This document shows positions 1 through 33,197 of a DNA stretch of 33,197 nucleotides, piece by piece. How positions within the stretch are numbered: the stretch's first letter is position 1; each line of letters opens with the position of its first letter. A program made the translations under genes and the position numbers. The notes under the pieces are model-generated. The model was not told the origin of the DNA, ran no database searches, and saw only the letters and a program-made list of their open reading frames with translations. The stretch covers positions 75,512 to 108,708 of the forward strand of contig JAQUPG010000003.1 of assembly GCA_028716725.1 (NCBI GenBank), given 5' to 3'. Origin of the DNA: Patescibacteria group bacterium (lineage in GTDB: Bacteria > Patescibacteriota > Patescibacteriia > Patescibacteriales > JAQTRU01).

Positions 1-800
1 AAATGCTTTAATAAATGGACATAACCTTCGTTTGGAGTTAGGTTCTGGAAATATCGGTGCTTCCTTAATCCCTTTTCGTTCGCCGGGTTAAGGCGCTTTA
101 ATTCCTCTAATACTCCATAAGGCAATTTTTCGTAAACAATTCGATTAGTAATATTAGCGACTGTCCACGGATGGTTTTTCCTGTCTGTCGCAAACCTGTC
201 CCAACCCCAACCTTTTAAACGGTAAATCTGTTGGTAGTAATCCTCGCCAAAAGTTTTAACCCAACTCTGCAATTCTTTGGCAATGTATTTCTGTAAAATT
301 CGTGAATATTCGTCCTTTTCCTTTTGGAAGCCAGTTGCTTCGTCAACCAAAGCAGTGATACCAATGTCAGCGAAAGCGCTTAGCAATGTATGCGCAGTTT
401 GGGCCACCAATTTTTGTTTTTCGGTTAGTTTACCCCCAGAAAGTGCTCTCAACCAAACATCGCAAATCCGGGGTATTATATTGGCTCGTATACCTACGGC
501 TTTTTGTCCATTAAGGGCCGTATAAGGAATGGTGTTTGTAATAGTCTCCTTTAATTCATCCGTAATAAATGGCTCAAGGTTCTTGGCCGAGATGAATTCT
601 GGTAATAAATCAGCGTCAATGTTCTGACGCTTTCGTTCCCAATAAGCACCGCCGCCTTTGACGCCTAAAGCGGTAGAGAATCCTCTAACTGAGATTATTC
701 TTTCCCTATTATTTAATACTGCACAGGGGATAGCAATTTCGCCTATTTTTAATTCCCCCTGATATTCCGCCCTTAACTCTTGTTCTTTTTTTTTACCCAT
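1..800 (-). CDS. P63C domain-containing protein (3' end cut by window edge)
   Basis: The reverse strand is open from an ATG at 800 to the window edge, giving 266 residues of an incomplete protein that starts MGKKKEQELRAEYQG. The stretch YYQQIYRLKGWGWDRF near residue 188, followed by TNRIVYEKLPYGVLEELKRL and a Lys/Arg/His-rich tail, matches my memory of the P63C domain, a family of unknown function first noted in phage-related proteins. A strong promoter lies directly upstream (831-859), so the gene is probably transcribed alone. It is the first gene after the trmD operon on the same strand but has its own promoter. The biochemical role is unknown; a mobile-element or phage origin is possible, but nothing else here shows it. 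Confidence 0.75.
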   Translation of the reverse strand, partial: MGKKKEQELRAEYQGELKIGEIAIPCAVLNNRERIISVRGFSTALGVKGGGAYWERKRQNIDADLLPEFISAKNLEPFITDELKETITNTIPYTALNGQKAVGIRANIIPRICDVWLRALSGGKLTEKQKLVAQTAHTLLSAFADIGITALVDEATGFQKEKDEYSRILQKYIAKELQSWVKTFGEDYYQQIYRLKGWGWDRFATDRKNHPWTVANITNRIVYEKLPYGVLEELKRLNPANEKGLRKHRYFQNLTPNEGYVHLLKH

Positions 801-830
801 AGTTTTGTTAATTTAATAATAAGCACTTAT

Positions 831-859
831 ATTATAGCGCTAACAAAACTTGGTGTCAA
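831..859 (-). promoter_or_regulatory. Promoter of the P63C gene
   Basis: On the minus strand a consensus -35 TTGACA (854-859) and a consensus -10 TATAAT (831-836) are separated by exactly 17 bases. Transcription would begin near 824, about 24 bases before the ATG at 800. Confidence 0.8.
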
Positions 860-877
860 GGGATAGAAAACTATTAT

Positions 878-897
878 CTATGGTATACTTGCCATAG
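878..897. repeat. Short inverted repeat between trmD and the P63C promoter
   Basis: CTATGG and CCATAG flank an 8-base spacer just after the trmD stop and upstream of the P63C -35 box. It could be an operator or the stem of a weak trmD terminator; no clear T-run follows. Confidence 0.35.
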
Positions 898-910
898 TGG
901 TATATTTACC

Positions 911-1576
911 TTATTTGATAATTTTTTTCTTTTTTTCCCGCCATTTGGCTATTTCTTTATGATTTCCGGAAAGTAAAATTTTTGGTACCTGATATTTTTT
1001 GCCTTTGGCTATAAAAACTTCCGGCCGGGTATATTGCGGATATTCTAAAATTCCAGGAACTGAATGCGATTCGTCTTTAGCGCTGGCGGCATTACCCAAA
1101 GCACCTGGTAATAAACGGGTGATGGAATCAACAATAGCCATGGCCGGGATTTCTCCGCCGGTTAAGACATAGTCGCCGATAGAAATTTCTTCATCAACGA
1201 ATTTTTTTATTCTCTCATCTACCCCCTCATAGCGCCCGCAGATTAAAATTATTTCATCAAATTTAGAATATTTTTTTGCCAACTGCTGGTTCCACTTTTT
1301 GCCTTTAGCTGATAATAAAATAGTTTTTCGTTTTTCGTTTTTCGTTTTTCGTTTTAAGACCTGTAGAGCTTCGTAGAGCGGCTCTATCTTCATAACCATG
1401 CCGGCTCCGCCGCCATAAGGAGTATCGTCAACGGTCCGGTGCTTGTCACGAGTCCATTGCCGCAAATCATGGATTTTGATGCTGATAATTTTATTTTTTT
1501 GCGCCCGCCCTAAAATCGACTCATTAAAATATGAGGCAAAAATTTCAGGAAAAATTGTGATAATATTAAATTGCAT
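911..1576 (-). CDS. trmD: tRNA (guanine-37-N1)-methyltransferase TrmD
   Basis: This SAM-dependent enzyme methylates G37 next to the anticodon of tRNAs reading CNN codons and so prevents frameshifting. The 221 residues carry the family signatures in order: [10 protein letters not shown] (53-62), GRYEGVDER (114-122) and the trefoil-knot SAM loop [11 protein letters not shown] (132-142). Asp-50 to Asp-51 and the [15 protein letters not shown] stretch are also typical. It is slightly shorter than the E. coli enzyme (about 255 residues). It is the last gene of rpsP-khpA-trmD, the order usual in bacteria (rpsP-khpA-rimM-trmD) but without rimM. An odd feature is a Lys-rich loop at residues 74-84 encoded by a 7-bp tandem repeat. 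Confidence 0.95.
1324..1355. repeat. 7-bp tandem repeat inside trmD
   Basis: The unit TTTTTCG occurs four times in a row plus four more bases. It encodes the Lys/Arg-rich loop [11 protein letters not shown] of TrmD. Because 7 is not a multiple of 3, gain or loss of one unit would shift the trmD frame, whereas three units (21 bases) stay in frame. Confidence 0.85.
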
Positions 1577-1587
1577 AAATTTTGATA

Positions 1588-1690
1588 ATCAATAACCAAA
1601 TTCCAAACAGTATTAAATAAGTAATATTCAATTATTTATTAGTTATTAATTATTGTTTGGTTATTGGAATTTGATTATTGGTTATTTATA
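1588..1690. repeat. AT-rich imperfect inverted repeat between khpA and trmD
   Basis: AATCAATAACCAAATTCCAA near 1590-1609 is matched by the near-complement TTGGAATTTGATTATTGGTT near 1664-1685, about 20 of 22 positions. It fills the gap upstream of trmD. It resembles the AT-rich palindromes at 15148-15275, 29713-29803 and 31330-31362. Confidence 0.6.
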
Positions 1691-1707
1691 TATAAATTAT
1701 ATCATAT

Positions 1708-1741
1708 TAAAACAAAAAGCCACGAGTTGTAGCTTTTTGTT
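1708..1741 (-). terminator. Hairpin with T-run downstream of khpA
   Basis: AACAAAAAGC (1711-1720) pairs with GCTTTTTGTT (1732-1741) around an 11-base loop. On the minus strand the 3' arm runs into a T-rich tail, so it may partly terminate khpA transcription before trmD. Confidence 0.45.
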
Positions 1742-1779
1742 TCTTGTCTGCCGTTAGGCAGGTTTATCTAAGTTTTGTT

Positions 1780-2136
1780 TTAGATTTTTAGATCATCAAC
1801 AGATGAAGTGTCAATGTCAGCGCTTCTGGAATTCCTTCTGCCACCCGCTGGCCTTTGAGCTCCTTCCGGGTCATAGATTTTTAAATTGACCCGAGCGTTG
1901 TTCTTAGCTCCGACAATCTTCAAGAGAGTTCTGACAGCTTGAGCGGTTTGTCCCTTCCGACCAATAACATAACCCATGTCAGACGGGTCAACTTTTAAGG
2001 TCAAAAGAACGCCCATTTCGTCCACTGTCCTTTCCACTTTTACCTTGTCAGGGTTGGAGACAATGGTTTTTACGATCGTTTCCAAGAACTCCTTGTCTTG
2101 TTCAGCTTTCGCCATAGTTTTTTCTTTTTCTTCCAA
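1780..2136 (-). CDS. khpA: KH-domain RNA-binding protein (KhpA type)
   Basis: The 118-residue protein has one KH domain. The core EFLETIVKTIVSNPDKVKVE leads to the GxxG RNA-binding loop GRKG (59-62) in the stretch GYVIGRKGQTAQAVRTLLK. The family acts with KhpB as a small RNA-binding pair in cell division and RNA control in Gram-positive bacteria. The gene lies between rpsP and trmD, its usual place. The ATG at 2136 is the longer start; Met-8 (ATG at 2115) is preceded by GA-rich sequence and could be the true one. The C-terminal tail, rich in Arg, Ser and Asp, is longer than in the usual 75-80-residue family members. Its mRNA carries an unusually long structured leader. Confidence 0.88.
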   Translation of the reverse strand: MEEKEKTMAKAEQDKEFLETIVKTIVSNPDKVKVERTVDEMGVLLTLKVDPSDMGYVIGRKGQTAQAVRTLLKIVGAKNNARVNLKIYDPEGAQRPAGGRRNSRSADIDTSSVDDLKI

Positions 2137-2332
2137 ATTGACTGATATTTGTTTATCATCGGTCAGATTTGAAAGAGCTCACGGTTAATTATTACTGCTT
2201 GCTTGCCCCGTATCTTTTTAAAAGATTCGGGGTTTATATAAATTCAGCAAGTTTATCCCGCACCTTTTGTTCCGCACTATAAGATTTTTTAGTACTCCTT
2301 AGTCCGGGTCAAAAGGTGCGGGATTTTAGAAT
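2137..2332 (-). ncRNA. Structured 5' leader upstream of khpA
   Basis: The 356-base gap between rpsP and khpA holds a promoter and about 195 bases of leader. The leader forms a perfect 14-bp stem (2256-2269 with 2310-2323, loop about 40 bases) and a second stem of about 12 bp (2206-2232, CCCCG arms with one mismatch). Neither is followed by a T-run on the minus strand, so they look like mRNA structure rather than terminators. The leader could be a cis-regulator or a small RNA made from this promoter. I do not recognise a known riboswitch class. Confidence 0.45.
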
Positions 2333-2338
2333 ATTCTT

Positions 2339-2366
2339 ATTATAACACATTATAAATATTTGTCAA
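2339..2366 (-). promoter_or_regulatory. Promoter of khpA-trmD leader
   Basis: Minus-strand -35 TTGACA (2361-2366) and -10 TATAAT (2339-2344) are separated by 16 bases, giving a start near 2332. khpA-trmD can therefore be transcribed independently of rpsP. Confidence 0.8.
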
Positions 2367-2424
2367 GGGTTAAGTACGTTCGCGAATTAAGTGCAAGAAT
2401 TTGGTTTAAAACTTTAAATTCCAC

Positions 2425-2478
2425 GTCGCTTCATCTCGCCCCTCGAAGTCCGGCAGTATTGCGGGACGAAGTGGGGTC
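2425..2478. repeat. Imperfect GC-rich palindrome downstream of rpsP
   Basis: This stretch stands out from its AT-rich flanks. On the minus strand it runs from CCCCACTTCGTCCCGC to GATGAAGCGACGTGG, and the two ends are imperfectly complementary. It may be a MITE-like repeat or the end structure of rpsP mRNA. Confidence 0.35.
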
Positions 2479-2492
2479 AATGGTTTTATATC

Positions 2493-2894
2493 TTACTCAG
2501 TTTTTGTTTCCGTTTCTTTGTTGATTTCCGGTTCTGCTGGTTTTCCCTCTTTTATCTCTACTTCAGCTGGCTTTGCTTCTTTTGTTTCCTTTGGTTGGCT
2601 GGCCGCAACCGGGGCTGCTTCACTCTTTCTCCCTGGTTTTGAGGCTTTGACTTTTTCACCCTTAATTATTCCTTTTTCAATCAAAAGATTGTTAACAGTA
2701 GGAGACATGCCGGCGCCCTTGCCCAGCCAATAATTTATTCTTTCGGTTTTTACTTGCAATTCCTTGCTATGAGGGTTATAAGAGCCTAAAATTTCTAAAG
2801 ACTGGCCGTATAAATCGCGGCTTTTCTCGGAAATTATTAAGCGGTACATCGGCTTATTTTTTTTGCCTATTCTTGATAATCTTATGGCTAACAT
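2493..2894 (-). CDS. rpsP: 30S ribosomal protein bS16 with charged C-terminal tail
   Basis: The N-terminal 80 residues are a typical bS16 that binds 16S rRNA in the 30S body: MLAIRLSRIGKKNKPMYRLI, then LGSYNPHSKELQVK, INYWLGKGAGMSPTVNNLL. Usual length is about 80-90; here 133. The extra 45 residues (from about 88) are Ala, Pro, Glu and Lys rich (KPAEVEIKEGKPAEPEINKE), low complexity and probably disordered. The gene is the first of the rpsP-khpA-trmD group and has its own promoter at 2959-2987. uS15 in this window has a similar acidic tail. Confidence 0.95.
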   Translation of the reverse strand: MLAIRLSRIGKKNKPMYRLIISEKSRDLYGQSLEILGSYNPHSKELQVKTERINYWLGKGAGMSPTVNNLLIEKGIIKGEKVKASKPGRKSEAAPVAASQPKETKEAKPAEVEIKEGKPAEPEINKETETKTE

Positions 2895-2958
2895 AATTAT
2901 GTTGCAGTTATATGGAGAGCTAAAATCATAAACTGCCCCTTAATGATTTAATAGTTTG

Positions 2959-2987
2959 ATATTAACTTAATCCTTTAGAGAAGTCAA
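2959..2987 (-). promoter_or_regulatory. Promoter of rpsP
   Basis: Minus-strand -35 TTGACT (2982-2987) and -10 TAATAT (2959-2964) are separated by 17 bases. The start would be near 2952, leaving a leader of about 57 bases before the ATG at 2894. Confidence 0.65.
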
Positions 2988-3028
2988 GGCGGCAATTATT
3001 CTTTTATTTATTTTTCTATTTTCTACGT

Positions 3029-3073
3029 TACTTATAAGTATCTATTGACTTATATTGTAACATAATATATGAT
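3029..3073 (+). promoter_or_regulatory. Promoter and operator-like palindrome of the XRE-swivel gene
   Basis: -35 TTGACT (3045-3050) and -10 TATGAT (3068-3073) are 17 bases apart, with a start near 3080. A perfect 12-bp palindrome, TACTTATAAGTA (3029-3040), ends four bases before the -35 box. Since the gene starts with an XRE-type HTH, an autoregulatory operator is plausible. Confidence 0.6.
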
Positions 3074-3102
3074 AGAAAATAATTTTTATAAAACAAATTT
3101 GT

Positions 3103-4869
3103 ATGTCAATAGTGTTAAAAGCCGTCGGCTATAATTTAAAAAAATATAGAAAGTTAAGAAATTTATCCCAAGGAGAGTTGTCGCGGCTGTTAAATATTCA
3201 TAGATCCTATATTAGCGGTCTGGAAAATGGGACCAGAAATCCTTCTATCAGCACTTTGGATAAGATTGCGCAGGTCCTGAGGGTTGATTTGACTAAAATT
3301 GTCGCCTGTTTCCCCACGCAGAAGTATAATTGGGCAGAAATTTATAAAGAAAGAGATGCTTACTTATTTCCCTTTTATCTCTATGCCCGGCCTTGGGGGT
3401 GCCGGATAAAAGAGATTATGGGTTATAACTTAAATCCCATAGTCTTAATTTTTTCAGACAAAGGAGTAGAGTTTTACGCTGACAAAGAAAAATATGTTGA
3501 GTTAGGAAAGGTTATCTTTGAAAAATTTTTGTCGGAATCGTTTTACAAAAATTTTTGCCGAAAAGTTGAATATTATTTCCGCCAGGTTGAAAAAAAGTCA
3601 AGTGAGTTAGAGAAAATAAATCAGGCCAAACTAACAAGCGGCCAATTGCTTAAGGAGATAGAGAATTTGACTTCCTTAATAGAGGAGTTAAATAAGTGGG
3701 GCCAATTAGTAAGTATTATGGAGTATGGCCCCAATAACATATTAACAGAAGGATTAATAGAGATATTAAAAAAGGCGAATAAAAAATATAAGCTTGAGAG
3801 AAATATTGTTGAAGACTCCAGCATCCTTTCTTCTCCTCTCTCTCCCACTTTTTTAGGTAGACAAAAGAAGGAATTATTAGAGATTACCGAAAAAATAAAA
3901 TTAAATCCCGAATTAGAAGATGTTTTTGCTAAAAAAGAGGCAGGAGCTATAAGAGAAAAATTAGCCAAAGATAAGAGATATAAAGAGATTTTTAGACAGA
4001 TAGAAAAACATAGAGAGCGATATAGCTGGGTTAATTATGGCTATAAGGGTCCGGCGTGGAATTTAGAAAATTTTATTGAGGAAATAAAAACCCTTTTAGA
4101 AAAATATAGTTTGCTAGAGTTGAAAAAAGAAATAAAAAACAGACAGGATTATTTTGAGCTATTGACCGAAAAACAGAAAGACCTTGAAAAGCAATACCGC
4201 TTGGACCAGTATTGGAGAAAAAGGTTTAAGATTGTCAGGGAGCAGACTTTCTGGAAAGAATTAAGGAAAGAAATCGCTTTTTATGCTTTTTTTGTGATTG
4301 AATCCCTGCATCAGGAGATTGCCCGGCGATTATTTATCTCTACAGATGATTTGCACTATTTATTGCCGGCTGAATATAAAAAATTAGAAAAGGATAAAAA
4401 GGAGATGGTAGCTATTAGCCGGGCCAGAAAGAAACTTTGCGTCTATTTCTTAGACAAAGATAAAGATACAGTTTTAATTGAAGAAAAAGCTAGGGAATTA
4501 TACAATGGCATTTCCATTGAAAAGCAGTTGGAAGCGGCTGATGAAATAAAAGGCAGTTGTGCTTGCCCGGGGATGGGCAGAGGCGCAGTAAAAATCATTA
4601 TGGGGGAAACCCATTTAGCTAAAATGAAAGAAAGAGATGTTTTAGTTTCTTTTTCCACTAATCCGCAGATGGTGCCAGCCATGAAAAAAGCCTCGGCTAT
4701 TGTTACTGATGTCGGAGGAGTGACTTCGCATGCGGCTATTGTCTCTCGCGAACTTAACATTCCTTGTGTGGTTGGCGCTAAAATTGCAACTCAGATATTA
4801 AAAGACGGGGATGAAGTGGAGGTTGACGCGACTAAGGGAATAGTAAGGATAATAAAAAGGGTCGGATAA
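3103..4869 (+). CDS. XRE-type HTH protein fused to a phosphohistidine swivel domain
   Basis: Residues 8-60 form a Cro/CI-type helix-turn-helix (YRKLRNLSQGELSRLLNIHR, YISGLENGTRNPSISTLDKI). The middle (about 70-480) is a mostly helical domain shared by the next four long paralogs, with H303 in HRERYSWVNYGYKGP and EIARRLF at 405-411. Residues about 490-585 form the mobile swivel domain of PEP-utilising enzymes: GMGRGAVKII, then VGGVTSHAAIVSRELNIPCV with the phospho-acceptor His-543, then DGDEVEVDATKGIVRIIK. There is no ATP-grasp domain and no PEP-binding barrel. PEP synthase, PPDK and rifampicin phosphotransferase use this His to carry phosphate. I infer a regulator whose DNA binding may respond to His phosphorylation. 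First gene of the array. Confidence 0.85.
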   Translation: MSIVLKAVGYNLKKYRKLRNLSQGELSRLLNIHRSYISGLENGTRNPSISTLDKIAQVLRVDLTKIVACFPTQKYNWAEIYKERDAYLFPFYLYARPWGCRIKEIMGYNLNPIVLIFSDKGVEFYADKEKYVELGKVIFEKFLSESFYKNFCRKVEYYFRQVEKKSSELEKINQAKLTSGQLLKEIENLTSLIEELNKWGQLVSIMEYGPNNILTEGLIEILKKANKKYKLERNIVEDSSILSSPLSPTFLGRQKKELLEITEKIKLNPELEDVFAKKEAGAIREKLAKDKRYKEIFRQIEKHRERYSWVNYGYKGPAWNLENFIEEIKTLLEKYSLLELKKEIKNRQDYFELLTEKQKDLEKQYRLDQYWRKRFKIVREQTFWKELRKEIAFYAFFVIESLHQEIARRLFISTDDLHYLLPAEYKKLEKDKKEMVAISRARKKLCVYFLDKDKDTVLIEEKARELYNGISIEKQLEAADEIKGSCACPGMGRGAVKIIMGETHLAKMKERDVLVSFSTNPQMVPAMKKASAIVTDVGGVTSHAAIVSRELNIPCVVGAKIATQILKDGDEVEVDATKGIVRIIKRVG

Positions 4870-4876
4870 TTAATTA

Positions 4877-4905
4877 TTGACAAATTTTTTTGCCTATTAT
4901 ATTGT
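4877..4905 (+). promoter_or_regulatory. Possible promoter upstream of the GIY-YIG gene
   Basis: -35 TTGACA (4877-4882) is followed after 17 bases by TATTGT (4900-4905). The -10 is poor, but the -35 is perfect and the box overlaps the tandem repeats at 4901-4939. It could serve the downstream swivel genes. Confidence 0.45.
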
Positions 4906-4939
4906 TTAATAGACAAATATTATTGTTTATCAAACAAAA
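4901..4939 (+). promoter_or_regulatory. Two operator-like repeats 21 bp apart
   Basis: ATTGTTTAATAGACAAAT (4901-4918) and ATTGTTTATCAAACAAAA (4922-4939) share the pattern ATTGTTTA-n4-ACAAA and have TTGT/ACAA dyad symmetry. Their 21-bp period puts them on the same helix face. They overlap the -10 region of a candidate promoter, as expected for a repressor site. Confidence 0.5.
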
Positions 4940-4942
4940 TAT

Positions 4943-5224
4943 ATGAATCCCGTTAGAAATTTAGCAAAGAGTAATTGGTATGTCTATGTCTTAGAAAGTT
5001 TAAAGGATAAATTCTGGTATACTGGTTGCACAAATAATCTAATTAAAAGATTGAAAGATCATAATAATGGTGAAGTATATGCCACTAAGTGCAGAAGACC
5101 GTTTATTTTAATATATTATGAAGTTTCCCGCAACAAGTATGATGCTTTTGCCAGAGAAAAATATCTAAAGAGCGGCATGGGCAAAAGATACTTAAAAAAT
5201 AGGTTAAAATATTATTATAAATAA
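4943..5224 (+). CDS. Small GIY-YIG nuclease domain protein
   Basis: The 93-residue protein is a single GIY-YIG domain: the variant motif YVYVLES / WYTGCTNN, the catalytic Arg in LIKRLKDHN, and the Glu in FAREKYLKSG. The family is UvrC-like and cuts DNA; stand-alone copies of this size are common and their function is unclear. The first residues, MNPVRNLAKSN, are encoded by the left arm of a perfect 16-bp inverted repeat whose right arm lies just past the stop codon. The gene interrupts the swivel array and looks like an inserted cassette together with its repeats. Confidence 0.85.
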   Translation: MNPVRNLAKSNWYVYVLESLKDKFWYTGCTNNLIKRLKDHNNGEVYATKCRRPFILIYYEVSRNKYDAFAREKYLKSGMGKRYLKNRLKYYYK

Positions 5225-5243
5225 TTAAAATTTCTAACGGGAT
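4947..5243. repeat. Perfect 16-bp inverted repeat bracketing the GIY-YIG gene
   Basis: ATCCCGTTAGAAATTT (4947-4962) and its exact complement AAATTTCTAACGGGAT (5228-5243) enclose almost the whole nuclease gene. The left arm encodes its residues 2-7; the right arm overlaps the first two bases of the next gene's ATG at 5242. A related CCCCGTTAGAGAT palindrome is at 32102-32206. Confidence 0.9.
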
Positions 5244-7119
5244 GAAAAACCTATTTAAATCCAAAACTTCTTATGAAATTCTTGATTTATTAACGCAAAA
5301 TCAAGGAAAGAGTTTTTATTTATCGGAAATTTCTTCAAGGTTGGGCAAGGACCCCGCTAATATTACCCGGGAGCTTAATAAACTGCTCAAGGAAGAGGTA
5401 ATAAAAGTAATAAGCAAGGGCAATAAAAAATATTATGGCCTGAATTCTAATTTTAATTCCGCCAAAGAACTAATTAATTTATTTAATAAAAACAGAACCA
5501 ACGATTTTAAAAATAAGTTTGAGACGGAATGGCTTTTGGCCGAAGAATTAAAAAATACGGATCCGTTTTTTTACCAAATATTTGCCAATTGTTTTGTGGA
5601 TGAGTTCGCTTCTCCAGGCGGCCGGGCCTACAGAAAAGTCGTCTCCATCCATAAAAAATATAACCTTTGGTTTTATTATGATAAAAATGATGCGCATGAA
5701 GTGGGGGAAAATTTGGTTGATAAATTTGAAAAAAATCCGGGTTTTATGGATAGGGTGAATAAAGAAATTGTTAAGCATTCCGATAAACTCAGGCAATATA
5801 CTTCTAAACTGCCGCAGGATAACCTCGAAAAATTATCCGATAAAGAGCTCTGGAATTTATATAAAGGCCACGAAAACGCTCATACTGAGTATTACCAATG
5901 GGGCTGGATTCCGGTCGCGGCCGATATGTTTTCCAATAATTTAACTAGCCGGGGGGAAAAGATTTTAAAGAGCTTAGACGCGTCAGATAAAAATATCGGC
6001 CAGTATTTAGCGGTTTTGACCCAGCCAGTAAATTTATCCCTCCTGGCTATCGAAGAAAATGAGCTTATAAAAATAGGCATTAAAGTCCAGGAAGACAAAG
6101 AACAGCTTAATTTATTCAGGGAACTCTTCAGGAGATTCAAGGAAGAGGAGGTAAAAAAGTTTGACTTATACGCCCATAGCCCCGAATATGAAGAAAAGTT
6201 TGAAGAAAAAGTCAGGCAGTTAAAAGGCAAAATCAGGAAGGATATTTTGGATGACTTGGAAAATCATTATACCAAATATTTTTATACTAAGTTTCTTTTT
6301 ACGGAAGAACAGGGCGTTTATAGCTTCGAGCATTATTTAAAAGCTTTGGTGCGGCTGGTCAGCAATGATAATAATTTAGTTAAAACTTTTTCCGAGAAAG
6401 AAGCGAAAAGAAAAAGGGATTTAGCTGAACGGGAATTGCTGATCAAAAAATTAAAAATAGAAGGCGGGCTTCTGAAATTTTTTAATGCTTGGGGGGATTT
6501 TATGGTAACAAAAATTTACCGGCGCTATGCCCAGATTTTTGCAATTTACCGGATGGTGCCGGTGCTAACGGAAATCGGGAAGCGCCTGGGATTGAACTTG
6601 AAGGAAGTAAAGTTTATGACCAGCGAAGAAATTTATAACGGTTTATCGGGTGGCGTTTTAAATAAGGGGGAAATAAGGGGAAGAGTTAATTTTTGCGTTT
6701 ACTATACGGACAAAAATGAGCATCTTTTTTATAGTGGCGAGGAGGCAAAAAAAATAGTAAAATATATAGAGAGGGATGAGATAAAAGAAGTCTCGGAAAT
6801 AAAGGGCCAATGCGGGGCCAGGGGGTATGCCAAAGGAATAGTCAGAATCGTTAATGTGGTTAAAGATATGGAGAAAATGAAAGCGGGCGATATTTTGGTT
6901 TCTATCTCCACCCAGCCCGACCTTTTGCCGGCCATGAAAAAAGCCGCAGCCTTTATAACGGACCAGGGCGGAGTCACTTCGCATGCGGCCATTGTCGCCC
7001 GGGAAATAAATACTCCCTGCGTAATCGGCACGAAAATCGCCACCAAAGTTTTAAAAGATGGCGACGAAGTGGAGGTAGATGCGGACAAGGGAACAGTGAA
7101 GATATTAAAAAAGAATTAG
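5242..7119 (+). CDS. Winged-helix protein fused to a phosphohistidine swivel domain
   Basis: Residues 5-70 look like a winged helix-turn-helix (YEILDLLTQNQGKSFYLSEI, RLGKDPANITRELNKLLKEE, then the wing VIKVISKGNKKYYGL). The central helical region (about 90-480) is the most divergent of the family: it has H210 in GHENAHTEYYQWGWIP and TEIGKRLGLNLKEVKFMTSE. The C-terminal swivel runs from about residue 525: GYAKGIVRIV, then GGVTSHAAIVAREINTPCVI with acceptor His-581, then DGDEVEVDADKGTVKIL. At 625 residues it is the longest of the six. Its ATG lies in the right arm of the inverted repeat around the GIY-YIG gene, so the ribosome entry region may be folded away. Like the XRE gene, it pairs DNA binding with a phosphocarrier; the function is inferred. 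Confidence 0.82.
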   Translation: MKNLFKSKTSYEILDLLTQNQGKSFYLSEISSRLGKDPANITRELNKLLKEEVIKVISKGNKKYYGLNSNFNSAKELINLFNKNRTNDFKNKFETEWLLAEELKNTDPFFYQIFANCFVDEFASPGGRAYRKVVSIHKKYNLWFYYDKNDAHEVGENLVDKFEKNPGFMDRVNKEIVKHSDKLRQYTSKLPQDNLEKLSDKELWNLYKGHENAHTEYYQWGWIPVAADMFSNNLTSRGEKILKSLDASDKNIGQYLAVLTQPVNLSLLAIEENELIKIGIKVQEDKEQLNLFRELFRRFKEEEVKKFDLYAHSPEYEEKFEEKVRQLKGKIRKDILDDLENHYTKYFYTKFLFTEEQGVYSFEHYLKALVRLVSNDNNLVKTFSEKEAKRKRDLAERELLIKKLKIEGGLLKFFNAWGDFMVTKIYRRYAQIFAIYRMVPVLTEIGKRLGLNLKEVKFMTSEEIYNGLSGGVLNKGEIRGRVNFCVYYTDKNEHLFYSGEEAKKIVKYIERDEIKEVSEIKGQCGARGYAKGIVRIVNVVKDMEKMKAGDILVSISTQPDLLPAMKKAAAFITDQGGVTSHAAIVAREINTPCVIGTKIATKVLKDGDEVEVDADKGTVKILKKN

Positions 7120-7128
7120 ATTTTACCT

Positions 7129-8691
7129 ATGGTTAAGAAAAGAAAAAATAAAAAACAAACTGTTTGGTTTGTGGCGGAAAGAATCCCGGATGTAAACTAT
7201 ATTATGACCTATAATATTTTTATTGGTTATGGCAAACGTTTTAAGGAGCAAGGCTTGGGGGATTATCTGAAACAGTTATTATGGGTAATAAAGGACGGAG
7301 TTTTTAATCTTTGCTATGCGCGAGAAGAATTCGACGGGTTGGTTAAGCGTATTTTTGCCAAAGCCACGAATGATTTAGCTTGGTTAGCTAAGATAAATAA
7401 AGAAGTGGAAATTTTTGCTAGAGAATATTTAGTTTTTTCCAAATCTTTATTAAAACTTGATTTAAAAAGATTATCTAACAGGCAGTTGATAGAAAAATTT
7501 AACCAATTGCTTGAATTTCAAATTAGAAGCCATAGCTATGCTCAAGCTACAACTTGGTTAATTGATGCTGATTATCAATTATTTTCCAATTATCTTTTTA
7601 ATTATCTAAAAGAAAAAATCAGGCAGAATAAACTGAAGTTTGAGCTATCTAGTGTTTTTTCTACTATTACTACTCCCCTCTCCCCTAGTTTTGTAGAAAT
7701 TGAAAACCAGGAAAGCTTAAAGATAGCTTATGAGATTTTTAAGGATAAAGGCACTTGCCTAATTTTTAAGAAGAATGATAACGTTTCCAAAATAGAGGCG
7801 GAACTTAAAAAGCAGAAGCCCGCCCTGCTTAAAAAACTAAAAAATCACCAGAAAAAATGGTTTTGGCTCCATCATAGTTACCGCGGTCCAGTTTTAGAGC
7901 TTGATTATTTTCTGCAGGTTTGGCAGGGCCTAATTAAGGAAGGGAAAATTAGGCAGTATCTGAAAGAATCGAAAACTAAATATGAAAAGCTGAAAAAGGA
8001 GCAAAAAAATTTGTTGAAAAAATTGAAATTTGACGTAAAGCACGAAGAACTTTTTAGGCAGGCCCGCTATATTGTCTGGCTAAAAGCTTACCGGAAGGAT
8101 TGTATGTATTTTGGCGCTTATGTGGCTAACCAGTTTGTAAAAGAAATTGCTCGCCGGTTGTTTATAAGCTATAAGCAGGCGGAATTTATGACGAGGGAAG
8201 AATTCGGTCGGGCGTTGCTGGCTGGCAAATATAGCACTAAAGAGTTGGACGAGCGGCCTAAGTTTTCCGTTATGCACGGCACCTGGAATAAAGTTTACGT
8301 TTATTCCGGGAAAAAAGCGTACGATTTTTTAAAAAAGACAAAGTGGGAAAAAGAAAAAATTAAAAAAGTTGATGAGCTGACGGGCCAGACCGCCTCGCCG
8401 GGCAAAGCCCGGGGGGTAGTAAAAATTATAGAAACTATAGAAGATATGCCGAAGATGGAGTCAGGTGATATTATGTTGTCCGAGACCACTTATCCGGCTT
8501 TGGTGCCGGCCATGAAAAAAGCCGCGGCTATTGTCACTAATGTCGGCGGCTTAACTTGCCACGCCGCGATTGTGGCCCGGGAATTAAAAATCCCCTGCGT
8601 GGTCGGGACGAAAATCGCCACCAAGGTTTTAAAAGATGGGGATAAAGTAGAAGTAGATGCAAGTAAGGGGGTTGTTAAAATTTTAAAGTAA
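7129..8691 (+). CDS. Swivel-domain protein of the PEP-utiliser family (no HTH)
   Basis: This 520-residue paralog lacks a DNA-binding head and starts with a Lys-rich stretch and TVWFVAERIPDVNYIM. The shared central domain shows TTPLSPSF, H240 in HQKKWFWLHHSYRGPVLELD, and EIARRLFISYKQAEFMTREE from 339. The swivel domain follows: GKARGVVKII, GGLTCHAAIVARELKIPCVV with acceptor His-478, and DGDKVEVDASKGVVKIL at the end. It starts 9 bases after the previous stop, so the two are one operon. The N-terminal 160 residues are unlike those of its neighbours and may bind a different partner or substrate. No ATP-binding or PEP-barrel domain is present, so it cannot be a complete PEP synthase. Confidence 0.82.
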   Translation: MVKKRKNKKQTVWFVAERIPDVNYIMTYNIFIGYGKRFKEQGLGDYLKQLLWVIKDGVFNLCYAREEFDGLVKRIFAKATNDLAWLAKINKEVEIFAREYLVFSKSLLKLDLKRLSNRQLIEKFNQLLEFQIRSHSYAQATTWLIDADYQLFSNYLFNYLKEKIRQNKLKFELSSVFSTITTPLSPSFVEIENQESLKIAYEIFKDKGTCLIFKKNDNVSKIEAELKKQKPALLKKLKNHQKKWFWLHHSYRGPVLELDYFLQVWQGLIKEGKIRQYLKESKTKYEKLKKEQKNLLKKLKFDVKHEELFRQARYIVWLKAYRKDCMYFGAYVANQFVKEIARRLFISYKQAEFMTREEFGRALLAGKYSTKELDERPKFSVMHGTWNKVYVYSGKKAYDFLKKTKWEKEKIKKVDELTGQTASPGKARGVVKIIETIEDMPKMESGDIMLSETTYPALVPAMKKAAAIVTNVGGLTCHAAIVARELKIPCVVGTKIATKVLKDGDKVEVDASKGVVKILK

Positions 8692-8693
8692 TT

Positions 8694-10166
8694 ATGAAGA
8701 TTCCTTTTAATAAAAAATGGACGGTTATAGAAAAAGAAGATTATGCTAATTATCTCTTTGTCGCTTCGGCCTGGGAAAGCTTCACAATTGTGAATAAAAA
8801 ATTTGGTTTTGAAAATTGTGATTGGCTGGCTGCCGAGTATAATAATAAAGCCTGCACTTTATTTTTACCGCTTGATGTTAATCAATCTATTTCAAAAAAA
8901 TTTCTTGAAACAATTTTTTCAAGTCCCGGCTTATGGGTCAATTTGCATCGGGAGAGCATACAGTACGCAAAAAAGCTTAAGGTATTAGCGGATAATATCA
9001 GAAGAAAAGATTTCAAAAACATTCCGGCGACGGAAATTGTCAAATATATTGATAATTTTGAAAAAGTGCAGATAGAAAACCATGCAAGGCGAGGGCCGAT
9101 GTTTATGATAGAGGCAAAAGATAATTTATTTTCAAATTATTTAATTGAATATTTGAAGGAGAAAGCCACGGATTTAAAAATCAAAACCGCGGCGGCGGAA
9201 GCTTTCAGGATATTAACAACCCCGGCAGGACAGTCAGCTTTAAAAGAACAAAAAAAAGACATGATTAGGATTGCGTTATTAAGAAATAAAAAAATTCAGG
9301 AAGCCTCTCTTAAACGGCATGCGAACAAATATGAGTGGCTCGAATACGGTTTGCAGGGTCGGAAATTAAATTTTGAATATTTTAAAAATGAGCTGAAAGA
9401 GATTAAGAAAAGAGGCGTTCGGAAGCTCCAAAGCGAGTTTAGAAACGAAAAGAAAACTCTAAAATTAAAACAAGCTGAAATAATAAGCCGATTCGGGATA
9501 CATGGCATGCATCGGAAGCTGTTTGAAATTGCCCGGGATTCCACTTATGCGAAGGCCGTAAGCAAAGATGCCCAGTTTTATTCGTATTTTGCCACGGAAA
9601 ATTTATTTTTGGAAATCGGGCGGAGAATAAATTTGTCCTTGGAACAAATTAGATTTTTAACTTTCAGTGAAATAAAAAAAGCGCTTTTCGCCAAAAAAAA
9701 TTTTGGCGAGCTCGCCAACCGGCGCATGAAGTATAGTCTGCATTTTTCAAGCAAAGGGAAAACGATTTTTTTTGAAAATGGCAAAGCGAAGAGAATAAGG
9801 ACGAAATTAAAATTTGACGAAAACAGGCAAAATTTAAAAGTATTTAATTCCTTCCAGGGCAGCCCGGCTTATCAGGGCAGGGCAATAGGAAAAGTAAAGA
9901 TTATTAATACGACCCAGGAGATGATAAAAATGCATAAAGGGGATATATTAGTTTCACACATGACTAATCCGGACATTGTACCGGTAATGAAAATGGCGGC
10001 AGCGATCGTTACGGATCTGGGCGGAATCACCTGCCACGCCGCTATTGTTTCGCGCGAATTAAAAGTTCCCTGTGTAATCGGAACAAAATTTGCGACTAGG
10101 GTTTTGAAAGATGGGGATAGAATAGAAGTTGATGCGAATAAGGGGATTGTTAAGATAATTAAATAG
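8694..10166 (+). CDS. Swivel-domain protein of the PEP-utiliser family (no HTH)
   Basis: The 490-residue paralog starts two bases after the previous stop. After a distinct N-terminus (about 1-160) it has the common central domain: LTTPAGQSALKEQKK, H209 in HANKYEWLEYGLQGRKLNFE, EIGRRINLSLEQIRFLTFSE. The swivel domain has GRAIGKVKII, GGITCHAAIVSRELKVPCVI with acceptor His-448, and DGDRIEVDANKGIVKII. It shares the TCHAAIV form of the acceptor motif with the preceding gene. Role unknown; I infer that it is a phospho-acceptor or phosphotransferase subunit that needs a separate ATP-dependent kinase. Confidence 0.82.
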   Translation: MKIPFNKKWTVIEKEDYANYLFVASAWESFTIVNKKFGFENCDWLAAEYNNKACTLFLPLDVNQSISKKFLETIFSSPGLWVNLHRESIQYAKKLKVLADNIRRKDFKNIPATEIVKYIDNFEKVQIENHARRGPMFMIEAKDNLFSNYLIEYLKEKATDLKIKTAAAEAFRILTTPAGQSALKEQKKDMIRIALLRNKKIQEASLKRHANKYEWLEYGLQGRKLNFEYFKNELKEIKKRGVRKLQSEFRNEKKTLKLKQAEIISRFGIHGMHRKLFEIARDSTYAKAVSKDAQFYSYFATENLFLEIGRRINLSLEQIRFLTFSEIKKALFAKKNFGELANRRMKYSLHFSSKGKTIFFENGKAKRIRTKLKFDENRQNLKVFNSFQGSPAYQGRAIGKVKIINTTQEMIKMHKGDILVSHMTNPDIVPVMKMAAAIVTDLGGITCHAAIVSRELKVPCVIGTKFATRVLKDGDRIEVDANKGIVKIIK

Positions 10167-10175
10167 ATAAATATC

Positions 10176-10775
10176 ATGATTAAACTTATTATTTTTGATT
10201 GCTACGGTTTGGTTTTAAATGAGGGTTATCCTAACACCGCTAAAGCTTTGGCGAAAAAATTCGGCGGCCGGTGGCAGGATTACCATAAAATTTTTTATCA
10301 TAAATATTTTAATTTAGCCGCCACCAGAAAGATTACGCAAAGAGAGGCTTGGCTTAAATCAATTAAACATTTTGGCTTGCCGGTTTCCTGGCAAGAAGCA
10401 AGGGATTTACATTATAACTTAATGAAATTAGACAAGCGGGCGGTTAAATTAAATTATGAGCTCAATAAAAGAGGTTATACAACCCTGCTTCTTTCAAAAA
10501 ATACCCGCAGCCAGATGGCAGACGTAACAAAAAAATTTGGATTAAAAAAAATATTTAAAAATATTATTAATACCTGGGAACTTAATCTGCCCAAGGCGAG
10601 CAGAGGGACCTTGGATTTGGTTTTAAAAAAGTTTAAGGTAAAACTGGGAGAAGTAATTTATATAGATGATAATGAGAGTAATTTGGTTGATGGCCGGAGG
10701 ATGGGTATAAAAACCATTTTAATAAAAGATTTTGAAAAGATGAAGAAAGAATTAAATCATTATCTTTATGGATAA
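10176..10775 (+). CDS. HAD-superfamily hydrolase
   Basis: The 199 residues show all four HAD motifs: IIFDCYGLV (nucleophile Asp-8), LLLSKNT (Ser-107), Lys-140 in LNLPKAS, and YIDDNESN (Asp-164/165). The second motif-I Asp used by phosphatases is Tyr-10; a DxYG motif is typical of the haloacid-dehalogenase branch, so phosphatase activity is not assured. The C-terminal region (GVVIYIDDNESNLVDGRRMG-like) fits YihX/epoxide-hydrolase-N-type HADs as well. It lies inside the swivel array and its 3' end overlaps the next gene by 8 bases, which implies coupled translation and a related job, perhaps acting on the same phosphorylated product or protein. Confidence 0.8.
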   Translation: MIKLIIFDCYGLVLNEGYPNTAKALAKKFGGRWQDYHKIFYHKYFNLAATRKITQREAWLKSIKHFGLPVSWQEARDLHYNLMKLDKRAVKLNYELNKRGYTTLLLSKNTRSQMADVTKKFGLKKIFKNIINTWELNLPKASRGTLDLVLKKFKVKLGEVIYIDDNESNLVDGRRMGIKTILIKDFEKMKKELNHYLYG

Positions 10776-12252
10776 AGACGATTGGTTTATAGCTTCGCAG
10801 CACTCACAATTAAGCCCGTTTCCCAATTATCTTTCTGGAGAAGGCATAACGCATGAGATGAAAAAGTTATTTGGTTTTGGCTACAGAAAGGTTTTATTTA
10901 TTTTCCGGGATAATGATTTTTGGGGTTGTTTTTTAGAAAATGACTATGAAAGAGTGGCGGCCGGTTTATTTAAAGAACTAAAAAAGAATCCTAGTCTTTT
11001 TGAAGTTTTATCAAGCCGGGAGAGAGAATTAGGAAGATGTTTTTTGGGACTTATAAAAAAATGGGCGAAATTGGATTTAGAAAAAAATAGCAACGAAAAA
11101 TTGGCGGAATTCAGCCGACAATATGCGAAAAAATATAGGGAAATCTACGCAAATTATTTTATTATCCTTTCCGTAGAGCAAATTCTGACTAAATACCTTC
11201 GCGATTTTCTCTTTAAAAAATTTAAGGATAAAAAAATAGCTTCCGATTATTTTAATAAACTGACCACTGAACCCGCGGCTATGGTTAATAAACAGGAAGA
11301 AATTGCCGCTCTAAAACTGGCCATCAAAATAAAGCAAAACAAAAAATGGATTAAAATTTTAGAATCAAAAAAATCCCGGGAGCTGATAAGAAAAGACGGG
11401 AAATTATTTCGCCTGATAAAAAATCATGAAAAAAATTGGTTTTGGTTGACTCGTGATTATGAAGGAGAAATTTTAACTTTTTTTGATTTTGTTGAACGGA
11501 TAAAAAGCCACCTTAGACTAGACCCGGCTAAAAAATTAGAAAAAATTAATCATGAATTAGCGGTTTTAGCGCGGGAAACCAAAAGGATAAAAATTAACGA
11601 CAAATATTGGAAATTTTTTAAAGCCATGCGGGACGGCATTTATCTCAAAGAGTTGAGAAAAAGCATTGTTTCCCAATCCCTTTATTATTTTGACCCGGTT
11701 TTGTCGGAAATCGCCCGCCGCGGTAAAATTAGCTTAAAGCAAGCCAGGTTTCTTCTGACCAGGGAAATCGTGGAGATGCTTTTAAAAAACAAAAATTTTT
11801 CTTCGGTTCTAAATGAACGTATTAAATTATCCCTTTATCTTGCTTCTGGCGGCACCACTAAAGTAATTTCCGGGAGGCCAGCCGAGAGGATTTTTAAAAA
11901 AATATATAAAGTCCCTAAAAATATAAAAGAATTTAAAGGCTTGCCGGTTTCTTCGGGGAAAGCTAGGGGTAGAGTAAAAATAGTAAAAGATTCGTCAGAA
12001 ATTAATAAGGTAAAGCCGGGCGATATCATTATTACGGGCCAAGCCACCCCGGCTTTTTCCAGAGCCGTAGCTATTGCGGCCGGTTTGATAGCGGAGGGCG
12101 GAACCGGGATTACTTCCCATCCCGCGACTTTGGCTCGGGAAGCTAAGATCCCTTGCGTCACTAATACGAAAATCGCGACAAAGGTTTTAAAAGACGGGGA
12201 TAGGGTGGAAATTGATGGGGACAGGGGAATTGTTAAAATTTTAAAGACATGA
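10768..12252 (+). CDS. Swivel-domain protein of the PEP-utiliser family (no HTH)
   Basis: This 494-residue paralog overlaps the HAD gene by 8 bases and the next gene by 4. Its N-terminus (MDKDDWFIASQHSQLSPFP) is again distinct. The central domain shows LTTEPAAMVNKQEE, H220 in HEKNWFWLTRDYEGEILTFF, and EIARRGKISLKQARFLLTRE. The swivel is the most altered in the acceptor loop: EGGTGITSHPATLAREAKIP instead of GGVTSHAAIVxRE, but the acceptor His-451 is kept, followed by DGDRVEIDGDRGIVKIL. The extra Gly-Thr in the loop could change partner choice. No kinase domain is present. Confidence 0.82.
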   Translation: MDKDDWFIASQHSQLSPFPNYLSGEGITHEMKKLFGFGYRKVLFIFRDNDFWGCFLENDYERVAAGLFKELKKNPSLFEVLSSRERELGRCFLGLIKKWAKLDLEKNSNEKLAEFSRQYAKKYREIYANYFIILSVEQILTKYLRDFLFKKFKDKKIASDYFNKLTTEPAAMVNKQEEIAALKLAIKIKQNKKWIKILESKKSRELIRKDGKLFRLIKNHEKNWFWLTRDYEGEILTFFDFVERIKSHLRLDPAKKLEKINHELAVLARETKRIKINDKYWKFFKAMRDGIYLKELRKSIVSQSLYYFDPVLSEIARRGKISLKQARFLLTREIVEMLLKNKNFSSVLNERIKLSLYLASGGTTKVISGRPAERIFKKIYKVPKNIKEFKGLPVSSGKARGRVKIVKDSSEINKVKPGDIIITGQATPAFSRAVAIAAGLIAEGGTGITSHPATLAREAKIPCVTNTKIATKVLKDGDRVEIDGDRGIVKILKT

Positions 12253-12596
12253 GAAAAGAATTAAAAAACAATTTTTCTAAGAAATTATCAGGCATCGTAG
12301 CAGCGCCCGGGAAAGCTAAAAGCAAAGTGAGAATTGTAAAAACCGCTAAAGATAAAAATAAAGTAGTTAAAGGCGATATTGTGGTTATGCCCGATTCGAA
12401 CATGAAATTATTGCCAACCTTGCGCAGCCAGATTGCCGGTTTTATTATTGAAAGGGGCAGTTTAACCTGCCACGTCGCGACTTTCGCCAGAGAAGCAAGA
12501 AAACCCTGCCTGGTGAACGTTAAAAATGTTATGAAGATTTTAAAAGACGGGGATGAAGTTGTGATTGATGGAGCGAAAATTTCGATTGCTGGATAA
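12249..12596 (+). CDS. Stand-alone phosphohistidine swivel domain
   Basis: The 115-residue protein is essentially only the swivel domain: AAPGKAKSKVRIVKTA, KGDIVVMPDSNMKLLP, then GSLTCHVATFAREARKPCLV with His-75 at the acceptor position, and KDGDEVVIDGAK. Its ATG overlaps the preceding stop codon in an ATGA arrangement, so the two are translationally coupled. A free swivel would be the analogue of HPr in the sugar phosphotransferase system: a small diffusible phosphocarrier. That role is inferred. It ends the tight plus-strand array. Confidence 0.8.
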   Translation: MRKELKNNFSKKLSGIVAAPGKAKSKVRIVKTAKDKNKVVKGDIVVMPDSNMKLLPTLRSQIAGFIIERGSLTCHVATFAREARKPCLVNVKNVMKILKDGDEVVIDGAKISIAG

Positions 12597-12610
12597 CTGG
12601 ATAATTTATG

Positions 12611-12690
12611 CCTCACTCCGCTCTTTTTCCCTCTCCTAGATAATACCTCACCCTCCCGGCCTCCCTCTCCTAGTCAGGAGAGGGAGGGGC
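12611..12690. repeat. GC-rich palindromic repeat left of the DUF559 gene
   Basis: CCTCACC is followed by a 12-bp stem, CCTCCCTCTCCT (12660-12671) with AGGAGAGGGAGG (12676-12687). A partial copy (CCTCACTCCGCTC to CCCTCTCCTAG) precedes it. An inverted relative lies right after the gene at 13056-13109. Confidence 0.8.
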
Positions 12691-12697
12691 AAAAATT

Positions 12698-13072
12698 ATG
12701 TCAGGAAATACAAAAATATTATATATAGCTAAAGCGCTTCGGCAGGATATGACCAAAGCCGAAAAAATACTTTGGGGAGAATTAAGGGACAGAAAATTAG
12801 GTTTTAGATTTAGGCGGCAGGAGCCATTGGTTTTGGGAGTTTATAATTTTATTGCTGATTTTTATTGCCCTGAAAAGAAATTAATTATAGAAGTTGATGG
12901 TGGAGTTCATAATAAAAGGGAGATAAAAGAAATGGACTTAATTAGAGAAGATATTTTAAAACAAGCCGGCTATAAAATTATAAGATTTAAAAATAAAGAA
13001 GTTGAGAATAATATAGAAACAGTTTTAAATAAGATAAAAGATGAATTAATTGATTCCCCCTCCCCTGACTAG
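12698..13072 (+). CDS. DUF559 (Vsr-like) endonuclease domain protein
   Basis: The 124 residues match the DUF559 family of small PD-(D/E)XK/Vsr-like nucleases: LRQDMTKAEKILWGELRDRK, LGFRFRRQEPL, then FIADFYCPEKKLIIEVDGGV with the catalytic Asp and the E-V-D core, and DILKQAGYKIIRFKNKEV. The C-terminal residues DSPSPD and the TAG stop are supplied by the flanking GC-rich repeat. The gene therefore sits inside a pair of inverted repeats, as DUF559 genes often do. The cellular role is unknown; a link between the nuclease and spread of the repeats is an inference. Confidence 0.85.
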   Translation: MSGNTKILYIAKALRQDMTKAEKILWGELRDRKLGFRFRRQEPLVLGVYNFIADFYCPEKKLIIEVDGGVHNKREIKEMDLIREDILKQAGYKIIRFKNKEVENNIETVLNKIKDELIDSPSPD

Positions 13073-13109
13073 GGGAGGGGTCGGTGGCGAGGTATTGAGC
13101 TGGGTGAGG
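13056..13109. repeat. GC-rich palindromic repeat right of the DUF559 gene
   Basis: CCCCTCCCCT (13057-13066) and AGGGGAGGGG (13071-13080) form a 10-bp stem with loop GACT, followed by sequence ending GGTGAGG. Read on the minus strand it has the same order as the left copy: CCTCACC, then stem with AGTC loop. Confidence 0.8.
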
Positions 13110-13110
13110 T

Positions 13111-13170
13111 GAAAATAAAAAAGGACCGTCTTCTAAAAGCAAAGTTTCTTGCTTAAGAAAATCGGTCCTT
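13111..13170 (-). terminator. Terminator of the histidine-phosphatase-like gene
   Basis: AAGGACCG (13121-13128) pairs with CGGTCCTT (13163-13170), with an inner AAGCAA/TTGCTT stem. On the minus strand it is followed by TTTTTTATTTTC, a good intrinsic terminator. Confidence 0.8.
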
Positions 13171-13190
13171 ATAGTCGTTGTGTTGAAAGA

Positions 13191-13751
13191 TCAGGTCGCG
13201 ATGAGAATTTCGGTGACGGTGATGTTGCCCTCGTCGTCCTGTTCGAGCATGATGCCCTCGCAGGAAGCGAGTTTGAGGGTCGCGGCGTCGGGATACCCGA
13301 AGATCTTGGCCGTCATTTCCACCAGAGGCGAATGGTGAAAGAGAAGCCCGTGCCCGTCATCCTCGATTTTCTCGAAGGCCCCTTCGGTTGCGGCTCTGAG
13401 GTCGCTCTCGACCGTCATGAGTTCGGGAGTGGAAAGGATCATGCGGAGCGCGGCGTACAGGCTTCCGGCTGTCTTGACCTTTTCCAGGAGTCCCTTGGCT
13501 TTCCAGCCGTTGAACATCTCGGAGCTGCCGAATCTTTTATCGGCCTCGTGGACGTGAGCCCTGATGCCATTTGCGCCCATGGCGCCGGCGAGAGTCTGGC
13601 CAGTTCGGCTGCAGAGAGATCCGACGAAAGCGTCGGTTATGCCTTCGGGATCGGTAACGAGAATTTCGTCCTCGAAACGTTTGAGTCCGGCCTCGCTGGC
13701 TTCATCGCCGTTCTTGTCGGTGTGTCTTCTCACCTGAAGACGTTTTGACAT
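13191..13751 (-). CDS. Histidine phosphatase superfamily protein (probable)
   Basis: The 186-residue protein shows a degenerate phosphoglycerate-mutase/SixA pattern: QVRRHTDKNGDEASEAGLKR with the RH motif at Arg-9/His-10, SLCSRTGQTLAGA resembling the SxLxRAxQTA helix, a Glu in MTVESDL, and a second His in LLFHHSPLVEM (His-139/140). Family members transfer phosphate to the first His; SixA removes phosphate from protein phosphohistidine. The start is fixed by an AAGGAG ribosome site six bases before the ATG. Base composition is clearly GC-richer than that of neighbours, which suggests transfer. Next to six phosphohistidine proteins, a role as their phosphatase is tempting but unproven. Confidence 0.6.
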   Translation of the reverse strand: MSKRLQVRRHTDKNGDEASEAGLKRFEDEILVTDPEGITDAFVGSLCSRTGQTLAGAMGANGIRAHVHEADKRFGSSEMFNGWKAKGLLEKVKTAGSLYAALRMILSTPELMTVESDLRAATEGAFEKIEDDGHGLLFHHSPLVEMTAKIFGYPDAATLKLASCEGIMLEQDDEGNITVTEILIAT

Positions 13752-13835
13752 GAGTTACTCCTTTCGGAAAAATAGTGTGAACGTAAAGTGACAGAAAATG
13801 TTGCTGTTGTGTGAATAACAGGTTAAAGATGAAGT

Positions 13836-14030
13836 TTATTTTTCTTCTTCTTCGTATTCAATCGTGGCAATGGTTGGACCGCCACGTCCAGGAGTATTTT
13901 CGTCCTCCATAAATGTCACACTAGTCACTTTGACTGTGAGACCTTTAGCACGACGATTACTTATAAACCACTCTTTTACCGCTGTTTCAAGTTCATCTGT
14001 ATCGAGAGTTGCTGTAAAGTTTTTTGCCAT
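13836..14030 (-). CDS. Small protein of unknown function
   Basis: This 64-residue protein (MAKNFTATLDTDELETAVKE to the acidic end YEEEEK) is not one I recognise. The longer start at 14045 is rejected because that ATG is part of the ribosome-binding site: GGAGG (14039-14043) lies eight bases before the ATG at 14030. The sequence looks like a compact alpha/beta fold: a helix (TDELETAVKEWFISNRR) and two strands (LTVKVTSVTF, PTIATIEYE). It is oriented with the histidine-phosphatase-like gene, 84 bases upstream of it, and both have strong Shine-Dalgarno sites, so they may be co-transcribed or have arrived together. Confidence 0.65.
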   Translation of the reverse strand: MAKNFTATLDTDELETAVKEWFISNRRAKGLTVKVTSVTFMEDENTPGRGGPTIATIEYEEEEK

Positions 14031-14104
14031 GGGGTTTTCCTCCAATTTATAGTGTTAAAATGTAATGTGCAATTAATATATAATTATATCACACATTAAA
14101 AATT

Positions 14105-15079
14105 ATGTCAAGTAAAAAACAAGAATTTATTAAAAATTTCTCTAATTTAAGCAAAAAAGACGTGGGAATTGCCGGTGGCAAAGGCGCTTCTTTAGGGGAA
14201 ATGACAAAAGCCGGTCTTTCTGTGCCGCCCGGGTTCGTAATTCTGGCTCCGGCCTTTGATTATTTTATGGAAAATACGCCAAAGTCTCCGGCTAACCAGA
14301 CTGGCCTGGATATAGAAGCCCAGATTTCCAAAGTTAATTATGACGACACCAATTCCATTGACCAGGCCTCAAACGTTATCCGCGATATTATGCAGGATAC
14401 AATGATTCCCGGGCCTTTAGCTCGAGAAATTACAGCCGAGTTTAAAAAGTTAAAAGCTCAATACGTGGCAGTTAGGTCTTCGGCAACGGCCGAAGATTCG
14501 TCTGTGGCTTCCTGGGCCGGAGAACTGGAAACTTATCTTAATACCGAAGAGAAAAGCTTGCTTGCTAACGTAAAAAAATGCTGGTCATCCCTTTTTACCC
14601 CGAGGGCGATTTTTTACCGTTTTGAAAAAAAATTAGTTGACCAGCAAGTCTCCGTGGCGGTTGTGGTCCAGAAAATGGTCCAGTCGGAAATTTCCGGAAT
14701 TTGCTTTACCGTCCATCCGATTACGAAAGACAGGAACCAGATGGTAATCGAAGCCGGTTATGGCCTGGGCGAAGCCATTGTTTCCGGCCAGATTACCCCG
14801 GACACTTATGTGATTGATAAGCGGGATTTTAGCTTGTCTGATATAAACGTGGCCGAGCAGGAAAAAATGCTAATCAGAAATCCGAGGGGCGGCAATGTCT
14901 GGAAAAAAGTTCCGAAAGCGGAAAAAGATAAACAAACCCTGACCGGCAAAGAGATTGTAGAGCTGGCTGAGCTTTGCGCCAAAATTGAAAAGCATTATAG
15001 GAAGCCGCAGGATATAGAGTGGGCCTTGGAAAAAGGAAAATTTTATATAACCCAGTCCCGGCCGATTACGACTTTGTAG
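14105..15079 (+). CDS. Stand-alone ATP-grasp domain of PEP synthase type
   Basis: The 324 residues correspond to the N-terminal nucleotide-binding half of PEP synthase: GGKGASLGEM (24-33), VPPGFVI (40-46), VRSSATAEDS with Arg-124, SWAGELETYLN, QKMVQSEISGICFTVHP, AGYGLGEAIVSGQITPD, DIEWALEKGKFYITQSRP to 320. In complete enzymes this domain phosphorylates the swivel His from ATP. It stops at QSRPITTL, exactly where a swivel would start, and the swivel and PEP barrel are missing. Six swivel proteins without an ATP-grasp lie in the 11 kb upstream. I infer that it is their common kinase. Alternatively it is a remnant of a ppsA that lost its 3' half to the repeat at 15148-15275. Confidence 0.85.
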   Translation: MSSKKQEFIKNFSNLSKKDVGIAGGKGASLGEMTKAGLSVPPGFVILAPAFDYFMENTPKSPANQTGLDIEAQISKVNYDDTNSIDQASNVIRDIMQDTMIPGPLAREITAEFKKLKAQYVAVRSSATAEDSSVASWAGELETYLNTEEKSLLANVKKCWSSLFTPRAIFYRFEKKLVDQQVSVAVVVQKMVQSEISGICFTVHPITKDRNQMVIEAGYGLGEAIVSGQITPDTYVIDKRDFSLSDINVAEQEKMLIRNPRGGNVWKKVPKAEKDKQTLTGKEIVELAELCAKIEKHYRKPQDIEWALEKGKFYITQSRPITTL

Positions 15080-15147
15080 TAATAAAATAGTAAGAAACGT
15101 TAGCCTTAATTCATTTTTAGCCCAGGAGATGATTTAGCTTGCCGAGA

Positions 15148-15275
15148 GAAATTCAAAATTCAAAATGAAAAAATCAAAATTAAGGTGTCGCTTCGCGACA
15201 GAATTTAAACTTTGAGGCATTTTTTATTTTAAATTGTCATTTTACATTTTGAGATTTGCATTTTCCATTTGTTAA
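15148..15275. repeat. MITE-like AT-rich palindromic repeat with GC-rich tip
   Basis: Two arms of AAATTCAAAATG-like sequence face each other around a perfect hairpin, TGTCGC-TTC-GCGACA (15186-15200). It has no coding capacity. It fills most of the 265-base gap between the ATP-grasp gene and the pnp end and looks like a dispersed genomic repeat. Confidence 0.65.
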
Positions 15276-15296
15276 ATATAGAAATGCGGAATAAAA

Positions 15297-15331
15297 AATA
15301 ACCCGCCATGTTGGCGAGTTATTTTTTTTAT
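15297..15331. terminator. Bidirectional terminator at the pnp 3' end
   Basis: AATAACCCGCCA (15297-15308) and TGGCGAGTTATT (15312-15323) form a 12-bp stem with one G-T type mismatch and loop TGT. T-runs follow on both strands, so it can end pnp on the minus strand and the ATP-grasp gene on the plus strand. Confidence 0.85.
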
Positions 15332-15344
15332 ATCTTTACACTAT

Positions 15345-17630
15345 TTAGAATCTTCGTCTGCCGCCGCCTCCGCGTCCGGAAAATCTGTCCCGTCCGCCAC
15401 CGCCGCCTCCGCCGAATCTTGGCCGGCCATTTCCGCCGCCAAATCCGCCGTTTTCAGATTTGCCTTTGCCGTCTTTCCAGAGATGTTCATTTTCCGGCAG
15501 GCCTTTCATGGTTAAATTAACCCGGCCCTGGTCGTCTACTTCTTTAATTTTAACCGTAACCGTGTCTCCGATTTTTAAGAAGTCAGCCGGCTTACCAATG
15601 CGGTAAGGCGCCAGTTCGCTCACATGGACCATGCCGTCATGGCCGGGGGTTAATTCAATAAAAGCGCCGAAGTCAAGCAGGCGGACAACTTTGCCGGTAA
15701 AGATTTCCCCGGCCTCAAATTCCCGGACAATATCTTTTACCTGTTTAGCCGCTTCCTGGCATTTTTCCGCATTAGTGCCGCAAATCATTACCAGGCCGTC
15801 GTCTTCAATATCAATGCTTACTTCCGTTTCCGCGATAATTTTATTGATAATTTTTCCGCCCGGACCGATAACCGAACCGATTTTCTCCGGATCAATGCGG
15901 AAAGAAATAATGCGGGGAGCGTATTTGGACAGTTCCGGCCGCGGTTCCTTAATTTCTTTTCCCATAATTGCCAAAACTTTGTCTAAAGCCGAGCGCCCCT
16001 GCTTTAAAGTTTTTTTAATTATTTCCTCAGTCAGGCCGTCAGTTTTGGTGTCTAACTGGATAGCGGTTAAACCGTCCCGAGTTCCGGCGACTTTAAAATC
16101 CATGCCGCCTTTGCCGTCTTCCAAATCCTGGATGTCGGTTAATATTTCCCATTTGCTCATATCGGCGTTAGAAGCCAGGCCCATAGCGATTCCGCCTACG
16201 GCCTTTTTGATCGGCGCGCCTGCGTCCATTAAAGCCAAAGAGGAAGCGCAGGTTGAACCCATAGAAGAAGACCCGTTTGAACCCAGGGTTTCGCTTACGA
16301 TTCTAATCGTATAAGGGAAATCTTCTTTGGCCGGTATGACCGGCTCTAAAGCTTTTTCTGCCAAAGCGCCGTGCCCGATTTCTCTCCGGCCCGCGCCCCT
16401 TATCGGGCTGACTTCGCCTACACTATAGGGCGGAAAATTATAATGATGCATGAATCTTTTTTTGCTGTTGCCTTCAAGGCCTTCTAAGGATTGCTCCAGT
16501 CCCGGCGCGCCCAAGGTGACGATAGACATAATCTGGGTTTCACCTCTAGAAAATAGGCCGGAGCCGTGATTGCGCGGAAGAACTCCGGCTTCGGCGGATA
16601 AGGGCCTGATTTCATCAAGCTTCCTGCCGTCCACTCTCTTTTTTTCAGTTAAGATCGCTTCGGTCACCTCAGCTTCAACAGCCGGGGAAACCAGTTTTTT
16701 AATTATTTCCTGCCGGCGGTCCCGGCCGACACCGGACGAAAAAAGATGCTCATCCAGTTTTTCCTCAATAGCTTTTACGGCCGCTTTTCTCTCGCCTTTA
16801 GTGTAATAAGTTTTATCAAATAGAATTGGGGCGATATTTTTTTTAAGCCAATCTTTTGTTTCGGCGAATAATTTTTCTTTTTCTTTTTCCGCTTCTATTT
16901 CTTCCTGGCTTTTTAATTTATTTTTGGCTATTTTTGCTTCTGGTTTAACTGCGCTGACTATTTTTTTAATTAACTTTATCGCTTCCTGAAGATTCTTCTG
17001 CCCGGCCGTGATGGCTTTCTCTATTTCTTCTTCTTTTACTTCGCTGGCTCCGGCTTCAAGCATTATTACTTTTTTCTCTGTCCCGGCGACAATTAAATCA
17101 AGGTCGCTTTTTATTCTTTCTTCGTAGGTCGGATTAAAGATAAATTTGCCATCAAGACGGCCGACCCTTATACCGGCAATCGGACCGTTCCAGGCCACGC
17201 CGGCGATAGACAGGGCGGCGGAAGCGGCGACCAAAGAGGCGATATCATAATCATTTTCCTGGTCAACCGACAAAACGGTGATAATAACCTGGACGTCTTT
17301 CCGGGATTCGTCATTAAAAAGAGGCCGGATTGCCCGGTCTATCATCCGGCCGGTTAAAACCGCCTCGTCTGACGGCCGGCCTTCCCTCTTAATCCAGCGC
17401 GAACCTTTAATAATGCCGGCGGCATAAAGCCGCTCTTCAAAATCAACCAAAAGGGGAAAATAATCAATCCCCTCCCTTTCGCCTTTGGATTCCACAACCG
17501 TAGCCATAACCACCGTTTCCCCGTACTGGACGGTAACGGCGGCGTCGGCCTGTTTGGCCAGTTTGCCCGTTTTAATAGTGAGAGGGCGGTCAAGCCATTT
17601 CGTTTCGAAAACTTGTTCTTCTTGTTTCAT
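15345..17630 (-). CDS. pnp: Polynucleotide phosphorylase
   Basis: PNPase degrades RNA 3' to 5' with phosphate and can add tails. The 761 residues contain the first RNase PH-like core (GETVVMATVVESKGEREGID, GSRWIKREGRPSDEAVLTGR), the helical linker, the second catalytic core (GSNGSSSMGSTCASSLALMD, DIQDLEDGKGGMDFKVAGT), a KH domain (IGSVIGPGGKIINKIIAETE) and an S1 domain (GKVVRLLDFGAFIELTPGHD). Length and order are standard. The end is an unusual Gly/Arg tail (GGGGGGRDRFSGRGGGGRRR), an RGG-like RNA-binding extension. It follows rpsO and a NYN-domain gene, extending the classic rpsO-pnp pair. A long hairpin lies just before the ATG. Confidence 0.97.
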   Translation of the reverse strand: MKQEEQVFETKWLDRPLTIKTGKLAKQADAAVTVQYGETVVMATVVESKGEREGIDYFPLLVDFEERLYAAGIIKGSRWIKREGRPSDEAVLTGRMIDRAIRPLFNDESRKDVQVIITVLSVDQENDYDIASLVAASAALSIAGVAWNGPIAGIRVGRLDGKFIFNPTYEERIKSDLDLIVAGTEKKVIMLEAGASEVKEEEIEKAITAGQKNLQEAIKLIKKIVSAVKPEAKIAKNKLKSQEEIEAEKEKEKLFAETKDWLKKNIAPILFDKTYYTKGERKAAVKAIEEKLDEHLFSSGVGRDRRQEIIKKLVSPAVEAEVTEAILTEKKRVDGRKLDEIRPLSAEAGVLPRNHGSGLFSRGETQIMSIVTLGAPGLEQSLEGLEGNSKKRFMHHYNFPPYSVGEVSPIRGAGRREIGHGALAEKALEPVIPAKEDFPYTIRIVSETLGSNGSSSMGSTCASSLALMDAGAPIKKAVGGIAMGLASNADMSKWEILTDIQDLEDGKGGMDFKVAGTRDGLTAIQLDTKTDGLTEEIIKKTLKQGRSALDKVLAIMGKEIKEPRPELSKYAPRIISFRIDPEKIGSVIGPGGKIINKIIAETEVSIDIEDDGLVMICGTNAEKCQEAAKQVKDIVREFEAGEIFTGKVVRLLDFGAFIELTPGHDGMVHVSELAPYRIGKPADFLKIGDTVTVKIKEVDDQGRVNLTMKGLPENEHLWKDGKGKSENGGFGGGNGRPRFGGGGGGGRDRFSGRGGGGRRRF

Positions 17631-17642
17631 TTTTTTAGTCCT

Positions 17643-17698
17643 GACCGCTAGATTACAGAACTATGAGGAGCACTCACAGCGCTATCTATCTAACGGCC
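17643..17698 (-). promoter_or_regulatory. Long hairpin in the pnp leader
   Basis: The arms 17643-17653 (GACCGCTAGAT) and 17688-17698 (ATCTAACGGCC) form an 11-bp stem with two G-U pairs; inside, TATGAG (17662-17667) pairs with CTCACA (17673-17678). It lies 12 bases before the pnp ATG. In E. coli a double-stranded pnp leader is cut by RNase III and then mediates PNPase autoregulation; a similar role here is inferred by analogy. Confidence 0.55.
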
Positions 17699-17725
17699 AA
17701 GTGTTTTAATTATTTAATTGTTAAA

Positions 17726-18220
17726 TTATCTTAAATATTTTTTATTGTCGCTCAAGTTCGTAAAATCGTCTGACTCTTCTACCAACTTTGAGGAAGCGGT
17801 TTGCCGGAAGGCCATGACTTCCACTAAACACCCCTTGGTATTTTGCAGGTAACTCATCAAGGGCAGATAATCTCCGTCCCCCGAAACCAAAACTATGACA
17901 TCAAGCTTATCTCCCAGTTTTATGGCGTCAACCGCTATGCCGACGTCCCAGTCCGCTTTTTTAATCCCGCCGGCAAAAATCTGCAGGTCTTTCATTCTGA
18001 CTTCAAAACCCTGCTGGCTTAAGGCCTCAAAAAAATGCAATTCTTCCTCGCTTTCCGTTTTTATAACATAAGCCGTGGCCCGGATTAGCTTCCGGCCGGC
18101 GACCGCGTCTTTCAGGATTTCTTTAAAATTAACCTTTTTACTGAAAAGATTCTTGGCGGAATGGTACATATTGGACACGTCAACAAAAACGCCTACCCGC
18201 TGTTCTTCATGCTTTATCAT
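17726..18220 (-). CDS. NYN-domain (LabA/DUF88-like) putative ribonuclease
   Basis: The 164 residues show the NYN/PIN-like acidic site: VGVFVDVSNMYH (Asp-14, Asn-18), KKADWDVGIAVDAI (Asp-92, Asp-98) and LVSGDGDYLPLM (113-121). NYN proteins are metal-dependent RNases related to the PIN domain. Its position between rpsO and pnp, 17 bases after rpsO, suggests a role in RNA decay or ribosome-linked RNA processing. Exact target unknown. Confidence 0.85.
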   Translation of the reverse strand: MIKHEEQRVGVFVDVSNMYHSAKNLFSKKVNFKEILKDAVAGRKLIRATAYVIKTESEEELHFFEALSQQGFEVRMKDLQIFAGGIKKADWDVGIAVDAIKLGDKLDVIVLVSGDGDYLPLMSYLQNTKGCLVEVMAFRQTASSKLVEESDDFTNLSDNKKYLR

Positions 18221-18237
18221 AAATTATTTTTTAATTT

Positions 18238-18627
18238 TTATTCTTCATCCTCTTCTTTGGCCGGTTCTTCCTTTTCTTCTTCCTCCACTTTTATTTCATC
18301 TTTTTTATTCAATTCTTCTTCTATCCGGGCTCTTTCATCTTCCTCTTCCTGCATTCTTTTGGCGATTTTTAATTTAAGCCGGCCGGTTAAATCCTTAAAA
18401 GATTTTTCATCTTCTTTCTGCAGGTACTTTAATAATCTCCGCCTTTCCCCGACTTTTTTTAAAAGCCCGCGCCGGGAAGAATGGTCGTGCTTATGGTTTT
18501 TTAAGTGCTCGGTCAATTGCTTGATTTCTTCGGTTAAAATCGCAATCTGGACCTGCGGCGAACCCGTGTCATTGTCATGGGTTCTGAATTTAGCGATGAT
18601 TTTCTGCTTGTCTTTTCTGGTTAACAT
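18238..18627 (-). CDS. rpsO: 30S ribosomal protein uS15 with acidic C-terminal tail
   Basis: The protein binds 16S rRNA in the central domain of the 30S subunit. The core is clear: MLTRKDKQKIIAKFRTHDND, TGSPQVQIAILTEEIKQLTE, NHKHDHSSRRGLLKKVGERR, RLLKYLQ. I set the start at the ATG at 18627, because uS15 begins there and AAGG precedes it; a longer frame to 18681 adds residues (MTFSWIWLCAHFSDK) that are not uS15-like. The core is about 88 residues as usual; a further 40 residues are Glu/Lys rich (DEIKVEEEEKEEPAKEEDEE) and probably disordered, like the tail on bS16. First gene of rpsO-NYN-pnp. Confidence 0.95.
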   Translation of the reverse strand: MLTRKDKQKIIAKFRTHDNDTGSPQVQIAILTEEIKQLTEHLKNHKHDHSSRRGLLKKVGERRRLLKYLQKEDEKSFKDLTGRLKLKIAKRMQEEEDERARIEEELNKKDEIKVEEEEKEEPAKEEDEE

Positions 18628-18830
18628 AGTTTTTGCCTTATCCGAGAAATGGGCGCAAAGCCATATCCAAGAAAAGGTCATTAAATATTAAGTTATTAGA
18701 ATATTATAAAATTAACATAATATTTGAAGAAGGTCAAGGGGAGGAAAAAAATTCTGCAATGCGGGGGAGGGTATGCGAGGGTGCATGGATAATATCAACA
18801 TCACTTCAAAAAAAGAAAAAAGTTTTTTAC

Positions 18831-18860
18831 ATAAATAAAAACAGCTAGATAAATTGCTGT
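18831..18860 (-). terminator. Terminator of the Panacea operon
   Basis: ACAGC (18841-18845) and GCTGT (18856-18860) form a short stem; on the minus strand it is followed by TTTTTATTTAT. It lies 18 bases after the stop of the 134-residue gene. Confidence 0.65.
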
Positions 18861-18877
18861 CTTTATTAAAACTATTT

Positions 18878-19282
18878 TTATTTTACTAATTCACCTACCA
18901 ATTCTTTTAATTCCCCAGGAAGATTAACGTCGGGGTCTAATATTTGCTTTATAACATCTTCCTTATCTTTCTCGTTCAGTTTAAGCCCCGTGGTAGTATA
19001 GGGAAATATGTTAATGGCACTATCAGCTGATCTAAAGTGAGCCAACCTATCCTCTAAATTTTTTGTTGTTAATTTAACATAACAATATAATAGATTGTCT
19101 TTGATTTTGCCTGGCGTTGAGTCTCCTGCTAACCGAGTGCAAACACTTTCAAATTTTTTTGAATCCTCTTTATTTAAAATCCTTACCGCATATATAAAAT
19201 CTTCATCTGTATAAACCAAAAAGGCATATTCATTTTCGCCTTTTAAAAAAATATCTCCAAAATTTATTAACGCTGGTGCCAT
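18878..19282 (-). CDS. Unknown protein, putative toxin partner of Panacea
   Basis: I do not recognise this 134-residue protein (MAPALINFGDIFLKGENEYA to ELKELVGELVK). It has no signal peptide or membrane segment and is mixed alpha/beta: FLVYTDEDFIYAVRIL, DNLLYCYVKLTTKNLEDRLA, then an acidic helical end. The ATG lies four bases after the Panacea stop, and a terminator follows. Panacea-domain antitoxins are typically encoded beside a toxin of varied type, so the context suggests a toxin, perhaps cytoplasmic. Alternatively it is an unrelated partner. Confidence 0.55.
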   Translation of the reverse strand: MAPALINFGDIFLKGENEYAFLVYTDEDFIYAVRILNKEDSKKFESVCTRLAGDSTPGKIKDNLLYCYVKLTTKNLEDRLAHFRSADSAINIFPYTTTGLKLNEKDKEDVIKQILDPDVNLPGELKELVGELVK

Positions 19283-19286
19283 AAAG

Positions 19287-19823
19287 TTATATGCTTAGCA
19301 ATAAAGCTATCTCCTCCTCGCTGACCAGACAATCTTTATCTTTTGCCGCCAGTGTGTAAGGTATATTGTCAAGCATATTTGTACAATTCCATGGTGATTC
19401 TTTATGTGAAGCTTCTTCGATGAATTTTGTGTTTTTGTCCCCAAACCTTCTAGCCACCTGCTCCATTATTTCTAGTTGTGATTTGGAAAAATATTTTTTA
19501 TCTTTTTCACTAAATTTTCTGGCCGGAATTATTCTTTGCATTGTCGTTCCCGTTGGTGTTTCGAAACTGATAGTATCAGACAGAACTGAGTTATCTATAT
19601 CATCAATTGCCGTATTTACTAGATTTAATATTTCGGATGGAATTGGGCCATGTTCCAAATTAACATAATTATCATAAGTGATTGGAGATCCGTATCTTTT
19701 TAAATGCAAAAAGTCTAGAAAATAAAATAATTTCATTAATTTTACCTTTCCCAGATATCTAGGGTCTGTGTATGTTCCGAAAAACAAGAGTAGAGCTTTA
19801 AGTTTTGGCAATGATATTCTCAT
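19287..19823 (-). CDS. Panacea (SocA-like, DUF4065) domain antitoxin
   Basis: The core KVKLMKLFYFLDFLHLKRYG, SPITYDNYVNLEHGPIPSEI and the C-terminal FIEEASHKESPW stretch fit the Panacea/SocA domain, found in antitoxins that neutralise many kinds of toxins and in phage proteins. I chose the ATG at 19823 (178 residues, MRISLPKLKALLLFF); the longer TTG start at 19871 is rejected because that TTG is the first half of a -35 box. The leader is then only about 12 bases. It is the promoter-proximal gene with a 134-residue partner four bases behind, a layout typical of toxin-antitoxin pairs. Confidence 0.78.
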   Translation of the reverse strand: MRISLPKLKALLLFFGTYTDPRYLGKVKLMKLFYFLDFLHLKRYGSPITYDNYVNLEHGPIPSEILNLVNTAIDDIDNSVLSDTISFETPTGTTMQRIIPARKFSEKDKKYFSKSQLEIMEQVARRFGDKNTKFIEEASHKESPWNCTNMLDNIPYTLAAKDKDCLVSEEEIALLLSI

Positions 19824-19841
19824 AGTATCTTTGAACAAATC

Positions 19842-19871
19842 ATTATAGCCTAATTGAATACATATTGTCAA
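19842..19871 (-). promoter_or_regulatory. Promoter of the Panacea operon
   Basis: Minus-strand -35 TTGACA (19866-19871) and -10 TATAAT (19842-19847) are 18 bases apart. The start near 19835 leaves almost no leader before the ATG at 19823. From 19872 to 20046 I see only AT-rich sequence. Confidence 0.75.
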
Positions 19872-20040
19872 GTATGGGGGTATAATATTTGATTATTTAT
19901 ATTATAGCACATAAACTATAAAGAATGTATTAATTTATAAAAGATATTTTATTTTGCTAATATTAAATAATTATTATAAGAATTTTATTCTTTGATGCTT
20001 TTGATGCTATTTTAAAATAGTTTCTTTTAGTTTCTTTAAA

Positions 20041-20080
20041 AATAAAAAACAACCCAAAGCAGTTTGGGTTGTTTTTTATT
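20041..20080. terminator. Bidirectional terminator after tRNA-Asp
   Basis: CAACCCAAA (20050-20058) and TTTGGGTTG (20063-20071) form a perfect 9-bp stem with loop GCAG and T-runs on both strands. It directly follows the tRNA-Asp 3' end on the minus strand. Confidence 0.88.
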
Positions 20081-20082
20081 TG

Positions 20083-20156
20083 CGGAACGGACGGGACTCG
20101 AACCCGCGACCTCCTGCGTGACAGGCAGGCGTTCTAACCAACTGAACTACCGCTCC
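20083..20156 (-). tRNA. tRNA-Asp (anticodon GTC)
   Basis: The cloverleaf is complete on the minus strand: acceptor GGAGCGG with CCGTTCC, D-arm with AGTTGGTTAGA, anticodon stem CCTGC/GCAGG around loop CTGTCAC (anticodon GTC), and T-arm GCGGGTTCGAGTCCCGT. CCA is not encoded. tRNA-Asp(GUC) is one of the four tRNAs that carry queuosine, and the next gene upstream is a queuosine-precursor-type transporter. Confidence 0.95.
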
Positions 20157-20251
20157 AAAATAAAAATAGTTTTCTCAACTATTAAAAAATCCTTAGCTAA
20201 ACAATAACAAAAAACAAGGAAGTAGTCAATATTGGTTTTTAGCAAAAATTT

Positions 20252-20280
20252 TTGCCAAAAAATTGGATTTGCGGTATATT
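20252..20280 (+). promoter_or_regulatory. Promoter upstream of the transporter leader (copy 1 of a repeated block)
   Basis: -35 TTGCCA (20252-20257) and -10 TATATT (20275-20280) are 17 bases apart. The surrounding 57-base block recurs at 21930-21987. A second -10-like TATAAT is at 20329-20334. Confidence 0.6.
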
Positions 20281-20340
20281 GAAGTTAGCCGAATAAACCA
20301 ATTTTTATATGACACAATTACTATGCTTTATAATCATCAA

Positions 20341-20440
20341 ATAAAAACCTGGTCTAGTTTCGTTTATGTTAACCTTTCTCGGCCGATAGGGTAAGGGTTG
20401 CTTTTTATGTTTGTTCCCGCCCTATCGGGCGGGTTTTTTG
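20341..20440 (+). promoter_or_regulatory. Attenuator or riboswitch-like leader of the VUT transporter gene
   Basis: A strong terminator hairpin, CCCGCCC-TATC-GGGCGGG (20416-20433) plus six Ts, lies 31 bases before the ATG of the transporter gene. Upstream, CCGATAGGG (20383-20391) is the exact complement of CCCTATCGG (20420-20428) within that hairpin, so an antiterminator can form instead. AACCTT (20371-20376) can also pair with AAGGGTT (20393-20399), sequestering the antiterminator arm. This three-way exclusion is the logic of a transcription attenuator. I could not fit the sequence to preQ1-I, -II or -III by eye. Confidence 0.6.
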
Positions 20441-20470
20441 TTTGTTTTATTAACTTAAAAAATTATAGCT

Positions 20471-21145
20471 ATGATTCAACTTACTGAACATTCGTTCAAA
20501 AAATTAATTATTGCCCTGGCCATATATTTAACTTCGCTTTTCGCAGCCAATACTCTCGGGCTAAAGATAATGCCATTTATTTTCGGTTCTCATCTGTCGG
20601 TCGCGGTTTTTTCTTTCCCAATTGTGTTTCTTATGACTGATGTTGTCGGGGAAGTTTACGGCCGGCCGGCGGCGAAATTATTTGTCCTGGCCGGGTTTAT
20701 CAGCACAGCCTTGTTTATCGCCTATTCGTTTCTGTCGCTGGCTATGCCGTGGTCGGCTGACGGTGAATGGGCCAGGCAGGGGTATAATCAGATTTTTGGC
20801 GTTTCAGTTCGTATTGCCTTTGCTTCGATCGTAGCGTTTATAGTTGCGGGATATCAGGACGTTTTTTCTTTTTTCTTTTTTCGTGAGAAATTAAAAATAA
20901 AATATTTCTGGCTGCGCTCGCTCCTTTCCAATCTTTGGTCGCAGCTGCTTGACGCGACAATCTTTATGGTTATAGCGTTTGCGGGCGTATACTCAACCCG
21001 TACTCTCATAAGCATAATCATTTCCTGGTGGCTTTACAAAGTAGCGATGGGAGCGCTTTATACCCCGCTTTGCTATATTGGCATTTATTTGCTTAAAGAG
21101 CATAATAAAGAAAAGCAACCTGTAATGTTTGCTCTTAATCGCTAA
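20471..21145 (+). CDS. VUT/YhhQ-family queuosine precursor transporter
   Basis: The 224-residue membrane protein has about six hydrophobic segments (LIIALAIYLTSLFAANTL, VAVFSFPIVFLMTDVVGE, LFVLAGFISTALFIAYSFL, IAFASIVAFIVAGYQDVF, LLDATIFMVIAFAG, ALYTPLCYIGIYLL). The stretch FLMTDVVGEVYGRPAAK and the YQDVFSFF/LWSQLLDATIF region match the YhhQ/VUT family, which in E. coli imports queuosine precursors (preQ0/preQ1). It forms a two-gene operon with a CofE-like gene three bases downstream and lies beside tRNA-Asp(GUC), a queuosine substrate. The attenuator-like leader suggests metabolite control. No Q-biosynthesis genes are visible here. Confidence 0.85.
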   Translation: MIQLTEHSFKKLIIALAIYLTSLFAANTLGLKIMPFIFGSHLSVAVFSFPIVFLMTDVVGEVYGRPAAKLFVLAGFISTALFIAYSFLSLAMPWSADGEWARQGYNQIFGVSVRIAFASIVAFIVAGYQDVFSFFFFREKLKIKYFWLRSLLSNLWSQLLDATIFMVIAFAGVYSTRTLISIIISWWLYKVAMGALYTPLCYIGIYLLKEHNKEKQPVMFALNR

Positions 21146-21148
21146 AAT

Positions 21149-21850
21149 ATGATTGTCAAACCAATTAAAACTTGCATTTTTCAAGAGGGTGAAGACCTTT
21201 TGGCTTTCATCGGGCGTTATTTTAAGAAACTCCCGGAGCGGTCCGTGATTGTTGTCACTTCTAAGATCGTCGCCCTGGCAGAAAAACGGACGGCTGTTGT
21301 TGAGAATATTCTGACTAAAGAGAAGTTGATTCGCGCCGAAAGCGAGCTGGCCATACCGACCAAGCATGTTTGGCTTACTGTTAAAGACGGCATGGTTATG
21401 TCCTCGGCCGGGATTGATGAATCTAACGCCAATGGCAAACTCATACTTTTGCCAAAAGACAGCTTTAAGACGGCTCGCTGGCTGCGCAAAAAATTACAGA
21501 AAGAATACGGCGTTAAGCAGCTCGGAGTTCTTATTACTGACAGCCGCACAATCCCCCTTAGGGCCGGCGTGACGGGTGTGGCTCTCGGCTATGCCGGCTT
21601 CCACGGTATTAAAGACTATCGCGGCACACCTGATATTTTTGGGAGAAAATTTAAATTTTCCCGCACCAATGTCGCTGACAGCCTGGCCACGGCCGCTGTT
21701 CTCGTAATGGGCGAAGGGAACCAGCAGCAACCCCTGGCAATTATTGAAAAGGCGCCGGTTGAATTTTGCGATAAAATTCGTTGCCAGGAGCTGCATATTG
21801 ACATTCAAGACGATATGTACCGGCCTTTGTTCTCAAAGTTGCCAAGATAG
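21149..21850 (+). CDS. CofE-like (F420-0:gamma-glutamyl ligase family) protein
   Basis: The 233 residues match the CofE fold: IVVTSKIVALAEKRTA, LIRAESELAIPT, VMSSAGIDESNANGK, then GVLITDSRTIPLRAGVTGVA, LGYAGFHGIKDYRGTPD, and the metal-binding end SLATAAVLVMGEGNQQQP. CofE adds glutamate to coenzyme F420-0 in methanogens and actinobacteria. No F420 gene is seen here and CPR bacteria are not known to make F420, so this relative probably ligates an amino acid to another acceptor. Its coupling to a VUT transporter suggests a salvaged metabolite that is modified after uptake. Substrate unknown. Confidence 0.8.
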   Translation: MIVKPIKTCIFQEGEDLLAFIGRYFKKLPERSVIVVTSKIVALAEKRTAVVENILTKEKLIRAESELAIPTKHVWLTVKDGMVMSSAGIDESNANGKLILLPKDSFKTARWLRKKLQKEYGVKQLGVLITDSRTIPLRAGVTGVALGYAGFHGIKDYRGTPDIFGRKFKFSRTNVADSLATAAVLVMGEGNQQQPLAIIEKAPVEFCDKIRCQELHIDIQDDMYRPLFSKLPR

Positions 21851-21930
21851 GTTCATTAAGCCATACCCGCTTCGCTTAAATACTCTGCTTTGGCAGGAGG
21901 TTTAGGCGGAGTTTGTTTTGGCGAAAACCC

Positions 21931-21959
21931 TTGCCAAAAAATTAGATTTGCGGTATACT
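21931..21959 (+). promoter_or_regulatory. Promoter of the TraR/DksA-like gene (copy 2 of a repeated block)
   Basis: -35 TTGCCA (21931-21936) and -10 TATACT (21954-21959) are 17 bases apart. The block around it closely resembles that at 20251-20308, ending in both in CCAATTTTTAT, so the two transcription units share a duplicated promoter. Confidence 0.65.
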
Positions 21960-22046
21960 AAGATTAGTCAAATTGGCCAATTTTTATTGGTTTTTATTTT
22001 ATTAAACTGGTTCAAGACTTGAGGAAATGAACCCGTAAACAAACAT

Positions 22047-22448
22047 ATGAAAACGGTGAAAAAGCAAGGGGACAATGATATAGACAAAAAGACTTTAGGA
22101 GAAATAAAGAAAGATTTATTATCCAGAAAAACGCAGATTCTGGGGGATTTGGAAGAGATAACCGGCAAAGATAAGCATGATAAAGACGAGCATAAAGCTA
22201 AATTTCCCGAGTACGGGGAAAAGGCGGATGAAAATGCGCAGGAAATCGGCGAATACACCACTAATTTAGCCACGGAAAAAGTTCTGGAAAGCACTTTGCG
22301 CGATATTAATAATGCTTTGGAGAGGATAGAGAAAGGCACTTATGGCATCTGCAAATATTGTAAAAAACCGATTGGCAAAAAGAGAATGCTGGCCCGGCCG
22401 GTAGCGAGCGCCTGCGTGGAATGCAAAACCAGACTGCAAAACAGTTAA
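22047..22448 (+). CDS. TraR/DksA-type C4 zinc-finger protein
   Basis: The 133-residue protein has an N-terminal helical region (KKTLGEIKKDLLSRKTQILG, GEYTTNLATEKVLESTLRDI) and a C-terminal C4 zinc finger: GTYGICKYCKKPIGKKRMLA and SACVECKT, with four Cys in CxxC...CxxC. The ERIEKGTYGIC motif is typical of DksA/TraR proteins, which bind RNA polymerase through the secondary channel or act as general stress proteins (YocK-like). It has its own promoter. The next frame (lspA) begins close to its end, so the two are probably co-transcribed. Confidence 0.9.
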   Translation: MKTVKKQGDNDIDKKTLGEIKKDLLSRKTQILGDLEEITGKDKHDKDEHKAKFPEYGEKADENAQEIGEYTTNLATEKVLESTLRDINNALERIEKGTYGICKYCKKPIGKKRMLARPVASACVECKTRLQNS

Positions 22449-22459
22449 ATTTCGCTTTT

Positions 22460-22921
22460 ATGTTAAGATATAATAAAAACATGGCTTCCTGGATTTTATT
22501 GGCCATGTTTTTTGTTATCTTAGACCGGTTTTTAAAATTTTTAGCTTCTAGCGGTTATTTTGATAAATCAATTTCAATTGTTGGGGATTTTTTTAAATTT
22601 AATTTTATCCCCAATTATAATATCGCCTTTTCTCTGCCTCTTTCCGGGATTTTTTTGAATATTTTGATTATTACGATAATCATTTTTTTGCTGTATGAGT
22701 TGCTGTTTCTGGCGGAAAGACAAGAATGGGGTAAGGTCGCCCTCTTGACATTTATAATTTTTGGTGCTATAAGTAATATGCTTGACCGTCTGCGATATGG
22801 ATTTGTGGTTGATTATCTGGATTTAAAGTATTTTACGGTTTTTAATATTGCGGATGTGATGATAGTGGGAGGAGTCTTGGGAATAGCTTTTATTTTCTAT
22901 AAAAATAAAAAAGATATATAA
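22460..22921 (+). CDS. lspA: Lipoprotein signal peptidase (signal peptidase II)
   Basis: This membrane aspartyl protease cuts the signal peptides of prolipoproteins before the lipidated Cys. The family motifs are present: FNFIPNYNIAFSLP, then GAISNMLDRLRYGFVVDYLD and FNIADVMIVGG with the two catalytic Asp (in VVDY and IAD). Four membrane segments are visible. The start is uncertain: ATG at 22421 overlaps the previous gene by 28 bases, 22460 gives 153 residues, and 22481 (MASWILLAMFFVILDRFLKF) gives 146. I prefer 22460 or 22481, because LspA usually starts just before its first helix. At least two lipoproteins (29216, 33005) in this window need it. Confidence 0.92.
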   Translation: MLRYNKNMASWILLAMFFVILDRFLKFLASSGYFDKSISIVGDFFKFNFIPNYNIAFSLPLSGIFLNILIITIIIFLLYELLFLAERQEWGKVALLTFIIFGAISNMLDRLRYGFVVDYLDLKYFTVFNIADVMIVGGVLGIAFIFYKNKKDI

Positions 22922-22923
22922 TT

Positions 22924-22949
22924 AAAATAGTTTAAAAAACTATTTTTTT
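22924..22949 (+). terminator. AT-rich hairpin with T-run after lspA
   Basis: AAAATAGTTT (22924-22933) pairs with AAACTATTTT (22937-22946), followed by TTT. The stem is weak and ends seven bases before the next ATG. Confidence 0.5.
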
Positions 22950-22955
22950 ATCTCT

Positions 22956-23600
22956 ATGGTTTTTGAAAAAAATTTAAATGTAGAAACGCCAAAAAGGGAG
23001 AAAAAAGTATCCCATCTTCTTGACGATATAAGCACTCCCAGGATTAATACTAATCAACTTCATACTGACGTTCACGATGCCTCCCATGATACCACATTCA
23101 GAAGAATAGATGATTCGCTAGTAGAAGAAACAAGAAATGAAGTTATTGAACATTACGGGATAGATAAATCAAGAGTGGTCTCTATGCCGACGGCTGAGGG
23201 AGAGAAGAGAAGAATAAGAGCTTTTATGATCGTGGAAAGAAGAAAAGAAGAAGAAAAAAGTAGTGTAGAAAGTGAGGAAAATAACAAATATTTTGCCGAC
23301 GGTCATTTGGCGCATGCGGACCTTCTTAGAGAGCTTTTTAAAAGATTTCCTGAATTAGGCACATTGGAAAAAGGCAATAAAATTCCGGATGATTTTTTAA
23401 AAGAATGGGTGACAAAAAAGGGATTTATTGACCCCAATGCCAATGGCTTTAAAAATTTTCCTGAAATACGTTTCGCCTTTAAGAGATTGATATTGGAAAA
23501 AAATAGAGATAAATTAACCGACGAGGAAAGAAAAGAAGTTGAAAGTGATGAAATTGATTTGCCCAACTGGTTTATGGTCGGAGAACAAATAAGCCGATAG
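22956..23600 (+). CDS. Unknown cytoplasmic protein
   Basis: I do not recognise this 214-residue protein. It has no signal peptide or membrane helix. It is very charged: an N-terminal part rich in Asp and His (HLLDDISTPRINTNQLHTDV, HDASHDTTFRRID), a Glu/Lys stretch near residues 85-110, and a better folded C-terminal half (HADLLRELFKRFPELGTLE, FLKEWVTKKGFIDPNANGF, KNFPEIRFAFKRLILEKN). The next gene follows nine bases later with a strong ribosome site, so they are likely to be an operon and to work together. Confidence 0.7.
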   Translation: MVFEKNLNVETPKREKKVSHLLDDISTPRINTNQLHTDVHDASHDTTFRRIDDSLVEETRNEVIEHYGIDKSRVVSMPTAEGEKRRIRAFMIVERRKEEEKSSVESEENNKYFADGHLAHADLLRELFKRFPELGTLEKGNKIPDDFLKEWVTKKGFIDPNANGFKNFPEIRFAFKRLILEKNRDKLTDEERKEVESDEIDLPNWFMVGEQISR

Positions 23601-23609
23601 GAGGTAAAA

Positions 23610-23954
23610 TTGATCGCGGTTGTTGATACTTCTTTGGGGAAATTACTGGAGGCGGTAGAGAGAAACGAGACAGATTTTGATTCTTCAGGTATCGTATTGG
23701 TTGAAGCGGAGTTATCCGATTTGGATGGCGGCGACGCCAATCCTGATCCGCAGCGAGGGTTGAATATCGCCTTGATTTATGCCTCCAGGGGCAAGCCAGT
23801 AATTATTGTCGGAGAAAAAGAATATGACGATTTGAAAGTTTGGGGCGAGCTCTTTTCTAATCCTGAGTTCAAGGTGGCTTTTTGCCAGAAACCCGTAACT
23901 TCAGAAAGTTTTCGTGAGGCATTAGAAAAAATAATGCCCGAAGCGAGCATTTGA
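23610..23954 (+). CDS. Small receiver-like protein lacking the phospho-Asp loop (tentative)
   Basis: The 114-residue protein begins with TTG, set by a perfect AGGAGGT four bases upstream. Its order resembles a two-component receiver: SSGIVLVEAELSDLDGGDAN, GLNIALIYASRGKPVIIVG, then VAFCQKPVTSESFREALEKI, where the Lys-Pro pair and last helix fit the REC C-terminus. The N-terminal acidic pair and the usual phospho-Asp site are replaced (Glu in VEAEL), so I would call it a pseudo-receiver. It may bind the 214-residue protein encoded just upstream. No kinase is encoded here. Similarity is by eye only. Confidence 0.55.
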   Translation: MIAVVDTSLGKLLEAVERNETDFDSSGIVLVEAELSDLDGGDANPDPQRGLNIALIYASRGKPVIIVGEKEYDDLKVWGELFSNPEFKVAFCQKPVTSESFREALEKIMPEASI

Positions 23955-23990
23955 AAAAGACCGATTAGTACTAACGTCGGTCTTTTTAAT
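23954..23990. terminator. Bidirectional terminator between the convergent pseudo-receiver and tsaE genes
   Basis: AAAAAGACCGA (23954-23964) pairs with TCGGTCTTTTT (23977-23987), a perfect 11-bp stem with T-rich ends on both strands. It overlaps both stop codons. Confidence 0.88.
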
Positions 23991-24411
23991 TTAAGGAAAT
24001 TTTTCTTTTTTCTCCAGCCAGTATTTTTATTTTGATAAAGCGAATTTTTTCTGGCAAGACTTTTTTTATCCTGTCTGCCCATTCAATCACGGTTAAGGTG
24101 TCGGGCCAGTTCAAATATTCCTGTGCCCCGATAGCGATTAAATCTCGTCCTTCTTTTATGCGGTAGGCGTCAATATGGACAAAATTTTTAACCTTTCCTT
24201 TTTTAACAGGGTAAACCTTCATTATTACAAAAGTCGGGCTGGTAATATTCTTTTTAAGCCCTAAGCCGGAAGCTAGGCCTTTGATAAAAACGGTTTTACC
24301 CGCGCCTAAATTTCCGATTAGGCCCAGTATCGTCCCGCCCCTTAAGGTTTTAGCGTACTTTTTAGCCAGGGCCAAAGTTTCTTTTTCTGAATGGGTTACA
24401 ATATGTGTCAT
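23986..24411 (-). CDS. tsaE: tRNA threonylcarbamoyladenosine biosynthesis ATPase TsaE
   Basis: TsaE is the ATPase that works with TsaB, TsaC and TsaD to make t6A37 in ANN-decoding tRNAs. The 141 residues show the Walker A GNLGAGKT (33-40), switch-like TSPTFVIMKVYP, HIDAYRIKEG, and the TVIEWADRI motif with the conserved Glu-Trp. Standard length. It stands alone here, with a terminator on its 3' side; TsaB and TsaD are not in the window. Confidence 0.95.
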   Translation of the reverse strand: MTHIVTHSEKETLALAKKYAKTLRGGTILGLIGNLGAGKTVFIKGLASGLGLKKNITSPTFVIMKVYPVKKGKVKNFVHIDAYRIKEGRDLIAIGAQEYLNWPDTLTVIEWADRIKKVLPEKIRFIKIKILAGEKRKISLN

Positions 24412-24436
24412 GCTCTTATCTTAACGTATTTTCTAT

Positions 24437-24461
24437 AAAAAAAGAAGTGGCCTCTGCCACT
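24437..24461 (-). terminator. Terminator downstream of the tRNA-Val fragment
   Basis: AGTGGC (24446-24451) pairs with GCCACT (24456-24461), loop CTCT. On the minus strand TTCTTTTTTTAT follows. It ends transcripts that read through the 24465-24643 segment. Confidence 0.8.
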
Positions 24462-24464
24462 CTT

Positions 24465-24488
24465 TTTGTGGACGCACTAGGATTCGAA
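24465..24488 (-). repeat. 24-base copy of the tRNA-Val 3' end (att-like)
   Basis: TTTGTGGACGCACTAGGATTCGAA is repeated exactly at 24644-24667, where it is the acceptor 3' strand and T-loop of intact tRNA-Val. The 24465 copy continues into unrelated GGGGCGGGAGCCCC, so it is a detached tRNA fragment, like an attachment-site duplication. Confidence 0.85.
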
Positions 24489-24643
24489 GGGGCGGGAGCC
24501 CCGTCTCTTCCCTAGAATTTCTCGAAAGGAAAAAATTTCTAGGCTGGTTGTTTTAGATGTTTCGTGATTTTTAGCTGGTTTTTTTCTGGGCTCACCACGG
24601 TACTTCCACAAACAAAAACACCCGCCGAACGCGGGTATTTTTA
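24489..24643 (-). other. Unexplained structured segment between tRNA-Val copies
   Basis: This non-coding stretch has a GGGG/CCCC hairpin (24489-24502) and a strong stem around TTTCTCGAAAGG (CCTAGAA arms, 24513-24543). It lies between two intrinsic terminators on the minus strand. I find no known RNA class by eye; tmRNA was considered and rejected. Confidence 0.35.
24611..24636 (-). terminator. Terminator of tRNA-Val
   Basis: ACCCGC (24620-24625) pairs with GCGGGT (24631-24636). On the minus strand it starts 11 bases after the tRNA 3' end and is followed by TGTTTTTGTTT. Confidence 0.85.
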
Positions 24644-24647
24644 TTTG

Positions 24648-24721
24648 TGGACGCACTAGGATTCGAACCCAGGGCCCTCTCGGTGTAAACGAGATGCTCT
24701 AACCAACTGAGCTATGCGTCC
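24648..24721 (-). tRNA. tRNA-Val (anticodon TAC)
   Basis: The cloverleaf is complete: acceptor GGACGCA with TGCGTCC, D-arm GCTCAGTTGGTTAGAGC, anticodon stem TCTCG/CGAGA around TTTACAC (anticodon TAC), T-arm CCTGGGTTCGAATCCTAG. CCA is not encoded. The stop codon of the GIY-YIG gene lies in its first ten bases, so the two overlap. Broken copies flank it on both sides. Confidence 0.95.
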
Positions 24722-24963
24722 CGAGTCAATTTTATATAAAAATCCCTGTTTTTTTGCGCTTTTAAAAATTTTTCCCTCTTCATCGCCTCCGCTCTAGTAG
24801 AGAAATTTTCATTAAAAACTAATGTCCATTCCCCATCATATTTTGCAGTATATTTAGAAAGATGCTGATTATGTTCCAATAATCTTTTTGTTAAATTATA
24901 GGTTTGACCTATGTAAAATTTATTATATTTGGCGTTAAATATAATATATACAAAATATTTCAT
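24712..24963 (-). CDS. Small GIY-YIG nuclease domain protein embedded in tRNA-Val copies
   Basis: The 83 residues are a single GIY-YIG domain: YFVYIIFNAKYNKFYIGQTY, catalytic Arg in NLTKRLLEHN, Glu in EAMKREKFLKAQK. This form is the classic one (YIGQT), different from the YTGCT copy at 4943. Its stop codon TAG lies inside the 5' end of the intact tRNA-Val (LTRDA is coded by GGACGCA). Upstream there is only a broken tRNA-Val half. The arrangement looks like a homing-type insertion in a tRNA gene that carried a functional replacement. Confidence 0.85.
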   Translation of the reverse strand: MKYFVYIIFNAKYNKFYIGQTYNLTKRLLEHNQHLSKYTAKYDGEWTLVFNENFSTRAEAMKREKFLKAQKNRDFYIKLTRDA

Positions 24964-24970
24964 ATTAATA

Positions 24971-25047
24971 ACTCTCGGTGTAAATCCCGAGCACTCGGGA
25001 CTCTAACCAACTGAGCCCTGCCTGCCGGCAGGCAGGTATGCGCCCCC
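24971..25047 (-). pseudogene. Degenerate 5' half of tRNA-Val with inserted palindromes
   Basis: CTCTCGGTGTAAA, then TCTAACCAACTGAGC and TATGCG occur in the same order as in intact tRNA-Val, but they are separated by two insertions: TCCCGAGCACTCGGGA (a palindrome, replacing part of the anticodon stem) and CCTGCCTGCCGGCAGGCAGG (a perfect 20-base palindrome). The T-arm and 3' acceptor are missing. With the fragment at 24465 it would make up one tRNA-Val. Confidence 0.75.
25011..25037. repeat. CCTGCC/GGCAGG palindrome
   Basis: CCTGCCTGCCGGCAGGCAGG is an exact 20-base palindrome inserted in the tRNA-Val fragment. Related units occur at 1748-1761 (CTGCCGTTAGGCAG) and 25172-25217, so this is a small dispersed repeat. 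Confidence 0.75.
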
Positions 25048-25063
25048 ACCAGCTAAGGCTTAG

Positions 25064-25147
25064 TGCCGCAGAAGGGATTTGAACCCTTACGTCCTAATGG
25101 ACACCAGCCCCTCAAGCTGGCCTGTCTACCGATTCCAGCACTGCGGC
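25064..25147 (-). tRNA. tRNA-Leu (anticodon GAG)
   Basis: Class II tRNA: acceptor GCCGCAG with CTGCGGC, D-arm TGGAATCGGTAGACA, anticodon stem CCAGC/GCTGG around TTGAGGG (anticodon GAG), a long variable arm TGTCCATTAGGACG, and T-arm AAGGGTTCAAATCCCTT. CCA is not encoded. Confidence 0.93.
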
Positions 25148-25171
25148 TTTAAGGAGTTAAGCGGGCCAGTT

Positions 25172-25217
25172 CCGCTTGCCTTGCCGTAGTCCCGATAGCT
25201 TCGGGACGCAGGCAGGC
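25172..25217. repeat. Palindromic repeat between tRNA-Leu and rplS
   Basis: GTCCCGA and TCGGGAC form a stem around TAGCT, embedded in CTTGCC ... GGCAGGC arms. It combines the two palindromes inserted in the tRNA-Val fragment. It may also act as the rplS transcript end. Confidence 0.6.
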
Positions 25218-25239
25218 CATCCGCCCTAATTTGCGGCGG

Positions 25240-25590
25240 CTATTTAGAGACCTTTTTCTCTTTTAGTTTCTTTTTATACTCTTTCCTTAAGAAATATAAT
25301 TTAGCCCGCCTTACTTTTTCCTGCTTTTTTATTTCGATTTTTTCTATGGTCGGCAGGTTGAGAGGAAATATTTTTTCCACGCCCACGCCATCAGAAACTT
25401 TCCTGACTGTGATGGTCCCGCCTTTTTCTTTCCCGTGCTTTTTGGCGATGACAATGCCCTCAAAATACTGGGTTCTTTCTTTTTCCTCGCCTTTAATATT
25501 TAACTCTTTGATTTTTTGGAAAATTCTAACCGTCATGCCGGGTTTTATTTCCGGAATTTTCTTTTTTTCTGCCTTTTTTTCTTCACTCAT
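25240..25590 (-). CDS. rplS: 50S ribosomal protein bL19
   Basis: The protein sits at the subunit interface. The 116 residues have the bL19 core: [60 protein letters not shown], and [12 protein letters not shown]. Standard length with a Lys-rich N-terminus. In many bacteria rplS follows trmD; here it is 22 kb away and after the kinase gene. Confidence 0.95.
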
Positions 25591-25665
25591 ATATTTTTAA
25601 AATAAATATCGCCGCTTAAGGCGGGATCTTTAATTCTTAATTCTTGTCTAATCCTATAATAAAAT

Positions 25666-26235
25666 CTATTTTTTGTCAATATTTAGCTGGGATTTAACAA
25701 AATCGTAAATTTTATCAAAAACCTGTTTTTTATTTAAGCCAGTCGTATCTAGAATAAAATCGTAATTTTTTTTGTCGTAAACGTCAATCTGATAATATTT
25801 TTTATATCGTTTTTTATCGCTTTCTTTTCTTATCCGCTGGCTTTTTAAAACGTCGGCTATGGTTTCTAAATTTTTATCCTCGTTCCGGCTATGTTTGCCT
25901 TTTAATTCCTTGAAGATGCGCCTGGCGGAAACTTTTTCATCCACTTCAAGATAAATTTTTAAAGAATGGGGAATAAAATGCCAGGAGGTCCGGCCTTCAA
26001 TAATAAAGTTATCTTTGGTTTGCCCTAGTTTTTTTTGGTATTTATCCACTTCCAAATCAGTCACCGGGTCTTTTTCTCCCAGTTTATTATATTCGGCTAA
26101 AGTCAGGCCCCGTTTTTTTGCTAATTCCCTTCTCATTCCCCCCATATAATACCGGGGCCAGTTTAGTTTTTTTGCCAATTTTTTGGCAACCGTGCTTTTG
26201 CCCGAACCCGAGGTGCCGCTTATAGAAATTATCAT
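25666..26235 (-). CDS. Cytidylate kinase, archaeal-type
   Basis: The 189-residue P-loop kinase has Walker A GTSGSGKST (7-15), a base-binding region WPRYYMGGMRRELAKKRG, the motif DNFIIEGRTSWHFIP, and a lid-like Arg-rich stretch SQRIRKESDKKRYKKYYQID. This matches the short (d)CMP kinase family typical of archaea and CPR, which phosphorylates CMP to CDP, instead of the longer bacterial Cmk (about 225 residues). AAA-type nucleoside kinase of another specificity is possible. It is 75 bases upstream of rplS and probably co-transcribed. Confidence 0.85.
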   Translation of the reverse strand: MIISISGTSGSGKSTVAKKLAKKLNWPRYYMGGMRRELAKKRGLTLAEYNKLGEKDPVTDLEVDKYQKKLGQTKDNFIIEGRTSWHFIPHSLKIYLEVDEKVSARRIFKELKGKHSRNEDKNLETIADVLKSQRIRKESDKKRYKKYYQIDVYDKKNYDFILDTTGLNKKQVFDKIYDFVKSQLNIDKK

Positions 26236-26355
26236 ATATTTTAGAGTTATTTCATACTTTCATTTCATCATATAATTTTATTTAGGGCAAGATTAGCTTT
26301 CAAAAATTGTCGGTTTGTTTTATAATAGAAATGAAATGAAAAATTTTTCATTTTT

Positions 26356-26385
26356 CCGCCAGAGGCGGATCCGCTTTGGGCGGAT
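26356..26385. repeat. CCGCC/GGCGG palindromic repeat upstream of smc
   Basis: CCGCCAGAGGCGGATCCGC and TTTGGGCGGAT form overlapping stems (CCGCC-AGA-GGCGG, and GGATCCGC around). It is GC-rich in AT-rich surroundings and lies in the leader of smc. Confidence 0.65.
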
Positions 26386-26413
26386 ATTTTTATATATTAT
26401 TATTTTTTAAAGC

Positions 26414-29065
26414 ATGTTTTTAGAAAAGCTTGAAATTCAGGGCTTTAAATCTTTTGCCAATAAAAACAAGCTGGTTTTCCCCGGCATGATTACCCGTGAC
26501 CGGAGGGGCATTACGGCCGTAGTCGGGCCGAACGGCTCGGGGAAGTCCAATATTGCCGATGCCGTGCGCTGGGCTTTAGGGGAGCAGAGCATGAAGACTT
26601 TGCGCGGCAAAAAAAGCGAAGATATTATCTTTTCCGGCTCGGATCGGAAAGGCCGGTTAGGCATGGCCGAAGTGTCTTTATTTTTAAATAACGAAGATAG
26701 GAAAGCGCCGATAGATTATTCCGAGGTTATTTTAACCCGCCGGCTTTTCCGGGACGGCGAAAGCGAATATTTAATAAACCAGTCCCGCGTCCGCTTGTCT
26801 GACGTGCAGATGATGCTCGCCAAAGCCAAGTTCGGGCAGAAAACCTATAGCGTTATCGGCCAGGGTATGGTCGAAGGGTTTTTAAACACGAGTTTGACGG
26901 AAAGGAAAGAATTTTTTGACGAAGCGACCGGCGTTAAGCAGTTTCAGATTAAACGGGATGATTCCTTGGGCAAACTCCAGACGAGCTATGAAAACCTTAA
27001 CCAGGTTAATATGTTGCTCTCCGAAATTGAGCCGCGCCTCAAGAGTTTAACGCGGCAGGTTAACAGACTTGAGAAAAGGGAAAAAATCGAAGCGGAACTT
27101 AGGGAGTTGCAATTAAATTATTACCGCAAAATCTGGCACGAGATAAACGATAAATTCAATGAGTTTAATAACCAGTTTTTAGATTTAGAAAAAACCAAAC
27201 TGGCTAAAGAAAAAAAATTAGAGCAATTAAACCATGATTTGGAAAAAATAAGGGTAAAGGACAAAAGGAGCCCGGAGTTTGAAGGATGGCAGAAATCTTT
27301 GGGCCGATTGCAGGGCGAAAAAGAGGAGATAGTGAAGCAGATCGCGAGATTAGACGCCCAGCTGGAAATAAAACTGGAAGCCCGGGGCCAGTTTGATTTG
27401 TCCTGGCTTAATAATAAGAGAGAGGAGTTAGCCGGAGAAATAAAAAAGGTAAAAGAAGAAATTGAGTCTTTGGAAAATAATATTAGATACAATAAAGACG
27501 GGTTTGCGGGCCTGGAAGCGGAGAAGAGGGAGATTGATAAGCTTCTGGCCGCGGCTAATGATAATTTAATAAAACTGAGTTCCGGTTCATCGGGCGGGGC
27601 AAAAGCAAAAATAAAAGAAGTTTTGGAAAAATTGTTGGGGAGATTGGAAGAGGCGGACAAAGAAAAAGAAGAAGGGAAATTAAGGGAGTTGCTGAGAAAA
27701 ATAAAGGGAGAATTCAGGCGGGTGGTAGAAGATTTTAGCCGGGAAGAGACGGAAGGGCTGGAGGAAGCGCAAAAAGAAGTTATTAAACTGACCAGGGCCA
27801 GGGAGGAGGCGGCAGTAAAAATCAATGAAAATAATTTAAGGGCTTTGGCCTGGACGGAAAGGGTAAAATTATTGCGGGAAAAATTGCAGGGCTGGCAAAA
27901 AGAGGCCGGGGCAATAGAAGATAAGCTAAGGCAGAACCAGGCCGAGTTCGGCCAAAAAGAAATAGACAAGGAAAAGGTTGATTTAAAAAAGGAATTGGAA
28001 AAAATTGAAACCGAAGCCGGAGAAATAAATAAAAAGATTGACGGCTTGAACAAGGAGGAGGAAAAAGAGAAAGACCGCTTGTTCTCCCTGCAGAAAGAAA
28101 TCCATAATTTACAGAATGAAGTAAATGATTTAAGCCGGAAGCTTAATGATTTAAAAATTAATTCCACGCGGCAGGAAACCCGCTTAGAAGATTTAGAAGC
28201 GGAGATAAGAGAAAACCTCGGCAATTTAAAAGAAGTAAGAGAAAAAAAGTTTTCCGGGGCCATAGACATGGAAGAAGCCAAGGAAAAGATGGGCCAGTTA
28301 AAGCACCAGCTTGAATTAATCGGCGGAATTGATCCGGAAACGACCAAAGAATACAAAGAAACCAAGGAGCGCTTCGACTTTTTGTCCGGGCAAATTAAGG
28401 ATCTGGTGTCCGCTATTAAATCTTTGGAAAAAATTATTGAGGAACTGGATGCAACCATAAAGGAAAGGTTTGATAAAGAATTTAAGATTATTTCCGGAAA
28501 GTTTGAAGAATATTTTAAGATTTTATTTAATGGCGGGGTGGCTAAGATCATAAAAGTAATGGAAGAGGAGAAAGATGAAGACGAAAAAGGCGGCGGGGAG
28601 GGAGAAGAGAATTCTGAAATCAACCCGAAAGAAGAAGCGGAAAAAGATACCGGCATGGATTTAAAAAAAATAAAATTTTTAAGAAAACATAACGCCACGG
28701 GCCTGGCCGGGATTGAAATTCAGGCGACGCCGCCGGGGAAAAAGATTAAAACCGTGGCCATGCTTTCCGGCGGAGAGCGGGCTTTAACCGCCATTGCCTT
28801 AATCTGCGCCATTATCAGCGCTAACCCTTCGCCGTTCGTGGTTTTAGATGAAGTTGACGCCGCTTTGGATGAATCCAACTCGGAGCGCCTGGCTAAAATT
28901 TTAGACGACTTGTCGCATAAAACCCAGTTTATTGTCATAACCCATAATCGCGCCTCTATGCGCCGGGCTAATATTCTTTACGGCGTGACCATGGGCGACG
29001 ACGGGGTAAGCAAGTTGCTTTCGATAAAGTTGGAAGAAGCCGGAGAGAATAAAATAATAAAATAA
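26414..29065 (+). CDS. smc: Chromosome segregation protein SMC, short form without visible hinge
   Basis: SMC compacts and segregates chromosomes. The head parts are intact: FLEKLEIQGFKSFANKNKL, Walker A GPNGSGKSN (38-46), GQGMVEGFLN, then C-terminal signature LSGGERALTAIAL (784-796) and Walker B FVVLDEVDAALDES (808 on). Two long coiled-coil arms lie between. Length is 883, against about 1150-1200 for the family. The usual 150-residue hinge is not seen; the apex is a short Gly/Ser linker (SSGSSGG, 389-395) followed by more coiled coil. A Glu-rich insert (EEEKDEDEKGGGEGEENSEI) precedes the C-head. How it dimerises without a hinge is open. Confidence 0.93.
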   Translation: MFLEKLEIQGFKSFANKNKLVFPGMITRDRRGITAVVGPNGSGKSNIADAVRWALGEQSMKTLRGKKSEDIIFSGSDRKGRLGMAEVSLFLNNEDRKAPIDYSEVILTRRLFRDGESEYLINQSRVRLSDVQMMLAKAKFGQKTYSVIGQGMVEGFLNTSLTERKEFFDEATGVKQFQIKRDDSLGKLQTSYENLNQVNMLLSEIEPRLKSLTRQVNRLEKREKIEAELRELQLNYYRKIWHEINDKFNEFNNQFLDLEKTKLAKEKKLEQLNHDLEKIRVKDKRSPEFEGWQKSLGRLQGEKEEIVKQIARLDAQLEIKLEARGQFDLSWLNNKREELAGEIKKVKEEIESLENNIRYNKDGFAGLEAEKREIDKLLAAANDNLIKLSSGSSGGAKAKIKEVLEKLLGRLEEADKEKEEGKLRELLRKIKGEFRRVVEDFSREETEGLEEAQKEVIKLTRAREEAAVKINENNLRALAWTERVKLLREKLQGWQKEAGAIEDKLRQNQAEFGQKEIDKEKVDLKKELEKIETEAGEINKKIDGLNKEEEKEKDRLFSLQKEIHNLQNEVNDLSRKLNDLKINSTRQETRLEDLEAEIRENLGNLKEVREKKFSGAIDMEEAKEKMGQLKHQLELIGGIDPETTKEYKETKERFDFLSGQIKDLVSAIKSLEKIIEELDATIKERFDKEFKIISGKFEEYFKILFNGGVAKIIKVMEEEKDEDEKGGGEGEENSEINPKEEAEKDTGMDLKKIKFLRKHNATGLAGIEIQATPPGKKIKTVAMLSGGERALTAIALICAIISANPSPFVVLDEVDAALDESNSERLAKILDDLSHKTQFIVITHNRASMRRANILYGVTMGDDGVSKLLSIKLEEAGENKIIK

Positions 29066-29080
29066 CAAAATAATATAAAA

Positions 29081-29114
29081 AACTGTCCCACTGTTTTGCG
29101 GGGCGGTTTTTTTG
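29081..29114 (+). terminator. Terminator of smc
   Basis: AACTGTCCC (29081-29089) pairs with GGGGCGGTT (29100-29108) using G-U pairs, followed by a run of seven Ts. Confidence 0.8.
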
Positions 29115-29215
29115 TTTGGTTTTGATTTTTAAGTTAAATGGTGGTAAAATAGAGGCATAAGCTTATAGGCAGTTTTTGAAAAAATTAAAATAATTAATTC
29201 ATATTTATAAAAAAT

Positions 29216-29644
29216 ATGAAAAAAGCAAACATAATTATTAAAACAAGTTTGCTGTTATTCTTTGTAATGATTTTAAGCGGGTGCGCTGGCTCCGTGTTTA
29301 AGTGCGGCGAGGCGACTCCCAACGAATGCAATAGCCAATGTTGGTCAGATTGCGGCGCTAATAAAGTATTTAAGTGCGACTCTTCGGGCGGAACGTGTAT
29401 TGCGGATGCCAGCAATTGTCCGGTTGCTACGCCTAACAGTTGCAATGGCGAATGCTGGGCAGGCTGTACTGACAATAGAGTATTCCAATGCGACCCGACG
29501 CAAGGGGGCACCTGTGTTATAGACTCCAGTAATTGTCCGGCCAATACTCCCAATAGTTGCAATGACCAATGCTGGTCAAAATGCGGTTTGGATGAAAAAT
29601 TTGTCTGCGATGCTTCTTTGGGCGGAACTTGTAAGAAAAAATAG
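29216..29644 (+). CDS. Cys-rich repeat lipoprotein
   Basis: A signal peptide with lipobox (LLLFFVMILSGC, Cys-23) marks a lipid-anchored surface protein. The mature part is three tandem repeats of about 38 residues with consensus TPNxCNxxCWxxCxxxxVFxCDxxxGGTCxxDxSNCP (the last incomplete). Each repeat has about seven Cys, so it is probably cross-linked outside the cell. It resembles small secreted adhesion-type or cell-cell contact proteins in form only; the function is unknown. It stands alone between two terminators of nearly the same sequence. Confidence 0.85.
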   Translation: MKKANIIIKTSLLLFFVMILSGCAGSVFKCGEATPNECNSQCWSDCGANKVFKCDSSGGTCIADASNCPVATPNSCNGECWAGCTDNRVFQCDPTQGGTCVIDSSNCPANTPNSCNDQCWSKCGLDEKFVCDASLGGTCKKK

Positions 29645-29667
29645 TCTATCCCGAATGATAATATAAA

Positions 29668-29700
29668 AAATCGTCCCTCAAGTCTCGGGGCGGTTTTTTG
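29668..29700 (+). terminator. Terminator of the Cys-rich lipoprotein gene
   Basis: AAATCGTCCC (29668-29677) pairs with GGGGCGGTTT (29687-29696) with G-U pairs, then TTTTG. It is a sister of the smc terminator. Confidence 0.82.
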
Positions 29701-29712
29701 TTTTGTGGTATA

Positions 29713-29803
29713 ATGAAGTTAGTTAAATAGTTAGATAGTTAAGTAGTTAATTAGTTAGGCAGGAGTTTCAAAACTATTTAACTAATTAACTAAGCAACTA
29801 ACA
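29713..29803. repeat. AT-rich palindrome made of TAGTTAA units upstream of comM
   Basis: Several TAGTTA(A) units (29716-29757) are answered by complementary TTAACTA(A) units (29770-29801). It forms the whole leader of comM up to two bases before the ATG region and resembles the palindrome at 1588-1690. Confidence 0.7.
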
Positions 29804-29804
29804 C

Positions 29805-31325
29805 ATGTCTTCAAAAATAATATCGGCGGCCGTGGTTGGCCTGGAAGCGGAACTGGTGGAGGTGGAAGCGGATACGGGCGGCGGGCAGCTGGGCGCTTTT
29901 GCGATTGTCGGCCTGCCGGACGCGGCGGTTTCGGAATCAAAGGAAAGAGTAAGAAGCGCCATAAAGAATTCCGGCTTTTCTTTCCCAAAAATAAAAGTGA
30001 CGGTTAACCTAGCGCCGGCGGATTTAAAAAAATACGGGCCGAGTTATGATTTGCCCATTGCCGTAAGCGTTTTAGTGAAAACAGGCAAAATTTTATTGCC
30101 CGACGACAGCGAAAAAATGCTTTTTGTCGGGGAACTGGCCTTGTCCGGCCAGGTGCGTTCCGTTAACGGCGTTTTGCCGATTGCCATAAAGGCAGGACAA
30201 GCCGGCATAAAAACCATTTTCGTGCCTAAAGAAAACGCGCCTGAAGCTAAGCTGGTAAAAGAATTGGAAGTTATTCCGCTTGATGATTTAGGCCAGCTGG
30301 CCAGGCATTTAAACGGAGAGAAAGCGGTTCCTCCGGCCGGCTACAAAGAATTTGATTTTTTCAATGAAAAAATTTTTTCCGACATGGCTCATGTCCGGGG
30401 CCAGGAGCAGGCCAAGCGGGCCGTGGAAATCGCCGCGGCCGGGGCCCATAATGTTTTAATGTTCGGTCCGCCGGGTTCGGGCAAAACTTTAATTGCCCGG
30501 ACCATTCCCTCTATTCTCCCCAATCTGATTTTGGAAGAAGCTTTAGAGATAACTAAAATTTACAGTGTGGCCGGCCAGCTGCCGGCCGAAACAGCCCTGC
30601 TTACCACCCGTCCGTTTCGTTCTCCCCATCATACGGCTTCGGGCGTGGCTTTGGTCGGCGGCGGTACGTGGCCCAGGCCAGGCGAAATTTCCTTGGCTCA
30701 TCGGGGTGTTCTTTTTTTGGATGAATTTGGGGAATTTCCCCGCCAGGTTCTGGAAAACCTGCGCCAGCCCCTGGAAGACGGAATTATAAATGTGAGCCGG
30801 GCGGCGGGAAATTTAAGATTTCCGGCTAAGTTTATTTTAGTGGCGGCCATGAATCCCTGCCCTTGCGGTTTTTACGGGGATAAAGAAAGGCAATGCACCT
30901 GCGCCTCGGGCCAGATTATAAATTATCGTAAAAGAATTTCCGGCCCGATTATTGACCGCATTGACCTTCATATTGAAGTGCCGCGTTTGAAATTTGACAA
31001 ATTAACCAGTGAGGCAAGGGGGGAAACCTCGGAGGCTATAAAAGTAAGGATTGAAGCGGCGCGAAAAATCCAGGCCGAGAGATTTAAAGATACGCCTTTT
31101 ATTACAAACTCGGAAATGAACTCGGAAGCGGTAAAAGATTTTTGCCAGATTGATGATTCTTCCTACCAGCTTCTGCGCTCGGCAGTTGACCAAATGCATT
31201 TGTCCGCCCGGGCTTATTTTCGGATTTTAAAACTGGGCCGGACAATTGCGGATTTAGCCGGGGAAGAGAAAATTTTAACTCCGCATATTGCCGAAGCCCT
31301 GCAGTATCGGCCGAGAGTGGAGTAA
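29805..31325 (+). CDS. comM: ComM/YifB-family Mg-chelatase-like AAA+ ATPase
   Basis: The 506 residues begin with the ComM N-terminal domain (VEVEADTGGGQLGAFAIVGL, PDAAVSESKERVRSAIKNSG), then the AAA+ core: Walker A GPPGSGKT (221-228), FRSPHHTASGVALVGGG, Walker B-like GVLFLDEFGEF, and the zinc-like MNPCPCGFYGD...CTC. ComM is a hexameric helicase that promotes branch migration in natural transformation. CPR bacteria are thought to take up DNA with type IV pili, so this fits. The preceding palindrome is part of its leader. Standard length. Confidence 0.95.
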   Translation: MSSKIISAAVVGLEAELVEVEADTGGGQLGAFAIVGLPDAAVSESKERVRSAIKNSGFSFPKIKVTVNLAPADLKKYGPSYDLPIAVSVLVKTGKILLPDDSEKMLFVGELALSGQVRSVNGVLPIAIKAGQAGIKTIFVPKENAPEAKLVKELEVIPLDDLGQLARHLNGEKAVPPAGYKEFDFFNEKIFSDMAHVRGQEQAKRAVEIAAAGAHNVLMFGPPGSGKTLIARTIPSILPNLILEEALEITKIYSVAGQLPAETALLTTRPFRSPHHTASGVALVGGGTWPRPGEISLAHRGVLFLDEFGEFPRQVLENLRQPLEDGIINVSRAAGNLRFPAKFILVAAMNPCPCGFYGDKERQCTCASGQIINYRKRISGPIIDRIDLHIEVPRLKFDKLTSEARGETSEAIKVRIEAARKIQAERFKDTPFITNSEMNSEAVKDFCQIDDSSYQLLRSAVDQMHLSARAYFRILKLGRTIADLAGEEKILTPHIAEALQYRPRVE

Positions 31326-31329
31326 AAAA

Positions 31330-31362
31330 AATTATCAATTTTCAATTATCAATTTTCAATTA
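31330..31362. repeat. Tandem TATCAATTTTCAAT repeat after comM
   Basis: ATTATCAATTTTCAATT is repeated directly with a 17-base period just after the comM stop. Low-complexity AT repeat, possibly a remnant of the dispersed type seen at 15148-15275. Confidence 0.6.
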
Positions 31363-31378
31363 ATTTTTAAGTAAAAAA

Positions 31379-31406
31379 ACGGCGGGTTTTTTGGCTCGCC
31401 GTTTTT
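31379..31406. terminator. Terminator between convergent comM and zinc-ribbon genes
   Basis: ACGGCG (31379-31384) pairs with CGCCGT (31397-31402) and is followed by five Ts; an A-run on the left lets it work on both strands. Confidence 0.75.
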
Positions 31407-31434
31407 GCATCAGGAAAGATCTTAGTCGCGTTTT

Positions 31435-31890
31435 TCAAATGTTCATTTTTTCAGCCAGTTCCGGATATTCCCTGGAGAATTTTTTTTCTAACCCGACTCT
31501 GGCGGAAGTCATAAAAATCAGCAGGGCGGAAAGAACGAAGAGAAGCGATAAATTTAAAAAGAAATAATCCAGTTCAAAATCAGTATAGCAGTTTATTAAG
31601 AGATAAATCATAAGCAACATTAAGGTGACCGAAAAGAAACGGCCCCCTTTTCCCAATCTCGCAGAATACTTATTGAGGAAAAGGAAGGACCAGAATCCGA
31701 GTTTTTCATTTATAAAGTTATCTCTTGCTTCCTCCGCTTCTCTCATTTCCGTCAAACAAATTCCCGCTTCGACGACTTCAATCCGTTCCATTTTTCCGCA
31801 TTTTGGGCATTTTTTTAGAAAAGAACACCCACAATTACTGCAAAAATTGTCTAAACTTCCAATTTCGTGTTGGCACCCCGGGCATTTCAT
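31435..31890 (-). CDS. Zinc-ribbon membrane protein, unknown function
   Basis: Residues 3-31 hold three CxxC knuckles (Cys-3/6, 17/20, 28/31) of a double zinc ribbon. Residues about 85-105 (FFSVTLMLLMIYLLINCY) and 110-130 (YFFLNLSLLFVLSALLIFM) are two membrane helices, so the zinc ribbon probably faces the cytoplasm. Start supported by AAAGGA seven bases upstream. Similar small zinc-ribbon/TM proteins are widespread; role unknown. It stands alone. Confidence 0.75.
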   Translation of the reverse strand: MKCPGCQHEIGSLDNFCSNCGCSFLKKCPKCGKMERIEVVEAGICLTEMREAEEARDNFINEKLGFWSFLFLNKYSARLGKGGRFFSVTLMLLMIYLLINCYTDFELDYFFLNLSLLFVLSALLIFMTSARVGLEKKFSREYPELAEKMNI

Positions 31891-32062
31891 GGTCGTTTCC
31901 TTTCGTTTAGTGTTTTTTGGAGACTATTGTTTTGTCAACGAACTCATTCAATTTTTAATATATAATTATAAAACAAATTATATAAATCGTCAATTATTTT
32001 GATATTAATATACCTATTTTTAGCTAATTTTAGATAGTTTTATTATTAATTCGTCAAAAATA

Positions 32063-32091
32063 TTGACAATTTTAAAAATATTTGCTATCCT
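32063..32091 (+). promoter_or_regulatory. Promoter of the TrmB-family gene
   Basis: -35 TTGACA (32063-32068) and -10 TATCCT (32086-32091) are 17 bases apart. The start would fall near 32098, at the edge of the palindrome. The rest of the 314-base gap from 31891 is AT-rich with nothing else I recognise. Confidence 0.7.
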
Positions 32092-32101
32092 GTGTATATG
32101 G

Positions 32102-32206
32102 ACCCCGTTAGAGATAATTGGAAACAATAGCTTTCTTAATCGAAAATTTTGAACCAATTATTTGGCGGGGTTTATTATGAAAATAATTATTAATCTCTAA
32201 CGGGGT
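32102..32206. repeat. Palindrome with arms at the TrmB-family start codon
   Basis: ACCCCGTTAGAGAT (32102-32115) and ATCTCTAACGGGGT (32193-32206) are exact complements; ATAATTGG / CCAATTAT nest inside. The right arm overlaps the GTG start at 32205. Its end is the same CCCGTTAGA core as the repeat around the first GIY-YIG gene. Confidence 0.88.
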
Positions 32207-32948
32207 GGACGAAACTTTATTAAAACTTTTAGAGCAATCCGGCTTTACAAAGAAAGAAGCCTTGGTTTATTTGGCTTTGCTTGAAGTTGGGCAAGGCCGG
32301 GTAGTAGAAATTGCAAAAAAAACCGAGCTTAAGCGCTCGATTATTTATGTTATTTTGGAAAGCTTAATAAAAAGAGGATATATTAGCGAAATCCCCAATA
32401 AAAAAATAAATACTTATCAGGCCATTGACCCTTCGGTTATTTTGAAGAAATTGCAGATAACTACCAAAGATTTTTCCGAGATGCTTCCGTTTTTAAGGAC
32501 TTTGTCTAGTAAAGGCAAAAAAAGGCCGAAAATTACTTATCATGAAACTAAAGAAGGAATCTGGAATACTTATGAGGAAATGAGCCAGACTGCCACCCCC
32601 CTTTTTATTACTTCGCATACAAGAATTAAGAGGCATTTTCCTAATGGGGTTGACAAATGGCTGGCCGGTTTGAAAAGCGGAGTTTATAAATTCAGGAGCG
32701 ACAATCTTGTACCGGAAACCGAGGAAGAAATAAAAATCGGAAAAGAATTTTTAAAATTGGGCCAGAAAGTAAGAGTTTTGTCGGAGCTTCAAGGTATGAA
32801 TATGGATTTTGCGATTTTTAATAATAAACTAGCCATTACTTCCTTAGAAGATGAACCCTTTATCGTTATTATTGAGTCGGAAGAATTAGTTAAATCCATG
32901 CGCCCGATTTTTGAAATTGCCTGGCAGAAAGGCAGGGAGATAAAATAA
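32205..32948 (+). CDS. TrmB-family transcriptional regulator
   Basis: Residues 8-70 are a winged helix (EQSGFTKKEALVYLALLEVG, VVEIAKKTELKRSIIYVILE, SLIKRGYISEIPNKKINTYQ), matching TrmB regulators, which in archaea control sugar ABC transporters. The C-terminal part (about 105-247) has the TrmB-type ligand/PLD-like fold region (KITYHETKEGIWNTYEEMSQ, NMDFAIFNNKLAITSLEDEP). 247 residues, normal for the short forms. It starts with GTG, located in the right arm of a palindrome. The following gene is a solute-binding lipoprotein, so it probably regulates that uptake system. Confidence 0.9.
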   Translation: MDETLLKLLEQSGFTKKEALVYLALLEVGQGRVVEIAKKTELKRSIIYVILESLIKRGYISEIPNKKINTYQAIDPSVILKKLQITTKDFSEMLPFLRTLSSKGKKRPKITYHETKEGIWNTYEEMSQTATPLFITSHTRIKRHFPNGVDKWLAGLKSGVYKFRSDNLVPETEEEIKIGKEFLKLGQKVRVLSELQGMNMDFAIFNNKLAITSLEDEPFIVIIESEELVKSMRPIFEIAWQKGREIK

Positions 32949-32978
32949 TTTACTATTTTTCTTTGTATTTGCTATAAT
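32949..32978 (+). promoter_or_regulatory. Possible promoter of the solute-binding protein gene
   Basis: TTTACT (32949-32954) and TATAAT (32973-32978) are 18 bases apart. The -10 is perfect, the -35 weak, which would suit a regulated promoter. Confidence 0.45.
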
Positions 32979-33004
32979 ATTAATATAATATTCACTATTA
33001 ACCT

Positions 33005-33197
33005 ATGAGGAATAAATTACTTATTTTATTACTTATTTTTTCTTTCCTTTTAACCTCAGGTTTCGGCTGCAAGGGAGCGGACCAGGCCACCCAGCAGGCG
33101 ATGCAGCCGGTTACTTTAAATTACTGGCGGGTTTGGGACGGTCCGGACGCTTTTTCCGAAATAATAGCTAATTATAAGGCTCTCCACCCCTATATAA
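33005..33197 (+). CDS. Extracellular solute-binding lipoprotein (5' part)
   Basis: The first 64 residues are visible: a signal peptide (MRNKLLILLLIFSFLLTSGF) ending in a lipobox-like GFGC, then LNYWRVWDGPDAFSEIIANY, typical of the N-terminus of sugar-binding proteins of ABC transporters (SBP family 1). The frame is open to the window end. Directly preceded by a TrmB-family regulator, so sugar uptake control is likely. The transporter parts lie outside. Confidence 0.75.
   Translation, partial: MRNKLLILLLIFSFLLTSGFGCKGADQATQQAMQPVTLNYWRVWDGPDAFSEIIANYKALHPYI

Follow-up and report, generated by a model that had tools for sequence, protein, structure and literature searches.

Helix-turn-helix domains on subunits of an expanded split dikinase in Patescibacteria and their candidate role in autoregulation

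Introduction

HpeHI of Rhodococcus, CreHI of Corynebacterium and the phenylphosphate synthase PpsAB of Thauera are two-component small-molecule dikinases (PMC12167813). The locus analyzed here resembles them in having a separate ATP-grasp subunit and partner (H) proteins with a RIF-binding-like domain, a C-terminal swivel and a catalytic His. It differs from them in that many H subunits accompany one stand-alone ATP-grasp subunit, in the helix-turn-helix (HTH) domains carried by some H subunits together with conserved promoter palindromes, and in a linked histidine-phosphatase subfamily. When the DNA was first read, a fusion tying His phosphorylation to promoter control was taken to be undescribed for this domain, and the searchable papers gave no account of a dikinase subunit that carries a DNA-binding domain.

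Results

Gene content of the locus

The window is the whole stretch of DNA analyzed, 33,197 nucleotides long. The relevant features are:

3103..4869, + strand: XRE-H protein, 588 aa; XRE HTH, central domain like that of rifampin phosphotransferase (RPH) and swivel
4877..4905, + strand: sigma-70-type promoter preceding the wHTH-H transcription unit (TTGACA-17-TATTGT); a consensus match only, placed as in relatives
4902..4916, no strand: operator-like box 1, TTGTTTAATAGACAA, a palindrome overlapping the -10
4923..4937, no strand: operator-like box 2, TTGTTTATCAAACAA, 21 bp from box 1
4943..5224, + strand: GIY-YIG ORF, 93 aa, lying after box 2 and before the wHTH-H gene
5242..7119, + strand: wHTH-H protein (type a), 625 aa; winged helix, RPH-like central domain and swivel
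7129..8691, + strand: H paralogue without HTH, 520 aa, with swivel
8694..10166, + strand: H paralogue without HTH, 490 aa, with swivel
10176..10775, + strand: HAD-family hydrolase, 199 aa
10768..12252, + strand: H paralogue without HTH, 494 aa, with swivel
12249..12596, + strand: swivel-only protein, 115 aa
13191..13751, - strand: divergent histidine-phosphatase-superfamily protein, 186 aa, with an RH, R, H motif; divergent to the ATP-grasp gene
14105..15079, + strand: stand-alone ATP-grasp (PPDK_N) subunit, 324 aa; PPDK_N alone (6.8e-94)

The GIY-YIG ORF is flanked by inverted repeats at 4947-4960 and 5230-5243. This ORF, the HTH-less paralogues, the stand-alone ATP-grasp gene and the RPH-like identity of the central domain had been left out of the sequence-only reading, as had the paralogue expansion and the recurrence of HTH fusion.

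Two H subunits with N-terminal DNA-binding domains

The sequence-only reading had placed an XRE HTH in the 588-residue protein and a winged helix in the 625-residue protein, in front of the same central and swivel domains, and the domain searches and models bear this out. In the 588-aa protein, Pfam HTH_3 (PF01381) covers residues 12-65 (E 2e-18; 66.5 bits against a cut-off of 23) and lies in one open frame with a PEP-utilizers swivel (residues 509-579, E 2e-26, Pfam), whose catalytic residue is His543 (codon 4729-4731). The HTH part of the structural model has a low pLDDT of about 40-74; because model confidence is lower there, the HTH assignment in this protein rests on the Pfam match. The gene itself was found in this genome only, with no orthologue in the two relatives of its genus, and the same XRE architecture is present in three further genomes (G018, G046 and G022).

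In the 625-aa protein the winged helix occupies residues about 8-67 and the swivel residues 547-617 (E 3e-25, Pfam), with the catalytic His581 encoded at 6982-6984. MarR/ArsR-type Pfam matches to the N-terminus stay below the cut-offs (best 1.7e-4), and AlphaFold places a textbook winged helix there, in blocks of pLDDT about 88-94. Foldseek matched this N-terminal part to CzrA, SmtB and HlyU (target TM 0.66-0.74, rmsd about 1.8-1.9 A), so that, as modeled, it is an ArsR/MarR-type winged-helix fold. Orthologues carry the same fusion in at least nine genomes, and the fusion is therefore not an assembly artefact. The central and swivel parts of the two proteins share only 26% identity.

The central domain and its enzyme class

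A profile of the central and swivel domains matched RPH over RPH residues 508-878 (E 1e-36), and RPH was the best PDB match by Foldseek for both the 588-aa and the 625-aa models (7.8e-14 and 6.6e-12, respectively). The central domain is of the RPH substrate-binding type, which places both proteins among the H subunits of split small-molecule dikinases of the HpeHI/PpsAB kind. The swivel sequence is nearest to that of PEP synthase, and the likeness to PEP synthase, PPDK and pyruvate kinase is limited to this domain, as the H proteins have no PEP/pyruvate barrel.

The catalytic swivel His is kept in all 107 H proteins, including 20/20 HTH-bearing ones (HTH-H proteins), and the equivalent of RPH Arg666 is present in 19/20 HTH-H and 70/87 other H proteins. 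The catalytic Arg-Glu-x-x-Lys motif of RPH (residues 666, 667 and 670) is kept even in distant RPH clades (PMC4844700). Unlike RPH, the H proteins do not carry the complete motif: the Glu667 position is mostly Lys or Arg, so their catalytic activity may be altered or weaker. They also differ from RPH in the HTH in front and in that most of them lack an ATP-grasp domain within their own chain; in the window, the RPH-type domains are split over separate chains rather than joined in one. HpeH and the other homologues examined have a Met two residues before the His (PMC12167813), whereas most H proteins here have Thr instead (20/20 HTH-H, 74/87 others); the Met is a reported trait of the known members and perhaps not a defining one. 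The HTH-H proteins are probably enzymes, or enzyme-derived, as well as DNA-binders.

Paralogue expansion and recurrent HTH fusion

By genome searches, this 1.08-Mb genome has 15 copies of the swivel and its relatives have as many as 40, and the expansion is associated with a stand-alone ATP-grasp gene and an adjacent histidine-phosphatase gene. H subunits in some of these tiny host-dependent bacteria have repeatedly gained DNA-binding domains. The winged-helix fusions form two main clades, with some outliers, and XRE fusions arose in three unrelated cases; the tree likewise recovers the two wHTH clades and places XRE-H at no fewer than three separate positions. The winged helix of the H subunits is similar to the one in wHTH-nucleotidyltransferase proteins, which are common in this phylum.

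A role as a defence system found no support: PADLOC scored well on the HTH parts only, and a weak AriA match (2e-4) fell on the 494-aa paralogue. In plasmid and phage collections no relative reached 80% coverage of the query, the matches being mainly PEP-synthase swivels, and PHROGs gave HTH and kinase swivel matches only.

The ATP-grasp subunit and the linked histidine phosphatase

The only other PPDK_N domain in the genome lies within a full PEP synthase, and the protein at 14105-15079 is probably the kinase by which the swivels are charged. PPDK_N domains other than that of a full PEP synthase occur in 23 of the 26 genomes with at least four swivels and in 12 of the 85 with fewer (Fisher 4e-12), the counts having been read by hand from tables before the test and some genomes being incomplete drafts. 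ATP-grasp, central and swivel domains form a single chain in G018 and G011, and in G019 a histidine-phosphatase domain stands in front as well. Type-b wHTH-H genes directly adjoin PPDK_N at four loci (L081, L084, L086 and L160).

The divergent protein at 13191-13751 gave no Pfam match, and Pfam failed for most of the neighbouring phosphatases, which were recognized through alignment and fusion. In ten aligned members of this subfamily, R9, H10, R53 and H153 are invariant. The genetic linkage and a fused protein (L049) suggest that this SixA-like phosphatase may act on the swivel phosphohistidine.

Conserved palindromes at the promoters

Type-a wHTH promoters carry paired 15-bp palindromes (TTGTYTANTARACAA), 21-22 bp apart in the -10/start region, in 9/9 cases, three of which were found after the motif had been defined. 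At type-b genes, ATTGTA-N5-TACAAT is present in three and a symmetrically altered ATAGTA-N5-TACTAT in a fourth. Ahead of the XRE-H genes of G018 and G046, 11-bp arms are fully conserved against 69% identity across the intergenic region. For the 588-aa XRE-H gene, the upstream region holds a short palindrome that is not conserved, and no conserved operator was found. With one mismatch allowed, a single box occurred in six genomes about as often as its reversed control; at this near-background frequency a large regulon is not indicated.

This conservation likely marks a DNA-binding target, and is not evidence of a signal. The position of the paired boxes ahead of its gene suggests that the wHTH-H protein itself may bind them. 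As the palindromes lie between the -10 and the start codon, repression is suggested and activation is not favoured, and wHTH-H would thus act as a repressor. The sequence-only reading had proposed that such a fusion would link His phosphorylation to promoter control, as a one-protein alternative to PTS-regulated activators. The recurrent fusion, the His kept in 20/20 proteins, the ATP-grasp gene in the cluster and the promoter palindromes agree in part with such a link, in which substrate binding rather than phosphorylation of His may be the signal; it is the position of the palindromes that does not favour an activator role.

Discussion

We consider it somewhat better than an even chance that the HTH-H proteins are autoregulatory enzyme-transcription factors within an expanded split dikinase, with DNA binding following the dikinase cycle. 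One ATP-grasp subunit (14105-15079) would charge the swivel His of several H subunits, each with a separate RPH-like domain for its substrate. A probable dimer of the wHTH protein would bind the palindrome pair at its own -10/start region and repress the transcription unit to which it belongs. Whether it stays on DNA would depend on the stage of the cycle, with substrate bound or with the swivel His both phosphorylated and docked, and the histidine-phosphatase and HAD proteins would either reset the phosphoryl state or have the phosphorylated product as their target. In this scheme we infer box binding by the wHTH, repression, the phospho-His switch, the small molecule that serves as substrate and what the phosphatase acts on. 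In a more specific form, the ATP-grasp protein would phosphorylate the swivel His of the DNA-binding subunit (ATP -> AMP + Pi), the charged or substrate-docked state would leave the paired operators, and the system would be reset by a SixA-like phosphatase dedicated to it; such a phosphohistidine-gated transcription factor is conceivable, with the chances leaning against it. HpeH and HpeI formed no stable complex (PMC12167813), so charging and DNA binding need not be tightly coupled.

The strongest competitor, though unlikely, is a trigger enzyme in which a small molecule on the RPH-like domain alone frees the DNA and His phosphorylation is purely catalytic. Autoregulation by ligand-bound enzymes is established for PutA, BirA and NadR, which likewise combine an enzyme and a DNA-binding domain in one chain, and this, the RPH-like substrate domain and the local confinement of the boxes all speak for it. 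A pure ligand sensor would not need the His, yet the His is invariant even in HTH-H, and the type-b wHTH-H genes are linked to the ATP-grasp gene itself. Conversely, the system could be a pure phospho-relay that phosphorylates no small molecule, with ATP-grasp as histidine kinase, swivels as receivers, the SixA-like protein as phosphatase and HTH-H as output. G000 has a single kinase candidate against many receivers, the phosphatase subfamily is linked and HPr was not detected; SixA removes phosphate from the phosphohistidine of NPr and Ndk (PMC7948535, PMC12934123). We nevertheless judge this improbable, since the majority of H proteins lack an output domain and yet retain the RPH-like domain and the Arg that binds phosphate, and the RPH/HpeH precedent is enzymatic.

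The HTH could also be a passive fusion, serving autoregulation or anchoring independently of the dikinase cycle, as the scattered, unrelated XRE fusions and the likeness of the winged helix to that of the phylum's common nucleotidyltransferase proteins would allow. Against this, the same protein class has been fused repeatedly, palindrome pairs are kept at promoters across genera and the catalytic His is retained, which makes it as doubtful as the relay. That there is no true fusion, or that the N-terminal regions are not HTH, is extremely improbable: the 588-aa gene is known from one genome and its HTH part is modeled at low confidence, but HTH_3 scores over the cut-off, the wHTH fusion recurs in many independent assemblies, and the winged-helix model matches solved repressors, which already contradicts an artefact for the 625-aa protein.

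As in the PRD-containing PTS regulators (LevR, MtlR, Mga), the phosphohistidine of the favoured autoregulatory scheme would sit in a DNA-binding protein. Unlike in those regulators, the phosphate would come from ATP via the ATP-grasp protein; Pfam gave no PRD match. No HPr was detected in the genome, so the scheme is not a PTS, in keeping with the original proposal of a route outside it. Compared with PutA, BirA and NadR, the enzyme class is another one and covalent phospho-His offers a possible second switch.

These data suggest that Patescibacteria, a group in which little is understood of regulation, have more than once adapted ordinary metabolic phosphotransfer chemistry to control genes. 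They also define a large expansion of proteins, almost none of them annotated, in which each system has one candidate kinase. If true, phospho-gating would constitute signal transduction apart from the PTS and His-Asp two-component systems, and would do so in bacteria where HPr is not detectable. The two palindromes 21 bp apart provide a concrete DNA target, which opens the idea to tests in vitro with no need to grow the organism. As a separate observation on the cluster, the 199-aa HAD-family hydrolase is joined to a swivel in L031 and L034, which are two species of the same genus.

Domain composition of the cluster

The genome carrying the window (G000; Patescibacteria, 1.08 Mb), with close relatives named Candidatus Komeilibacteria and Falkowbacteria as well as MAGs under other or unlikely labels, encodes a cluster of H proteins, in which a central domain resembling that of rifampin phosphotransferase (RPH) precedes a C-terminal phosphohistidine swivel (PEP-utilizers, PF00391). 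H proteins with an N-terminal XRE HTH or winged helix are termed XRE-H and wHTH-H (types a and b). The cluster comprises:

3103-4869, +, XRE-H, 588 aa (HTH_3 2e-18; PEP-utilizers 2e-26)
4943-5224, +, GIY-YIG ORF
5242-7119, +, wHTH-H, 625 aa (PEP-utilizers 3e-25; MarR/ArsR matches sub-threshold)
after wHTH-H, +, H paralogue, 520 aa
after the 520-aa paralogue, +, H paralogue, 490 aa
between the 490-aa and 494-aa paralogues, +, HAD hydrolase
after the HAD hydrolase, +, H paralogue, 494 aa
after the 494-aa paralogue, +, swivel protein, 115 aa
13191-13751, -, divergent histidine-phosphatase-like gene, between the 115-aa swivel and ATP-grasp genes
14105-15079, +, stand-alone ATP-grasp gene

The HTH-swivel architecture that a sequence-only reading had given the 588-aa protein is borne out by both domain matches, and its domain call for the 625-aa protein is correct.

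A profile of 50 family members matched RPH residues 508-878 at E 1e-36, while its likeness to PEP synthase was restricted to the swivel. With AlphaFold models of the 588- and 625-aa proteins (mean pLDDT 89 and 91) as queries, Foldseek ranked Listeria RPH first among solved structures (7.8e-14 and 6.6e-12). The catalytic swivel histidine is present in all 107 members, and the equivalent of RPH Arg666, which holds the product's phosphate, in 19/20 HTH-bearing and 70/87 other members; the position of RPH Glu667 is mostly Lys or Arg. In HpeHI, a Rhodococcus two-component small-molecule dikinase, HpeH consists of a swivel and a RIF-binding-like domain and is paired with a separate ATP-grasp subunit (PMC12167813). 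Because the central domain matches RPH and both Arg666 and the histidine are kept, XRE-H and wHTH-H are predicted to be H subunits in the HpeH sense. A separate ATP-grasp subunit of this kind is encoded in the window (14105-15079); the only other ATP-grasp domain (PPDK_N) in G000 belongs to a complete PEP synthase.

The cluster would work like a two-component dikinase, and its HTH-bearing proteins resemble trigger enzymes in outline. Three other identities were rejected: RPH, because the chain is split and the Arg-Glu motif lost; PEP synthase, because the barrel is absent; and PRD/PTS regulators, because no PRD was detected in these proteins and no HPr in the genome. We would place the system in a new branch, marked by HTH domains and akin to the RPH/HpeHI dikinases. 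Literature searches returned split dikinases and no HTH-bearing member, an absence that is weak evidence given that the searched literature covered few subscription papers.

Recurrence of the HTH fusion

Beyond its own genus, wHTH-H occurs in two further families of the order (G035; G102, G095, G107, G091, G105), in three more named MAGs (loci L153, L155, L156) and in a more distant phylum member (G152, L160); XRE-H was found in G000, G018, G046 and G022. A tree computed with the HTH columns removed, by a quick method that leaves the deep order unsure, resolves two main wHTH clades with good support: a, with 8 rows, and b, with 6 wHTH rows and a further row truncated by a contig edge. Three wHTH proteins lie outside both. 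HTH-less relatives fall between the two clades, and three XRE-H proteins occupy three separate positions. These scattered placements call for the HTH to have been gained repeatedly, or gained and also lost. In several genomes the ATP-grasp gene directly adjoins type-b wHTH-H (L081, L084, L086, L160).

Proteins that join a winged helix to a nucleotidyltransferase domain are widespread in the phylum; their winged helix is similar to that of wHTH-H and a possible source of it. Examples of about 195 aa lie at L072 1501-2079 and L073 1213-1785, the latter with a further small ORF next on the same strand; winged-helix matches on similarly sized proteins recur in many genomes across the phylum.

Family expansion and partner genes

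G000 has 15 swivel domains, and relatives of the same order reach 40 (G054), 25 (G095) and 19 (G039). By hand tally from the search tables, PPDK_N other than full PEP synthase occurs in 23/26 genomes with at least 4 swivels versus 12/85 with fewer (Fisher P ~4e-12). G018 and G011 encode a single-chain ATP-grasp, central and swivel protein with two swivels, and a 1094-aa G019 fusion (L049 3958-7242) places a histidine-phosphatase domain before ATP-grasp, central and swivel domains.

Aligned members of a divergent histidine-phosphatase subfamily keep the catalytic residues (RH, R, H). The subfamily adjoins an ATP-grasp or H gene in 14/14 strong matches (E <1e-20) among 111 genomes; 10 of these or their close kin lie in or near the seed set, and G091, G104, G095 and G098 lie outside it. 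SixA of E. coli, which belongs to this superfamily, removes phosphate from phosphohistidine on NPr and Ndk (PMC7948535, PMC12934123), so a resetting role for the cluster's phosphatase-like protein is plausible by analogy. The HAD hydrolase and swivel, separate genes in the window, are fused directly in two same-genus species (L031 7895-8818, L034 5768-6697).

The 40 PF00391 matches of G054 form tandem arrays (L042, L043) in a ~1-Mb draft genome, possibly the largest such expansion here. The H arrays of G039 and G013 (L040, L044) are interleaved with several related ~280-aa putative methyltransferases.

Operator-like palindromes

Type-a promoters carry two 15-bp palindromes (consensus TTGTYTANTARACAA) with a spacing of 21 bp (22 bp in one promoter). 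The pair overlaps or closely follows the -10 of a TTGACA-type promoter, and in most cases the start codon is no more than ~10-20 bp away. The window has:

4902-4916, box 1, no mismatch to consensus
4923-4937, box 2, one mismatch to consensus

Paired boxes came to light in six genomes and afterwards in 3/3 further species (L153, L155, L156). The paired score was reached by 0/2000 shuffles in 8/9 promoters and at 0.0005 in the ninth; because the consensus was drawn partly from the tested promoters, cleaner evidence comes from the three species added later. Across six whole genomes, single boxes with one mismatch allowed were about as frequent as in the reversed control (2 versus 3 in G000), so these counts do not indicate a large regulon.

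The element of type-b genes is ATTGTA-N5-TACAAT, both halves of which are altered in matching fashion in G095. A palindrome common to the XRE-H genes of G018 and G046, with fully conserved 11-bp arms, lies in the divergent promoter between XRE-H and the phosphatase gene; identity over the intergenic region as a whole is 69%. No comparable element was found upstream of the window's 588-aa XRE-H gene.

Proposed mode of action

The location of the boxes over the -10 and start region suggests repression. HpeH behaves as a monomer-dimer mixture (PMC12167813), which fits a palindrome-binding regulator. The favoured reading is that wHTH-H is an autoregulatory enzyme whose DNA binding tracks the dikinase cycle: the ATP-grasp subunit would charge the swivel histidine of the H subunit, the charged swivel would dock onto the substrate domain, and this docking or substrate binding would alter the N-terminal HTH. 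Direct support extends to the domains, conserved residues, gene linkage, recurrent fusion and conserved palindromes; we infer the winged helix as binder of the boxes, and likewise the sign of regulation, the signal, the substrate and the target of the phosphatase. Alternatively, the HTH-bearing proteins might sense a ligand only, the swivel histidine might serve a pure phosphorelay, or the HTH might be a passive appendage of the H subunit.

Other features of the window

In G000 and G001, a GIY-YIG ORF flanked by inverted 14-bp repeats lies between the boxes and the wHTH-H gene:

4943-5243, GIY-YIG ORF with bracketing repeats ATCCCGTTAGAAAT / ATTTCTAACGGGAT

Further copies of the repeat occur in G001 and none in G002. 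The unit resembles a small mobile cassette that has entered between the boxes and the gene. A SocA/Panacea-domain protein is encoded at 19287-19871 (-; PF13274 1.8e-20), with a small neighbour at 18878-19282; SocA/Panacea proteins are antitoxins in many cases.
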